This document shows positions 1 through 52,031 of a stretch of DNA of 52,031 nucleotides, piece after piece. A program made the position numbers and the translations under genes. The stretch covers positions 1-52,031 of the forward strand of contig JAUNJE010000016.1 of assembly GCA_030533415.1 (NCBI GenBank), in the 5' to 3' direction. The notes below the pieces were generated by a model that was not told the origin of the DNA, did no database searches, and worked only from the letters and a program-made list of their open reading frames with translations. Origin of the DNA: Eubacteriales bacterium. Its GTDB lineage: Bacteria > Bacillota > Clostridia > Oscillospirales > Oscillospiraceae. Each line of letters opens with the position of its first letter. Positions within the stretch are counted from its first letter, which is position 1.

Positions 1-40
1 ATGGGCGCGGCGTTCCCTATTTTTTGATAGGGGGTGATCA

Positions 41-253
41 TTTGAAAGCGGTTATGCACTCTGTAAATCAGAAGTTTGCTTAAGCGAGAACAGCCGAAAT
101 TTACTGAAAGCTGCTAACGGAACAATTTTGGAGCCTATTGCAAATACTGTGCAAGTAAGTGGATATGCCGGTTATCAAGAATTGCTGCTTGAAAAGCTAT
201 TACCTGACCTGACGATTCCCACATCAGCAACATCCGGACTCATTTTCGTTTGA
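41..253 (+). pseudogene. Unidentified open remnant without a start codon
   Basis: An open frame of about 70 codons runs to a TGA at 251-253, but it has no ATG and no ribosome binding site. The translation (GTILEPIANTVQVSGYAG in its middle) looks protein-like, not random. I do not recognise the family. It sits in a stretch of decayed DNA together with the S66 remnant at 370-546, so I read it as a fragment of a lost gene. It could also be chance open frame. Confidence 0.25.
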
Positions 254-369
254 TTGCATAATAATCGATGTAATTACCCACAGGTTATTACTTGACAAGT
301 ATTATGCTGAATCGACTGCCTAATCTAAATTGCCATAATTCGAACCATTCCAGCAAAAGCCCTGCTCTA

Positions 370-546
370 AAGATAGCCATTGTGTCCTTATCCAGAGGTA
401 TGCTGGGCGAGGAAGCAAAGGAAAGACAGGAAGATCTCTAGGGTCTGGAAGTTGTGGCTATACCCAACGCTCTGAAGGGCCTCCATCTGGTATCAAGGTT
501 ATCACCAATTCCCCGGAAGCCCTCCTTTCCAGTATTTACAGCTTGA
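370..546 (+). pseudogene. Remnant of an S66 family (LD-carboxypeptidase/MccF-like) peptidase
   Basis: The frame reads KIAIVSLSRGMLGEEAKE, then a TAG stop, then GLEVVAIPNALKGLHL. These two blocks match the N-terminal nucleotide-fold segment of the MccF/LdcA-like S66 peptidases, where a similar SLSxGxLGE motif is followed by a GLxVxxxPNALKGL motif. The block between them is shortened, a stop is present, and neither the nucleophile elbow nor the C-terminal half is found. It is therefore a dead fragment. An intact but clearly different S66 gene lies at 32808-33740. Confidence 0.6.
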
Positions 547-571
547 TAAATAGTTACAAATCAGTTACAAT
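543..571 (+). promoter_or_regulatory. Sigma-A type promoter in front of the Cys-rich peptide
   Basis: TTGATA at 543-548 and TACAAT at 566-571 are separated by 17 bases, a near-consensus housekeeping promoter. Transcription would begin near 578, about 40 bases before the peptide start codon, with AGGAGG at 605-610 in the leader. Confidence 0.5.
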
Positions 572-617
572 CATACCTGTCCTCGCGAGACAAATACTGA
601 ATACAGGAGGTTATGCA

Positions 618-707
618 ATGTTTTTCTTTTCTTGCAACACCAACTGCAATCCTGATTGCAGCTCCATCTGGCAGATCCTTGCTCAGATGTGCGGTTTCGG
701 CTGCTAA
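618..707 (+). CDS. Candidate 29-residue cysteine-rich peptide
   Basis: A very short frame starts at an ATG placed 7 bases after a perfect AGGAGG and ends at TAA 705-707. The product has 29 residues, five of them cysteine (positions 6, 10, 14, 25, 29). It begins with a hydrophobic MFFF and ends GFGC, with a Cys-x3-Cys-x3-Cys run. A good promoter lies just upstream (543-571). I do not know a matching family. It might be a metal-binding or disulfide-bonded mini-protein or a peptide precursor, but no modification enzyme or exporter is adjacent. A minus-strand frame (785 to 561) overlaps it and also has a GGAGG, so the coding strand is not certain. Confidence 0.45.
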   Translation: MFFFSCNTNCNPDCSSIWQILAQMCGFGC

Positions 708-851
708 GGAATCTCTGAATAAATCGCCTGCGGCTGGATGACGGATCTTTTCTCCCATCCGTTCAATGTTAAAAAGGAAATACATACAGTATTCCTCCGT
801 TTTTAACACTTTCGGCTGTGTCAAAATCTCCCGCCACCAGCTCTTGCCGAT

Positions 852-1063
852 TTATACCGATATTCCATTAAAAAGTTTCATTCGCGAGAATGGAACTTTT
901 TAATAGGAAGATCATAATGAGTTTTCGTGATTTTCCATCTCAAAAATCACGAAAACGGCACACCCACCGCAGTGGGCGTACATAGCGCCTTAGCGCGGAG
1001 TAACGCCTCCAGGCGGTGCCTTCTTTATAAAAAGGAAACATTTTTATAAAGAAATAGTATTAA
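852..1063 (+). repeat. Dispersed palindromic repeat (MITE-like), full copy 1
   Basis: This is the longest copy of a repeat found seven times in the window. It has three palindromic modules. Module A contains ATTAAAAAGTTTCATTC and its complement near 866-903. Module B is TTTTCGTGATTTT and its complement near 921-957. Module C is CTTTATAAAAA and its complement near 1021-1052, preceded by a GC-rich arm. The ends read TTATACCG and TAGTATTA. No coding capacity is seen. Other copies: 9956-10013, 15007-15062, 21581-21626, 26147-26282, 46913-47010 and 51884-51939. Confidence 0.75.
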
Positions 1064-1094
1064 TCAGAGCTTCCCAATTATTAACGCGGCTCTT

Positions 1095-1132
1095 GGCGAT
1101 CCCGTGTCCTGCGGGATCGCCTTCTTTATTTT
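1095..1132 (+). terminator. Stem-loop with T-rich tail upstream of the LysM/CAP gene
   Basis: A perfect 10-base stem (GGCGATCCCG / CGGGATCGCC) with a 7-base loop is followed by TTCTTTATTTT. It looks like an intrinsic terminator for anything transcribed from the left. It ends only about 18 bases before the next start codon, so it could also act as an attenuator for that gene. Confidence 0.6.
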
Positions 1133-1149
1133 CTTAAGGAGGTACAGCT

Positions 1150-1755
1150 ATGAAGAAGCTGTTTTCATTGGTACTGGGCACTGTGTTGGTTCTCCCGGTC
1201 CTGTTTTTGAATGTTTCCGCCGCCACCCACACCGTGGCATCCGGCGATACTTTGTGGAAGATTGCCAACCGATACGAGGTCGGTCTGAGTGAGATCAAAT
1301 CCGCCAATCCGCAAATCAAAAACTTCGATCTGATCTATCCCGGTCAGTCCATCAACATCCCCACTGTGGATGCTTCCGTCACAAATTTTGAGCAGGAGGT
1401 CATCCGGCTGGTCAACGAGATCCGCAGGGAAAATGGTCTGAAAGAGCTGACCTATGACTGGGAACTGGGCCGGGTAGCACGGTTTAAATCCCAGGACATG
1501 AAGGACAACAAATATTTCGCCCATAACAGCCCGGTCTACGGAACGCCGTTCCAGATGATCAAGAATTTCGGCATTTCCTATCGCAGTGCCGGTGAGAATA
1601 TCGCCAAGGGCTACGCCACGCCCCAGGCTGTAGTAACCGGTTGGATGAATTCCTCCGGCCACCGGGCGAATATCCTTAACGTCAATTTTACCCACATCGG
1701 CGTGGGTTATGTCTCCGGCGGCAGCTACTGGACACAGATGTTTATTCGCAAGTAG
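1150..1755 (+). CDS. Secreted LysM and CAP (SCP/YkwD-like) domain protein
   Basis: The 201-residue product has a signal peptide (about 1-25), one LysM peptidoglycan-binding domain (about 27-71, with SGDTLWKIANRYEV and the closing YPGQSINIP), and a C-terminal CAP domain (about 82-199). The CAP domain carries the usual HN/S, GEN and GHRANIL motifs. The protein is expected outside the cell, bound to peptidoglycan. The biochemical role of bacterial CAP domains is not settled. The start is fixed by AAGGAGG a few bases upstream. This LysM-CAP arrangement is common in spore-forming Clostridia (SafA/YkwD-like proteins), but no spore gene is adjacent. Confidence 0.9.
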   Translation: MKKLFSLVLGTVLVLPVLFLNVSAATHTVASGDTLWKIANRYEVGLSEIKSANPQIKNFDLIYPGQSINIPTVDASVTNFEQEVIRLVNEIRRENGLKELTYDWELGRVARFKSQDMKDNKYFAHNSPVYGTPFQMIKNFGISYRSAGENIAKGYATPQAVVTGWMNSSGHRANILNVNFTHIGVGYVSGGSYWTQMFIRK

Positions 1756-1839
1756 GCTTTAATACTACAATAATTTTCCTTTATAAATCTGCATATTCTC
1801 CGTTCTTCGGTAAAAACTAACGCCAAAGGAGCGGTGAAA

Positions 1840-2133
1840 ATGGAAGGACACAATCTCGTCAAGAATACATTGGATCAGATTCCGCAGGCAAATTCAAATG
1901 CGAAGCACATCATTGGTCTTGTGAAGGAAGGCGGCAGGATCACCGGGTATCAGCTATCCGATAAATCCATTATTTCCAAGCCGGATGCTGTCAGCATGGC
2001 AAAGCAGGGACAGATTGCAGGCGTCGGTATCGCCCACCGGGGAGATACCGAATACCTGAAATCTATCCCCAATGGCAGCGAAAACGACAATCTCGGCAAC
2101 CTCCCCGCTGTCTCTCCGGAAAGCCAATCATAA
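1840..2133 (+). CDS. DUF3892 domain small protein
   Basis: The 97-residue protein is recognised as DUF3892 from its core: HIIGLVKEGGRITGYQLSD, then AVSMAKQGQIAGVGIAHR and the closing EYLKSIPNG. Function is unknown. It has no signal peptide or membrane segment. I chose the ATG at 1840 over a GTG at 1834 because AAAGGA (1825-1830) is 9 bases from the ATG but only 3 from the GTG. It follows the LysM/CAP gene on the same strand, 84 bases downstream. The tail after the domain is polar and probably disordered. Confidence 0.85.
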   Translation: MEGHNLVKNTLDQIPQANSNAKHIIGLVKEGGRITGYQLSDKSIISKPDAVSMAKQGQIAGVGIAHRGDTEYLKSIPNGSENDNLGNLPAVSPESQS

Positions 2134-2290
2134 TATTTTACCATCAGCGCTCACCTGGAACGTTGACGGCCTTTTCTTTGTTTATTGGCATATTCTGCTT
2201 CACTGAACTTGCCTTCCGGCTCGTTTTCCAATAGCAGCATATCCTCAGAAAGGTTTTTCTTTGTCTGCAGGAAACCAGGTTTTGAAATAT

Positions 2291-3181
2291 TTATGGGGAG
2301 TTTACCACTCTTTTGCGCATCACAAAATTCGTGAACCACACACCTCTGCGCTCTACCTGCTGCTTCCTGACCACCGCATAGCCACGCTTTTCAAAAAACG
2401 GTCTTGCGGTGATAGATGCGTGGGTAGTAAACTCTGTGGCTGTGGAAGATTTCTCCAACGCATCGCAGATTGCAGTTGCCACACCACGACGCTGGAAGTC
2501 TTTGTGTACATAGAGCCTGTCCAGATAGCCGCTTTCATCCATATCCCCAAAGCCAACGATTCTGCCGGACACCTCCGCCACTACCGTATGATGCTCCAGA
2601 AAGGAAACGTTCCACTTCTCCAAATCCACATCCCCGGTAGCCCAGGCATCCAGCTGCTCCTGGGTATAGTCCATGGCATTCACCGTGTGGACGGTGTCAT
2701 AGAAAAGCTGCGCCAGCTCCCCACAATCTGTTTGCTCATAATCCCGAAGTGTCACAGGTCCTTGTAACAGTTTCTCGATATCCTTACGCAGCAGCGGCTG
2801 CATGGATTCTTTGTAGACAGTCAGATCCAGACTGTGAAGCTTGTCACAGATTTCCTTTGCCAGTTGTGGCTGGCTCTCCAGCAGCTTCGGAAGTTTTGCC
2901 AGACACTGTCTGACAGAGGTCGGCTTTTCATCTTCCAGGGCAGACAAGATCCGCGGCAAATGCTTTTCCACAAGCCCATCCCGGTCCCATTTTGCCACAG
3001 CGCAGATCATCCGAAAGCCTCGCACCCGGATAAAGCTTTTAGGGGATTCCAGCATTTCCAGAAACAGCGGGAAGCACGCATACAGTTCCTCAGACCTTTC
3101 CGACCGGGCTTCCAATTCCAGCAGGATATCATATCCGCGTTTCAAATTCTTATCACAAAGTTTTTCTCGCAGTTCTGTCAT
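2291..3181 (-). CDS. HEAT-like repeat and GNAT acetyltransferase fusion
   Basis: The 296-residue protein has two parts. Residues about 1-138 form an all-helical HEAT/armadillo-like block (LEMLESPKSFIRVRGFRMICAVA and similar helices). Stand-alone Clostridia homologues of this block are often loosely labelled SufBD-like. Residues about 141-285 are a GNAT N-acetyltransferase with the acetyl-CoA loop FQRRGVATAICDAL and a C-terminal FFEKRGYAVV. The joining segment is in frame, with no stop or repeat. It is the last gene of the operon running from 4908. The substrate is unknown; the helical part may act as a docking or peptide-recognition domain (inference). Confidence 0.8.
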   Translation of the reverse strand: MTELREKLCDKNLKRGYDILLELEARSERSEELYACFPLFLEMLESPKSFIRVRGFRMICAVAKWDRDGLVEKHLPRILSALEDEKPTSVRQCLAKLPKLLESQPQLAKEICDKLHSLDLTVYKESMQPLLRKDIEKLLQGPVTLRDYEQTDCGELAQLFYDTVHTVNAMDYTQEQLDAWATGDVDLEKWNVSFLEHHTVVAEVSGRIVGFGDMDESGYLDRLYVHKDFQRRGVATAICDALEKSSTATEFTTHASITARPFFEKRGYAVVRKQQVERRGVWFTNFVMRKRVVNSP

Positions 3182-3208
3182 TCTGCCCTCCTATGTCGCT
3201 TTCCGCAG

Positions 3209-3589
3209 TTACCGCTTAGCGGCAGAGAATGCCGCCGCTTCTTGGATCCAGCCCATCAGCTCGTCGTCGATTTCCTCCACGTTTCCCACCATCACATGGT
3301 GCGTCCATCTGCCGGGGTAAGGTTCTGTCGCCACATCAATGCGAGGAGATTCTTTGCGATAGCCCAGCCCGAATGAAACGGTCATCCAATTTTGCGGACG
3401 TTCTTTTGCCCTGCGGCAGGGATTGAAAGAAGCAAAAGCAAAGCCCCGCTTGTTTGCAAAGGTGATTTGGGTCTTGGCAGTCTTGACCTTCACATCCGGA
3501 ATCTCGTTCAGAATCCGTTCCTCCAGTTTCTCATAAAGAGGCAGCGCATTGATATGTTCCCCAAAGAAGAATATGGTGTCACTGTCCAT
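3209..3589 (-). CDS. DUF5655-type protein
   Basis: The 126-residue cytoplasmic protein resembles the DUF5655 family (YEKLEERILNEIPDVKVKTAKTQITF near the start, WTHHVMV later). These proteins often occur beside DNA- or stress-related genes, but the function is not known. I chose the internal ATG at 3589 over an ATG 15 bases upstream because GAGGTGGAG precedes it at good distance. The upstream ATG would overlap the rhodanese gene. With the chosen start, the gene begins one base after the rhodanese stop, so the two are translationally linked. Confidence 0.75.
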   Translation of the reverse strand: MDSDTIFFFGEHINALPLYEKLEERILNEIPDVKVKTAKTQITFANKRGFAFASFNPCRRAKERPQNWMTVSFGLGYRKESPRIDVATEPYPGRWTHHVMVGNVEEIDDELMGWIQEAAAFSAAKR

Positions 3590-3590
3590 T

Positions 3591-3977
3591 TCACTCCACC
3601 TCATAGGGCCAGTCGATGATGCCCCCGAATTCCTTGATATTGGTGTAACCCAGCTGCACCAGAATCTCCGCCGCCATTTTGCTGCGCCGCCCGCTGCGGC
3701 AGTAGACGAGGATCAACTGATCTTTGTCCGTCAATTCTTCCTCTGCCTGTGCTTCGATTTCCGTATTGGGGATCAGAATGGCACCGGGGATGTGGCTTTC
3801 GTCGTATTCCTCCTGGGTACGCACATCCACAATGACATAGCCTTCCTCGCTGTCCATGATTTGCTTGGCTTCCTCTGCTGAGATATTCATATAGACCATC
3901 TCCTGTTTCTTTTCTTTATTCTGCCCACAGGCGGTCAAAAGTAATGCCGCCAGAAAAATCATAATCCATTTTTTCAT
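3591..3977 (-). CDS. Rhodanese-like lipoprotein
   Basis: The 128-residue protein has a lipoprotein signal (lipobox LTAC, lipidated Cys17) and one rhodanese domain (about 28-126). The active-site loop is YCRSGRRS with Cys93. Single-domain rhodaneses handle sulfane sulfur or serve as sulfur-relay or redox proteins. Here the enzyme would sit on the outer face of the membrane. It lies 4 bases after the alpha/beta hydrolase and 1 base before the DUF5655 gene. No partner sulfur enzyme is in the operon, so the physiological role is open. Confidence 0.9.
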   Translation of the reverse strand: MKKWIMIFLAALLLTACGQNKEKKQEMVYMNISAEEAKQIMDSEEGYVIVDVRTQEEYDESHIPGAILIPNTEIEAQAEEELTDKDQLILVYCRSGRRSKMAAEILVQLGYTNIKEFGGIIDWPYEVE

Positions 3978-3981
3978 GGAA

Positions 3982-4908
3982 TCACCCCTGTGCCCTCATC
4001 CAATCCGCAATTAGGCGGCAGGCCTTCTCTGCGGCTCCGCTTTTCTTTTCATGGAGCAGATCGTGCCGGGCATTCGGCAGCAAATGAAGCGTCACATTCT
4101 CCATCCCGGCTTTCACCATGCACTGATATACGGTCCTAACCCCTTTTCCACTGTCGCCAACAGGGTCATCCTGACCTGAAATCAACAGAACCGGCATATC
4201 CGTTTCCCATCCATCGTATTCAAAGCGGCTGCCTGTGCGCTTCATAGAGCCAATCAGCTCCCAGAATAAGCCCGCAGAAATACTCCCCCGCACCAGTGGA
4301 TCGGACAGATACTTGTCCAGTTCCGATTCATCTGCACAGAGCCAATCGGCATCGGTGCGATTGGGCTGAAACTTTTGGTTGTAAGTACCAAAGGACAACT
4401 GTTTCACCAAATCCGTGGTATAATCGAACCCGGCTTTCCTGATTTGTCCTTTCACAATACCCATCATAATGGAAAGCAGCCACCCCGGTTGATACCCAGT
4501 GCCCATGATCACCGCTCCGGAAACCCCCTCTTGATATTCGCCCAGATACTCCCGCAGCAGGAAGGACCCCAGCGAGAAGCCAAGCATATAGTGAGGAATC
4601 TTCGGGAACCGGTGTTCCAGCAGTTCAAAAAACAGCCGCATATCCCTGATGGATGCTTCCCAACCGTTTTTCCCAAAGGATGCTACATTGGGATCTCCTG
4701 GATTCTTGCCGTGACCGCGCAGATCAAAGCCCGCCACAGCGATTCCCAGCGGCAACAAGTATTCCGCAAATGCATCATATCGGCCCATGTGCTCCGTCAT
4801 GCCATGGGTAATCTGCAAAACTGCTTTCACATCTCCGTCCGGCAGCCAAAGCTCCGCAGGCAGTGTCGTTTCGTTAAATCCGGCGAATTCAAAAATCTCC
4901 GTTCTCAA
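3982..4908 (-). CDS. Alpha/beta hydrolase, monoacylglycerol lipase-like
   Basis: The 308-residue protein is a serine hydrolase of the lysophospholipase/monoglyceride lipase type. The oxyanion motif is THGMTEHMGRY, the nucleophile elbow GFSLGS (Ser112), the acid SGQDDPVG (Asp248 or its neighbour), and the histidine NARHDLLHE (His282). There is no signal peptide, so it should act in the cytoplasm on acyl esters. The start is a TTG preceded by AAGGAGG at about 8 bases; no better ATG is available. It is the first gene of a four-gene operon. The substrate cannot be read from the sequence. Confidence 0.9.
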   Translation of the reverse strand: MRTEIFEFAGFNETTLPAELWLPDGDVKAVLQITHGMTEHMGRYDAFAEYLLPLGIAVAGFDLRGHGKNPGDPNVASFGKNGWEASIRDMRLFFELLEHRFPKIPHYMLGFSLGSFLLREYLGEYQEGVSGAVIMGTGYQPGWLLSIMMGIVKGQIRKAGFDYTTDLVKQLSFGTYNQKFQPNRTDADWLCADESELDKYLSDPLVRGSISAGLFWELIGSMKRTGSRFEYDGWETDMPVLLISGQDDPVGDSGKGVRTVYQCMVKAGMENVTLHLLPNARHDLLHEKKSGAAEKACRLIADWMRAQG

Positions 4909-5110
4909 GATATCAACCTCCTTTTTTCTATTTTATCACATGTAGGATCAACCGAAAAGCCTTTTCTTTGTTTATAGTAAAGAATAACTGCTTTCTTGAT
5001 TCAAGCCTTTTATCAAGAAGCCAGCGCCTATGGCGCATCCGCAAAGGCCGGGGCTTTCCCGGCGCTTGTACCCGGCCCTTTCATTGAATTTTTTCCACAA
5101 ACGCAGATCA

Positions 5111-5139
5111 GGAGCCTCAGGGATATTCCCTGAGGCTCC
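5111..5139. terminator. Hairpin downstream of the YesL-like gene
   Basis: GGAGCCTCAGGGA and its exact complement flank a very short loop, giving a strong stem about 45 bases after the stop of the 5182-5811 gene. A U tract is not visible on either strand, so termination is likely but not classical. The rest of 4909-5181 holds the leader of the operon starting at 4908 and nothing else I recognise. Confidence 0.45.
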
Positions 5140-5181
5140 GTGACCATAACAGAAAATATTAATCTTCCGCAAATACCACGC

Positions 5182-5811
5182 TTATTCCGTATCTTGCCGC
5201 GCAGGCCCCAAGCCGCCAATGTTGCTGCACAAAATGCGGCAGAGCAGCTTGTTAAACGCTGCAAACCCGATAATCGTCCATACAGGCAGCGCATACCCAA
5301 AGGCCTCCGGCGAAAATAGCGACAGCCATACCACCGCCGCGGTGAGCGCCCCTGCCAGAATGCTTCTGGGGGCATTGCCGATGGCCAGTACCAGCGCGTT
5401 GCGGAGCGTGCGCAGGACCGTATTTTGAAATCTGGCCTGGAGAAAGAACGCATAAAGCGCCACCATAGCCAGTATAGCCGTGCAGACGTAGATAACGATC
5501 CGCATGACCATGCCCACAGTATTGATCAGTCCGTAATTGAACCGCAGCAAAATGGCCAGCAGCAATAGAATCAGCCACATCCCGGTGGCCTGGAAAAAAT
5601 TTTCCTTGAAGGCCTTGAAAAAGTAGCGCATCACGCTGCCTTCATATCCATCCCGCGCTTTCAGCGTAACATAGCACATTGCCGTTGCGGAAGCGCCGAC
5701 GGTTATGATTGGTGCACTGCAAAAGACGAACAACAGATTGAGGATGACCAGGTCGGCCACCTTCCCCAGGAAAATCATCACTGGGTTATCCAAAGAAAAC
5801 AGGTTTTTCAT
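5182..5811 (-). CDS. YesL-like (DUF624) membrane protein
   Basis: The 209-residue protein has five or six hydrophobic segments and matches the YesL/DUF624 family. The N-terminal segment contains NPVMIFLGKVADLVILNLLFVFCSAPIITVG, the usual family signature. The family is almost always encoded with LplB/YtcP-type sugar importers and glycosidases in Firmicutes, and its function is unknown (assembly or regulation of the importer has been guessed). Here it ends the operon that contains such an importer, starting 4 bases after the GH3 stop. Confidence 0.9.
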   Translation of the reverse strand: MKNLFSLDNPVMIFLGKVADLVILNLLFVFCSAPIITVGASATAMCYVTLKARDGYEGSVMRYFFKAFKENFFQATGMWLILLLLAILLRFNYGLINTVGMVMRIVIYVCTAILAMVALYAFFLQARFQNTVLRTLRNALVLAIGNAPRSILAGALTAAVVWLSLFSPEAFGYALPVWTIIGFAAFNKLLCRILCSNIGGLGPARQDTE

Positions 5812-5815
5812 CCCA

Positions 5816-8557
5816 TTACTCCCACTGTATCGTCATTTTTTTGATCTCAAGCCCGCTGGAGCCGTAAAACACGCCGATGGTATGCCGTCCGCTTCCAATC
5901 TGTCCCAAAACAGCGGTGCGCTCCGCCACAGCCCCCTCTGTGCCCTGCATGACCAGCATGGTTCTGAGTATGTTGTCACAGTAGAACGAAATCGGAAGCT
6001 GGGCAAGCGCGGTCATTGGCGCGCTTGCCGTGACGGAGATCCGGCACTGCCCGGATTCCGTGGCCTGGATGTCGAAGATATCCGCGTGCCTGCGTCTGGG
6101 GTGCAGAGCGGCTCCGTCAATCACAACGGATTTTTGATTCTCCACGATAGAATAGCATGTATCCGCCGCAATGCAGCCTACGTTTTCGGGCATGGTATAA
6201 ACCGGCTCCGTGCCGGTTCCCGCCCGGCCTGCAAGCCGGAGAAGTCCCTGGCTTTCCAGGAGGAAGCGGAGAATATTTCCGGCGTTGCGCTGCAGCTCGC
6301 CACGGGTTAGCCACCCCTCCGCCAGCCGCTCAGCCATATCGTCCGCATTCTGGCGCTCCTCTACGCGGGGGGTACACATATAGAGGTCGTTCTGTGCCGC
6401 CGCCATCGGTGCCTTCACATAGGGGGTCGGCGCCTGCCCCGGATAGTTTGCCTTGGCCCACCAGTCCGTCATGACCACTCCGGTGAAGCCCCACTCCCGG
6501 CGAAGTACCTGCGTGCACAAATCATAATTGCCGGCGGCCCAGATGCCATTGATGGCGCCATAGGCCGTCATCACAGAGCGTACCGCTCCCTCCTTGACGG
6601 CAATCTCAAAGCCCTTCAGGTAAACTTCCCGCAGCGCCCGCTCGGAGATGACACAGCTCACACTGCTGCGCCCCACCTCCTGGTTGTTGGCGGCAAAGTG
6701 CTTGATCGTACCGGTCCCCATGGCCCGGGTCTGTGCCGCCGCGATTTTTCCCGTCAGCAGCGGATCCTCGGAGATGTACTCAAAATTCCGCCCGTTCAGC
6801 GGATGACGGTGAATATTCATACCGGGTCCCAGAAGGGTGTCCACCCGGTCCTCCCAAAGCTCCGCTCCCACCTGGGTAAAGAGCTCTCCGACCAGCTCCT
6901 CGTTGAAGGTGCAGCCCAGCAGCGTTCCGCTGGGCAGGGAGAAGGCACAGATGCCGCTGTCAAAGCGGATGCCGGAAGGGCCGTCCGCGCAGCTGGCGAC
7001 GGGGATGCCAAATGTTCGCAGGCGCTCCGTCACGCCGCCAAAAACCGAGGCCACCCCGGGGATTCCCAGTGGGCTGCACATCCCCTCTCCCCGGAACAGG
7101 CAGATCAGATCCTCATCGCTGAGCTGGGCAACAAAGGTCTCCATGGAGATCCTGCCCTCCAGCACGTCCACCAGCTGATAACCCCGGTCCCCGATATAGG
7201 GGATCTCCGCCACAGGTTCCCGGATTCGAAGGCTGTCACTGCCCGCCGGGACTTCCTCGTATCCCAGCCGGTATACTCCGTCCTGCGGCCCGGCTACGGG
7301 ACGCATCCGCAGGAACGGCTCCTGGGTGGGACATACCGGCCGCAGGCGCTCCACCAGGGTAAAGGGCTGGAAAAAGCTGCCGACGCACCAGGCCCGGCGC
7401 ACATCCCCGCCCACATAGAGCCTGTAGTCTCCCTCCTCCAGTACATAGCAGGACCTGTGCCCCGTCGCGCCGGTATCATCGTAGGATGCCAGGGTGGCCT
7501 TGGGGATCGAGAAGAAAATCTTCTGGGTTTCTCCCGGCTGGAGCACGGCGGTTTTTCGGAACGCGAGCAGCTGCCGCGCCGGCTTGCCCAATGCCCCCTG
7601 GGGCGCTTCGCCGTAGATCTGCACCACCTCTTTGCCGGAGTGGTCTCCCACGTTTTGTACGCAGACGGACAATTTTATCTCCCGTTCCAAAACAATGGGG
7701 CGTTCCGCCGAGATAGTGAAACCGGTGTAGGACATGCCGTACCCGAAGGGATAGAGAACCCGGTCCTTCGCGAAGGTCTCAAAGTAACGATAGCCGACGT
7801 AAATATCCTCCTGGTAGACCACCCGATGCGGGTCGCCAAAATTGGGGGCAGAGGGGTAGTCCTCCAGCTTTTTGGCGATGGTATCCGTCAGTTTTCCGCA
7901 GGGATTCACCTTTCCCAGCAGAACGTCCAGCACGCCGTTTCCGCCCTCCTGGCCGCCCTGCCAAACGTAGAGAACTGCATGGGGATGATACGCCTCCACC
8001 CAGCTCATGTCGATGATGTTCCCCACATTGAGCACCACCGCCGTCCGGTGAGAAACGGCACAGACCTCCCGGATCAGCCGTTTCTCCTCATCCGTCAGCA
8101 GATAGCCCCCAGGGGTGTTCCGGTTGTCCTGGTCCTCTCCCGCCGTGCGGCCGATGATGATCAGAGAAATATCCGCGCGCTTCGCCGCTTCCAGCATCTC
8201 CGGCGTTACCGGCATTTCCTCCTGGGACCAGGGCGTCGTGCCCCAGCCGTCCCCTTCTGCATAGGGGTGCTCCTGGAGCCATGCCTCATACAGCGCCAGC
8301 AGGGGCTGATCCATCTGGATATCCCCGCAGCGCTTCAGTGCGTCCAGGATCCCCACAACATATTGGGCGTTGACCAGGCCGCCGGAGCCTTCACCGCTCT
8401 TATAATAGTGAAACGCGCTTCTGCCAAAAACCGCCACATGTGCACCTGCCTGAATTGGGAGGGCGCAGTCCCGGTTTTCCAGCAGGACGCAGCCCTCTGC
8501 CGCCGCCTGTCTGGCTGCGGCAGTATAGCGCTCCCTGTCCAATACACGTTGTTCCAT
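5816..8557 (-). CDS. GH3 beta-glycosidase with permuted domain order
   Basis: The 913-residue enzyme carries GH3 domains in reverse order. The alpha/beta sandwich domain comes first (about 20-280; likely acid/base Glu141 in GRTAGEDQDN). A fibronectin-III-like domain follows (about 285-400). The (beta/alpha)8 barrel comes last (about 475-770), with DGPSG, the KH pair (619-620) and nucleophile Asp698 in VMTDWW. Such permuted GH3 enzymes are known from ruminococci. A final 110 residues may form a small beta domain. No signal peptide is present, so it hydrolyses imported beta-glucosides or related oligosaccharides from the non-reducing end. It is co-transcribed with GH30 (47 bases upstream) and the YesL gene. 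Confidence 0.93.
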   Translation of the reverse strand: MEQRVLDRERYTAAARQAAAEGCVLLENRDCALPIQAGAHVAVFGRSAFHYYKSGEGSGGLVNAQYVVGILDALKRCGDIQMDQPLLALYEAWLQEHPYAEGDGWGTTPWSQEEMPVTPEMLEAAKRADISLIIIGRTAGEDQDNRNTPGGYLLTDEEKRLIREVCAVSHRTAVVLNVGNIIDMSWVEAYHPHAVLYVWQGGQEGGNGVLDVLLGKVNPCGKLTDTIAKKLEDYPSAPNFGDPHRVVYQEDIYVGYRYFETFAKDRVLYPFGYGMSYTGFTISAERPIVLEREIKLSVCVQNVGDHSGKEVVQIYGEAPQGALGKPARQLLAFRKTAVLQPGETQKIFFSIPKATLASYDDTGATGHRSCYVLEEGDYRLYVGGDVRRAWCVGSFFQPFTLVERLRPVCPTQEPFLRMRPVAGPQDGVYRLGYEEVPAGSDSLRIREPVAEIPYIGDRGYQLVDVLEGRISMETFVAQLSDEDLICLFRGEGMCSPLGIPGVASVFGGVTERLRTFGIPVASCADGPSGIRFDSGICAFSLPSGTLLGCTFNEELVGELFTQVGAELWEDRVDTLLGPGMNIHRHPLNGRNFEYISEDPLLTGKIAAAQTRAMGTGTIKHFAANNQEVGRSSVSCVISERALREVYLKGFEIAVKEGAVRSVMTAYGAINGIWAAGNYDLCTQVLRREWGFTGVVMTDWWAKANYPGQAPTPYVKAPMAAAQNDLYMCTPRVEERQNADDMAERLAEGWLTRGELQRNAGNILRFLLESQGLLRLAGRAGTGTEPVYTMPENVGCIAADTCYSIVENQKSVVIDGAALHPRRRHADIFDIQATESGQCRISVTASAPMTALAQLPISFYCDNILRTMLVMQGTEGAVAERTAVLGQIGSGRHTIGVFYGSSGLEIKKMTIQWE

Positions 8558-8604
8558 TTTATTCTCCTTCTGGTAAAATATGGCTGTTTCGCCGGGAACC
8601 CGGC

Positions 8605-9924
8605 CTATTTGACCACAGCTGTCATGATGGAGTGCGCCTCCAATGCGATATCCGCGCTTTCCCCATCCATGAGCAAAGCAAACCGCTGGGTCCGGTCCGA
8701 GCCGTTCAAGACCACCACGATCCGCTCCCCGCCGGGGTTCTCAAACGCCGCGCATTCCAGGCTTTTTGTATAGGAGGTGCTCAGCAATACCCGCGCCCCC
8801 CGCCGGATGTAGCGGCTGAAATGACCGATGTAGTAGTAGGACTGTTTCCGCGTCAGAGCCCCGGTCTCCAGGTCGCACATAATGGGAGCCTCGCAGAAGT
8901 TCTGCACATGGTTGGGGCCGCCCTGTTTGTCCAGCACGATGTTCCAGTCCATAAAGCCGTTCATGCCGGCGTTGAAGTCGCCAATCAAACTGTGGGCATA
9001 GCTCTCCGCCTTGCTCACCGCCCCCCGGCCCGGAGAGTCGCGGTACTCCGCGCACCCCTCCGTAAACAGGATCTCCTTGTCAGGATACTGTCTGCGCACA
9101 TAGTCCAGCGCCGGGAAGTGGTCCCCCGTATACCAGTGAAAGGCAATGCCACCGACGGCCGCATCCGCTCCGGGGACGGAAAAGGATTCCCGGCAGCGCT
9201 CGATGATTCGGTCCTTGTTGTGATCCCAGACGAAGATCTTCACATTGGTCAAACCTGCGGCGTTCAACTCTCTGCGCAGAAAATTGACCGCAAAGATTGC
9301 CTCTTCCACCCCGCTGTAGAGACAGGATTCCCAGGTCTGGGTGGCAGCCGGCTCATTCTGCACGGTGATGCGGTCGATGACGATGCCCTCCTCCCGGTAA
9401 GCCAGAAGATATTGTACCATGATTTTCGCCCAAGCGCCATAGTATTCTTCCAGCAGCCGTCCGCCGCGGTTCATCTGACCGCTGCTCTTCATGAAGGCCG
9501 GAGGGCTCCACGGAGAGGCCAGAAGCTGTAATTCGGGCGTTGCCGCCAGCGCCGCTTTCACCAGCGGGATCACATAGGTCCTGTCGCCCTGAATGGAGAA
9601 GGTCCTCAATTCGGTATCGCCCTCCTCCACATAGGCCCGGTTCCCCAGGGAGAAATCACAGCTCTGTATGGAAAGCCGGCCCAGGTTATAGCGGTTCCCA
9701 TTCTCACCGAAACACAGCTCCAGCAGTTCCCTGCGCTTATCCGCATCCAGGCGGCTGTACACATAGGCGGACGCCTCGGTCAGTGCGCCGCCGAAGCCGG
9801 TGACGGTTTGCTTTCGGATTTCCGGGTAGACCTTCACAAGGCGCATTTCCGCCCCCGGCTTACGGTAAGTCTTTGCTGTCCGGTGCTCATAGCGCACCTT
9901 TTGATTTGTTACGAAATAATCCAT
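8605..9924 (-). CDS. GH30 glycosidase (glucosylceramidase-like)
   Basis: The 439-residue cytoplasmic protein matches GH30. The acid/base Glu191 lies in TVQNEPAATQTWESC and the nucleophile Glu289 in ILFTEGCAEY. The start of the barrel is GFGGALTEASA, and a C-terminal beta-sandwich (about 365-439) packs beside it. Related enzymes remove beta-glucose, beta-xylose or beta-fucose units; specificity here is not readable. It lacks a signal peptide and lies in the LacI-controlled importer operon, so it should act on imported oligosaccharides. The 184 bases before it contain a repeat and a strong hairpin, which may lower its expression relative to the binding protein. Confidence 0.92.
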   Translation of the reverse strand: MDYFVTNQKVRYEHRTAKTYRKPGAEMRLVKVYPEIRKQTVTGFGGALTEASAYVYSRLDADKRRELLELCFGENGNRYNLGRLSIQSCDFSLGNRAYVEEGDTELRTFSIQGDRTYVIPLVKAALAATPELQLLASPWSPPAFMKSSGQMNRGGRLLEEYYGAWAKIMVQYLLAYREEGIVIDRITVQNEPAATQTWESCLYSGVEEAIFAVNFLRRELNAAGLTNVKIFVWDHNKDRIIERCRESFSVPGADAAVGGIAFHWYTGDHFPALDYVRRQYPDKEILFTEGCAEYRDSPGRGAVSKAESYAHSLIGDFNAGMNGFMDWNIVLDKQGGPNHVQNFCEAPIMCDLETGALTRKQSYYYIGHFSRYIRRGARVLLSTSYTKSLECAAFENPGGERIVVVLNGSDRTQRFALLMDGESADIALEAHSIMTAVVK

Positions 9925-9955
9925 TTTGTCCTCTTTCAGTGGGAAATGGTCGCAT

Positions 9956-10013
9956 GCCGTCAGGCGGTACCTTCTTTATAAAAATGTTTCATTTTTATAA
10001 AGAAACAGTATGA
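9956..10013 (+). repeat. Dispersed palindromic repeat, right-end fragment (copy 2)
   Basis: Only module C is present: GTCAGGCGGTACC followed by the CTTTATAAAAATG palindrome and the end CAGTATGA. It sits between the GH30 gene and the binding-protein gene. Confidence 0.7.
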
Positions 10014-10025
10014 ATTCTACGATAC

Positions 10026-10078
10026 ATACATCAAACTGCATCACCGTGCACTGAGAAAGGCGATGCAGTTTGATGTAT
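10026..10078. terminator. Long hairpin after the binding-protein gene
   Basis: A perfect 17-base inverted repeat (10026-10042 and 10062-10078, ATACATCAAACTGCATC and complement) has a 19-base loop. It lies 31 bases after the stop of the 10109-11728 gene. There is no clear U tract on the minus strand. It is probably a partial terminator or 3' stabiliser that lets the binding protein outnumber the downstream glycosidases. Confidence 0.55.
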
Positions 10079-10108
10079 TGCTAATTGTTTTTCGCTCGGT
10101 CAGTCAGA

Positions 10109-11728
10109 TCAGCCGTTGAGCTTCTCACGGTTAGCGGCGACCTTCTCGTTGTAGATCTCTACGATGTCATCCCAGCTGTTGGAGGCACGGAAAGCCTTGA
10201 AGTCCTCCAAAGTCTGGTCAAAGGAGGCATCATCCTTGGAGCGGATCATCGCCACCAGCGTGGTGTACCAGTTGGTATTGATGGCCGAGAGGGCACGGGC
10301 CTCCGCGGTACCCTGATCGGGCGTGATGTTCTCCAGAATGAACTGGGGCTTCAGCTTATCCTTGCCCCACTCGTTGATCTGAACCATAGAGGGGGTCGGA
10401 TCCGCGCGGAAGGAAGCGTAACGGTCATGGCCGAAGATCAGGAACTCGCCAAGGCGGTAGACCTTCTTGTACTTCTCACTTTCGTTGTCGCGCATGGCGG
10501 CCACTTCGGGCAGCAGCTCATACAGGCCGTCGTCGTTGATTTTGTAGGTCTCGCCTTCCACGCCGTAGGTGCAGAGCATACCGGCCTCATCGGTGAGCAG
10601 GTAGGTGAAGGTCTTGATGGCCGTGATGGGATCTTTGCACTGCTTGGTGATATAGGAGATGGTCCAGCCGGACAGGCCAGCCTGGCTCAGTGTGGGCGTG
10701 CGGCCGACAGTGCTGGCGGGGCCGTCAATGGCGATGTACTGAGCGTCGGGATTGGTGCTGTACCAGGTCTGCAGGAAGCCGCTGCGCTGGGGCGTGCCGC
10801 CGATGAAGATGGTGGCGTAACGGCCGGAGGCAACCTTTTCCTCATGGGCGGTGCCGTCGTCGGAGAAGTTATCGTCGCTGATGCAGCCGTTGCGGTAGGC
10901 CTGGTTCAAAACCTTCAGCCACGCCTGATAGTCCTCATCCATTACGCGGTCATACCAGGTGCCGTCCTCGTTCTCGATGGGCACGCCGAGGTAGTTCATG
11001 AAGTCGGCGCCCAGAGAGCCTTCACTGCTGGTCATGGAGTTGGAGCCAAAGGGAATCAGATCGGGGAACTGCTCCTTGATCTTGTTCAGGGTATCCAGGA
11101 ATTCTTCGGGCGTCTTCATGCTGGGCTTGCCCAGAGCCTCGTACACATCCTTGCGGATGACGAAAGCCGTGGTAGCGTAGAGCTGGCCGGAGGCATAGTC
11201 GGCGGCGGAGTTGGAGTAGCCGGGATAGCCGTAGGTCTTACCGTCGCTGAGCCGGAACCAATTCAGGGTGTCGGGCTTGGCAACCTGGTAGAAGTAAGGA
11301 TCGTACTTGTCGGCCAGGTCGTTGAGGGACCAGGCCCAGTCGGCCGCGCTGTTGGCCACAGAGGAGCCGGAGTCAAAGATGGTGATGATGTCGGGCAGGG
11401 TCTCGCCGGCGAACAGGGTGTTCAGCTTGGTATCGTCACCGGTGATGAACTCCACCTCCAGGCCCAGGTCCTCTTGGATCTTCTTGGTAACGGTGTCGGT
11501 GCCCCAATCGGTGTTCCACCAATCGGCGTTGACGTACCAGGTCAGCTTGCTGCTCTCCTGGGTGTCCAGCTTGTAGGCGGGCGTGTTGGCGTCCAGGGTG
11601 TAGCGGTCGCCCAGTTCGGGCAGCTCGCCGGCGGAATTGCCGCCGCCTCCGCCGCAGCCGGCCAGCAGGCCCAGGCACATGGCCGCTATAAGCGCGACAC
11701 CAATGATCTTCTGAAAAGTCTTTTTCAT
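10109..11728 (-). CDS. Sugar ABC transporter substrate-binding lipoprotein (LipO type)
   Basis: The 539-residue lipoprotein (lipobox LLAGC, Cys25, then a glycine run) belongs to the large LipO/YtcQ class of extracellular binding proteins that work with LplB and YtcP permeases. It captures an oligosaccharide outside the cell. The start at 11728 was chosen over an ATG 21 bases earlier because AGGAAGG stands correctly before it. It is third in the operon, 29 bases after the YtcP-type permease, and followed by a hairpin at 10026-10078. No ATPase is nearby; a shared MsmX-type ATPase elsewhere would be expected. Confidence 0.93.
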   Translation of the reverse strand: MKKTFQKIIGVALIAAMCLGLLAGCGGGGGNSAGELPELGDRYTLDANTPAYKLDTQESSKLTWYVNADWWNTDWGTDTVTKKIQEDLGLEVEFITGDDTKLNTLFAGETLPDIITIFDSGSSVANSAADWAWSLNDLADKYDPYFYQVAKPDTLNWFRLSDGKTYGYPGYSNSAADYASGQLYATTAFVIRKDVYEALGKPSMKTPEEFLDTLNKIKEQFPDLIPFGSNSMTSSEGSLGADFMNYLGVPIENEDGTWYDRVMDEDYQAWLKVLNQAYRNGCISDDNFSDDGTAHEEKVASGRYATIFIGGTPQRSGFLQTWYSTNPDAQYIAIDGPASTVGRTPTLSQAGLSGWTISYITKQCKDPITAIKTFTYLLTDEAGMLCTYGVEGETYKINDDGLYELLPEVAAMRDNESEKYKKVYRLGEFLIFGHDRYASFRADPTPSMVQINEWGKDKLKPQFILENITPDQGTAEARALSAINTNWYTTLVAMIRSKDDASFDQTLEDFKAFRASNSWDDIVEIYNEKVAANREKLNG

Positions 11729-11757
11729 ATATGCTTTCCTTCCTTTCATGGTATTTC

Positions 11758-12630
11758 TTATTCCTTCACTGCACCAAGCATCATACCGGACATAAAATAC
11801 TTTTGCAGTAGCGGATAAATGATGACGATAGGCAGCGTGGTGACCACAATGGTCGCCAACTGGATGCCCTTCGAGGTGGTGGCGATGGTCGCGCCGGTGG
11901 GGTTGGCCATCTGAGAGGTCTGCTGCTGGACAATGATCTCATACAGCTTCATCTGCAGGGGATAGAGACTCTTATCGGTGACATATAGCTTGGCCGTCAT
12001 GAAGTCGTTCCACTGGCTCACGCCGTGGAACAGGGCGATGGTGGCCAGGGAGGGCTTGGAGATGGGCAGCACAATGCGCAGGAACACTCTCCAGGTGCCG
12101 GCGCCGTCCAGCAGGGCGGCCTCCTCCAGGGAGTCGGGAACCTGACGGAAGAAGTTCATCAGCACAACCATGTCATAGTAGCTGAACAGAGCGGGGATGA
12201 TGTAGACCCAGAAGGTGTTGAGCAGGTGCAGATCCTTGATGAGCAGGTAGGTAGGGATCATGCCGCCGGAGAAGAACATGGTGATGACACCCATGGTGGT
12301 GTACAGCTTGCGCCCCTTGAGGTAGGTCTTGCTCATGCCGTAGGCGACCATGGCGCAGAAGAACACGTGGCAAACCACGCCGATGACGGTCTTCAGCACG
12401 GAGATCAGGAAGGCCATCCAGATGGAGGTATCCCGGAAGACCGCCCGGTAGTTCTCGATGGAGAACTCGGAAGGCCAGAAGATGCCTTTGCCCGAGGCTA
12501 CAGCCGCGGCGGAGCTGAAAGAGTTGACCACGACGTTCCAGATCGGGAAGATGATAATGACGCTCATCAAAACCAGTACGAATATGCAGATGCCGTCAAA
12601 TACTTTATCGGCGGTTGTTCTTGGTTGCAT
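11758..12630 (-). CDS. Carbohydrate ABC transporter permease, YtcP/LplC type
   Basis: The 290-residue protein has six predicted membrane segments and the EAA loop LEEAALLDGAGTWRVFLRIV (about 168-187), which contacts the ATPase. The family signature at the C-terminus (YPLLQKYFMSGMMLGAVKE) is typical of YtcP/LplC permeases. It is the second subunit of the importer, 12 bases downstream of the LplB-type permease and 29 bases before the lipoprotein gene. Confidence 0.94.
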   Translation of the reverse strand: MQPRTTADKVFDGICIFVLVLMSVIIIFPIWNVVVNSFSSAAAVASGKGIFWPSEFSIENYRAVFRDTSIWMAFLISVLKTVIGVVCHVFFCAMVAYGMSKTYLKGRKLYTTMGVITMFFSGGMIPTYLLIKDLHLLNTFWVYIIPALFSYYDMVVLMNFFRQVPDSLEEAALLDGAGTWRVFLRIVLPISKPSLATIALFHGVSQWNDFMTAKLYVTDKSLYPLQMKLYEIIVQQQTSQMANPTGATIATTSKGIQLATIVVTTLPIVIIYPLLQKYFMSGMMLGAVKE

Positions 12631-12642
12631 CCTGATCCCTCC

Positions 12643-13578
12643 TTACAGCACGGACTCGTCGTTCAGCTTGGTGGTCAGGGAGTTGGCGATCACCAGCAGA
12701 ATAACGGAAACAATGGAAACACCCAGGCCGGCGGCGGTGGCGTAGGAGAAGTCGCCCTGTGCCAGACCGATGCGGTACACATAGGAATTGATGACCTCGG
12801 CGGTGGGCTGGTTTTGGGTATTCATCAGCACCAGGGTCTGGTCCAGGTTGGAGCCAAGCAGGCCGGAAATGGTCAGAATGAAGTTCAGGCCGATGATATT
12901 GCGGATCAGGGGCAGGGTGATGCTCCAGGTCTGACGCAGGCGGGTGGCTCCGTCGATGTTTGCTGCCTCGTAGTACGTTGGATCAATGCCCGCCATGGCC
13001 GCCAGGTAGAGTATGGTGCCCCAGCCAGCCTCCTTCCACACGTCGGACAGGGAGGCAATCCACCAGTACTTGTCCGCATCCAGCAGGATATTGGTGCCCT
13101 CTTTGATGATGCCCAGGCTGATCAGAATCTGATTGAACATGCCCGTGGTGGACATCCAGCTGATGATCATACCGCCCAGGACGATCCAGGAGAGGAAGTG
13201 AGGGAGGTAAGAGATCGTCTGTGTGATCCTCTTGAAGGGACCGTCCTTGACACTATAAATCATGACCGCCAGGATGATGGGGATCGTGAACCCGAACGCC
13301 AGCTTCAGCAAGCTGATGCCCAGGGTATTTTTGACGGACGCCCAGAAGTACTTATCCGTCAGGATGATCTCGAAGTTCTTCATGGCCACCCATTTGGCCG
13401 TTTTGATGGTGCTGGTGACAGTGTAATTCTTGAACGCGATGCTCAGTCCATAGATCGGTATGTAATTAAAAATGATCATGAACACAATCGCGGGAAGCAC
13501 CATTGACTGCAATGGTATTTGCCTCCTGAATTCTGAGCCCCAATTTTTCAATCGGATACCCACGCTTTCTTTTTGCAT
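12643..13578 (-). CDS. Carbohydrate ABC transporter permease, LplB type
   Basis: The 311-residue protein has six membrane segments and an EAA loop at about 203-222 (YEAANIDGATRLRQTWSITL). The N-terminal region (FNYIPIYGLSIAFKNY) is characteristic of LplB. It opens the importer operon. Its start has a strong TTTAGGAGG about 9 bases upstream, and the promoter with an overlapping operator candidate lies at 13620-13675. Confidence 0.94.
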   Translation of the reverse strand: MQKESVGIRLKNWGSEFRRQIPLQSMVLPAIVFMIIFNYIPIYGLSIAFKNYTVTSTIKTAKWVAMKNFEIILTDKYFWASVKNTLGISLLKLAFGFTIPIILAVMIYSVKDGPFKRITQTISYLPHFLSWIVLGGMIISWMSTTGMFNQILISLGIIKEGTNILLDADKYWWIASLSDVWKEAGWGTILYLAAMAGIDPTYYEAANIDGATRLRQTWSITLPLIRNIIGLNFILTISGLLGSNLDQTLVLMNTQNQPTAEVINSYVYRIGLAQGDFSYATAAGLGVSIVSVILLVIANSLTTKLNDESVL

Positions 13579-13619
13579 GCCCTCGACCTCCTAAAGTGAA
13601 GTGACGTTCGCCAGGAATA

Positions 13620-13634
13620 GAAACGTTTTTATTT
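13620..13634 (-). promoter_or_regulatory. LacI-type operator candidate O1 (transporter operon)
   Basis: GAAACGTTTTTATTT is found here exactly, and again at 13737-13751 and 18463-18477. The core AAACGTTT is palindromic, as LacI-family operators are. It lies about 11 bases downstream of the -10 hexamer of the promoter at 13646-13675, so a bound repressor would cover the transcription start. The LacI-family gene at 13950-14966 is the obvious candidate regulator (inference). Confidence 0.65.
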
Positions 13635-13645
13635 CTGACACGGTT

Positions 13646-13675
13646 ATAGTACCACCAATTGAAAATATCTGTCAA
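13646..13675 (-). promoter_or_regulatory. Promoter of the LplB/YtcP operon
   Basis: On the minus strand, consensus TTGACA (13675-13670) and TACTAT (13651-13646) are separated by 18 bases. The transcription start would fall near the operator at 13620-13634. Confidence 0.65.
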
Positions 13676-13736
13676 GTATAAAGAAATAAATTTGAATTTT
13701 TTGTTAAGTATGACGAAAAAATACCGTTTCGTTTAA

Positions 13737-13751
13737 GAAACGTTTTTATTT
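13737..13751 (-). promoter_or_regulatory. LacI-type operator candidate O2 (upstream)
   Basis: This is a second exact copy of GAAACGTTTTTATTT, 117 bases upstream of O1 and beyond the -35. Paired operators at this spacing are compatible with repression by looping or with cooperative binding. Confidence 0.6.
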
Positions 13752-13896
13752 CCAGAAAAGGATACACCTGGTTTTCCGAACAATTATTCCCAGAAAAGCC
13801 CTATGTATCTCGGATTTCCATGGCTTTTCAGATGATTTTTTAACGCTTCCTTCCGGCGCAAATTTCTTCGGCAAAACGCCAAATTCAACTATAGAG

Positions 13897-13937
13897 AAGT
13901 CGAACCCGGCCAGGTTTTCCCAGGCAGGGTTCGACTT
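13897..13937 (-). terminator. Terminator hairpin after the LacI-family gene
   Basis: An 11-base perfect stem (AAGTCGAACCC / GGGTTCGACTT) closes a 19-base loop just after the stop of the regulator gene. It separates that gene from the transporter operon promoter. Confidence 0.6.
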
Positions 13938-13949
13938 TCCTATGTTTTC

Positions 13950-14966
13950 TTATGATTCACAGATCCAGGTGGAATCCCTGGCCACAATACTGCCGTCCAG
14001 CAGCTCGGTCCGGCCGGATGATTTTCCCTCCAGAATGTCCACCATCATCGCAACCGCTGTCTGCGCCTGCTGCTCGATGGGGGTGCGCACGGTGGTCAGG
14101 GCGGGCTGAAAATACTGGGACAGCTCCATGTCGTCGAAGCCCACCACACTGACCTGGCCCGGCACGGAATACCCCAACTGCTTAAGCGCCTTGATCGCGC
14201 CGATGGCGCTGCGGTCATTGCCGCAGACATACGCCGTAGGGCGGGAGGCACTCATATAATTGGGATCCGCCGCCAGGGCCAGGACGGCCGAGAACGCGAT
14301 GTTTTCATCGAAATAGCCCTGAATGCAGACTGCGGATGCCGGATCGATCCTCCCCTGCTTCAGCGCGTCCAGAAAGCCCCGTTTCCGTTCCACTGCGTCA
14401 AAATTATCCTGGTTGCCCTCTACGAAGCAGAAGCGACGGTGGCCCAGGCCGATCAGATGGCTGGTGATGCTGAAGCTGGCCTTGTAGGAATTGAAGAGCA
14501 CGCAGCCGATCCGGGTGTCCTCCCGTTTCCGGTCCAGCAGCACCAGAGGGACCCGTTCCCGGTGCAGTACATCCAGGTCCTCATCGCCGATCCGCTCGCC
14601 CTCAAAGAGAAAGCACCCGTCGAAGGACCCCCCAAGCAGCACCTGCATAACGTGATTCTTATCCCGGGAGATCACGATATTTAACCCATAGCCGTGCTCC
14701 ACACAGTCGTGATTCATGGCGTCGATCAGACGGCTGAAGTATTCGCCGGTGACGGTGGAAGTCAAAAAGCACAGCTGCCTGCTCTTCCCGCTTTTTAAGA
14801 CCCTCCCGCTCATATTTGGTACATATCCCAGGCGTTTCGCGGCCTCCACCACCCGCCGCTTCGTCTCATCTCTCACCAGATCAGAGCCGTTCAGCGCATT
14901 GGAGGCAGTTGAAATTGCCACACCGGCTTCCCTTGCGACTTCTCGAATTGTTACTTTTTTCTCCAT
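13950..14966 (-). CDS. LacI family transcriptional regulator
   Basis: The 338-residue protein has an N-terminal LacI helix-turn-helix (VTIREVAREAGVAISTASNALNG, about 4-26), a hinge (NMSGRVLKSGKS) and a periplasmic-binding-protein-like sugar-binding core (about 60-335). I place the start at 14966, where GTGGAG precedes MEKKVTIREV; a longer frame begins 24 bases upstream. It sits between the importer operon and the ThuA/SDR operon. It most likely represses both and GH88 through the AAACGTTT-core sites, releasing on binding an imported sugar (inference). Confidence 0.93.
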   Translation of the reverse strand: MEKKVTIREVAREAGVAISTASNALNGSDLVRDETKRRVVEAAKRLGYVPNMSGRVLKSGKSRQLCFLTSTVTGEYFSRLIDAMNHDCVEHGYGLNIVISRDKNHVMQVLLGGSFDGCFLFEGERIGDEDLDVLHRERVPLVLLDRKREDTRIGCVLFNSYKASFSITSHLIGLGHRRFCFVEGNQDNFDAVERKRGFLDALKQGRIDPASAVCIQGYFDENIAFSAVLALAADPNYMSASRPTAYVCGNDRSAIGAIKALKQLGYSVPGQVSVVGFDDMELSQYFQPALTTVRTPIEQQAQTAVAMMVDILEGKSSGRTELLDGSIVARDSTWICES

Positions 14967-15006
14967 GACATTCTCCACGATAAAAAACATTCCTGCATGC
15001 TGCTTT

Positions 15007-15062
15007 TATACTGATATTCCATTAAAACGTTTCATTCGTCAGAATGGAACGAAACAGTATTA
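15007..15062 (+). repeat. Dispersed palindromic repeat, short internally deleted copy (copy 3)
   Basis: It retains both ends (TATACTG ... CAGTATTA) and module A, but modules B and C are gone. A one-base difference from other copies (AAAACGTTTC instead of AAAAAGTTTC) creates an AAACGTTT core like the LacI operators. This lies in the leader of the LacI gene, so the regulator may control itself here (inference). Confidence 0.65.
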
Positions 15063-15169
15063 CATATTAAACAATTATACCAAAAATTTTCTGTTCTTCA
15101 AGTCCCTTTTCCAGCTTTTCCGCCTCCCGCAGGGTCCCGCATCGCCGGCTTCTGTCATTCCCGCACGGT

Positions 15170-16039
15170 TTACAGCCGAATGTCAAACCAGGTATCCTGC
15201 CGGACCCGAGCCTGGCGGGCGGCGTCAATGACGGCCAGGATCTCCAGTGTCTCCTCCTTCGGCACCGGGCACACCCCATAGACAAAGAAATCTAGGATGG
15301 CCTTGGTCAAATTGTGGTAGAAGTCCCGGTCGTCGCTAACCAGACGCTGGCCGGTCTCGCCGTCGGACACCATGAAGTTGAACTCCGCCCAGGGCTGGGG
15401 GCTCTGCACGAAGCTGGCCAGGCGCCCGTCCCCGTAGTCCAGGATCAGCTGCGTGACCATGCTGCCCACACCAAACCCCTTGACGCGCCGGATGCCGGGG
15501 CCCATCAATGCCACGATGGGCTCCAGCTGGTGTACCGCGTACTGGTCCAGCGAATGGGGCCCCACGGTGGACACAAACCGGGGCCTTTCCGGGTGGGCCG
15601 CCCGGTAATCCAGGATACTCTGGCAAAACCGCTGGGCGGAGGAAGAGAACACCGGCGTATGGTGCTCCCCGGCCAGAGCAAACAGCCGCTGGCCCGTCTT
15701 AAGATCCGGGGCAAAGGTCTTGTCCACAAAAACCGGCTTCCCACTGCGCAGGGGAAGCTGGCACACCTCCTCATGCCAGGCGGCGTTGTCCGCCGCGATC
15801 ACCAGGATGGCGTCCACCTCCTGTACCAGCTGCTCCATACTCTCCGCAGGGGTGATGTTCCGCTGGAAGCACCATTGTTCCGTGGTCAGCCCGCCCGCCG
15901 GCGGCGCGTCGTGGATGCCGAAGGCGTGGGTGACGCGGGCGTCATAGCCGAAGCGGGCGATAACGTCCCGCAAAAAGCCGGGATAGTGGTCGGCGTGCCA
16001 GTTGTTCAGGTAATAATCCGCAAATCCGATTTTCAGCAT
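15170..16039 (-). CDS. Gfo/Idh/MocA family oxidoreductase
   Basis: The 289-residue protein resembles short Gfo/Idh/MocA NAD(P)-dependent sugar dehydrogenases. It has an N-terminal Rossmann segment (MLKIGFADYYLNNWHADHY) and the GKPVFVDKTFA motif, where Lys107 takes the place of the catalytic Lys of the EKP motif. A C-terminal alpha/beta domain follows. The canonical GxGxxG near the N-terminus is not preserved (GFADYYLN), so cofactor use may be altered. It is the last gene of the operon with ThuA-like and SDR genes, 16 bases after the SDR-like gene. Oxidation or reduction of a sugar or uronate is expected. Confidence 0.8.
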   Translation of the reverse strand: MLKIGFADYYLNNWHADHYPGFLRDVIARFGYDARVTHAFGIHDAPPAGGLTTEQWCFQRNITPAESMEQLVQEVDAILVIAADNAAWHEEVCQLPLRSGKPVFVDKTFAPDLKTGQRLFALAGEHHTPVFSSSAQRFCQSILDYRAAHPERPRFVSTVGPHSLDQYAVHQLEPIVALMGPGIRRVKGFGVGSMVTQLILDYGDGRLASFVQSPQPWAEFNFMVSDGETGQRLVSDDRDFYHNLTKAILDFFVYGVCPVPKEETLEILAVIDAARQARVRQDTWFDIRL

Positions 16040-16055
16040 CCGGGGAACCCTCCTT

Positions 16056-16673
16056 TTACCACGGGACTTCCCGCAGATAGGCGTCCCGCATCACGAGCCT
16101 GTTTTCATCCGAATGGATATAAGGCTCCTTTTCGTCGTAGCAAAGCCTGGTCAGAAGATATTCTCCGGCTTTCATTCCGCCGGAGCCTTCTTCCGCGCAG
16201 TACCAGCGGAAGCGGAATCCCTCCGGGCGCAGGCGGTTAAAATACAGCTTTCCCACCATATTCATTCCCGCCCAGGCCATATGCCGCCCGTAATCCCGGA
16301 CGTCCCGGCAATGGCTGATGCTGGAGCTCCTCCCGGTGATCATTCCGATGCACTTCGTCTGCCCCTTGCGCAGCAGCGGAAGGGACGCCTCAATGGCCTC
16401 CTGCATCCGATTGATCTGTCCGCTGATCTGCTCCAGGAGCCCCTCGCAGTCAAGGCCGTCGCCGATGGCGCCATCGGTGGGAATCCGCCCGCCTGCACCG
16501 AAAAGAAGAATGTCGATCCGTCCTTCCGTTCGTTCGATTCGTTCCAGAAGTGCGGAGGCATCCTCCCCTTTTTCCGGGAAAGCATACAGTTTGCAGCCGT
16601 GGGCACTCAAGTATTGTTTCGTATCTTCCATATAGGGATTGCCGTTGTCCACGCACAGGACGACCTGGCTCAT
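16056..16673 (-). CDS. Degenerate short-chain dehydrogenase-like protein
   Basis: The 205-residue protein has the secondary-structure pattern of an SDR but not its active site. The glycine motif TGxxxGIG is replaced by VDNGNPYMED. The NNAG strand is replaced by LLFGAGG (56-62). The YxxxK pair is YGRHM (Tyr128, Met132). It shares the RPEGFRFRWY segment with the neighbouring SDR (QPRGFRFRLY), which suggests they are paralogues. It may be a non-catalytic partner subunit or an enzyme with changed chemistry. The start at 16673 is set by GAGGGGAG; an upstream ATG would overlap the preceding gene. Confidence 0.75.
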   Translation of the reverse strand: MSQVVLCVDNGNPYMEDTKQYLSAHGCKLYAFPEKGEDASALLERIERTEGRIDILLFGAGGRIPTDGAIGDGLDCEGLLEQISGQINRMQEAIEASLPLLRKGQTKCIGMITGRSSSISHCRDVRDYGRHMAWAGMNMVGKLYFNRLRPEGFRFRWYCAEEGSGGMKAGEYLLTRLCYDEKEPYIHSDENRLVMRDAYLREVPW

Positions 16674-16690
16674 ATCGTTATACTCCCCTC

Positions 16691-17374
16691 TCAAAAAGGC
16701 CATATCTCATCGGATACGTCGCTCATAACCAGCACGTCCTCCCAATTCCGCCGGGAGGTGAACTGCCGGTATGCCACCGCCGCCGTCTCCTCCGGCTCAA
16801 AATTGCCCACAGTACTCTTGTGCCCGCTCATATACGTGCGCACCCACCCGGGATGGTAGAGCCGGAACCGAAATCCCCGGGGCTGCAACCGCTCGAACAT
16901 CAACCGGACCGCCATATTGAGGCAGGTTTTGGAGACGCAGTAAGGGACGCCGCCATCGCGGTGGGCCAGGGTGATGGAGCCCGCCTCCGACGAAACAAAG
17001 CACAGCACCTTTTCTCCGCCTTCCATCAGCGGCAAAAACGCTTCCACCATCCGCACCGGTCCCAGAGCGTTGACATTCAGGCAGCCGGCCGTCGCGTCGC
17101 CGCCGCAGTGGGAGATCCCCGCACAGTTGACCAGCAGGTCCAGGCAGGCCGCCTGCCGCCCCACCGCGTCCGCCGCCCGGCGGACAGATTCCCCACTTCC
17201 CACATCCAGCTCCACCAGCGAGAGCCTGCCGCCATACGCACTTTTCAGCTCGTCCAATTCCGTCCAGTCCTTCATAAAGCGTCCGGCAAACACCTGCCAC
17301 CCGTTTTCCAGAAAGCAGCGGCACAGTGCGAACCCGATCCCCCTGTCCGCGCCCGTGATCAACGCGCTTTTCAT
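16691..17374 (-). CDS. Short-chain dehydrogenase/reductase
   Basis: This is a 227-residue classical SDR. The cofactor motif TGADRGIG is at 7-14, NCAG at 83-86, the catalytic Ser in FVSSEAG (128-129), and Tyr145/Lys149 in YCVSK. The start codon overlaps the stop of the ThuA-like gene (ATGA), so the two are translationally coupled; longer readings run into that gene. The next gene is its degenerate paralogue. The substrate is probably a sugar or sugar acid (inference from context). Confidence 0.9.
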   Translation of the reverse strand: MKSALITGADRGIGFALCRCFLENGWQVFAGRFMKDWTELDELKSAYGGRLSLVELDVGSGESVRRAADAVGRQAACLDLLVNCAGISHCGGDATAGCLNVNALGPVRMVEAFLPLMEGGEKVLCFVSSEAGSITLAHRDGGVPYCVSKTCLNMAVRLMFERLQPRGFRFRLYHPGWVRTYMSGHKSTVGNFEPEETAAVAYRQFTSRRNWEDVLVMSDVSDEIWPF

Positions 17375-18048
17375 TCGCTGTCCCCCGCGCCGTTCAGGCA
17401 CCACTGCATGGCGTTTTGAAGAATCTTCTGAAACTCCTGATTGTGCCAGACCGAAAGGGTGTGTCCCGGCGTCAGCACGCACAGCCGCCCTTTGCCCATC
17501 TGCCTGGTATATCCGGCAATCTGATTTCCCCCCGTGGCGGAATGGGAGGTCAGAAAGATATCCGCATCCCGGGCCAAAATCTCCATCTGATAATGCTCAT
17601 CCCGGACGCGAAACTCCTCCGCCACGCCCCGCATGATGGGATGCTCCTTCGCTTTTTTCAGCGTCACCTCGCACCGCAGCGGATGGGACAAAAACCGGTT
17701 CCCCACAAATTCGTTATACTCCTGTACCCCGTCCTTATCCCCCGTGAAAACATTGCCGGCATGGATGGACAGAAACGCGCCGCCCCGCTCCACATAGTCC
17801 CGGAATTCTCCCCCCATGACTTCCGTTACGGTATTCTCAAACCAGGGCGCCGGGTTCCCCGAGGTGACGCCGTTGCCCTTGCAGCAGAGGATCAGGGGAA
17901 ATTCGGCGATCATTTCAACCGTCAGAATGTCCTTTGCCGCTTTTACAAACTCAAATTGGTAACGGTCCCCGGCCAGGGGCAGCAGTCCTTTTTCAACGAC
18001 CTCTGCCGGATGCCAGATATCGTCGCACAGCACCAGTATTCTTTGCAT
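17371..18048 (-). CDS. ThuA-like domain protein
   Basis: The 225-residue protein belongs to the ThuA/trehalose-utilisation family, a glutamine-amidotransferase-like fold. It begins ILVLCDDIWHPAE and carries the FLSIHAGN motif (about 93-100) and the late GRLCVLTPGH. Family members act with Gfo/Idh/MocA dehydrogenases on keto-sugars formed during disaccharide breakdown in several bacteria. It opens an operon with an SDR, an SDR-like protein and a Gfo/Idh/MocA protein. The start at 18048 has AGGAAGG 8 bases upstream. Confidence 0.88.
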   Translation of the reverse strand: MQRILVLCDDIWHPAEVVEKGLLPLAGDRYQFEFVKAAKDILTVEMIAEFPLILCCKGNGVTSGNPAPWFENTVTEVMGGEFRDYVERGGAFLSIHAGNVFTGDKDGVQEYNEFVGNRFLSHPLRCEVTLKKAKEHPIMRGVAEEFRVRDEHYQMEILARDADIFLTSHSATGGNQIAGYTRQMGKGRLCVLTPGHTLSVWHNQEFQKILQNAMQWCLNGAGDSE

Positions 18049-18098
18049 GTTATACACCTTCCTGTTTTGATGATTGGATTGACGAAATTGCCGATATC

Positions 18099-18138
18099 AA
18101 TATTCCGGTGTTGTCTGTACAAACACAACCGGAATATT
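18099..18138. promoter_or_regulatory. Inverted repeat in the thuA-GH88 divergent region
   Basis: AATATTCCGG (18099-18108) and CCGGAATATT (18129-18138) form a 10-base inverted repeat with 20 bases between. It lies 50-90 bases upstream of the ThuA-like gene. It could be a hairpin in that gene's leader or a regulator site. Confidence 0.4.
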
Positions 18139-18162
18139 TCCTGATTCAGGTCCGTTTATCGA

Positions 18163-18176
18163 TATCGTTAACGATA
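18163..18176. promoter_or_regulatory. Perfect 14-base palindrome TATCGTTAACGATA
   Basis: This palindrome, with a central TTAA in a CGTTAACG core, is of a kind used by LacI/GalR or GntR-type repressors. It lies in the 517-base divergent region between the ThuA-like and GH88 genes. No regulator for it is identified. Confidence 0.4.
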
Positions 18177-18248
18177 ACCTGATTGCGCGGATGGCGGCTC
18201 CAGAGCGCCTGGGCGCTGAGAAGAGGCGGTTTCACCAGGCCTCGTTGA

Positions 18249-18256
18249 AAACGTTT
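18249..18256. promoter_or_regulatory. AAACGTTT core site
   Basis: GAAAACGTTTCGTC contains the same AAACGTTT core as the three 15-base operator candidates, with different flanks. It lies about 43 bases upstream of the -35 of the promoter at 18299-18327. Confidence 0.4.
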
Positions 18257-18298
18257 CGTCAAATTGCTTCTGCGAAGAGCGGTTGTGCCATGTTTGCT

Positions 18299-18327
18299 TT
18301 GACATATGTTAATAAATATGATATACT
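18299..18327 (+). promoter_or_regulatory. Strong promoter pointing at GH88
   Basis: TTGACA (18299-18304), a 17-base spacer and TATACT (18322-18327) form a near-perfect sigma-A promoter. The implied leader before the GH88 start is about 230 bases and contains the exact operator copy at 18463-18477. The repressor would act as a roadblock there, unless a second closer promoter exists. Confidence 0.6.
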
Positions 18328-18462
18328 GAGCTGAACAAAAATGCAAGCATAAAAATGATAAAACCAGCTGTGAAGGCCCTGCGAATCCGTCAAAAACCAA
18401 ATAAAATGTTTTAAAAAGCTTCTGTTTTCGGGAGTTTTTCCGTTACAGCGCCGAATAAAATC

Positions 18463-18477
18463 GAAACGTTTTTATTT
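18463..18477 (+). promoter_or_regulatory. LacI-type operator candidate O3 (GH88)
   Basis: This is an exact copy of GAAACGTTTTTATTT, shared with 13620-13634 and 13737-13751. It lies 88 bases upstream of the GH88 start codon and ties that gene to the transporter regulon. Confidence 0.6.
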
Positions 18478-18565
18478 ATAGGGATGTAAGATACACATTT
18501 TTCTGTACTGTGTCTGCCAAATTGGCGGATCAGGATTCCGGAGGATGCAAATGGAGGGAAAAACG

Positions 18566-19711
18566 ATGACTGTATACGAGCAATGGGCCGCGCCCATTCT
18601 TGGGCAGATCCGGGAAAAAATGGCATGGTCCAGTGAGAAAAACAAGGACAAAATCCCCTACACCACCGACGCGCAGGGCAGCTACATTGACTGTGCCGCG
18701 GGAAACGATTGCGGCGGCCTGGGCTGGTGGACCAACGGCTTCTGGGGCGGGACCATGTGGCTGCTCTACCAGGACACCGGCGGCGAATCCTACAGGCGCA
18801 TCGCCCAAGCCAGCGAGGACCGGCTGAGCCGCTGTTTTGATTTCTTCTACGATCTGAGCCACGACGTAGGCTTCCAGTTCCAGCCCACTGCGGTGACCGA
18901 CTACCGCCTGACAGGCCGGGAGGAATCCCGGAAGCGGGGCCTTCACGCGGCCAGCCTTCTGGCGGGACGTTTTAACCCGGCGGGGAATTTTATCCGCGCC
19001 TGGAACAACGCCTGGCCCGGGGCGGATGTCCGGGGCTGGGCCATTATCGACTGCATGTGCAACCTGCCGCTTTTGTACTGGGCCAGCCAGGAGACGAACG
19101 ATCCCCGTTTCCGGCATATCGCCATGCTGCATGCCGACACCGCCGCACGCTGCTTCCTACGCGCGGACGGTTCGGTTCGCCACATTGTGGAGTTCGACCC
19201 GGAAACCGGGGCATATATCCGCAGCCACAGCGGGCAGGGCTATGCCCACGGTTCCGCATGGTCCCGGGGGCAGGCATGGGCGGTATACGGTTTCGCGCTC
19301 AGCTACCGCTACACCAAAAAGCAGGCGTATCTGGATGCCTCGAAAAAGGTGGCGGATTACGTTCTGACCCATCTGCCGGAAAGCGGACTGGTGCCCTGTG
19401 ACTTTATGCAGCCCGCGGAACCTGAGTGGGAGGACTCCTGCGGCGCGGCCATCCTGGCCAGCGGCATTTGGGAGCTGGCGGAGGTCCTGCCCGATGGCGG
19501 TGAAAAGGAGCGCTACCGGCAAGGCGCCTGGCGCATCGCGGACACGCTCTACCGCCAGCGCACCGACTGGACCCATAACTGTGATGCCATCGTCCAGAAT
19601 TGCACCGCCGCCTACCACGATGAGAAGCACCACTTCCCCATGAACTATGCGGACTACTATTTTATCGAAGCCGTTTATAAAATGGCGGGAAAAAATTACG
19701 CGCCCTGGTGA
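18566..19711 (+). CDS. GH88 unsaturated glucuronyl hydrolase-like enzyme
   Basis: The 381-residue protein has the (alpha/alpha)6-barrel pattern of GH88. The two catalytic aspartates are recognised as Asp100 in HDVGF and Asp162 in IIDCMCNLPLLYWAS. Their 62-residue spacing is close to that in characterised enzymes. Tryptophan-rich WWTNGFWGG (54-62) is also typical. GH88 enzymes remove delta-4,5-unsaturated uronic acid from oligosaccharides made by polysaccharide lyases. No lyase is in this window, and no signal peptide is present. The start at 18566 is set by GGAGGG 8 bases upstream; in-frame ATGs at 18545 and 18551 lack spacing. The GH13 gene follows at 19774. Confidence 0.9.
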   Translation: MTVYEQWAAPILGQIREKMAWSSEKNKDKIPYTTDAQGSYIDCAAGNDCGGLGWWTNGFWGGTMWLLYQDTGGESYRRIAQASEDRLSRCFDFFYDLSHDVGFQFQPTAVTDYRLTGREESRKRGLHAASLLAGRFNPAGNFIRAWNNAWPGADVRGWAIIDCMCNLPLLYWASQETNDPRFRHIAMLHADTAARCFLRADGSVRHIVEFDPETGAYIRSHSGQGYAHGSAWSRGQAWAVYGFALSYRYTKKQAYLDASKKVADYVLTHLPESGLVPCDFMQPAEPEWEDSCGAAILASGIWELAEVLPDGGEKERYRQGAWRIADTLYRQRTDWTHNCDAIVQNCTAAYHDEKHHFPMNYADYYFIEAVYKMAGKNYAPW

Positions 19712-19773
19712 AGAAGCGGCAGGCGTTCGCGGCCCCGGAAAAGCAGTAAAAGCAGCAGATAGGAGTTGGAAAT

Positions 19774-21441
19774 ATGGAAACGGCATGGTGGAAGGAAGCT
19801 GTCGTATATCAGATTTATCCGCGCAGCTTCATGGACAGCAACGCGGACGGAATCGGTGATCTGAAGGGGATCACCTCCCGGCTGGACTACCTAAAGGAAC
19901 TGGGAATCGATGTGATCTGGCTTTCGCCGGTCTATCAGTCTCCCAACGATGACAATGGCTACGATATCAGCGATTACCGGGCAATCATGCAGGAATTCGG
20001 CACAATGGCGGATTTCGACGAGATGCTCGCGGGCATCCATGCCAGGGGCATGAAGCTGGTGATGGATCTTGTGGTGAACCACACCTCTGACGAACATGCT
20101 TGGTTTGTGGAAAGCCGGAAATCCAGAGAGAATCCTTACCGGGATTATTATATCTGGAGAGAAGGAAAAGACGGCGGGGCACCGAACAACTGGGGCAGCT
20201 GGTTCTCCGGCTCCGCATGGCAGTATGATGGGCGGACAGACATGTATTATCTGCATCTTTTCTCCAAAAAGCAGCCGGATCTGAACTGGGACAATCCCAA
20301 AGTGAGAGAAGAAGTCTTTTCCATGATGAACTGGTGGTGTGAAAAGGGAATCGACGGTTTCCGCATGGATGTGATCAGTCTGATTTCCAAAAAGCCCGGG
20401 CTGCCTGACGGTGATGTGGCGCCGGGTGCGCTGTATGGCGACAGCGGCTGCGCAAACGGGCCGCGTGTGCATGAATACCTGCAGGAGATGAACCGGGCCG
20501 TTTTGTCCCGCTATGACCTGATGACGGTGGGGGAATGCGCAGGCGTAACCGTGGAAGAAGCAAAAAAATATGCCAGCCTGAACGGGAAAGAGCTTAACAT
20601 GGTGTTTCAGTTTGAGCATGTGGAGCTGTGCGATGGGCCTCTTGGCAAATGGACGGACCGGCGGGTGGATTTGAAGGCATTCAAGCAGGTGATGAGCAAG
20701 TGGCAGACGGAGCTTGCGGGGAAAGCATGGAACAGCCTGTTTTTGGAAAACCACGACCAGCCCCGCTCGGTATCCCGTTTTGGAAACGATGATCCGCAGT
20801 ACCGGGCGGTATGCGCGAAGATGCTGGCAACCTGTCTGCATATGATGCAGGGAACGCCCTATGTGTATCAGGGGGAGGAGCTTGGCATGACCAACTGTCC
20901 TTTTCGGACTCTGGAGGATTTCCGCGATATTGAAAGCCTCAACGCCTTTCAGGAGCTGACGCAAGCCGGGAAGGCCGCGCCGGAGGAGATCATGGGCTAT
21001 CTGCGCCTGCGCGGGCGGGACAACGCGCGCACGCCCATGCAGTGGGACGACAGTGAGAACGCGGGCTTTACAGCGGGAACGCCCTGGATCATGGTGAATC
21101 CCAACTACAGGCAGATCAACGCAAAGAAGGAGCTGGCTGACCCTGATTCCGTTTTTCACTACTATCAAAAGCTGATCGCCCTGCGGAAGCAGGAAAAAAT
21201 CATGGTATATGGCACCTATGCGCTTTTAGAGCCTGACAGCGGGAGCCTTTACGTCTATACAAGAACCCTGGGAACTAAAACGCTTCTCGTCATCTGCAAT
21301 TTTACCAAAGAGGAAGTACCCTACAGCGTACCGGAGGAATATGCGGATGCGAAGGTGCTGATTGGCAATTATACGAGGTCATATGCGCAGGGCAATATCA
21401 CCTTAAAGCCTTATGAGGCGCTGGTATTAAAGTGCGGCTGA
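19774..21441 (+). CDS. malL: GH13 oligo-1,6-glucosidase-type alpha-glucosidase
   Basis: The 555-residue protein has all GH13 regions: DLVVNHTSDEH (about 98-108), nucleophile Asp199 in GFRMDVIS, acid/base Glu254 in VGECAG, and Asp328 in ENHDQPR. The residue after the nucleophile is Val200, which marks alpha-1,6 preference in the Bacillus cereus oligo-1,6-glucosidase (alanine marks maltases). It is cytoplasmic and should cut isomaltose, panose and similar sugars. It starts 62 bases after GH88 with AGGAG before it, and probably shares its transcript. Codon use is less GC-rich than in GH88. Confidence 0.93.
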   Translation: METAWWKEAVVYQIYPRSFMDSNADGIGDLKGITSRLDYLKELGIDVIWLSPVYQSPNDDNGYDISDYRAIMQEFGTMADFDEMLAGIHARGMKLVMDLVVNHTSDEHAWFVESRKSRENPYRDYYIWREGKDGGAPNNWGSWFSGSAWQYDGRTDMYYLHLFSKKQPDLNWDNPKVREEVFSMMNWWCEKGIDGFRMDVISLISKKPGLPDGDVAPGALYGDSGCANGPRVHEYLQEMNRAVLSRYDLMTVGECAGVTVEEAKKYASLNGKELNMVFQFEHVELCDGPLGKWTDRRVDLKAFKQVMSKWQTELAGKAWNSLFLENHDQPRSVSRFGNDDPQYRAVCAKMLATCLHMMQGTPYVYQGEELGMTNCPFRTLEDFRDIESLNAFQELTQAGKAAPEEIMGYLRLRGRDNARTPMQWDDSENAGFTAGTPWIMVNPNYRQINAKKELADPDSVFHYYQKLIALRKQEKIMVYGTYALLEPDSGSLYVYTRTLGTKTLLVICNFTKEEVPYSVPEEYADAKVLIGNYTRSYAQGNITLKPYEALVLKCG

Positions 21442-21466
21442 TCCGGTGGGCTTTTCGACGCGCTGA

Positions 21467-21489
21467 CAGGGCTGCCAGCGGCAGCCCTG
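21467..21489. terminator. Perfect hairpin after the GH13 gene
   Basis: CAGGGCTGCC and its exact complement enclose AGC, 26 bases after the GH13 stop. It lacks a T run; with the next stem-loop (21538-21572) it probably ends the transcript. Confidence 0.45.
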
Positions 21490-21490
21490 C

Positions 21491-21533
21491 ATAATAAGTC
21501 AGAAGATCGTGGGTTCAAATCCCGCGGCCCGGA
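21491..21533 (+). other. 3' half of a tRNA (remnant or attachment site)
   Basis: The sequence reads as the 3' side of an anticodon stem, a variable loop, a full T arm (GTGGG-TTCAAAT-CCCGC, 21509-21525), an acceptor strand GGCCCGG and a discriminator A. No matching 5' half (D arm, complementary acceptor CCGGGCC) precedes it; a hairpin does. Such 3' halves are left where integrative elements insert at tRNA genes, and other mobile-element scraps follow. Confidence 0.55.
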
Positions 21534-21537
21534 TCAA

Positions 21538-21585
21538 GGGGCTGTAGCGAAACACAAGTTAGCTACAGCCCCTTGACATTTTATT
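21538..21585 (+). terminator. Intrinsic terminator
   Basis: GGGGCTGTAGC (21538-21548) and GCTACAGCCCC (21562-21572) form an 11-base stem followed by TTGACATTTTATT. This is a good terminator for the GH88-GH13 transcript. Confidence 0.65.
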
Positions 21586-21626
21586 CTGATATTCTATTAA
21601 AAAGTTTCATTCGCCAGAATGGAACG
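21581..21626 (+). repeat. Dispersed palindromic repeat, left-end fragment (copy 4)
   Basis: Only module A is left (TTATTCTGATATTC ... CCAGAATGGAACG). Its right edge coincides with the point where the relaxase reading frame on the other strand stops being homologous. The repeat end and the deletion therefore share a breakpoint. Confidence 0.65.
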
Positions 21627-21691
21627 GCGGACTGCCGGTTGCTGCGCTGGATGATTTTCACATCAAAGTGGGGGCAGGGCTTTCTCGGCAT
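21623..21691 (-). pseudogene. N-terminal fragment of a MobA/MobL relaxase
   Basis: Starting at an ATG preceded by AAAGGAGG, the frame reads MPRKPCPHFDVKIIQRSNRQ then SAV, which is the conserved N-terminus of MobA/MobL-type relaxases of mobilisable elements. It then runs into the repeat at 21626. The rest of the gene is absent, so this is a scar of a lost mobilisable element. Confidence 0.65.
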
Positions 21692-21832
21692 GGTGTTCCT
21701 CCTTTCTCCCGGTTTTCGGGCAAAAAAGAGCAGGGAACCTTTCAAAGATTTCCTGCTCGGTGGTGCCGCCGGTGGGCGGTATGTATTCAATTTTTCTGTT
21801 GTTTATCAGTCAGACAAAACATAAGTTGTCTT

Positions 21833-22594
21833 TTAGTCTGTAGTTACTTCCGCTGCAAAAATCTTACTGCATAATTCAAAATATTCATCATAAGATATTT
21901 CAGTTCCATTCAATGTATATTTTTCTTCACCCTCTACATTATCTTCATCAACAAGTTCTTCACTGAAATTCATTTCTGCAACTAAATTATCCGCTCCCTC
22001 AAATTTTTCCATATGGTATGATTCATATCCTGTATGCATTCTGTTGCTGTACATAACCCATGTGGCTCCATTATAAACAACATAAGAAAGCTCGAAAGAA
22101 GCGCCATCTCCTGCGGCAAATTCATAGACCTTGTTATCGCGCGCATCAAGGTATATGCCGCCATAAGGCCCACAAAGAATCAGTTCATTTTCACCGTCAT
22201 TGTCAAGGTCAACTTTCTCTCCGATAGAATAAGAATCCATATTCAAATCAGTAATATAAAATGTCGATGTTAAATCTGTGGAGCTGATTGCACTTATTGA
22301 GCCATTGATAAATAAATCTAATAATTCTTCTGTGGTCATTTCTGAATCTAAATTCTCACCCATTTGCATGTCGCTTTCTTCCTGACTTGCAGAAGATTCG
22401 TCTACCTTTACAGTTTCATCTTCTTTTATGTCTGAATCTGTACTCTCAACTGTCGGCGCATTGCTTTCTTGCTGACTTGTAGCCGATTCCTCTGTATTGA
22501 CAGCCTCATCTTTTTTTACCTGTCCACAAGCAGCAATGTTTAATGCTGTTAGAAGAACACATACCAATATAGTTATCTTTTTACATCTGTTCAT
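21833..22594 (-). CDS. AT-rich lipoprotein with acidic linker and calcium-loop-like motif
   Basis: The 253-residue protein has a lipoprotein signal (LNIAAC, Cys23) and an acidic Ser/Glu/Thr-rich linker (about 28-85) built from two imperfect repeats (EESATSQQES and ESSASQEES). A C-terminal domain (about 90-253) contains KVDLDNDGENELIL, an FG-GAP or EF-like calcium loop. I do not recognise the family. GGAGGG before MNRCKK sets the start. Base composition is strikingly AT-rich compared with its neighbours, and it lies among mobile-element fragments, so it was probably acquired. It has its own promoter at 22635-22663. Confidence 0.8.
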   Translation of the reverse strand: MNRCKKITILVCVLLTALNIAACGQVKKDEAVNTEESATSQQESNAPTVESTDSDIKEDETVKVDESSASQEESDMQMGENLDSEMTTEELLDLFINGSISAISSTDLTSTFYITDLNMDSYSIGEKVDLDNDGENELILCGPYGGIYLDARDNKVYEFAAGDGASFELSYVVYNGATWVMYSNRMHTGYESYHMEKFEGADNLVAEMNFSEELVDEDNVEGEEKYTLNGTEISYDEYFELCSKIFAAEVTTD

Positions 22595-22634
22595 ATACAT
22601 ACCCTCCAATAGGTCACTGTTAAATTTTTTCTAC

Positions 22635-22663
22635 ATCATACTTCTCTATGCGGCTATTTTCAA
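22635..22663 (-). promoter_or_regulatory. Promoter of the AT-rich lipoprotein gene
   Basis: On the minus strand TTGAAA (22663-22658), a 17-base spacer and TATGAT (22640-22635) match sigma-A consensus well. They lie 41 bases before the start codon. Confidence 0.6.
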
Positions 22664-23055
22664 TACAAAATACATAAAATTAAGAAAGTATTAAGGTTAC
22701 AGAAAAGAAGTCTTATAGTTCCTTTTACTTGCTGGACGGGAATAGCTTGCAGCGCAAGGTGTTTCCGGGCGGCAGGTCCACAAAGGGGTAGCTGGCGGCA
22801 GATAAGCACAGGGGAAGTGAAGCTTTCCCTGTGATGATTAGAACTGATTGAAAATCTGCGGAAATCATCTGCTCCCTGCAAGGGGCTTCCGGCAGGACGC
22901 AACACACCTCACAGGGGTCCCCGCAAAGCCTGCTTTGTGGGGAGAGGAGGAGCAAGGGAGCGGACGCAGTTTTCGCCAAAGGCGGAAACGGAGTTTAGCG
23001 GACTTTGCGACGACGAGGTGTATAGTTGCGCCCTCTTTCAGAGGGGGAAGCCCCG
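22664..23055. other. Mosaic region without an intact gene
   Basis: No gene is supported here. A minus-strand frame ending at the TAA near 22729 reads SYPFVDLPPGNTLRCKLF at its end, which looks like the true C-terminus of a protein, but the family is not recognised. The remainder is GC-rich and open in several frames. The relaxase fragment on one side and the ISL3 fragment on the other suggest stacked remnants of mobile elements. Confidence 0.4.
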
Positions 23056-23105
23056 CTTACATCTTCCAAATTCAGCATTTTGGCTGTATAATCCTGATTG
23101 CGCAT
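23056..23105 (-). pseudogene. N-terminal fragment of an ISL3 family transposase
   Basis: After AAAGGAGG, an ATG opens MRNQDYTAKMLNLEDV, the typical first 16 residues of ISL3 transposases in Clostridia. The similarity then stops abruptly. The 100 bases upstream of this start (to about 23210) probably include the left end of the insertion sequence. No transposase body remains. Confidence 0.6.
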
Positions 23106-23493
23106 AGGGGCCTCCTTTTCTTTGGTGTAGGGGTACATTTATTGTAAAGGATTTTTGCCTCTATGCTCAACTTTTATTTTTGACAATGGGGGCAGGCTCA
23201 TCGCCTGACCCCAACATTTATTATAGAACCTTCTTTTTTCGTTATCCTATTCAGAATGCCTACGTTTCTGTCCAAGGAATCTCAGTGAAGGGAAAGATCA
23301 TTTATATGCCGATCTACAGCAATGCTGTCCTGATTCAGAATTTGGGGGAGAACCAATGCCTCTGTAAGAGTATGGATAATCTTCTATTTTCCCCGTATCC
23401 GGTGCTGTGAACTGGTGCAAACGATACTTTGTCCTTCTCTAATAGGAGCCACCCCAGGAACACTTTCTGTCCGGTTACAGAAACACCGGACGG
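23106..23493. other. Intergenic stretch with no recognised gene
   Basis: It includes the likely end of the ISL3 element and an inverted repeat near 23190-23215 (GGGGGCAGGC...GCCTGACCCC). A plus-strand frame ends at the TGA near 23408 and looks weakly protein-like (IIYMPIYSNAVLIQNLGENQ), but I cannot assign it. The last 80 bases precede the GH112 stop and may hold its terminator; none is obvious. Confidence 0.3.
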
Positions 23494-25656
23494 TCAGATC
23501 TCATACCACTTGATTTCGTTGGCTTCCAGATGCAGTTCGAAGGAACCGCTGTCAGTGTAAACAACAGTATCCTGAGGAACGTAGGTGTTGTTGACAACGC
23601 AGTACTTGCCGTTGGCAACGAAGGCGTGGACTTCCACATTGTAGTTGGTGGAGTACCACTTGTGAAGGCACTCCTCGCTGTGGGCAGACCACAGGATGGC
23701 ACGGTACAGAATACGGCTGTTCTCGAAGGAGTAAGGCAGACCGGAGATATAAACGCTGCGGCCATTGCCGAACTCGTTGACAGCCATCTGCACTTCCTTT
23801 CCCTTCTGAACCAGGATCTTGGCGGAGGGCAGTGCATAGATGCTCTTCTTGCCTTCACCAAAGTCCACCTCACCGGCAACATCTGCCAGAATGAAGTGAT
23901 CAGGATTTTGATCCCAGTTGTACTTATCGTAGCCCAGAGTGAAGCCGGTTTCCTTCTCAACACCCAGCACATTGGCCAGCTGCAGGTAGTGACCCTGATA
24001 CTGGTGACCGGTAGGCTCGCCAACACCGATGAAGCCGCCGCCGTTGTGGACGAAGCTACGGATTGCGGCAGTCACAGCAGCGTCCTCCCATTCGAAGCCG
24101 CCGGTATGGGCGGTATCACCGTCACCAACATTGATGATAACATCGATCTCATCCAGAATTGCGGGGTTCTCGCGGATATCGTCAAAGGAAATGAACTTTA
24201 CATCAAAGGGAGCGCCGGACAGGGCTTCGATGATGCCCGCATAGGAGTAGTTCTGCTTCTGATACAGAGCATGGTGAACCATGTGGCAGCCCCAGGCTCT
24301 CTGCTTGCCCCAGCTATTCAGCACAGCCACAGTCTTGACGCAGTAAGGAGTGGTGCCCTTGATATTGACATACAGTTCACGGAACTCGTTGCAGACGGAT
24401 TCAATGTAGTCCATGAACTCAGGAAACTGCAAAGCCAGCTTCAGGTAGCCGCCGTAACCAATCCGGTCGATAGGCTTACGAAGAATAGCGCGGCGGGCAG
24501 TGACCCAGTTTTCCTTGCCTTCCTTCACGGGGTCGCCGCCCGCATGGAAGGTATCGGGGAAGAAGTAAGGCAGAAAACGGCCCTCGGTGTACTTGACACC
24601 AGGGATGTCGGAGATCAGGCGCAGAGTGGCACCGTTTCCCACAGAGCCAACAACAGCGTCCAGACCGATGGTCTTGAACTCCTCCATGAATGGCTCGGTA
24701 CCGATGAAGTGGTCACCCAGAAACATCATGGCTTCCTTACCCAGCTCGTGGGTGATGTCCACCATTTCCTTGGCCAGCTTGGCAACCTCGCGGCGCTGGA
24801 AGGCCTGGAAATCCTTGAACTGCTTGGAGGGGATCCGGTACTGGTTGTTGTAGTAGCCCTGATCCACGATATACTCCGGACGGAACTTGTAACCTACCTC
24901 GGCCTCGAACTGTTCCAGAATATAGGGAGAGACAGAGGCAGAGTAGCCGTACCAGTCAACATACTTTTCACGCTTCAGCTCATCGAAAATCAGGGTGAAC
25001 TGATGGAAGAAAGTGGTGTAACGGATGACATCGACATAAGGATGGCCGGTGATGAATTTACGCAGACGCTCCATGGTGAACTTGTGGGTCTTGGGCTGAC
25101 GGACGTCGAAGGTGATCTGGTGCTCGAAGTTGGTCCAACCATTGGTAACCGCATTGTACATATGCACGGGATCCCAGATCAGGTAAGCCAGGAATGCCAC
25201 AGTGTACTCGTGGAAGGCAGCGCAATTTGCGATCTCCACGCAGCCGGTCTGGGCATTGTAACTCCAGTTATCAGGGGGAACAACCTCGCCGCTGGTGCGG
25301 TCCATGACTTCCCACCAGCGTTTACAGTCATCACGGGTATTGACTTCCAGCAGCTCCCCGCTGATGCCCTGCATCAGCTTGACGGAGAGGGTATCGGAGG
25401 TGGCGGTGTGGAAGCCGGTCATGATGTAGCACTGCTGGACTTCATCGGGATTGGCCTTTGCCCAGGCATTGTCTTTACGGGTGGTGTAGTAGGTGGAATA
25501 GATTTTGGCATTCTGGCCTTGCAGTTCAGCAGGGAAATCGGTACCGTCACAGTCACGGATCGCATCTGCGCCCCACTTCTTCATGACCTCCAGGGTCTCA
25601 GGCACCACATCCAGGTCGGTGGGGATCGTAACGCGGCCATAGCTTTTGTTTTCCAT
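23494..25656 (-). CDS. lnpA: GH112 lacto-N-biose/galacto-N-biose phosphorylase
   Basis: The 720-residue enzyme is a GH112 phosphorylase that splits beta-1,3-galactosyl-HexNAc with phosphate to galactose 1-phosphate and N-acetylhexosamine. Landmarks are YGRVTIPTD at the start, WGADAIRDCDGTDFP, SFLAYIIWDP-like FLAYLIWDPVHMY, and the general acid Asp315 in MFLGDHFIGTEPF, with KYTEGRFLPYFFPDTF after it. The barrel resembles the bifidobacterial enzyme more than I would expect of galactosyl-rhamnose phosphorylases. LNB versus GNB preference is not decided. It is cytoplasmic. The start is the ATG at 25656, with TTGGAG 7 bases upstream. It is next to the GH20/importer operon but separated by a terminator and remnants. 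Confidence 0.92.
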   Translation of the reverse strand: MENKSYGRVTIPTDLDVVPETLEVMKKWGADAIRDCDGTDFPAELQGQNAKIYSTYYTTRKDNAWAKANPDEVQQCYIMTGFHTATSDTLSVKLMQGISGELLEVNTRDDCKRWWEVMDRTSGEVVPPDNWSYNAQTGCVEIANCAAFHEYTVAFLAYLIWDPVHMYNAVTNGWTNFEHQITFDVRQPKTHKFTMERLRKFITGHPYVDVIRYTTFFHQFTLIFDELKREKYVDWYGYSASVSPYILEQFEAEVGYKFRPEYIVDQGYYNNQYRIPSKQFKDFQAFQRREVAKLAKEMVDITHELGKEAMMFLGDHFIGTEPFMEEFKTIGLDAVVGSVGNGATLRLISDIPGVKYTEGRFLPYFFPDTFHAGGDPVKEGKENWVTARRAILRKPIDRIGYGGYLKLALQFPEFMDYIESVCNEFRELYVNIKGTTPYCVKTVAVLNSWGKQRAWGCHMVHHALYQKQNYSYAGIIEALSGAPFDVKFISFDDIRENPAILDEIDVIINVGDGDTAHTGGFEWEDAAVTAAIRSFVHNGGGFIGVGEPTGHQYQGHYLQLANVLGVEKETGFTLGYDKYNWDQNPDHFILADVAGEVDFGEGKKSIYALPSAKILVQKGKEVQMAVNEFGNGRSVYISGLPYSFENSRILYRAILWSAHSEECLHKWYSTNYNVEVHAFVANGKYCVVNNTYVPQDTVVYTDSGSFELHLEANEIKWYEI

Positions 25657-25756
25657 AATTATCTCCAATCAAAATCAATAATTCGGGGATTCGTTATTTT
25701 CACCGCCGTCCAAACGGCTGATATCCCTTCCCACACGAGAGCACTCCTGCCATGCA

Positions 25757-25906
25757 CTGGCGCTTACAGCGCGCAAGGCTCCCTTGTGCAAAGGGTAAGC
25801 GAAGCCGCCAGTCACAGTTGTGAATGACAGTCCGGTGGACTGTCAGAGCCACAACCGGGCTTGCCGCAGCAAGTTCGCAAAAATCTTTGATTTTTAAAAT
25901 TCTGTC
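25757..25906 (+). repeat. Oscillospirales-type long stem-loop repeat (family 2), copy 1
   Basis: It contains AAGGCTCCCTTGTGCAAAGGG and, at the other end, CAAAAATCTTTGATTTTTAA, both shared with the copy at 40224. The centre differs (AGTTGTGAATGACAGTCCGGTGGACTGTCA). It is inserted in the beta-helix gene remnant. Confidence 0.65.
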
Positions 25907-26044
25907 TCCAGGTCCTAAAGCCACATTACCCAATTTATGAAAGCTATACCATGGTGTATCAGGAGATATCCCGTTATTCCTGTTATCGCCATGAATGGAG
26001 CTGAAATAATAGCTTGAACCAGGGTGCAGTGTATGCCCGTTCAT
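25895..26044 (-). pseudogene. N-terminal fragment of a right-handed beta-helix carbohydrate enzyme
   Basis: From an ATG with AAAGGA 7 bases upstream, the frame reads SSYYFSSIHGDNRNNGISPD, TPWYSFHKLGNVALGPGDRIL. This is the standard opening of secreted or intracellular parallel beta-helix glycan enzymes. After about 50 residues it enters the family 2 repeat and the rest of the gene is gone. Its place between GH112 and GH20 suggests it once belonged to the same pathway. GH136 lacto-N-biosidases and several other GH or PL families have this fold, so the exact family cannot be told from this piece. Confidence 0.65.
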
Positions 26045-26085
26045 AGGTTTTTCCTTTGCAGAAAATCTTCTCGTTTTATTTGGGG

Positions 26086-26121
26086 ATAAAAGGCGGCAAC
26101 TCCTCTCGGAACTGCCGCCTT
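26086..26121 (-). terminator. Terminator of the importer-GH20 operon
   Basis: On the minus strand AAGGCGGCA and TGCCGCCTT form the stem (26121-26113 and 26098-26090), followed by TTTAT. It lies 160-190 bases after the GH20 stop, beyond the repeat copy. Confidence 0.65.
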
Positions 26122-26146
26122 ATACTTGATTATTGCATCTATTTCC

Positions 26147-26282
26147 TTATACTGATATTCCATTAAAAAGTATCATTCGCCAGAATGGAACTTTTTAATA
26201 GGAAGATCATTATGAGACGGCAACGCCGTCAGGCGGTGCTTTCTTTATAAAAATGAAACATTTTTATAAAGAAACAGTATTA
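26147..26282 (+). repeat. Dispersed palindromic repeat, copy 5, ending in the GH20 stop codon
   Basis: Modules A and C are complete and B is missing. The ends read TTATACTG and CAGTATTA. The final TTA (26280-26282) is, on the minus strand, the TAA stop of the GH20 gene. Confidence 0.75.
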
Positions 26283-28172
26283 GATGCTGAATTGGTGGCA
26301 AAGTGTATTGGCAGTTACAATTTCACCATAGGACTCACGACCGGGAGTATGACCATCCTTGGACAGACATCCGCGATAAGGCAGTTCCTTCTCTTCAAGC
26401 TCACTCAAGGCATCAAGAGCCCCCTGCTCATAAAGCTTCATTCTCTGCTTCAATGCACCACATCTTGCCTGAACACCGCCAAGCCGAAGATCAATAATTT
26501 CAAGGCCTTCCCCCTTGCATTCGGCAGACCATACCACTACCGCGCTTTCGTGCAGTTTCTTTACCCATTCGGCAAAGGCATCCAGCTTCCCATAGACATT
26601 CTGGAATGCTTCAGATGTTTTTTCAGCATATCCTTTATGCAAAGCCACAGCAGCTTCACATCTTGCCGCAACAGCATTTGCCAGGTGGCTGTACATCTGA
26701 AAAATGTTCTTCAAATGGGGATCTGCAGCATCGGCCATATAACCCATATACTCGTTTGCGGCGGCTCGATAAAACTCAGCCAGCTTCAGGGGTTCCTTCG
26801 TTATGGAGCCCATGAACAGTTCGCTGGCGATATCGCCGTAAAGCAGCAGCTTATGCGGAACCATTCCCTCCATGTTCTTTTCGGGCATTCCGGGGATCAA
26901 ATCAATTTTTTCCATTGCTGCGTATGCATCAAAAGAAGTGCCGGAAAGGAGCATACACATCTCATTCGTGTCGCTGGGACTGGCACTGCCAAAACGCAGA
27001 AGTCCAAACAATGCCAAGCCAGGCAACACCGTAGCCAGAGGGGTTTCATCGCCATCATCCCCCCACAGAGTTACGATGATTTCAGAAATACCATGATCAC
27101 AGCAGGCTTCTACAGCAGCAATACTGCCCTCAAAGCTCTTCGTAAAATTAGGCGCCCATCCGCCCCATTTCCAGACGCCGCCAGCAAAGATGGTATCCAG
27201 GCAGCCTCTTCTCTTCAACTGCCGGGCATATTCTTCCTGCGTAGCAGAGTAATAATCCCAGTAGACAAAAGTCAGATTATCGGGATACAGCCTCGCTTCT
27301 TCCTCTGTAACGGGTTCACTGTCACCATAATAATTCATCAAGGGTGTCTGGTCACGGAATACCATATCATCCCAAATCATGGGCTTCAAGCCATATTTCC
27401 GGCAAAGCTCACAAGTTGTGTGAAGATGCTCCATCAGAATGTCTCTGTGGCTCCGGTAACCCTTATACCGAAGATATCTTCCGGTACCAAGACTGACCGC
27501 CTCATCCATACCAAGATGAATACGGCGGCTGCGGAAGGTTCGGCTGAAATGGGCGATCATTGCCTCCACGAGCTTAATTGTTTCCTCATGACCAACCATA
27601 AGGTTGTCGATGGTATCACGCATAGGCTCCATATACTTCCACCGAATCGCGGTGCGGAGATGGGCCAGCGTCTGGATACAAGGAATCAACTCAATTCCCA
27701 GCGCGTGTGCAAAGTCATCCATTTCTTTCTGCTGCGCAACAGAATAACGGCCTCTGCGATAGCCAAAGTAAGGGTAACCGGGAAGTTCATAAGTGTCTTC
27801 CATGTACATATAGCATGCATTAAAGCCCATCAGCGCCATCTGAGACAGCGTCCGCTTCATGGTTTTCATGGTGTACACGGAATTTCGGGAAACATCGATC
27901 TCAGCTGCCAGACACTGGAATCTCGGATTTAAGACCTCCATGATGCGATCCTGCGTAGTTAACGCGCGACCGATCAAAAGTAAGGCATCATTGATGCTGT
28001 TGCTTTTGAGATAGAGTTCATTCCCCTTTCTCTGCCAACCGATCTCTCCATTGGAATCCTGGTTGTACTGATTATGGATCATCAGAAGAGGAATATCGGT
28101 GTAGAAAGGACAGTTCTCCTCGATCAGTTTCAGCGCAGTGCGAAGCTTGAGGTCAGTTGTTTCAAATGTCAC
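26280..28172 (-). CDS. GH20 beta-N-acetylhexosaminidase, cytoplasmic
   Basis: The 630-residue protein has the GH20 barrel with the catalytic Asp223-Glu224 pair in RIHLGMDEAVSLG, an IPCIQTLAHL strand before it, and a long helical C-terminal part. Layout and length resemble the streptococcal GcnA type. It removes terminal beta-GlcNAc or beta-GalNAc from imported oligosaccharides, complementing GH112 in the same locus. No signal peptide is present. The start is a GTG with GAGGTG upstream, 12 bases after the permease stop. The stop codon lies in the end of a repeat (26147-26282), so the original C-terminus may have been slightly changed. Confidence 0.92.
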   Translation of the reverse strand: MTFETTDLKLRTALKLIEENCPFYTDIPLLMIHNQYNQDSNGEIGWQRKGNELYLKSNSINDALLLIGRALTTQDRIMEVLNPRFQCLAAEIDVSRNSVYTMKTMKRTLSQMALMGFNACYMYMEDTYELPGYPYFGYRRGRYSVAQQKEMDDFAHALGIELIPCIQTLAHLRTAIRWKYMEPMRDTIDNLMVGHEETIKLVEAMIAHFSRTFRSRRIHLGMDEAVSLGTGRYLRYKGYRSHRDILMEHLHTTCELCRKYGLKPMIWDDMVFRDQTPLMNYYGDSEPVTEEEARLYPDNLTFVYWDYYSATQEEYARQLKRRGCLDTIFAGGVWKWGGWAPNFTKSFEGSIAAVEACCDHGISEIIVTLWGDDGDETPLATVLPGLALFGLLRFGSASPSDTNEMCMLLSGTSFDAYAAMEKIDLIPGMPEKNMEGMVPHKLLLYGDIASELFMGSITKEPLKLAEFYRAAANEYMGYMADAADPHLKNIFQMYSHLANAVAARCEAAVALHKGYAEKTSEAFQNVYGKLDAFAEWVKKLHESAVVVWSAECKGEGLEIIDLRLGGVQARCGALKQRMKLYEQGALDALSELEEKELPYRGCLSKDGHTPGRESYGEIVTANTLCHQFSI

Positions 28173-28184
28173 TGCGGTTCACCT

Positions 28185-29048
28185 CTATCCCTTCATACCG
28201 CCAGCCGTGATACCGCCAATGATCGTCTTGGACAGGCAAATGAACAGGAGAAGCGTAGGCAGGAACACGATGACAACGGCCGCGAACAGGCCGCCCCAGT
28301 CACCGGTATACTGCATAGCAGTCAGAACACTCTTCAAGCCGGGGCCGACAGACATGTTCTTCTCGGAGGAAGCAAAAATCAGGGACAGGAAGTATTCGTT
28401 CCAGATGCTCATAAAGTTGAAAATACCGACCGTAACCATACCGGGCTGAGCCAGAGGCATCATGATCTTCCAGAAGATCTTCATAGGAGGACAGCCGTCG
28501 ATGGAAGCAGCCTCTTCATAACCCCTGGACAGGTTACCAAAGAAGGTCGTCAGGAAAGTAGTGGTATAAGGAACCTGCATACCAATGTAAATCAGGATCA
28601 GGACAAGCTTATTACCGGTAAGCGCCATCTGAGTAGTCAGGGAGAACAGAGGCAGAACGATCATGATATGAGGGACGCTCATCGCCATAACAAAACTGCT
28701 ACGGATAACATTGTTGCCCTTAAACACAAAGCGAGAAAGAATATATGCAGCAGGTGCGCTGACCAGCAGGGAACCTACCATTGCGCTGGTAGCATACAGC
28801 AGAGAGTTCATAAAGAACACGGAAATGTTGTTGGCGCCCCATGCCTTTACATAGTTCTCAAAATGGAAGCCGGTTTCAAACTTAAGCGCATCGCCGCGCA
28901 TAATTTCAGGAGAAGTGGATAAGCTGGCTGCAGCGATCCACGCCAGCATACCAATGGTGAACAAGCACCACAGGCCGACGATGAGGTGTCCGGGCAGAAG
29001 ACGCATCTGCTTTTTCAGTTCCAGATGGGAAGCACTGTTTCTTTTCAT
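28185..29048 (-). CDS. Carbohydrate ABC transporter permease (MalG type)
   Basis: The 287-residue protein has six membrane segments and the EAA loop YEEAASIDGCPPMKIFWKIM (about 177-196). It is the second permease of the importer encoded with GH20, 19 bases after the first. The expected cargo is lacto-N-biose, galacto-N-biose or related host-glycan pieces (inference from GH112 and GH20). No ATPase is encoded here. Confidence 0.93.
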   Translation of the reverse strand: MKRNSASHLELKKQMRLLPGHLIVGLWCLFTIGMLAWIAAASLSTSPEIMRGDALKFETGFHFENYVKAWGANNISVFFMNSLLYATSAMVGSLLVSAPAAYILSRFVFKGNNVIRSSFVMAMSVPHIMIVLPLFSLTTQMALTGNKLVLILIYIGMQVPYTTTFLTTFFGNLSRGYEEAASIDGCPPMKIFWKIMMPLAQPGMVTVGIFNFMSIWNEYFLSLIFASSEKNMSVGPGLKSVLTAMQYTGDWGGLFAAVVIVFLPTLLLFICLSKTIIGGITAGGMKG

Positions 29049-29067
29049 AACCTATACGTCTCCTTTC

Positions 29068-29979
29068 TTAGAATTCCACGTCGTCATCTTTAACGAAACG
29101 GTTGAGGACGAAGAACACGAGCAGAACGATCAGGGTCATCAAAACACCAACCGTAGCACCAAGCGATGCGTTTCGTTCCGTGTTGCCCTGTGTACCAAAT
29201 GTAATCGTGTACATGTAGACGAAGGGCGTGATGGTGGGCAAATCGCTGGCAAGGGGTGCACTCCACATCTGGCTCCAGACAAAGAAGCCGACAGTACCGA
29301 TCGTCCAGAAAACAATACAGTTCTTGATAACGCCACGCAGAAGAGGCAGTGTAATTCGGAAGAACTGCTGCGCCTTGCTTGCGCCGTCAATGGTGGCCGC
29401 CTCGTAAATATCGCCGGAGATACGCTCAATGCCGCTCATATAGATCAGCATATAATAGCCCACGGAGCCGAAGCAGAAAGCGACAAGCAGGGACCAGAAC
29501 TTAGCCGTACCGCTAAGATAGTCCATCTTTGCCAGGTCAGAACCGAAGAACTCAAACAGATTATGCAGGAAGCCAAAGCGCTTATTGAAGATGGCACTGA
29601 TCCACATAGTAGCCATGGCAACCGCGTTAATGATGTTAGGAATATAGATGACAGCACGATAGAAACCCCTGAACTTTACGCCACTGGTCAGGATGGCAGC
29701 AAACAGCATAGCAATTACCATGGTAATTACGCCGCCATAAATCCAGATCTTCAGCATATTTTTCATGGAATCCAGGAAGATGGAGGTTTTGAAAAGCGTA
29801 AGATAGTTTTCCAAACCACACCATTCCCAGGTCTTTACTGCATCACTCATGCCTTCGGCATGGAAGAAGCTCATTGCCACGGTTCTTGCGACAGGATACA
29901 AATAGATCAGTAAGAAGAAAGCCACAGCAGGAGCCATAAAGCAGAAAATCATCTGCTTCGTCTGTTTATTTTGCAGCAA
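29068..29979 (-). CDS. Carbohydrate ABC transporter permease (MalF type)
   Basis: The 303-residue protein has six membrane segments and the EAA loop YEAATIDGASKAQQFFRITL (about 192-211). It pairs with the next permease. It is 156 bases downstream of the binding-protein gene, a gap that contains a strong hairpin. Confidence 0.93.
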   Translation of the reverse strand: MLQNKQTKQMIFCFMAPAVAFFLLIYLYPVARTVAMSFFHAEGMSDAVKTWEWCGLENYLTLFKTSIFLDSMKNMLKIWIYGGVITMVIAMLFAAILTSGVKFRGFYRAVIYIPNIINAVAMATMWISAIFNKRFGFLHNLFEFFGSDLAKMDYLSGTAKFWSLLVAFCFGSVGYYMLIYMSGIERISGDIYEAATIDGASKAQQFFRITLPLLRGVIKNCIVFWTIGTVGFFVWSQMWSAPLASDLPTITPFVYMYTITFGTQGNTERNASLGATVGVLMTLIVLLVFFVLNRFVKDDDVEF

Positions 29980-30034
29980 TGTAAGTCTCTCCTTTCACAC
30001 ATGGTCTCAAGAGAACCATGACGGAATAAACAAA

Positions 30035-30066
30035 GGGGAGCTCCTCCTTTGCAGTCAGAGCTCCCC
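30035..30066 (-). terminator. Intercistronic hairpin between binding protein and permeases
   Basis: GGGGAGCTC and its complement form a 9-base stem with a 14-base loop. A smaller hairpin (CATGGT...ACCATG) follows at about 30000-30020. There is no U tract. The most likely role is partial termination or 3' protection that gives more binding protein than permease. Confidence 0.55.
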
Positions 30067-30135
30067 AACAAAGTTCACCCTACAATGCAGATGCGATCAT
30101 GCATTCCCAATTGTGAAGGTATTTAGTGGTTAATC

Positions 30136-31434
30136 TTACTTCAGAGCAGCCAGCTCAGCAATGAAGGTATCGGGATCGATCTCAGTCTTGCACAGTCTCT
30201 CGATGGCATCCTGGATGTAATCCTTGTAGTCGGCGTTGTCCTGCAAACCGACAGCCCAGTCGTAGGACTCGGACATCAGCTTGAAGTAGGGCTCAGCACC
30301 AGCAACGGCGGCGGGCCAAGTAACGTTAGCGGTATCGGCGGGGATGGAGGAGACAGCCTCTGCCATCTTCAGGTCGTACTCGCCGGTAACAACAGTCACG
30401 ACGAAGTCGAAAGCTTCCTGCTTGTGCTCGCTGGCCTCAACGATGCCGTAGCCCTGTGCGCCGACCATGCCAGCGTCAGTGCCGTTTACGCCGCCCTCAA
30501 CAGCGGGCCAGGGGAAGAAGCCCCAATCCAACTGCGCGCCGGTGTTCTGCACGATTTCGTTGGGAACCCAGGAAGCCTGCAGCAGCATAGCGGACTCCTC
30601 GAAGCCCAGCTCGTTCTGGCCATCGGGATAGGTGGAGGGAGCGTAGGGGGACATGTAGCCATTCGCAAACAGAGTGTAGATATCCTCAGCGGCCTTCAGC
30701 GCACCGGGAACTTCTGCCCACTTGCAGTTGTCGATGATGTCATAAACACCAGCCTGGCCAACATAACGGCCCAACTGATAACCCATCAGCAGAGCAGTGC
30801 CGTCGCCCTGGTCACAGGTCATGGGGTTGACACCGTAGTCCTTCAGCTTCTGGCAAACATCCAGCAGCTCATCGAAGGTCTCGGGAACCTCTTCAACGCC
30901 AGCAGCCTCGAACATAGCACGGTTGTACCAAACGCCGGAGGTGTAGGGCTGATAGGGGATAACCTTCAGGCCGCTCTCAATATAGGACTGAGCAGTGGTG
31001 TAAAGGACGGGCAGGATGTGCTCTTCCAGGCCAGCAGCGGTGACCATCTCGGAGACGTCAGCAACATAGTTGGTGCAGTTCTTGGAGATGAAAGCATAGT
31101 CCTGATCGAACAGGTCAATCTTCTCGCCAGCGTCCAGGGCGGGCTGGATCAGGTTCTTGACGTCACGGCCCTTCCACTCGATATTGACCTTAATACCGGT
31201 AGAAGCGTAGTAAGCGTCAGCAGCCTCCTGGATGACCTTAGCCTGGCCCTCGGTGGAGTTCCACATAGACCAGTAGGTCAGCTCGATGCCGGCGTCGGCA
31301 GCAGGAGCCTGGGTCGCGGCAGGAGCAGCCTCAGCGTCAGGAGCCTCGGTAACAGCGGGCTCGGAGGAGCCACCGCAAGCGACCAGGGACACCGCCATGA
31401 CCAGAACCAGCAGCAAAGCAATAATCTTCTTCAT
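30136..31434 (-). CDS. Sugar ABC transporter substrate-binding lipoprotein
   Basis: The 432-residue protein has a lipoprotein signal (LVAC, Cys20) and an Ala/Pro/Thr-rich linker (about 25-48). A family 1 extracellular solute-binding fold follows (TYWSMWNSTEGQ onward, with WYNRAMFEAAGVEEVPETFDEL in the hinge region). It is the first gene of the importer-GH20 operon and its start has GAGGAAC upstream. It would bind a HexNAc-containing disaccharide or oligosaccharide at the cell surface (inference). Confidence 0.93.
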   Translation of the reverse strand: MKKIIALLLVLVMAVSLVACGGSSEPAVTEAPDAEAAPAATQAPAADAGIELTYWSMWNSTEGQAKVIQEAADAYYASTGIKVNIEWKGRDVKNLIQPALDAGEKIDLFDQDYAFISKNCTNYVADVSEMVTAAGLEEHILPVLYTTAQSYIESGLKVIPYQPYTSGVWYNRAMFEAAGVEEVPETFDELLDVCQKLKDYGVNPMTCDQGDGTALLMGYQLGRYVGQAGVYDIIDNCKWAEVPGALKAAEDIYTLFANGYMSPYAPSTYPDGQNELGFEESAMLLQASWVPNEIVQNTGAQLDWGFFPWPAVEGGVNGTDAGMVGAQGYGIVEASEHKQEAFDFVVTVVTGEYDLKMAEAVSSIPADTANVTWPAAVAGAEPYFKLMSESYDWAVGLQDNADYKDYIQDAIERLCKTEIDPDTFIAELAALK

Positions 31435-31560
31435 GTTTGTTCCTCGCTTTCAAAATTCTTTGTTTTATATTGAAACCTTGCAGGTTATCAATATCACATC
31501 AAGAATCGTAAAACTAACCAAAAAGGCACATCGATACATCGGATTCTTTGGGACATTTTT

Positions 31561-31588
31561 ATTATACCACTTGAATTTCAAATAGCAA
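31561..31588 (-). promoter_or_regulatory. Promoter of the importer-GH20 operon
   Basis: On the minus strand TTGCTA (31588-31583), a 16-base spacer that contains the palindrome TTGAAATTCAA, and TATAAT (31566-31561). The leader is about 120 bases. The AraC-family gene starts on the other side, so this shared 278-base region is the likely target of that regulator. The plus-strand promoter for the AraC gene is less clear; TTGACA occurs at 31598-31603. Confidence 0.6.
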
Positions 31589-31712
31589 TATGATATATTG
31601 ACAATTAAGTATGAGATGTTGTCTTTTTTACACTATATTCATAATCAGGATAAAAATTGTCTTTATTTGATTGTGCATTTTCACCATTAAACTATATGTG
31701 GAGTTGTTTAAA

Positions 31713-32552
31713 ATGTACGAACGCTATGACATCCCTAACTGTTCGACCAGATCCGGTGTTGAACTGCAATATATTGCCTACTATTCCAATACGAAACGTT
31801 GGACCGGCACTCGATACGCTCATGATTTCTGGGAGCTGTATATCTGTCTGAAAAACACCTGTGATTTCTATGTTCAGGAGGAGTACTTTCCCCTTCATCC
31901 AGGTGATTTTGTTGTCGTCAATCCCGATGTCGTACACGTGGAGAGCGGTCGTGGACACCAGTGGATCGTGCTCGGCATCAAAAATGCACACCACAGTTTT
32001 TGTGACAGTGCCAAGGGGTACATCAAAGGCAACTGTGGTCATAACACAGACATTATCACACGACTATCGCTTTCACTGTATCACGAAGCAAAAAACAAAC
32101 CGGAATCGTATATAGAAGCTTGCTCTTCTCTTTTTGAACTGGTGCTATTATATATAAGAAGAATCGTTCAGGGATCACATTACACAACGCCCATTTCTGT
32201 AGGAATCACCCCGCAAAGCACAAAATGCCATAGCATCACATGGGCCAAGCAATACATAGAGAGTAATTTCAAAGACGCGATTACGTTGGATGAGCTTTCC
32301 TCCAAAATTGGACTAAATAAGTATAGCCTGATACGTGATTTCAAAGCGGCCTATGGCGTTAGTCCTATGGCATACCTTTTGGAGTGCCGTTTTGACGAGG
32401 CTAAGTGTCTGTTGTCATCCACGGATCACAGCATCGGCTTTATCGCGCAATCTGTGGGCTTCAGTCGAAGCAACTATTTTTCCCAACAGTTTTCCAAACG
32501 GGAAGGTGTTTCCCCATCTGAATTCCGACTACTCCAAAAAAGCAAATCATGA
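31713..32552 (+). CDS. AraC family regulator of the host-glycan locus
   Basis: The 279-residue protein has an N-terminal cupin-like sugar-sensing domain (HDFWELYICL and HPGDFVVVNPDVVHV, about 30-80) and a C-terminal pair of AraC helix-turn-helix motifs (about 172-272, ending YFSQQFSKREGVSPSEFR). The start at 31713 has GTGGAG upstream; a longer reading lacks a binding site. It is divergent from the importer-GH20 operon and most likely activates it when the cognate sugar is present. Confidence 0.93.
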   Translation: MYERYDIPNCSTRSGVELQYIAYYSNTKRWTGTRYAHDFWELYICLKNTCDFYVQEEYFPLHPGDFVVVNPDVVHVESGRGHQWIVLGIKNAHHSFCDSAKGYIKGNCGHNTDIITRLSLSLYHEAKNKPESYIEACSSLFELVLLYIRRIVQGSHYTTPISVGITPQSTKCHSITWAKQYIESNFKDAITLDELSSKIGLNKYSLIRDFKAAYGVSPMAYLLECRFDEAKCLLSSTDHSIGFIAQSVGFSRSNYFSQQFSKREGVSPSEFRLLQKSKS

Positions 32553-32599
32553 GTTCTGTCCTTGCCATTTATACACCGATAATCAAGCCTGAGCCAATT

Positions 32600-32800
32600 C
32601 TCTGGACGAAAAATAACATTGCTCACCGGTGCCGAAACCAGAGATGCTGCGGATGTATCCGCTTCCGATTTGGTCTGGCTGCAAGAAAATGGTGTGCCGC
32701 AGATTAAAGAAGAATGGAAACCGGTTGTATGCCATGTTTGCCTGTGCCGGTCTGTACTCACTGGCAATCGCCGGGCGAAAGCTGTTTGTTTATGAAGTAC
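32600..32800 (+). pseudogene. Unidentified decayed reading frame
   Basis: Within the 255 bases between the AraC and S66 genes, one frame reads GRKITLLTGAETRDAADVSA, SDLVWLQENGVPQIKEEWKPV, then ends without a start codon. A second frame overlaps it and reads YAMFACAGLYSLAIAGRKL. Both look protein-like but broken. I do not recognise a family. Confidence 0.25.
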
Positions 32801-32807
32801 CCTGGCT

Positions 32808-33740
32808 TTAGTGGGAAATAATTTGAATATCTGCACTGTCCACACCGGCAGATATCCTTACGGTTCCGCCGACGGGGAATGTAATCATCGGGAAAACATG
32901 GCCGAAGTCCGCACCGAAGATTACCGGGATATTGGACGGAACTTTGTCTTTAACGATGTCAGTAACCGTTTCGGCAGTTAAGCCACAGCTATCATCGAAT
33001 CGTCCAAAAACAATGCCTTTGACCGTGTCAGCGCCGTTTATCTGCAAAAGTGATTCCAGATTGCGGTCAAACTCATAGCAAAAATAATCTCCCATGATGT
33101 TGTCATCTTCCAGGAACAGCACCTTGTTTCTTATGTCAGGCATATAGGGGGTTCCCTGCAATAGATTTAGTGTACAGAGATTGCCGCCAATAATCGTCCC
33201 CTCGCAAGGACCTTCTTGAATAGTGTGATACTTCACCGCTGCTTCAGAGGGAGAAACAGCGATGGGAGTATCATTCATCACACAATCGAAAAATGCTTTA
33301 CGGGTATATTCTGCTTCCCGGTCAAACACAAATGTGCCATAGTGCGGGCCATGATAAGTGACAAGCCCTGTTTTGGCATAGATGGCGTTATGCAGAGCGG
33401 TAATATCCGAAAACCCACAAAGGATTTTCGGGTGCTTTGCAATCAAATCATAGTCCAGATGACGCAGAAGCTGATTTGCATTAAAGCCGCCCAGACAGGT
33501 AATAATCATCTTAACATTGGGGTCAAGGAATGCCTCGTGTATATCTTCAACCCGTGACGCGATGCTGGAGGAATGGAATTTGCCAACCTCCCTGCCATTT
33601 TTAGAGAAAGTAAGATGAAACCCCTCCCGCTTCCAGAAGTCAATCGCATGATGATGCACATCCTGCCTCACTTCCGTCAGATTTCTTGATGGCGCAATAA
33701 CCCGTACTTCATCGCCAAGTTTCAGTTTGTTTGCAATCAT
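32808..33740 (-). CDS. S66 family peptidase (LD-carboxypeptidase/MccF-like)
   Basis: The 310-residue protein has the S66 catalytic triad at expected spacing: Ser111 in CGFSDITALH, Glu211 in VLFLEDDN, and His281 in GADFGHVFP. Family members trim the terminal D-Ala from murein tetrapeptides during recycling (LdcA) or hydrolyse peptidyl-adenylates such as microcin C (MccF). The LGGFNANQLL segment and absence of a signal peptide fit a cytoplasmic MccF-like enzyme, but the two activities are not separable here. AGGAGG-like GGAGG precedes the start. It is a single gene on the minus strand. Confidence 0.92.
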   Translation of the reverse strand: MIANKLKLGDEVRVIAPSRNLTEVRQDVHHHAIDFWKREGFHLTFSKNGREVGKFHSSSIASRVEDIHEAFLDPNVKMIITCLGGFNANQLLRHLDYDLIAKHPKILCGFSDITALHNAIYAKTGLVTYHGPHYGTFVFDREAEYTRKAFFDCVMNDTPIAVSPSEAAVKYHTIQEGPCEGTIIGGNLCTLNLLQGTPYMPDIRNKVLFLEDDNIMGDYFCYEFDRNLESLLQINGADTVKGIVFGRFDDSCGLTAETVTDIVKDKVPSNIPVIFGADFGHVFPMITFPVGGTVRISAGVDSADIQIISH

Positions 33741-33797
33741 GCGGTTACCTCCTTGTCAGAATTGAAAAATAAAACGCCGGTTGAGGGAAAGCGCAAA

Positions 33798-34622
33798 TTA
33801 TCCCCCATGGATCATGCCGTTTTTGAACATCAGCATCATTTCGTTGGTCAGGCTGTAATCATCCGGCTGAAGCACGATCTCTTCCCTGGGAACCCACTGG
33901 GCATAGCGCAACTCGTGCGTGTCCATGCGGATATTGGTATCTCCGTCCACATCGCAGTAGTAGCCCAAAAGCAGATCGTTGGCAATCCCCCAGGGCTGGG
34001 TTTTATAATAGCGGATATTCTTTACACGGATGCCCGCCTCCTCCATCACTTCCCGGGCCACCGTTTCCTCGGCGGTTTCCCCGATTTCCGTAAAGCCCGC
34101 AATCAGCGCGTTATGGCGGAAGCCCGTCTGGTACCGGGTCAGAAGCAGCTGATTTCCGTTGATAACGCCGACAATCACCGCCGGCATGATTCTTGGGTAG
34201 ACCGTATTCCCGCAGGCTGGGCAGGTCATGGCCCGCTCTGTTTCCGAATGCCCCATTCTTGTGCCGCAGCGTCCGCAAAACTGGTTGTCCCGATACCAGT
34301 CCGCCAGGTGCTTGGCTGTCATGGCCGCGAAAACCATATGCTTTTCCACATAGTCAGCCCCCCGCAGCGAACGCAGCTCCACCATTTCCCAGTCAGCAGG
34401 ATATTCGACCAACTCCCGCAAAAGGAAAAAATGAGTTTCGTCCACGGAAAACAGATATGTATAGGGATGCTCCATCCCCAAATCCCGGATTTGGGGGAAC
34501 ATTTTGCCCTTTTTCATGAGAATGCGGCCCCCGTCCAGCACGAATGCGAAGTCTTCCGGCTTGGGCTTCGTTCTTTTGTCGTATTGATTGTAAAATTGAT
34601 GCGGAAAAATGTCTTGAAGCAT
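33798..34622 (-). CDS. nudC: NADH pyrophosphatase / NAD-capped RNA hydrolase NudC
   Basis: The 274-residue protein has a zinc ribbon (Cys116, Cys119, Cys134, Cys137), a full Nudix box (about 176-198, GFTEIGETAEETVAREVMEE), and the QPWGIANDLLLGYY segment that replaces the QPWPFP motif in Firmicutes NudC. It hydrolyses NADH to NMNH and AMP and removes NAD caps from RNA. The start at 34622 has TTTGGAGG upstream; a reading 51 bases longer has none. Confidence 0.93.
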   Translation of the reverse strand: MLQDIFPHQFYNQYDKRTKPKPEDFAFVLDGGRILMKKGKMFPQIRDLGMEHPYTYLFSVDETHFFLLRELVEYPADWEMVELRSLRGADYVEKHMVFAAMTAKHLADWYRDNQFCGRCGTRMGHSETERAMTCPACGNTVYPRIMPAVIVGVINGNQLLLTRYQTGFRHNALIAGFTEIGETAEETVAREVMEEAGIRVKNIRYYKTQPWGIANDLLLGYYCDVDGDTNIRMDTHELRYAQWVPREEIVLQPDDYSLTNEMMLMFKNGMIHGG

Positions 34623-34723
34623 TATTTTTCCTCCAAAAAAGTTTTTTCTGATTATATCACAGAAGCTTCTCAAATGCCACCCCCTGTTTCCCCAGCCATC
34701 AATTTAAGATTTAATTAAGGGAC

Positions 34724-34752
34724 TTGTTTTTCGGCGGGAAATACACTATACT
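34724..34752 (+). promoter_or_regulatory. Promoter of the two-gene membrane protein operon
   Basis: TTGTTT (34724-34729), a 17-base spacer and TATACT (34747-34752), 50 bases before the start codon at 34803. Confidence 0.55.
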
Positions 34753-34802
34753 TTCTGTAGGTCATATAATGCCGAAATACGATGTCATGAAAAGGAATTA
34801 CC

Positions 34803-36185
34803 ATGGAAGAACGAAGCGTGAATGGAAGAGGACAGCAGCCGGGCAATTCCCGCCGCCGTCCGCCCCAAAAGAAAAGAAGAGCGCGCCCCTTTCGGCGCAC
34901 CTACCTGATGATTCTGGCCGTGCTGCTGGTAATCTCCGCCTGCACGCTGATCTATGTACATACCGCTCTGAAAAGCTATGAATCCTCCCAGCCCGAAAAT
35001 ATCCTGGCGGCCCAGATGGAAAAACTGCGCAAGCTGGACGCAAAAGGCAAATTCGAGGATATGATGTCTCTGGAAAAAATGCGCAGTGAACTGGGTGCCT
35101 CCGAGGAGGAGATTGCCCAATTCAAAAAGGATTTTCTTGCCAGCACCATTACATTCCAGGAGGACCACAGCGCGGTGGACCCCACGAAAAAAACCTTCAA
35201 CGTGCTGAGCAACGGCTGCGAAGTGGGCACCGCCACGCTGAACCATGAGGGCCAGGAGACCCGTCTGCTGATTTTTACACTGGACCGGTGGAGCGTGGGA
35301 GACATGGAAGCCACCGGCTATGAGTTTCAGCTCACCATCCCCGCCACCGTAATCATCAAGAACAACGGCGAGGTTCTCCAGGGCGAAATCACCGACGGGC
35401 AGGCCACCTATGATGTCCACAGCCTGTCCCCCCTGAATGTGGAAGTCTGCGACATTCTGGGCAACAGCGTCCCCTATGACCAGAAGAATCTTCCCACTTT
35501 TACGGAATATAAAGTCACCATTCCTCCCACTTACACCATTCGGGGCGTGGAGACCGTACCCCTGGAGGCTGCCTCTCTGGCACCCATTGAGGAGCTGAAA
35601 TATGTGAAGGAATACTGCCCGGATGTGCCGGATACCGCTACCTATGTCCTGAGCATCCTTTCCGAAGAGCCGGACTTTCAGATTCTGGACGGCAGCGGCA
35701 ACGAAGTGGAATTTACCATGGAAGGCAGAACAGTCACCATCAACGGATTCACCGGTCAGGCTTCCCTGCCCAGCTCCGTGGATATTGACCCGCTGGCAGT
35801 GGCGAAGCTGTGGAGCCTGTTCATGACCAACGATCTCACCGGCAGCAACCACGGCTACAGCCAGCTCTCCCCCTATCTGATCAAAGGCTCCTATCTGCAG
35901 GATGTGACCTGGAAATGGGCCACCGGTCAGGATATCACGTTCACCAGCGACCACACCCTGAAAGACCCGCCCTTCCATGTGGAAACCGTGTCCAATTATG
36001 TGGTTTACTCCGAGAACTGCTTCTCCTGCGATATCCAGCTGGAAAAGACGATGGTGCTCACCCGCACCGGGGAGGAAGTAGAGGATGTGATCAACTCCAC
36101 CTTCTATTTCGTAAAATACGACGATACCGATAACGGCAAAAACGACCCTCACTGGGTTCTTGCCGATTACCATGAAATTCAATAA
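34803..36185 (+). CDS. Membrane-anchored extracellular protein of unknown function
   Basis: The 460-residue protein has a strongly basic cytoplasmic head (about 1-33, RRRPPQKKRRARPFRR), one membrane segment (about 34-53), and a large extracellular part rich in beta structure. I do not recognise a domain. A helical segment (about 62-115) is followed by repeated beta-rich stretches, which could be tandem small domains. It is 11 bases upstream of the phosphodiester glycosidase gene. Both have the same basic-head plus single-membrane-segment layout, so they probably work together at the cell surface. Confidence 0.8.
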   Translation: MEERSVNGRGQQPGNSRRRPPQKKRRARPFRRTYLMILAVLLVISACTLIYVHTALKSYESSQPENILAAQMEKLRKLDAKGKFEDMMSLEKMRSELGASEEEIAQFKKDFLASTITFQEDHSAVDPTKKTFNVLSNGCEVGTATLNHEGQETRLLIFTLDRWSVGDMEATGYEFQLTIPATVIIKNNGEVLQGEITDGQATYDVHSLSPLNVEVCDILGNSVPYDQKNLPTFTEYKVTIPPTYTIRGVETVPLEAASLAPIEELKYVKEYCPDVPDTATYVLSILSEEPDFQILDGSGNEVEFTMEGRTVTINGFTGQASLPSSVDIDPLAVAKLWSLFMTNDLTGSNHGYSQLSPYLIKGSYLQDVTWKWATGQDITFTSDHTLKDPPFHVETVSNYVVYSENCFSCDIQLEKTMVLTRTGEEVEDVINSTFYFVKYDDTDNGKNDPHWVLADYHEIQ

Positions 36186-36196
36186 AGAGGTGCGCT

Positions 36197-37468
36197 ATGA
36201 GAGGAAAATATGAAGCGCGGCCCCAAAAGCGCCGCCCGGAACCGGTGCGGCAGACCCGTAAAACAGAGCAGCCGAATCCGGCCCGCGGCACAGCGCGGCC
36301 AACACCCACGGCGCAGCCAAATCAACCCCACCGAACTGCGGCTCCGCAGGCCCAGCGCACTGCGCCATCTCAACCCCGCCGTACCGTCCCTCAGCAGCCC
36401 CGCCGTCCCATATACCGCAAGCCCACTCTGGGGGAATACCTGGCGCGAGCCCTTGCCGTGGTGCTGACGGCGATAGTGGTTTTGGCCTGCACCCTGCTGA
36501 TCTCCATGAAGATGATCTGCGGCTCCACCTCCCCCAGCGCCAAGCGCACATTCGTCACCACGATGCTGGAAACCGGGCAGCTGAAATTCCTGGTCTCCTG
36601 GTTCGTCCCCTCTGCGGAGGTTCAGGAAATCGTAAACGCCAACTCCATGGCCAAGATCGACGACGATGTGGACGCCAACCTGATTACGTTTGAAAATCTT
36701 GAAGAGGACCAGCAGAATGCCGAGGTGAAGGACCTGGAGGTAATTGATATCTCCGGCAGAACCTACTCCGGCAAACTGATCAAAGTCCGGGACCCCTCCC
36801 GGATCAGCCTGGCCACCATCTACCCCTGGCGGGATACCGGCGTTACCCTGGAGGAGCTGGCACAGCAAAGCGGGGCACTGGCCGCCATCAACGGCGGCAT
36901 TTACGACTCCACCAACAACACCGGAGGCCGCCCCTACGGCGTCATCGTGAGCAACGGCGAAATCCAGCACAACCAGCCCAACGAATGGCCAGGCCTGGTT
37001 CTGGTGGGATTTGACAACGATAACATCCTGCAGATCATCGATGTAAACGGCATGACCCCCGGCCAGCTGGAAGATCTGGTGGAAGAGAAAGGCATCCGGG
37101 ACGCGGTGACCTTCCAGGAGGAAAGCAGCGACGCCAACAACCATTTTGTCCAGCTGATCATCAACGGCACCGCCCGGGGCATGAACGGCGTGGGCAGCGG
37201 CCTGAACCCCCGCACCGCCATCGGCCAGTGCGCCGACGGCTCCGTTCTCCTGCTGGTGACGGACGGCCGGGGCAAAAACGGCCACCTGGGTGCCTCCGCC
37301 GCCGACCTGATCGAGATCATGACCCAGTACGGCGCGGTGAACGCCGCCAACCTGGATGGCGGCAGCTCCACCTGTATGTACTACAATGGGGAATATCTGA
37401 TGACCTCCGTCACGTTCTACTATTCCAACAGCTCCTGGAAGCTCCCCGCCGGATTTATCGTAAAATAA
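36197..37468 (+). CDS. Membrane-anchored phosphodiester glycosidase (NAGPA domain)
   Basis: The 423-residue protein has a Pro/Arg/Gln-rich cytoplasmic head (1-77), one membrane segment (about 81-105), and a C-terminal phosphodiester glycosidase (NAGPA/DUF2233) domain (about 190-423). The domain shows AAINGGIYDS, NPRTAIGQ and NLDGGSST. The family hydrolyses sugar-phosphodiester bonds, such as GlcNAc caps on phosphorylated glycans or bacterial exopolysaccharide and wall polymers. The active part is outside the cell. It is co-transcribed with the preceding gene. Confidence 0.92.
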   Translation: MRGKYEARPQKRRPEPVRQTRKTEQPNPARGTARPTPTAQPNQPHRTAAPQAQRTAPSQPRRTVPQQPRRPIYRKPTLGEYLARALAVVLTAIVVLACTLLISMKMICGSTSPSAKRTFVTTMLETGQLKFLVSWFVPSAEVQEIVNANSMAKIDDDVDANLITFENLEEDQQNAEVKDLEVIDISGRTYSGKLIKVRDPSRISLATIYPWRDTGVTLEELAQQSGALAAINGGIYDSTNNTGGRPYGVIVSNGEIQHNQPNEWPGLVLVGFDNDNILQIIDVNGMTPGQLEDLVEEKGIRDAVTFQEESSDANNHFVQLIINGTARGMNGVGSGLNPRTAIGQCADGSVLLLVTDGRGKNGHLGASAADLIEIMTQYGAVNAANLDGGSSTCMYYNGEYLMTSVTFYYSNSSWKLPAGFIVK

Positions 37469-37476
37469 AGGAAACG

Positions 37477-37511
37477 CTGCGCTGTCAGCAAAAAATCCGC
37501 TGACAGCGCAG
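37477..37511 (+). terminator. Terminator hairpin after the NAGPA gene
   Basis: CTGCGCTGTCAGC and its exact complement form a 13-base stem with a 9-base loop, starting 8 bases after the stop codon. The T tract is weak. Confidence 0.6.
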
Positions 37512-37662
37512 ACGATTTCGTAAGAGGTTCCCTAAAACGCAGGGAAGGGGTTTGATTGACTTTTGCCGAAATCCGGGTTATTCCGTCGATGGTGCACAGC
37601 ACCGGGGCGCGGCCCTAAAACGGTAGGCGGTTCATCCCCCGCTTTCGGGGTACTTCTTGCCC

Positions 37663-37753
37663 CCAGTTCGTGGTAATACAGGCAGATCTCTTCATAATGC
37701 CCGTCCTTCATGCGAAAGCCCCGGCCTTCGTACAGGTGCCCGGCGTGTCCCAA
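37663..37753 (-). pseudogene. C-terminal scrap of an acetyltransferase-like gene
   Basis: The frame reads GHLYEGRGFRMKDGHYEEIC then LYYHEL, which is the usual end of a GNAT acetyltransferase (the last two strands). No N-terminal part is present and there is no start codon context. It lies in the 365 bases between the NAGPA gene and the propeller-binding protein gene, which otherwise holds only hairpins. Confidence 0.45.
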
Positions 37754-37791
37754 GGCCTTCCCAGAGGGGAAGGCTTTTTTGCAGTTCCAAA

Positions 37792-37826
37792 ATGGCCCGG
37801 CCAGCAATGCTGGTCGGGCCATTTTG
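37792..37826 (-). terminator. Terminator of the propeller-binding protein gene
   Basis: AAAATGGCCCGACC and its near-perfect complement form a long stem directly after the stop codon at 37834, ending in TTTTGG on the minus strand. A second hairpin (CCTTCCCAGAGGGGAAGG then TTTTTT on the plus strand, 37757-37780) serves the other direction. Confidence 0.7.
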
Positions 37827-37833
37827 CGTTGGT

Positions 37834-40098
37834 TTATTCCGAAAGGTACAGATTCAGGGCGCCGATGGCTGCTTTGGCGGCCTCCTGGGGGGTCAGTTCG
37901 CCCTTCAGGCAGGCGTTGGCCTGCTCCATGACCATATTGCGGATGATCCGGTTGGTCAGGGCGGGGGTGGTCAGAGCGTCCACCCAGGTTTTCAGCTGCT
38001 GGCGGTGGCTCTGGTCCGGGTAGGTGATGTCCAGAGAGAGCGCCGCACCATCTCCGTAGGAGGTATAGATGCTGCCATTCATCTCCTGCTCCTCGTTGAT
38101 CATCTTGTCGAAAGCGGCCCGGTTCACCGGGAAGCCGGTGCTGAGGCAGCTGAACTGGATGTCCTGGCTGAGCATAAAGGCCACGAAATCCACCGCGTAG
38201 TCCTGGTTGGCGCTGGTGTTCAGCACGCCCATGATCCGCCGGGGCAGGAACACATTGCTCACCTGCAGGCTGAGGGGCGCCACCTCGTAGCCCTCCAGCT
38301 GATCGTCGCCTGCCAGGGCGTGGGCAAAGGAGCGGATGCCGTCAATGGTTCCGGAGGTCAGGCAAGCGCTTCCCAGCAGAATCTGAATTGCGCCGGACAT
38401 ACCCGTATATTCACCTGGAGTATAAAAGCCTTCCTCGTCTTCCATTTTCGCTATTTTATCCGCCATTTCCTCCCGCATCCCGGCGTCCAGGGCGTAGAGG
38501 GACTGCATGGCAGCGTAATATTCGGCCAGCTTTTCTTCATCCAGTGTACCGTCGCCGCGGATCCAGGCTGCGGAGCAGCTGTCATAGAACAGGTCCGCCA
38601 CCAGCTCCGGGATGAAACCAATCAGGACGCTGCGGGCCTGGGGATTTTCTGCCTGGGCCTGGGCGGCCGCCGCCACCAGAGAATCCAGGTCGTGGATCTG
38701 GGAGACGATATGGCCGGGACCGTAGATGGCCGGAATGGCATAGGTGGTTGGGATCACGCTGAGCTTACCATCGGTTTCATAGCAATTCGCCACCTGCTTC
38801 AGCAGCGGCCCCGCCTGCTCTGCCGCACCCCGCAGGTCGATCAGCAGGTCTTTTTCCAGGAAGGTATCCAGGGAAAGGCCGTCCAGCTCCAGAATATCCG
38901 GCCCGTCTCCCGCCAGAATCTGGGTGTTCAGCGCCCGGATGGCGTCAGCCTCCGTCACGCCGTCCTCCCCGGTCAGGCCAACCTCCAGATCGATGGCCAC
39001 ATCCGGGTTGGCCTTCTGGTATTGGGTGATGATCTGCCGCAGATCCTCGTCGTCATACAGGCTGTAAACGCGCAGCTGGTGGCTGGGAACCGTGGGCATA
39101 TCCGGGTCGTAGACATAGTGGTAGACCCGGTAGGCCTCGCTGTCAACGCCCATCACATAGAAGCTGCCGTCGTCAGCACCGGCCAGGGCTTCGGTATAAA
39201 AGCTGGGATCCCCCAGGGAAGTTCTGGCGCCGCTGACCAATTCTTCCACAATGCTTCCCCCGGGAGCATAGCTGAACAGCCCTTCATGGGTGGTGAAGAA
39301 CAGATATCCGTCCCCGTTTTCCCAGAGGGTAATTCTGGGTGTATTGCCCATGGTGTCCTGCAAGGAAGAAACAATTTTCTCCTGCAAAGCACCGGCCAGG
39401 GCGGTGTCCGTGCCCTCGTGGAGCACACTGCAATCGTCAAAGCCCACCAGATACATGTCGTTGCCGCCGCAGCATACGGTCAAAACAACTTGGACAAGAT
39501 CATTGCGTTTTTCACTGAGCGCGCCCGTCTGGGTATCCACCTCCCGGACATCCGTGACACCGAATTCGGCAAACAGGCGGTTGTCGTCGGTGAAGTCGCA
39601 GGAAGCAATCAAAAAGCCGTCCTGGGGGTTGAAGTCCGGGTAGACGATGGGCAGCTCCCGGCATCCGCCGTCCGGCTCCACAATCCAGAAACGGAAGGCG
39701 TTGCCGCTGGTTTCCCCGTCCGTCACAACGGTGTCGCAGAACACTGTCCCATCGGGAGCAAGGGCCAGGGATTCGACGCGCCCGCTGTTCAGAATCTCAC
39801 CCGGCAGTTCCTGGTTTTCCTCCCAGGCGCTCCGATCCGAATTGGTGGTATACAGCCGAATTTCGTCATCGCCCTCAATGGCGATGCGCAGCTGTCCGGT
39901 AGAGAGCATCACCATGTCCATGGCGGCTCCCTCCTTCGGAAGGGGAAAGTCCTTCTCGACATACCGTCCCATGGCACTGCCGCCATTGGCCGGGGATACT
40001 GTCAGGCTTGGTTCCGTTTTGCCTGTGCAGCCTGTAAGGCAGCCCAGCAGCCCCAAAAGGGCCAGCGCCAGGGCGAAAAGTCGTTTGCTGTTTCTCAT
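37834..40098 (-). CDS. Lipoprotein joining a propeller-like domain to a solute-binding domain
   Basis: The 754-residue protein has a lipoprotein signal (CLTGC, lipidated Cys24). Residues about 40-350 look like a beta-propeller: repeated blocks such as SGRVESLALAPDGTVF, DGYLFFTTHEGLFSY and ADDGSFYVMG. Residues about 360-750 are a family 1 extracellular solute-binding protein (YSLYDDEDLRQIITQYQKANPDV, then GDGPDILELDGL). This is nearly twice the usual size. The start at 40098 has AAAGGAGG upstream. Its own promoter carries the TTAGAGA tandem box that also stands before the permease operon, so it is the probable binding subunit and perhaps the sensor input of that system (inference). Confidence 0.88.
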   Translation of the reverse strand: MRNSKRLFALALALLGLLGCLTGCTGKTEPSLTVSPANGGSAMGRYVEKDFPLPKEGAAMDMVMLSTGQLRIAIEGDDEIRLYTTNSDRSAWEENQELPGEILNSGRVESLALAPDGTVFCDTVVTDGETSGNAFRFWIVEPDGGCRELPIVYPDFNPQDGFLIASCDFTDDNRLFAEFGVTDVREVDTQTGALSEKRNDLVQVVLTVCCGGNDMYLVGFDDCSVLHEGTDTALAGALQEKIVSSLQDTMGNTPRITLWENGDGYLFFTTHEGLFSYAPGGSIVEELVSGARTSLGDPSFYTEALAGADDGSFYVMGVDSEAYRVYHYVYDPDMPTVPSHQLRVYSLYDDEDLRQIITQYQKANPDVAIDLEVGLTGEDGVTEADAIRALNTQILAGDGPDILELDGLSLDTFLEKDLLIDLRGAAEQAGPLLKQVANCYETDGKLSVIPTTYAIPAIYGPGHIVSQIHDLDSLVAAAAQAQAENPQARSVLIGFIPELVADLFYDSCSAAWIRGDGTLDEEKLAEYYAAMQSLYALDAGMREEMADKIAKMEDEEGFYTPGEYTGMSGAIQILLGSACLTSGTIDGIRSFAHALAGDDQLEGYEVAPLSLQVSNVFLPRRIMGVLNTSANQDYAVDFVAFMLSQDIQFSCLSTGFPVNRAAFDKMINEEQEMNGSIYTSYGDGAALSLDITYPDQSHRQQLKTWVDALTTPALTNRIIRNMVMEQANACLKGELTPQEAAKAAIGALNLYLSE

Positions 40099-40127
40099 GT
40101 AATATTCCTCCTTTACAAGACACCCAT

Positions 40128-40160
40128 AGCATAATGGGTCAATCTCTAAGAGGTCTCTAA
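40128..40160 (-). promoter_or_regulatory. Response-regulator box and -10 of the propeller-binding protein gene
   Basis: On the minus strand TTAGAGA (40160-40154), 4 bases, TTAGAGA (40149-40143), 9 bases, then TATGCT (40133-40128). The repeats start 11 bases apart, one helical turn, and replace the -35 element. The same arrangement is found at 46883-46915. Confidence 0.7.
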
Positions 40161-40223
40161 TGCGGATTTCTTCGGAAATTGTTTCATGCTTATCGGAGTA
40201 ACTCGATAAATCTGCCTGTCCTG

Positions 40224-40440
40224 CACTGGCGCGGGAGCGCCTAAGGCTCCCTTGTGCAAAGGGAGCTGGGCAAAAATCTTTGATTTTTGACTGAGGGATT
40301 GTCGCGGCAGGAATTTCGTATTCGCCTGGCACTGATGCGAAGAGGAAGTTCTTACTGCACAATCCCTCCGTCACGGCTTACGCCGTGCCACCTCAGCGCA
40401 AGGCACTCCCTTCGGTCGCCTTTACACAAGGGAGGCTTTG
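40224..40440 (+). repeat. Oscillospirales-type long stem-loop repeat (family 2), copy 2
   Basis: An outer inverted repeat (GGCTCCCTTGTGCAAAGG against TTACACAAGGGAGGCTTT) encloses an inner one (GAGGGATTGT against ACAATCCCTC), giving a long stem-loop. It lies between the histidine kinase stop and the next promoter. Together they fill the 417 bases here. Other copies: 25757-25906 and 51988-52031. Confidence 0.7.
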
Positions 40441-40515
40441 GTGCGCTGCAAGTCGGTTTTGCTGAGCAAAATCGGCAAGCGTCTCCCAACGGGATACCAC
40501 AATTGTGCATTGGCT

Positions 40516-41802
40516 TCAAGCCACCGGCAGTTCTACGATGAACACCGCGCCGCCCCCTGCGGCGTCCTCCACCCAGAGCTTTCCATGGTGGAGCTTCACG
40601 ATCTCCGCCGCGATACAAAGCCCCAGCCCAAAATGGGAGCGGTTGGAGCGGGCCTTCTCCACCCGGTGGAACCGTTCAAAAATCCGCTGCTTCTCCCCAT
40701 CCGGGACCCCCGGTCCGGTGTCGGATACGGTAAACCGGACACTGCTCCGCCGCCATTCCAGCCCCAAGCGGACCCGGCCGGGGGACGGGGTATAGTCCAG
40801 GGCATTGTCCAGGAGGATGGACAGCACCTGAATGATCCGGTCCTTGTCAAGATACACCGCCGGGCCGTTCTTCTCCGGCAGGTCCAGGGACAGGGAAAGC
40901 CCCTTTTCCTTCGCCAGGGAGAAATAGGATTCGTATACCCCCAGCAGCAGCATATCCAGCTCCGCTTCTCCGGGGTTCAGGCCCCAGCTCTGGCTGTCGG
41001 CGCCTGCCAGGGTCAGCAGGTCCCCGATCAGCCGGGTCATCCGCGTCCCCTCCCGGCGGATGATATCCGAAAACAGCGCCTGCTGGGCCGGCTCCATACA
41101 TTCCGCCCGCTCCCAGGCCGATGTGGCGGACAGGATCGCCGCCAGCGGTGTCCGCAGTTCATGGGAAGCGTCGGCCGTAAACTGGGCCTGCCGCCGCTGG
41201 TTCTCCTGAATGGGCCGCAGCATCTTTCCGGTAAAGCACCAGGAAAACAGTCCCAAAAGCCCCAGGGCCGCCAGCTCCGCAAGGCAGACCACCAGGCGCT
41301 GCCTGTGGATGCCCTGCTCTATCTCCGTCAGGGGGTAAAGCAGAATCAGCTCCAGCACTGTCCCGTTTTTCGGGATCAGCGCCAGACCGGCGAAATTGTC
41401 CCCCTCTCCCCGCAGGGAAAAGACACAGCTGCCGCCGGTCCGGGAGCGGCCGGCCTCCAGGTTAAATTCCGCCTTCGCCTGCTCCCGCGCCTTCTGGAAT
41501 TCCGGCGCCAGCAGCTGCCTCTGGGGCGACAGCCCCATGGAAAACAGGGGGTTGTCCCCATCCCGGATGGAGATAAAAACATGCCCGGCGCTTTCCATCT
41601 GCTGCAGCCAGGTGACGGAAAGCTGGTCCTGCCCAACCAGATATGCCGACACCGTACCGAGATTGTCGGAAAAATTTTGAAACGCCTTGTCGCGGGTATT
41701 CTTCTCCGAGACGAAAAGGCTGAACAGCGTGATGCTCACCAATATCGCCCCGGTGACAGCGGTATTAAAAAACGTCAGTTTCCAGCGCAGATGCTTAATC
41801 AT
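40516..41802 (-). CDS. Sensor histidine kinase
   Basis: The 428-residue kinase has two membrane segments (about 10-32 and 168-190) flanking an extracellular sensor domain of about 135 residues. The HisKA motif DASHELRTPL carries phosphorylated His214, followed by an ATPase domain (N box LDNALDY, G1 DTGPGVPDG, G2 FGLGLCIA). There is no obvious HAMP domain; the second segment leads almost directly into the H box. Its start overlaps the response-regulator stop by 8 bases (ATGATTAA). The signal is unknown; neighbours suggest a sugar or an envelope-active compound. Confidence 0.95.
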   Translation of the reverse strand: MIKHLRWKLTFFNTAVTGAILVSITLFSLFVSEKNTRDKAFQNFSDNLGTVSAYLVGQDQLSVTWLQQMESAGHVFISIRDGDNPLFSMGLSPQRQLLAPEFQKAREQAKAEFNLEAGRSRTGGSCVFSLRGEGDNFAGLALIPKNGTVLELILLYPLTEIEQGIHRQRLVVCLAELAALGLLGLFSWCFTGKMLRPIQENQRRQAQFTADASHELRTPLAAILSATSAWERAECMEPAQQALFSDIIRREGTRMTRLIGDLLTLAGADSQSWGLNPGEAELDMLLLGVYESYFSLAKEKGLSLSLDLPEKNGPAVYLDKDRIIQVLSILLDNALDYTPSPGRVRLGLEWRRSSVRFTVSDTGPGVPDGEKQRIFERFHRVEKARSNRSHFGLGLCIAAEIVKLHHGKLWVEDAAGGGAVFIVELPVA

Positions 41803-42475
41803 GGCGGTCCTCCATCCGGTAGCCGACGCCCCGGACGGTGGTCAGCTGCAGGCGGCTGCCCACCTTGCCCAGGCTCCGCCTGAGAAAATAGGTATAGTTG
41901 TCCAGGTTGCCGTCCTCCACATCGCAGTCCATGCCCCAGACCCGCAGAAGAATGGTCTGCCTTGGCAGGGTCTGGCCCGGATTGCGCAGAAACAGCTCCA
42001 GCAGATCCCCCAGCCGCTTGGACAAGGTGGTGGCGGTTCTGCCCCGGCGCAGAACCAGTCTCCGCGGTTCATAGGTGATATCGCCATAGGACAGCGTATC
42101 GGCGTCCTGCAAGGAAAGGGGCCGGCGCAGCACACAGCGAATTCGGGCCAACAGCTCTTCAAAGGCGAAGGGCTTCACCATATAGTCATCCGCCCCATTG
42201 TTCAGCCCCTGGGTCCGGTCTCCCACCTGCCCCAGGGCCGTCAGGAAGATCACCGGGGTGGAAATGCCCTCCCGGCGCATGGCGCGCAGCACCTCCATGC
42301 CGTCTAAGCCCGGCAGCATCCGGTCCAGCAAGACCAGGTCATGGATGCGCTCCCGGATAAACATCAGCCCCTCTTCCCCGTCCTGGCTGACGTCCACGGC
42401 AAAGCCCTCATGCCGCAGCTGGAAGGGAATGGTCTGGCACAGGCTTTCGTCATCCTCGATCAGCAATATCCGCAT
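41795..42475 (-). CDS. OmpR/PhoB family response regulator
   Basis: The 226-residue protein has a receiver domain (acidic pair EDD 7-9, phosphorylated Asp51 in LLDRMLPG, Lys in VKPFAFEEL) and a C-terminal winged helix (about 128-222, ending TTVRGVGYRM). Its start lies inside the end of the MacB-like gene (26-base overlap), and its end overlaps the kinase start. OmpR-family proteins bind tandem repeats at 11-base period, exactly what is seen at 40143-40160 and 46898-46915. Confidence 0.96.
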   Translation of the reverse strand: MRILLIEDDESLCQTIPFQLRHEGFAVDVSQDGEEGLMFIRERIHDLVLLDRMLPGLDGMEVLRAMRREGISTPVIFLTALGQVGDRTQGLNNGADDYMVKPFAFEELLARIRCVLRRPLSLQDADTLSYGDITYEPRRLVLRRGRTATTLSKRLGDLLELFLRNPGQTLPRQTILLRVWGMDCDVEDGNLDNYTYFLRRSLGKVGSRLQLTTVRGVGYRMEDRHD

Positions 42476-43472
42476 TGTCCCGCCTCCTTACCGCCCACAG
42501 CGCGAGCATTGCCGCCACTGTGGAATTTCCCATTGATTTTACCATATTCAGCAGCATTTGCAACTGCCTGTTTCCCTGAGGTGTATATAAAATCTGCAGA
42601 AGGTTTTCCTTTTGCCCTTTCCACCAATTTCCCCAGAAGGAAAAATCCGACCACCGGGAGGGGATCAGACTCGGCGGAAAGACAATCCGCCTGCCCAGCA
42701 GCCAAAGCGTGCAGGCCGCCAATATCAGCGCCAGGACCGTCCTTCCCAGCAGCCACCACTGGCCACCCGAAAGGATGCCCGGAAGGGACAGCTTTTTCCA
42801 GTCTCTCCCCAGATACCCCCAAACCGACAGCAGCAGGATGCCCGGAAAAAGCAGCAGCAGGTCCTTCGTCAAGGCCCAGAGGGGGAAGAAATCGACGACC
42901 GTCCCCCGCAGCCCGGCGCGCAGCAAAAACTGCGTGCCCAGCATTTCCCCATTTTCCGCCGGCGCAGAGAGCACACACCGGGAAAGGGAATTTCCATCCT
43001 CCGCCCTGGCCATCGTCACCATGGTGGGCCGCAAAGCGGAAACCGTGCCCAGAACCCGGTAGGAGATCCCATCCTGCACAAGAAGCTGTCCGCCGCACAG
43101 GACGGTGCCGAACAGGGTTTGGGCCGTCCCTTCGTCGACCAGGCATCCATCCTGCCACGCCAGGCATCCCGCTCCCATCAGTTCCGGATTCCCGGACAGC
43201 AAAATCCGGGTGACCTGGGCGGAAGCGCCGGTTTCCCGGCAGGAAACCACCTGATTTCCGGTTTCTCCCCAAAAGCAGAACCCGGTCGGAACCTCCTCCT
43301 TCTCTTCCTGGGCAAAAACCGCTTCCGCTGCCGGGGCATCCACACTCTGCTCCAGCGTAATCTGTACCAGCTCCGCCGTTTCCCCGGCCAAACCGCAGAA
43401 GAAGATGCCGAAAGCGTATAGCGTAGCCGCCGCCAGCAGCCCCCACAGGCGAATCCGCGTTTTCCTGTCCAT
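42450..43472 (-). CDS. MacB-like (periplasmic core domain) membrane protein
   Basis: The 340-residue protein has an N-terminal membrane segment (about 5-25) and an extracellular domain (about 30-190) resembling the core of MacB/FtsX-type ABC permeases (AQTLFGTVLCGGQLLVQDGI, then SYRVLGTVSAL). Two or three more membrane segments follow (about 200-325). It is not a full MacB: the ATPase is absent and the C-terminal membrane part is unusual. It starts one base after the adaptor stop. It likely pairs with that adaptor. Confidence 0.7.
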   Translation of the reverse strand: MDRKTRIRLWGLLAAATLYAFGIFFCGLAGETAELVQITLEQSVDAPAAEAVFAQEEKEEVPTGFCFWGETGNQVVSCRETGASAQVTRILLSGNPELMGAGCLAWQDGCLVDEGTAQTLFGTVLCGGQLLVQDGISYRVLGTVSALRPTMVTMARAEDGNSLSRCVLSAPAENGEMLGTQFLLRAGLRGTVVDFFPLWALTKDLLLLFPGILLLSVWGYLGRDWKKLSLPGILSGGQWWLLGRTVLALILAACTLWLLGRRIVFPPSLIPSRWSDFSFWGNWWKGQKENLLQILYTPQGNRQLQMLLNMVKSMGNSTVAAMLALWAVRRRDNADIADRG

Positions 43473-43473
43473 A

Positions 43474-45126
43474 TCAGTCCACCCGGACACGGCTGCCGAT
43501 GTCCACCGCTCTGTCAGAACTCACGATGACCTGCTGTTCACGGTGAAGCGTCCCCTCCGCCAGGGCCGCCACGCTCTCGTTCTGCTCCAGTACCGTAACG
43601 CTGACCTTTCTTGCCTGCAGCTGGGTTCCCAGGACGGATTCCACTTGTTCCACCACCAGCACATAGGGCTGGTTCCGCGCATCCAGATGGAGAGCGGACA
43701 GGGGAACACAGCAGGCATATGCCTGGGATTTGCGGGTGAAGCTCAGTTCGGCGCTGGCTCCCAGGTCCAGGGTATTCGCCGGGAGCTGTACCGTCAGCCG
43801 GTAGCCGCCTCCCGCCTCTTCATCGGCGGAAAAGGTGGTGACGGCCAAATCCTCATAGCGCTTTCCGGTGCTTTCCGCCCGGAGGGTCACCTTATCCCCC
43901 ACCCCAATGTATTTGCTCTGCTCCTGCGTGGCAAGGCCGGAGAATTTGCAGCCCTGGGTCAGGTCGGCCAGCAGCATGGCGGTGGTGTCGGTAGTCTTTT
44001 CCCCGGTCTGGACATTGCAGCGGGTGACGATCCCCTCCACCGGGGACAAAATCTTCCCTTCCGCCTCCTGAAGGGCCTCCAGCTTGCTCAGCTCCAGGGC
44101 CATTTGGTCATAGGTGATCTGGCCGATCTGGGCTGAATGGTTGGAGCTTTCAGGCAAATTGGCGGAGCTGACCGCCCGGCCATAGACCGTTTGGGCGTTT
44201 TCCAGAGCGGACAGCGCATCGTCGTAGTCCTCCTGGGCCTTCTCCACGGCATCCAAAAGCGCCTGCTCCGAGCCGGTTTGGACGCCGGTCTGCTGTTCCC
44301 GGCGGTAGTCCTCCAGAGCGGCGTCCGCCTGCTCCACCACCTGCTTTGCCTGCTCCACGCCGGCTTCCGCACCGGACAGCTGCTGGGCATATTCCGCCTG
44401 CACGGTCTGGGCAATGGCGTCCAGCTCCTCCTGGGGCAGAGTTTCCTCCGGCTGCTCAGCGTTGGCCTGGTCTGTCGCCGCCTGAATTTTGTCCGCCATC
44501 TCCTGCCGGAGCCGCTCCAGCGCGGACGATGCGGCTTCATAAGCGGCCTTGGCCTCCTGACAGGCCCTGGTCAGAGAATCCTCTTTGTCCTGATCCTCCG
44601 TAATACCGTTGTAAAAATTTTCCAGCGCCGTTTCCGCCCGGTCCAAAGCCCGGGCTGCCCGTTCCAGCGTGACCTCCGCCTGGGAAACGGCGGAATCATA
44701 ATTTTCCTCCGCCTGGGCCTGCTGGTTGGCACGCTGCTGCTGGCTGGCGGAATTTTGGCTCCATGCGTCCTGGACGGAGAGCCGCTGCTTTTCCATTTCC
44801 TGCTTCTGGGTCAGAATGGTTTCCGCTAAGTAATCTAAGTCCAGTGTGAACAGTACATCCCCCTGGTTCACCCGCTGGCCCTCATTGACGCAGACCCCGG
44901 CGATTCTCAGCCCTCCCACCGTCGTTACCGCCTGCTCCTGATTCTGCACGGTTTTGCCCGTAAGATTCACGGTGTGGTTGACGGTCCCGCTGCTGGGAGC
45001 CGCAGTGCTGACCACGGCGATGCCATGCTGGTAAACCGCCCGGGACAGCAGGGTAAACAGAAGCATCCCGGCGAAGAATATTCCCGTCAGCTTCCAGATT
45101 CTGCTTTTCTCTTTTTTCAAGTACAT
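43474..45126 (-). CDS. HlyD/MacA-like efflux adaptor with long coiled coil
   Basis: The 550-residue protein has one N-terminal membrane segment (about 12-32), a first lipoyl half (about 62-95, AGVCVNEGQRVNQGDVLFTL), a long alpha-helical hairpin rich in Ala, Glu and Gln (about 100-340), a second lipoyl half (GKILSPVEGIVTRC) and a beta-barrel region. This is the architecture of membrane-fusion adaptors of MacA/HlyD type. The helical hairpin is unusually long for a monoderm. It starts one base after the permease stop (TGA-G-ATG). It is odd in an operon of sugar-importer permeases. Confidence 0.9.
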   Translation of the reverse strand: MYLKKEKSRIWKLTGIFFAGMLLFTLLSRAVYQHGIAVVSTAAPSSGTVNHTVNLTGKTVQNQEQAVTTVGGLRIAGVCVNEGQRVNQGDVLFTLDLDYLAETILTQKQEMEKQRLSVQDAWSQNSASQQQRANQQAQAEENYDSAVSQAEVTLERAARALDRAETALENFYNGITEDQDKEDSLTRACQEAKAAYEAASSALERLRQEMADKIQAATDQANAEQPEETLPQEELDAIAQTVQAEYAQQLSGAEAGVEQAKQVVEQADAALEDYRREQQTGVQTGSEQALLDAVEKAQEDYDDALSALENAQTVYGRAVSSANLPESSNHSAQIGQITYDQMALELSKLEALQEAEGKILSPVEGIVTRCNVQTGEKTTDTTAMLLADLTQGCKFSGLATQEQSKYIGVGDKVTLRAESTGKRYEDLAVTTFSADEEAGGGYRLTVQLPANTLDLGASAELSFTRKSQAYACCVPLSALHLDARNQPYVLVVEQVESVLGTQLQARKVSVTVLEQNESVAALAEGTLHREQQVIVSSDRAVDIGSRVRVD

Positions 45127-45127
45127 C

Positions 45128-45976
45128 TCAATCCTTCCCTCCCGACAGGGCAATGCCCTGCTCCAAATATTCCTGACAGCCTAAAAACAGCAGCAGCGCC
45201 GGGACCAGCATCAGCAGCGACGCCGCGAAGCCCATCCCCATGTCCCCTATGCCGATCTCCGGGAGAAATAGAGATAAGGGCCAAAGTGTCTTGGTTTTCA
45301 GATAGGTCATGGGCTGCTCGATCATATTCCAGGAATCCAGAAATGTCAGAATGCCCACCGACAGGATGCCCGGCGCCCCCAGAGGGATGGCGATCTGGCA
45401 AAAAATCCGCAGTTCCCCCGCACCGTCCAGCCGGGCCGCCTCCAGAACCTGCTGCGGGATAGCCAGGAAGAAGCGGTGCAGGATGAAAACCGGGAATGTG
45501 GAAAAAATGGCGGGCAGAATCACCGCGCCCAGGGTATCCAATAGGCCAAAGCCGCGGAGCACCAGATACTGGGGAAACATCAGCACCTGAAAGGGCATCA
45601 GCATCAGCACAATATAAATTGTAAGGATCGCCTTTTTTCCCCGCAGGGGGAACCGGGCCAAGGCCCAGGCGGCGGGCACCGCTATCAGCAGCTGCCCCGC
45701 CAAAATGCCAAGGGAAATGACCGCGGAGTTCCAGAACATCGTGAAAAAACCGGGGCTGTCCAACAGCACCTCTACCAAGGACTGCAGTGTGGGCGCCGCA
45801 GGCAGCGCGGACCAAACCGCCATGCCTTCCGCATTCGTAAAAACCGGCGAAAGGTTCGCCTCCAATTCCCATTGGGACGAAAACGCCCCCGTGAGCACGA
45901 CCCAAACAGGATAACAGATCAAAAGGGTCAGTCCCAGCAAAACGGCGAACAGCAGCGCCTTTCCAAATTTTCGCAT
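45128..45976 (-). CDS. Carbohydrate-type ABC permease (MalG type)
   Basis: The 282-residue protein has six membrane segments and an EAA-like loop LEAARLDGAGELRIFCQIAI (about 183-202). It starts 3 bases after the first permease stop and is followed one base later by the adaptor gene, so translation is coupled. Cargo is unknown. Confidence 0.92.
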   Translation of the reverse strand: MRKFGKALLFAVLLGLTLLICYPVWVVLTGAFSSQWELEANLSPVFTNAEGMAVWSALPAAPTLQSLVEVLLDSPGFFTMFWNSAVISLGILAGQLLIAVPAAWALARFPLRGKKAILTIYIVLMLMPFQVLMFPQYLVLRGFGLLDTLGAVILPAIFSTFPVFILHRFFLAIPQQVLEAARLDGAGELRIFCQIAIPLGAPGILSVGILTFLDSWNMIEQPMTYLKTKTLWPLSLFLPEIGIGDMGMGFAASLLMLVPALLLFLGCQEYLEQGIALSGGKD

Positions 45977-45979
45977 CGT

Positions 45980-46846
45980 CTATTCCTCCTTGTCCCAGGC
46001 TTTCCGCAGAAACCCGATTAAAATAAAAACCACCGCCGAGGTCATTACGGAAGCAGCGGCAATTTTATCAAAATCCAATTCCCGGAACCAATTGTTGTAC
46101 AGGTGCTGCAATAGGTACATGCTTTCATCGGGATAATCCCCCGCGACCAGCCACGCCTCCCGGAACACCTTAAAGGAATTCAGCAGGGACAGCACCGTGA
46201 TGGAATAGCCCGTGGTTCGCAGATTGGGCAGGGTGATATACAGAAAGGTCTGCCAGGTATTCGCACCGTCCATCTGCGCCGCTTCGTATACGCTGTCGGG
46301 AATCGCCGTAAGTCCGGCCGTCCATAAAACCATGGTATATCCCAGGTTTTTCCAAAGATAACTGATGACCAGCATCCAGAAGGCGGCGCCGGAGCCCATC
46401 CAGTCCACTCCGCTCCCGCCAAGCACAAGGAGAGAACCGTTGATGAGGCCTTTTTCATGGAACAGTACCTTCCACACCAGTACCACAGAGGCTGCCGGAA
46501 CCGCCATTGGCATCAGGAACGCGCTCCTCAAAGTGCCGCCCACCCGGGCAATGGCCCAAAGCACCACCGCCAGCGCCAAAGACAGCACAATCAGCAGCGG
46601 AATGCAGACCGCGGTAAACCGGGCCGTATTGGAAACGGCAATCCGGAAAGCGGGATTCTTCAGAACGGCTAAAAAGTTTTGAAATCCCATCCACTTTCCG
46701 CTGATGGTATTTCGAAAAGAGCCTGCCAGCACCTGCAGCATTGGCAGGAGGGCAAAACACAGAACACCCAGTAAATTGGGCAGGAGGAAAGCCCAAGTGA
46801 TCACCGTTTGCCTGACATTTGGGCGAGGTAGCTTTCTTTTCCGCAT
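45980..46846 (-). CDS. Carbohydrate-type ABC permease (MalF type)
   Basis: The 288-residue protein has six membrane segments and the EAA loop YEAAQMDGANTWQTFLYITL. It opens the seven-gene system; the TTAGAGA tandem box and -10 element lie at 46883-46915, 37 bases before its start codon. Its natural partner binding protein is probably the propeller fusion at 37834-40098, which has the same box. Confidence 0.93.
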   Translation of the reverse strand: MRKRKLPRPNVRQTVITWAFLLPNLLGVLCFALLPMLQVLAGSFRNTISGKWMGFQNFLAVLKNPAFRIAVSNTARFTAVCIPLLIVLSLALAVVLWAIARVGGTLRSAFLMPMAVPAASVVLVWKVLFHEKGLINGSLLVLGGSGVDWMGSGAAFWMLVISYLWKNLGYTMVLWTAGLTAIPDSVYEAAQMDGANTWQTFLYITLPNLRTTGYSITVLSLLNSFKVFREAWLVAGDYPDESMYLLQHLYNNWFRELDFDKIAAASVMTSAVVFILIGFLRKAWDKEE

Positions 46847-46882
46847 TGTAACCGCTGGTCCCTTCTATTACATGTGGAATCG

Positions 46883-46915
46883 AGTTTAGCCGATATGCCT
46901 CTAAGCTGTCTCTAA
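46883..46915 (-). promoter_or_regulatory. Response-regulator box and -10 of the permease-adaptor-kinase operon
   Basis: On the minus strand TTAGAGA (46915-46909), 4 bases, TTAGAGG (46904-46898), 9 bases, then TAAACT (46888-46883). It matches 40128-40160 in repeat sequence, repeat spacing and distance to the -10. The distal repeat overlaps the end of a dispersed repeat (TAATACTG). Confidence 0.7.
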
Positions 46916-47010
46916 TACTGTTTCTTTATAAAAATGTTTCACTTTTATGAAGGACACCGCCTGACGGCGTTGCCGTTTTCGTGATTTTCTATCTAAAAAT
47001 CACGAAAACG
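46913..47010 (-). repeat. Dispersed palindromic repeat, copy 6 (inverted)
   Basis: Modules C and B are present in reverse orientation, starting TAATACTGTTTCTTTAT and including TTTTCGTGATTTT with its complement; module A is absent. Confidence 0.7.
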
Positions 47011-47042
47011 GGCCAGGAACCGAAATCCCGGCTCCTGGCCCG
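47009..47042 (-). terminator. Terminator hairpin after cutC
   Basis: CGGGCCAGGA and TCCTGGCCCG form the stem, with further partial pairing inside. It lies about 65 bases after the cutC stop; on the minus strand it is followed by TTTTCGTGATTTTT of the repeat. Confidence 0.55.
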
Positions 47043-47107
47043 TATATTGGTTAAGCAAATCGAACCGAAACACGCCTGCGCGGCCTGGGTTTCGGCCCGG
47101 TCCATTT

Positions 47108-47857
47108 TTAGGGCAGACGGCTTACCATGCCGCCGATGTAATCGCTGTCGATGACGTTGAACCGGTCCTCCGGCGGGTACAGGCAGCCGCCATAGTAGAT
47201 GGCACGGTTGTTATTCACCGAAGTGTCATACTGGGGCTTGTGGGCTGCCAGGTGGATTTGGCTGCAGCCGGTTTCCGCGATGATGCGGTCCATGTTCCGG
47301 GCGGTGATGCCCGCTCCGGGAAGGATCTGGATCCGCCCGGCGGCGTATTCGATCATTTCCCGGACCGTCTGGGTGCCCAAAGAGACATCCGGCTCCTGGC
47401 CGCTGGTCAGCACCCGGGTGATTCCCAAATCCACCAGGGCATCCAGGGCGGCGCGCCAATCCGGCACCACATCAATGGCCCGGTGGAACACCATTTCCTT
47501 GCCGGCGGCCTGGGCCAGCTCCGCCAGAACGCGGGTGCGCGCAAAGTCCAAGGTACCGTCCGGGTGGAGGAAACCAAACACCAGTCCATCGGCGCCATTG
47601 GCCAGAAGCTGCTTGGCATCCTCTACGGCGGTGGCAAATTCGGCGTCTGTGTAGCAGAAGCCGCCCTCCCGGGGACGGACCATGGTCATGATTTTCATGC
47701 CGGTTTCCCGCTTGGCGACCAAAAGCTCGCCAATGGTGGGCGTTAAGCCGCCGTGAAACAGATTGCTGTTCAGCTCCACACGGTCAGCCCCGGCTTTATG
47801 GGCCTGGATCACATCATCCGCGCTGCCGCAGCAGACCTCTAAAAGAATGTTGTGCAT
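47108..47857 (-). CDS. cutC: CutC family protein
   Basis: The 249-residue TIM-barrel protein matches CutC (LEVCCGSADDVIQAHKAGADRVELN at the start, then MVRPREGGFCYTD and FHRAIDVVPD). The family was named for copper homeostasis in E. coli, but that role is doubtful and the activity is unknown. The start at 47857 has GAGGAG upstream and lies two bases after the stop of the transglutaminase-like gene, so it is the last gene of the GH29 operon. Association with a fucosidase suggests a role with sugars rather than copper (inference). Confidence 0.93.
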   Translation of the reverse strand: MHNILLEVCCGSADDVIQAHKAGADRVELNSNLFHGGLTPTIGELLVAKRETGMKIMTMVRPREGGFCYTDAEFATAVEDAKQLLANGADGLVFGFLHPDGTLDFARTRVLAELAQAAGKEMVFHRAIDVVPDWRAALDALVDLGITRVLTSGQEPDVSLGTQTVREMIEYAAGRIQILPGAGITARNMDRIIAETGCSQIHLAAHKPQYDTSVNNNRAIYYGGCLYPPEDRFNVIDSDYIGGMVSRLP

Positions 47858-47859
47858 AA

Positions 47860-50259
47860 TCAAATCTCCTCATCTTTTTTATTCTTTCCACAGATATAGG
47901 CGGCGATGCGCATCAGCAGCGCCACAGAACCAACACGGTAGCCGCTGGTGCCATAGACCGCCCTGCCATCCCCGCCGCAGACCACGGCCAAAGGCGGTGT
48001 GGAGGGGTCGCAGGTCAATTGCCTGGCCACGCTCTCTAAGTCATAGGCCCAGTCGTCCAGCAGCGCGGTGATCCCGGGCCGCTGTTCCAGCAGTCCTGCC
48101 AAGGCCGGATGGCAAAGGCTGTCCCGTCCCGGAAGCAGGAAAATGACATTTACAGGCAGGTTTTCCAGGCTCTGCCCCATGGCAGAAAGCTCGTTGAGCA
48201 CATGCTCCGTAGGCTCGCAGCCCGTTTCCAGCCAGAACAGAAGGGACGGGCGGTCATTGATCCGGCACAGGTCGGGAAGGAACCTGCCTTCCGGGGTGAC
48301 AGCGGACATGGCCGGCATCCTCTGATGGCGCAGCATATCCTCCAGGGCAAAAGGGCGAAGATACAGCCCGGCGGTCTGCGTTTTCCCCGGCTGAATGGAA
48401 AACTCCCGTATTGCCGCAAACTGGTTGCCGTTTGGCAGGCGGACGGCGGTAATCAGACGGTACTGCCCTACAGGCAGAGTCACTTCCTGCACGCCGTCCA
48501 AAAGGGTCAGCAGCTGCCAGCCCCCTTCTGTCCGGCGGGAAAGGCTCCAATTCTGGCGGTATACCAGGGGCGTCTCCGGGCCGTATGTCAAGTGAAGGGC
48601 TCCGGTTTCCTCCGGCAGGCAGGGATAAAACCGTCCCTCCTGCCAGTATTCCGGTGTCCCGTCCAATTCCCGCAGCTGGGCAGGAATGCCCAAGGTCCGC
48701 AGACAGGCCACATACAGAATTTTCAAGCTCCGTTTGTCGCAGCGGCCGGAGCGCCAGCTTTCCGCCGGTGTCCAAACCAAGCCCGAATAAGTTTGGGTAC
48801 GCTGTACATCCATGCGCCTATTCAGATCCTGCCAAAGCTTTGCGGGCGTTTCCCCTCCGGTCAAAACCTTACGCAGCATCCCCCGCCATGGGGTCAGGGG
48901 CTCCAACTCCACTCTCGGGCACAGAACATAGGGAACATAGACTTCCATAGGCAGGTTTCCGGGCGCCGGGGTATTTTGCAGATGGTCCTCCAGCGTTTCC
49001 AAGGCCACATCCCGCAGGTCCTTGTCGGAAAGCGAACGCAGAAGCAGTTCCCGGCGGGGATCGGCATCCTGCCTGAGAAACGCGGCAATGACCGTGCGGT
49101 TGCCCCGGGCGGCTTTGAGCAGGTCCTCCCACGCGGGGCTTCCCTCCCCGGTCCGGGAAAAGGCCGCTATCCGCCGCTCCCGAAGGCTGCTGCCGCTGCG
49201 CAATACCGCTGCCCGGGATTCCCGCTGGGCCGCATCCAATACAATGGAATTGACAGGCTCCGCCTTCGGCGCCCGGACGTCAAATTCCTTCCAGCCAGTG
49301 TCCCTGTCCACAGGGGCGGACAAATGCAGGATGATGCCGCTTTCCGTGCAGTCGCCTTCTGCCCGCAGGCCCTTCCAAAGGGCCAGAACGTGGATGTCCC
49401 CCAGGCCAAAGTCCGCTTTGGCTCGGCCCTGTTCGTCTGCGGTCAGCGTGGCGATGGTGTGAAAGCCCGCTTCATTCAGAAGCTGGATTTGAAAAACCGC
49501 CCCCGCCGCAGGCTTGTCATGATAAACCGCCTGGAAGGTGCGCATCTGCACCAAGGCATAGCGGCGGGTCTGGTTGTACCAGCAGACGGCCCCTTCCTGT
49601 CCCAGCGGTTCCCCGTGCAGGGGAGAGGAACCGGCACCGAAAAGCCGGGAATGCACCAGTACCGCCCGGGAAGCCGCCGTATTGAACCAGCCCTTATCCA
49701 GGACCGGCTCCGGCTCGCAGGCGCCCAGAAAGCGCCATTGGCCGCCGCACAGGACTTCTACCCAGGCATGGTTGTCGTCACAGTGTGCCCAGCGGGGGGC
49801 GTAAACCTGCCGGGCCGGGATGCCCACGCTTCGCAGAGCCGAAACCAGGAACCCGGACTCCTCACCGCAGCGCCCGCTGCCATTGCGGAATACGGTCAGG
49901 GCCGAGGCGGTTCGTTCGTCCTGGGCCTGATAGGATGCCATTTCGTGGCACCACCGGTTGACCTCCAGCACCCGCGTTTCCACAGTGGGAAGCTCTCGAA
50001 TACGGGGCCACAGGGCGTCAAAAAACAGCCGGCGGTGGAAGGACAGGTCCTCATCGTTTACCCGGGGGAACAGGACATAGTGGTCAAAGACTTCCTGTTC
50101 CATTTCGGCGCACCAGGGCACCGTCTTTCGCAGGAATAGGGCATGGTCCACAAATTGCAGGAACAGCGTTTCCGGATAACAGTCCAGATCGCTTTCCGGC
50201 AGATGGCTGTACAAAAAGGCCATGGCCCTCCGGCGCTCCTGGCCTGTCCGGTCAGCCAT
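47860..50259 (-). CDS. Transglutaminase-like protein with C-terminal thioredoxin-like domain
   Basis: The 799-residue protein has a transglutaminase-like core with Cys131 in GRCGEESG, His164 in DDNHAWVE and an acidic residue in GACEPEP (Glu182) in place of the usual Asp. A beta-sandwich region follows (about 225-320). The last 140 residues look thioredoxin-like (SLLFWLETGCEPTEHVLNEL), but with one cysteine instead of CxxC. No signal peptide is seen, though relatives are often exported. The start at 50259 overlaps the GH29 stop by 8 bases; a longer reading lies in the GH29 gene. Proteolytic or amide-processing activity is possible but unproven. Confidence 0.82.
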   Translation of the reverse strand: MADRTGQERRRAMAFLYSHLPESDLDCYPETLFLQFVDHALFLRKTVPWCAEMEQEVFDHYVLFPRVNDEDLSFHRRLFFDALWPRIRELPTVETRVLEVNRWCHEMASYQAQDERTASALTVFRNGSGRCGEESGFLVSALRSVGIPARQVYAPRWAHCDDNHAWVEVLCGGQWRFLGACEPEPVLDKGWFNTAASRAVLVHSRLFGAGSSPLHGEPLGQEGAVCWYNQTRRYALVQMRTFQAVYHDKPAAGAVFQIQLLNEAGFHTIATLTADEQGRAKADFGLGDIHVLALWKGLRAEGDCTESGIILHLSAPVDRDTGWKEFDVRAPKAEPVNSIVLDAAQRESRAAVLRSGSSLRERRIAAFSRTGEGSPAWEDLLKAARGNRTVIAAFLRQDADPRRELLLRSLSDKDLRDVALETLEDHLQNTPAPGNLPMEVYVPYVLCPRVELEPLTPWRGMLRKVLTGGETPAKLWQDLNRRMDVQRTQTYSGLVWTPAESWRSGRCDKRSLKILYVACLRTLGIPAQLRELDGTPEYWQEGRFYPCLPEETGALHLTYGPETPLVYRQNWSLSRRTEGGWQLLTLLDGVQEVTLPVGQYRLITAVRLPNGNQFAAIREFSIQPGKTQTAGLYLRPFALEDMLRHQRMPAMSAVTPEGRFLPDLCRINDRPSLLFWLETGCEPTEHVLNELSAMGQSLENLPVNVIFLLPGRDSLCHPALAGLLEQRPGITALLDDWAYDLESVARQLTCDPSTPPLAVVCGGDGRAVYGTSGYRVGSVALLMRIAAYICGKNKKDEEI

Positions 50260-51559
50260 AGCGCACCTCCAGCACCGTGTCCACAGGATCCGGCAGCACC
50301 GGGTCGGGGCCAAGGTCCGCAAAGGCCAACTCCAGATAATCGCTGTGGAGGCAGTTGGCAGACAGGGGGACCTCACTGCCATCGGCCAGGCGGCGGATAG
50401 CGGTGATGCGCTCTTTCTCCGCCCCAAACAAAGGAAGCGGACCAATGGTATTTTCAAAAATGTGATAATACAGCGTATCTCCCCGGCGGGTGATCCGGCC
50501 ATACTCCGGCTTTTCCAAACCGGATGGGCCGCAGCCGTAGATACTGTCCCCGTTTTTCGCCATCCACGCCCCGATATCCTTCAGAATATCCCGGGCCTCC
50601 CCGGGGAAGCGGCCATTGGCATCCGGGCCAACATTCAGAAGCAGATTGCCTCCCCTGGAGACACAAGCCACCAGATTGTGAATGAGCATGGACGCGGGCT
50701 TATAGAAGTGGTCTTCGGCACAGTAGCCCCAGTGGTTATTCATGGTCACGCAGCTTTCCCACACCAGGGGACGTCCCTTGGCATCCACCAGTCCCCGGGG
50801 CGGAAGGAGCTGTTCCGGGGTGACGAAATCCCCGTGGTAAGGGGTGGGGCAGCCGGCAGCCAGGGAGCCGAAGCCCTCCCCGCTGACCTCCAGGCGGTTG
50901 TTCAGAACGATGTCCGGCTGAAGAGACCGCACCATCTCCACCAGCTCCGTGGCACGCCAGGCATCTCCCCGCAGGCTGCCATAGGAAAAATCAAACCATA
51001 ACAGGTCCAGCTTTCCGTAATTGGTGCACAGCTCCCGGACCTGGGCATGGAGGTAGTCCAGATAGCGGCCAAAGTCCCGGCCTTCGTTTCCAGAGCCGGG
51101 GTCATCCCGCATGGGGTGGTTGGGGTCTCCCCGGTGGGGATAGTCCGGGTGGTGCCAGTCAAGCAGGGAATAATACAGCCCCACCCGAAGCCCATAGGCC
51201 CGGGCCGCCTCCACGTACTCCCGGACAAAATCCCGCCCCGCAGGGGTATTGGTGGACTTGAAATCCGTGTAGGCGCTGTCGAAAAGGCAGAAGCCGTCAT
51301 GATGCTTGGCGGTCAGCACCACATATTTCATGCCCGCATCCCGGGCCGCCTCCATCCACTGGCGCATATCGCAGTGCTTGGGATCAAATTCCCGGAAATA
51401 GCGGTCGTATGCTTCCTTGGAGATCCGCTCCGTGCTCCGAACCCATTCCCCCCGGGCCGGGATCGCGTAAAGTCCCCAGTGCAGGAACATGCCGAACCGG
51501 GCCTGGGTATACCAGGCAATTCTGCGGTCATATTCCTCCCGGGAAAAAACAAATGCCAT
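50252..51559 (-). CDS. GH29 alpha-L-fucosidase
   Basis: The 435-residue protein has the GH29 features RFGMFLHWGLYAIPARGEWV (about 21-40), AKHHDGFCLFDS (84-95) and nucleophile Asp190 in LLWFDFSYG. NLLLNVGPDANG lies near the barrel end, followed by a C-terminal beta domain. It removes alpha-linked fucose; linkage preference is not readable. No signal peptide is present, so it acts on imported fucosylated oligosaccharides. This fits the host-glycan locus elsewhere in the window. It is the first gene of an operon with the transglutaminase-like gene and cutC. Confidence 0.94.
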   Translation of the reverse strand: MAFVFSREEYDRRIAWYTQARFGMFLHWGLYAIPARGEWVRSTERISKEAYDRYFREFDPKHCDMRQWMEAARDAGMKYVVLTAKHHDGFCLFDSAYTDFKSTNTPAGRDFVREYVEAARAYGLRVGLYYSLLDWHHPDYPHRGDPNHPMRDDPGSGNEGRDFGRYLDYLHAQVRELCTNYGKLDLLWFDFSYGSLRGDAWRATELVEMVRSLQPDIVLNNRLEVSGEGFGSLAAGCPTPYHGDFVTPEQLLPPRGLVDAKGRPLVWESCVTMNNHWGYCAEDHFYKPASMLIHNLVACVSRGGNLLLNVGPDANGRFPGEARDILKDIGAWMAKNGDSIYGCGPSGLEKPEYGRITRRGDTLYYHIFENTIGPLPLFGAEKERITAIRRLADGSEVPLSANCLHSDYLELAFADLGPDPVLPDPVDTVLEVRYG

Positions 51560-51706
51560 AGCCCTCCGCTCCTTTTATATATGGCGTAAAATTTGCTTCA
51601 TTATACCGCATATTTCCAAAGGAAGCAACGGTTTTATCCTTGCTTTTCCTTTTATGAAGCGTATTCTTTTTTTGCAAATGGGAAACCTGTCAAAGAGGTG
51701 TGAAAC

Positions 51707-51886
51707 ATGAATCAGAACGAACTTCCCCTGGGCTTCGGCTTTGCCTTGGCGCAGAATCCCGAGGCCATGAAGCATTTCGCGAACCTGCCGGCGGCCGGGC
51801 AAAAGGAAATTCTCAGGAAGGCCCACAGCTTATCCTCCAAGGACGAAATGCAGGCACTGGTTGATTCGCTGTCCAAAACCGTCTAA
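51707..51886 (+). CDS. Conserved 59-residue small protein
   Basis: A short frame begins 7 bases after AAAGAGGTG. It encodes a helical, hydrophilic protein with LGFGFALAQNPEAMKHFANL and a second helix near the end (SSKDEMQALVDSL). I recall similar small proteins (PLGFGMALAQNPEAM) in many Clostridia; function is unknown. It is divergent from GH29. The TAA stop is part of the end of a dispersed repeat (51884-51939). Confidence 0.8.
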   Translation: MNQNELPLGFGFALAQNPEAMKHFANLPAAGQKEILRKAHSLSSKDEMQALVDSLSKTV

Positions 51887-51939
51887 TACGGTTTCTTTAT
51901 AAAACTGTTTCATTTTTATAAAGAAGGCACCGCCTGACG
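51884..51939 (-). repeat. Dispersed palindromic repeat, copy 7 (inverted, partial)
   Basis: It starts TAATACGGTTTCTTTATAAA, contains the CTTTATAAAAAT palindrome and ends in GGCACCGCCTGACG. Modules A and B are absent. The TAA supplies the stop codon of the 59-residue protein. Confidence 0.65.
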
Positions 51940-51987
51940 TCCAAAAACGCCGGGAGCAACCGCTCCCGGCGTCAGACTGTCGATAAA

Positions 51988-52031
51988 CCCTCTGGCGCTT
52001 ATAGCGCCCAAGGCTCCCTTGTGCAAAGGCG
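51988..52031 (+). repeat. Family 2 repeat, copy 3, cut by the window end
   Basis: CTCTGGCGCTTATAGCGCCC followed by AAGGCTCCCTTGTGCAAAGG matches the left end of the copies at 25757 and 40224. Confidence 0.6.

What the first reader, a model, noticed from the sequence alone, without database searches (positions are those of the whole stretch)
40128..46915. Two identical tandem boxes define a self-regulated two-component regulon
TTAGAGA-N4-TTAGAG(A/G) stands before the first permease gene (46898-46915) and before the propeller-binding protein gene (40143-40160). In both, the second repeat is exactly 9 bases from a -10-like hexamer (TAAACT, TATGCT) and no -35 is present. An 11-base repeat period is what OmpR/PhoB-family activators bind, and the gene for such a regulator lies between the two sites. 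This predicts that the response regulator at 41795-42475 activates its own operon and the separate binding-protein gene.
Basis: partly seen in the sequence, partly recalled or inferred. Interest (0 to 1): 0.75.

Follow-up and report, generated by a model that had tools for sequence, protein, structure and literature searches.

The report
Two-component regulon with TTAGAG tandem boxes
Two matching DNA boxes in a gut bacterium are very probably the docking sites of a neighbouring signal-response protein that switches on its own transporter genes, and the same boxes recur beside the same genes in many related bacteria.

Summary
Comparison supports the interpretation. In 136 genomes of the genus, all 10 with the response regulator (RR) have the box, 6 of 126 without it do; in 5 of these 6 it still fronts this cluster's genes. 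Box hexamers are 98-100% identical between species, the 60 bp upstream 28-33%. In 80 public loci 93 boxes were found, against 0-1 for each of 30 anagrams. Of 116 distinct sites 95 have TANNNT at one fixed distance and 17 others one or two 11-bp steps further. Where the recognition helix differs, box letters differ but the frame usually stays. The layout is that printed for PhoB and CiaR activator sites. Amendments: RR-HK probably also has a conserved promoter inside the preceding gene, and the regulon reaches well beyond the genus. Binding, activation, start sites and signal are untested. A new, well-supported member of a known kind.

The parts
46898..46915 (-). Operator box 1 (TTAGAGA-N4-TTAGAGG) before the first permease gene
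   Evidence: hexamer identity 1.00 over 14 P1 promoters of the genus
46883..46888 (-). -10 hexamer TAAACT of the operon promoter, 9 bases after the box
45980..46846 (-). P1, ABC permease (BPD_transp_1; best NCBIfam model UgpA, below its cut-off)
45128..45976 (-). P2, ABC permease (BPD_transp_1; best NCBIfam model UgpE, below its cut-off)
43474..45126 (-). HlyD/RND_mfp-type adaptor-like protein (weak family scores)
   Evidence: one N-terminal hydrophobic segment
42450..43472 (-). MEMB, membrane protein with no Pfam or NCBIfam match at E 0.001; three hydrophobic segments by a simple scan
42536..42563 (-). Probable promoter of RR-HK inside the MEMB gene (TTGCAA, 16 bases, TAAAAT with TG before it)
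   Evidence: scan hit; TTG CAA codons identical in 10 of 10 genus loci, -10 kept as TAAAAT in 9 and TACAAT in 1
41795..42475 (-). RR, OmpR/PhoB-family response regulator, the proposed activator
   Evidence: PF00072 and PF00486; closest NCBIfam model PhoB, below its cut-off
41870..41917 (-). RR recognition-helix region EDGNLDNYTYFLRRSL (residues 187-202; helix assigned from recalled OmpR-family anatomy)
   Evidence: GNLDNY in 11 of 12 aligned RRs, window included; the twelfth is a distant RR
40516..41802 (-). HK, membrane histidine kinase
   Evidence: PF00512 and PF02518; hydrophobic segments at residues 9-34 and 168-192
40237..40444 (.). Inverted-repeat element between HK and box 2 (32-base core found 8 times in the genome with up to 3 mismatches); not part of the regulon
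   Evidence: not present where the relatives' box abuts HK
40143..40160 (-). Operator box 2 (TTAGAGA-N4-TTAGAGA) before the binding-protein gene
   Evidence: hexamer identity 0.98 over 10 SBP promoters of the genus
40128..40133 (-). -10 hexamer TATGCT of the binding-protein promoter, 9 bases after the box
37834..40098 (-). SBP, probable lipoprotein (signal judged by eye) with N-terminal six-bladed-propeller-like domain and C-terminal sugar-type solute-binding domain
   Evidence: PF01547

Best explanation
The boxes are operators of the response regulator encoded at 41795-42475. When the membrane kinase (40516-41802) phosphorylates it, the regulator dimerises and binds head to tail to the two TTAGAG half-sites 11 bp apart. 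Because the second half-site ends 10 bp before the -10 and there is no -35, the bound dimer takes the place of the -35 contact and recruits RNA polymerase, as PhoB and CiaR do. Two promoters are switched on: one for the six-gene operon (two ABC permeases, HlyD-like adaptor, membrane protein, RR, HK), which closes a positive feedback loop, and one for the lipoprotein that captures the substrate. A further promoter inside the membrane-protein gene probably supplies basal RR-HK. Shown by sequence comparison: box conservation, geometry, co-occurrence with the RR, covariation with the recognition helix in a few lineages, presence before the transcription units under two gene orders. Inferred: binding, activation (not repression), dependence on phosphorylation, operon transcription, substrate (perhaps an oligosaccharide, from the fold only).
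For: Only two sites in the genome, both 5' of genes of one cluster. Genus: 10 of 10 genomes with the RR (69% identity or more) have the box, 6 of 126 others; Fisher p = 1.9e-11, not corrected for shared descent. Box hexamers 98-100% identical, upstream 60 bp 28-33%, P1 against SBP sites 0.99 and 0.25. 80 public loci: 93 boxes with -10, against 0-1 for each of 30 anagrams; period 11 gives 115, each other period from 7 to 16 gives 1-7. TANNNT at gap 10 in 95 of 116 sites; 17 of the other 21 have it at 21 or 32, i.e. 10+11n. RRs with GNLDNY: 42 of 44 loci boxed; RRs of at least 45% identity with another helix: 0 of 2; more distant RRs: 1 of 6. Of the 16 boxed loci without an RR in the fetched stretch, 13 have an RR of 57-62% identity elsewhere in the same genome. 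Of the 12 unboxed loci without an RR in the stretch, 8 genomes have an RR of 56-62% and 7 of these 8 have boxes elsewhere; the 4 genomes without have none. Altered helices go with altered letters in the same frame. Of 32 RR genes divergent from the transporter, 26 have a box (up to 2 mismatches) within 300 bp upstream. The differently ordered locus of G058 has boxes before three separate units.
Against: No experiment. Three boxed loci lack a close RR in the whole held genome: L126 (kinase present) and L098 and L103; the assemblies may be incomplete. One genome with the RR (G798) has no box at up to one mismatch. Two GNLDNY loci (L154, L156) lack a standard box (2-3 mismatches, or -10 shifted by one). 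Six of 32 divergent RR genes have no box within 300 bp. At family level the exact pattern alone is no more frequent than its reversed control: 6 places in 5 genomes besides the own one, control 10 places; in the genus, with one mismatch, the reversed control gives 17 places against 27, and only 3 of the 27 lie outside the cluster. Box identity is partly by selection, as sites were picked by the box.
Confidence: 0.88

Rival explanations
1. The same RR binds these boxes but represses, by blocking polymerase at the -35 region.
For: The box overlaps the -35 region, where repressors also bind; 56 of 95 sites have TG two bases before the -10 (extended -10), which could work without an activator.
Against: No site has a good -35 (0 of 116 at 5 of 6), and both window promoters lack the TG. 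The fixed 10-bp gap and 11-bp steps are the printed layout of CiaR-activated promoters and resemble pho boxes that substitute the -35.
Confidence: 0.08
2. The boxes are operators of a different regulator encoded elsewhere, and the RR is only a neighbour.
For: Three boxed loci lack a close RR in the held genome.
Against: Co-occurrence of box and RR in the genus and in whole genomes beyond it; boxes before RR itself in divergent loci; letters change with the RR recognition helix.
Confidence: 0.05
3. The repeats are chance, or come with a dispersed repeat family.
For: A dispersed repeat (17-mer with 44 exact copies) directly abuts box 1; two of the four other copies in the window continue with TTAGA, and a partly similar stretch precedes box 2.
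Against: 44 exact copies but only two boxes in the genome; none of the other window copies makes a second half-site; several relatives have the box without such a stretch before it; speak against chance.
Confidence: 0.01

Closest known systems
CiaRH regulon of streptococci (CiaR box)
   Same: Two hexamers with 5 bp between, -10 at distance ten, OmpR-type RR, activation; conserved recognition helix used there to predict a shared box (passages of PMC3091779).
   Different: Box TTTAAG, helix VVEVYVSKVRKKL and target genes differ; here TTAGAG, NLDNYTYFLRRSL and a transporter cluster.
PhoB / Pho box (E. coli)
   Same: Two direct 11-bp repeats of 7 conserved and 4 less conserved bp (passage of PMC2648988); usually near the -10, substituting the -35 (passage of PMC4971064). 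PhoB is the best NCBIfam model for the RR.
   Different: The half-site CTGTCAT has other letters; the RR scores 173.3 bits against the PhoB cut-off of 296.2; none of the seven proteins matches a phosphate-uptake family.
Sugar-type (CUT1-like, name recalled) ABC importers
   Same: Two permeases and a sugar-type binding domain.
   Different: No ATPase among the seven genes here; an HlyD-like adaptor, an unknown membrane protein and a propeller fused to the binding protein in addition.

Membership tests
OmpR/PhoB-family response regulators | Receiver domain plus winged-helix Trans_reg_C | tested here: met
   PF00072 4.1e-26 and PF00486 7.7e-16, both above cut-off
PhoB-type activator site replacing the -35 | Direct repeats at 11-bp period, fixed short distance to -10, no -35 | tested here: met
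   printed geometry
PhoB-type activator site replacing the -35 | Binding by the RR and activation shown | not testable with these tools
   needs footprint, reporter and 5'-end mapping
PhoB (equivalog TIGR02154) | Score above the curated cut-off | tested here: not met
   173.3 bits against 296.2
CiaR | TTTAAG-N5-TTTAAG box and helix VVEVYVSKVRKKL | tested here: not met
   box TTAGAG-N5-TTAGAG, helix NLDNYTYFLRRSL; CiaR data
Sugar-type (SBP_bac_1) binding proteins | Pfam match above cut-off and fold | tested here: met
HlyD/RND_mfp adaptors | Curated scores | tested here: inconclusive
   HlyD_3 22.4 bits at cut-off 22.2 for the whole protein but no stretch on its own; RND_mfp 59.4 bits, cut-off 94.9

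The most novel reading that the evidence does not exclude
One RR lineage across Clostridia carries a natural recognition code: with GNLDNY in the helix the half-site is TTAGAG; with S(N/S)LDTY it is TTWAAG; with ANLDSY it is TTCMAG; with GNLNNY and ARR it is WTAGAC, in the same 11-bp / 10-bp frame. The lineage controls a transport system for which my searches found no description, in which a propeller-fused binding lipoprotein, two sugar-type permeases, an HlyD-like adaptor and an unknown membrane protein work together, with the lipoprotein possibly also presenting the signal to the kinase.
Probability: 0.4. Interest if true: 0.65.

Novelty: new member of a known kind. Interest (0 to 1): 0.5.

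Why it matters
To my knowledge (recalled, not searched) few two-component systems of uncultured gut Clostridia have a known operator. Here operator, promoter frame, regulator and targets can be named from sequence, and natural variants of regulator and operator allow a direct test of how OmpR-family helices choose DNA letters. It also ties an unusual transporter (importer permeases plus an exporter-type adaptor) to one signal.

Tried and rejected
A family-wide search with the exact box pattern alone gave no signal above its reversed control; the draw of 300 held only 6 genomes of the genus, so I switched to RR-guided comparison. The box before a distant RR gene in G353 (33% identity, other helix) has a TTGACA after it and another frame; I treat it as unproven. 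The triple TTAGAG in G307 shows no TANNNT at 10 bases after the last half-site and no match to the cluster's genes in the fetched 19 kb; left aside. The similarity upstream of the two window boxes, which I first took for a conserved element, is for box 1 a dispersed repeat. Stretches with related transporters but no close RR (in G010, G035, G050 and own contig C14) showed no box at up to 2 mismatches in the hexamers.

Five boxed loci (L153, L160, L161, L164, L174) looked at first like evidence against the RR; all five genomes proved to hold it elsewhere. A shuffled control for the de novo repeat scan was not run.

Literature: TTAGAG with response-regulator terms (5 papers, titles and abstract starts seen, none about this motif), with direct repeat and promoter (88 papers, 15 listed, titles and abstract starts seen; none opened, among them one on Salmonella PhoP promoters with two occurrences), Faecousia with two-component (4 listed), the gene set (none), OmpR-family specificity (none). 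Searches found the CiaR and PhoB papers, of which I saw passages only. Most subscription journals are not held. The fold search for the whole SBP was filled by the binding domain, so the N-terminal part was modelled alone. MEMB was not modelled.
Full report
Observation. In the held genome (2.72 Mb in 80 contigs, 88.5% complete) the exact pattern occurs only at these two places; with a -10 added and three mismatches allowed, still only these two, against ten for the reversed control.

Conservation in the genus. A search of 60 relatives with P1 found close orthologues in five further species of the genus (71-76% identity) and one of the same order (55%). The five have the cluster, complete or split over contigs, with a box before P1 and before SBP (one of these, in G002, with one mismatch). 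In the 136 held genomes of the genus, 16 have the box with -10 at up to one mismatch, at 27 places: 14 before P1, 10 before SBP, 3 elsewhere; the reversed control gave 17 places. The RR orthologue (69% identity or more) is in 10 of 136, all boxed; weaker matches (38-42%) in 16 further genomes are not counted as orthologues. Of the six boxed genomes without it, five have the box before P1 or SBP of this cluster on short or decayed stretches, and one (G445) has no recognisable gene of the cluster in the 20 kb fetched. Contig lengths shared with records of Candidatus Faecousia (16,165 and 15,488 bases) indicate that genus; this is an inference.

Footprint. Anchored on the box, 14 P1 promoters are 1.00 identical in the hexamers, 0.85 in the -10 and 0.28 in the 60 bases upstream; 10 SBP promoters 0.98, 0.86 and 0.33; P1 against SBP sites 0.99, 0.79 and 0.25. 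The SBP promoter of L088, which has four half-sites, and the three sites outside the cluster were left out of this count. Sites were picked by the box, so its identity is partly selection; the contrast with the flanks shows that the rest of the promoter is not conserved.

Beyond the genus. Of 42 loci with a complete GNLDNY-type RR, 32 have RR divergent from the transporter genes and 10 co-directional. In 1.364 Mb there are 93 boxes with a -10 in frame; each of 30 anagrams of TTAGAG gives 0 or 1; other repeat periods from 7 to 16 give 1-7 against 115 without the -10 condition. In 116 distinct sites (80 loci, window and eight further loci) TANNNT follows after 10 bases in 95; of the other 21, 17 have it after 21 or 32 bases, with tandem arrays of three or four half-sites in some loci. 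No site has a -35 at 5 of 6.

Link to the RR. Of the 80 loci, 44 hold an RR with GNLDNY in the recognition helix and 42 of these have a standard box; 2 have an RR of at least 45% identity with another helix and no standard box; 6 have only more distant RRs and 1 of them is boxed (L095, a genus locus whose operon is decayed); 28 have no RR in the stretch and 16 of them are boxed. Whole-genome searches behind these 28: of the 16 boxed, 13 genomes have an RR of 57-62% identity elsewhere, L098 and L103 only a 37% one, L126 none at E 1e-40. Of the 12 unboxed, 8 genomes have an RR of 56-62% and 7 of the 8 have boxes elsewhere (G798 none); the 4 genomes without such an RR have no box. Of three further genomes with only distant RRs in the locus, two have no box and one (G809) has two one-mismatch places whose context I did not check. 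In four genomes a box lies close upstream of the RR found elsewhere (G797, G802, G803, G804; coordinates).

Covariation. A search of 394 genomes of the order (10 with a match at E 1e-55, own genome included) added natural variants. Among RRs of at least 43% identity, eight loci have another helix core. Six of them show, 5' of the RR, a tandem repeat in the same frame but with other letters: SSLDTY or SNLDTY with TTAAAG and TTTAAG or CTTAAG (L147, L179-L181), ANLDSY with TTCCAG and TTCAAG (L168), GNLNNY with TTAGAC and ATAGAC (L182). L183 shows a pair by eye only, at a longer gap, and L184 shows none. L179-L181 come from one genus, so these are about four independent cases, and the scan had no shuffled control.

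Mechanism. The printed CiaR sites have two hexamers five bases apart and the -10 at distance ten (passages of PMC3091779); PhoB binds two 11-bp repeats of 7+4 (passage of PMC2648988), and in E. coli the pho box usually substitutes the -35 (passage of PMC4971064). The boxes here have that frame. The best reading is activation by the RR at both promoters, with feedback on RR-HK because they end the first operon; in the divergent layout 26 of 32 RR genes have a box within 300 bp upstream.

Amendment. Inside MEMB, 61-88 bases before the RR start, TTGCAA-16-TAAAAT with TG before the -10 was flagged by the consensus scan (4 promoter-like sites in the region, 2.3 in shuffles). In the ten genus loci with the RR the TTG CAA codons are identical in all ten, and the -10 survives as TAAAAT in nine and TACAAT in one, where the amino acids differ. 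Over six genes 50 of 630 conserved degenerate codon columns are identical; in MEMB itself 8 of 35, these two included. This suggests a basal promoter for RR-HK; it is not proof.

Regulon size. In this genome two promoters. Extra sites in relatives stand before a pair of small lipoprotein genes (G007) and a paralogous binding-protein operon (G002); some Lachnospiraceae genomes have five or six places (G802-G804).

Limits. Everything is sequence comparison. Loci are related by descent, so p-values overstate. Signal, substrate and the ATPase that drives the permeases are unknown; a gene that by eye looks like a sugar-type ABC ATPase follows MEMB in Sedimentibacter (L166), none is among the seven genes here.

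Noticed in passing
window 42536-42563 (-): Probable promoter inside the MEMB gene before RR; codons TTG CAA identical in 10 of 10 genus loci, -10 kept even where amino acids change.
   Followed up: yes
window 46916-46932 (-); also 9994-10010, 26263-26279, 1043-1059, 51887-51903: TTTATAAAGAAACAGTA is part of a dispersed inverted-repeat element: 44 exact copies and 105 within 3 mismatches in the genome (reversed control 30); one copy directly abuts box 1.
   Followed up: partly
window 40237-40444: Inverted-repeat element between HK and box 2; its 32-base core occurs 8 times in the genome with up to 3 mismatches. In several relatives box 2 abuts or overlaps the end of HK instead.
   Followed up: partly
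L069 10463, L076 6713, L085 13326, L097 11191: The stop codon of HK (TAG) lies inside the first TTAGAGA of the SBP box.
   Followed up: yes
L074 10067 (G007:C55): A third box with -10 before two related small lipoprotein-like genes of unknown function.
   Followed up: no
L078 9860 (G002:C12): Box with one mismatch and -10 in frame before a paralogous binding-protein/permease operon.
   Followed up: no
L094 11885 (G445:C2): A perfect box with -10 but no gene of the cluster recognised in the 20 kb fetched.
   Followed up: no
L082 8141 (G353:C16): TTAGAGA-N4-TTAGAGG directly before another response-regulator gene with a different helix, upstream of a TTGACA.
   Followed up: partly
L174 2812-4303: Kinase and box present without an RR gene detected beside them; the genome has an RR of 59% identity elsewhere.
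   Followed up: yes
G802, G803, G804 (genomes of L143, L145, L150): Five or six box places each, some far from the RR: the regulon may be larger in these genomes.
   Followed up: no
window 42450-43472 (-): MEMB has no Pfam or NCBIfam match at E 0.001, yet a relative stands next to the HlyD-like adaptor in many of the 80 loci.
   Followed up: no
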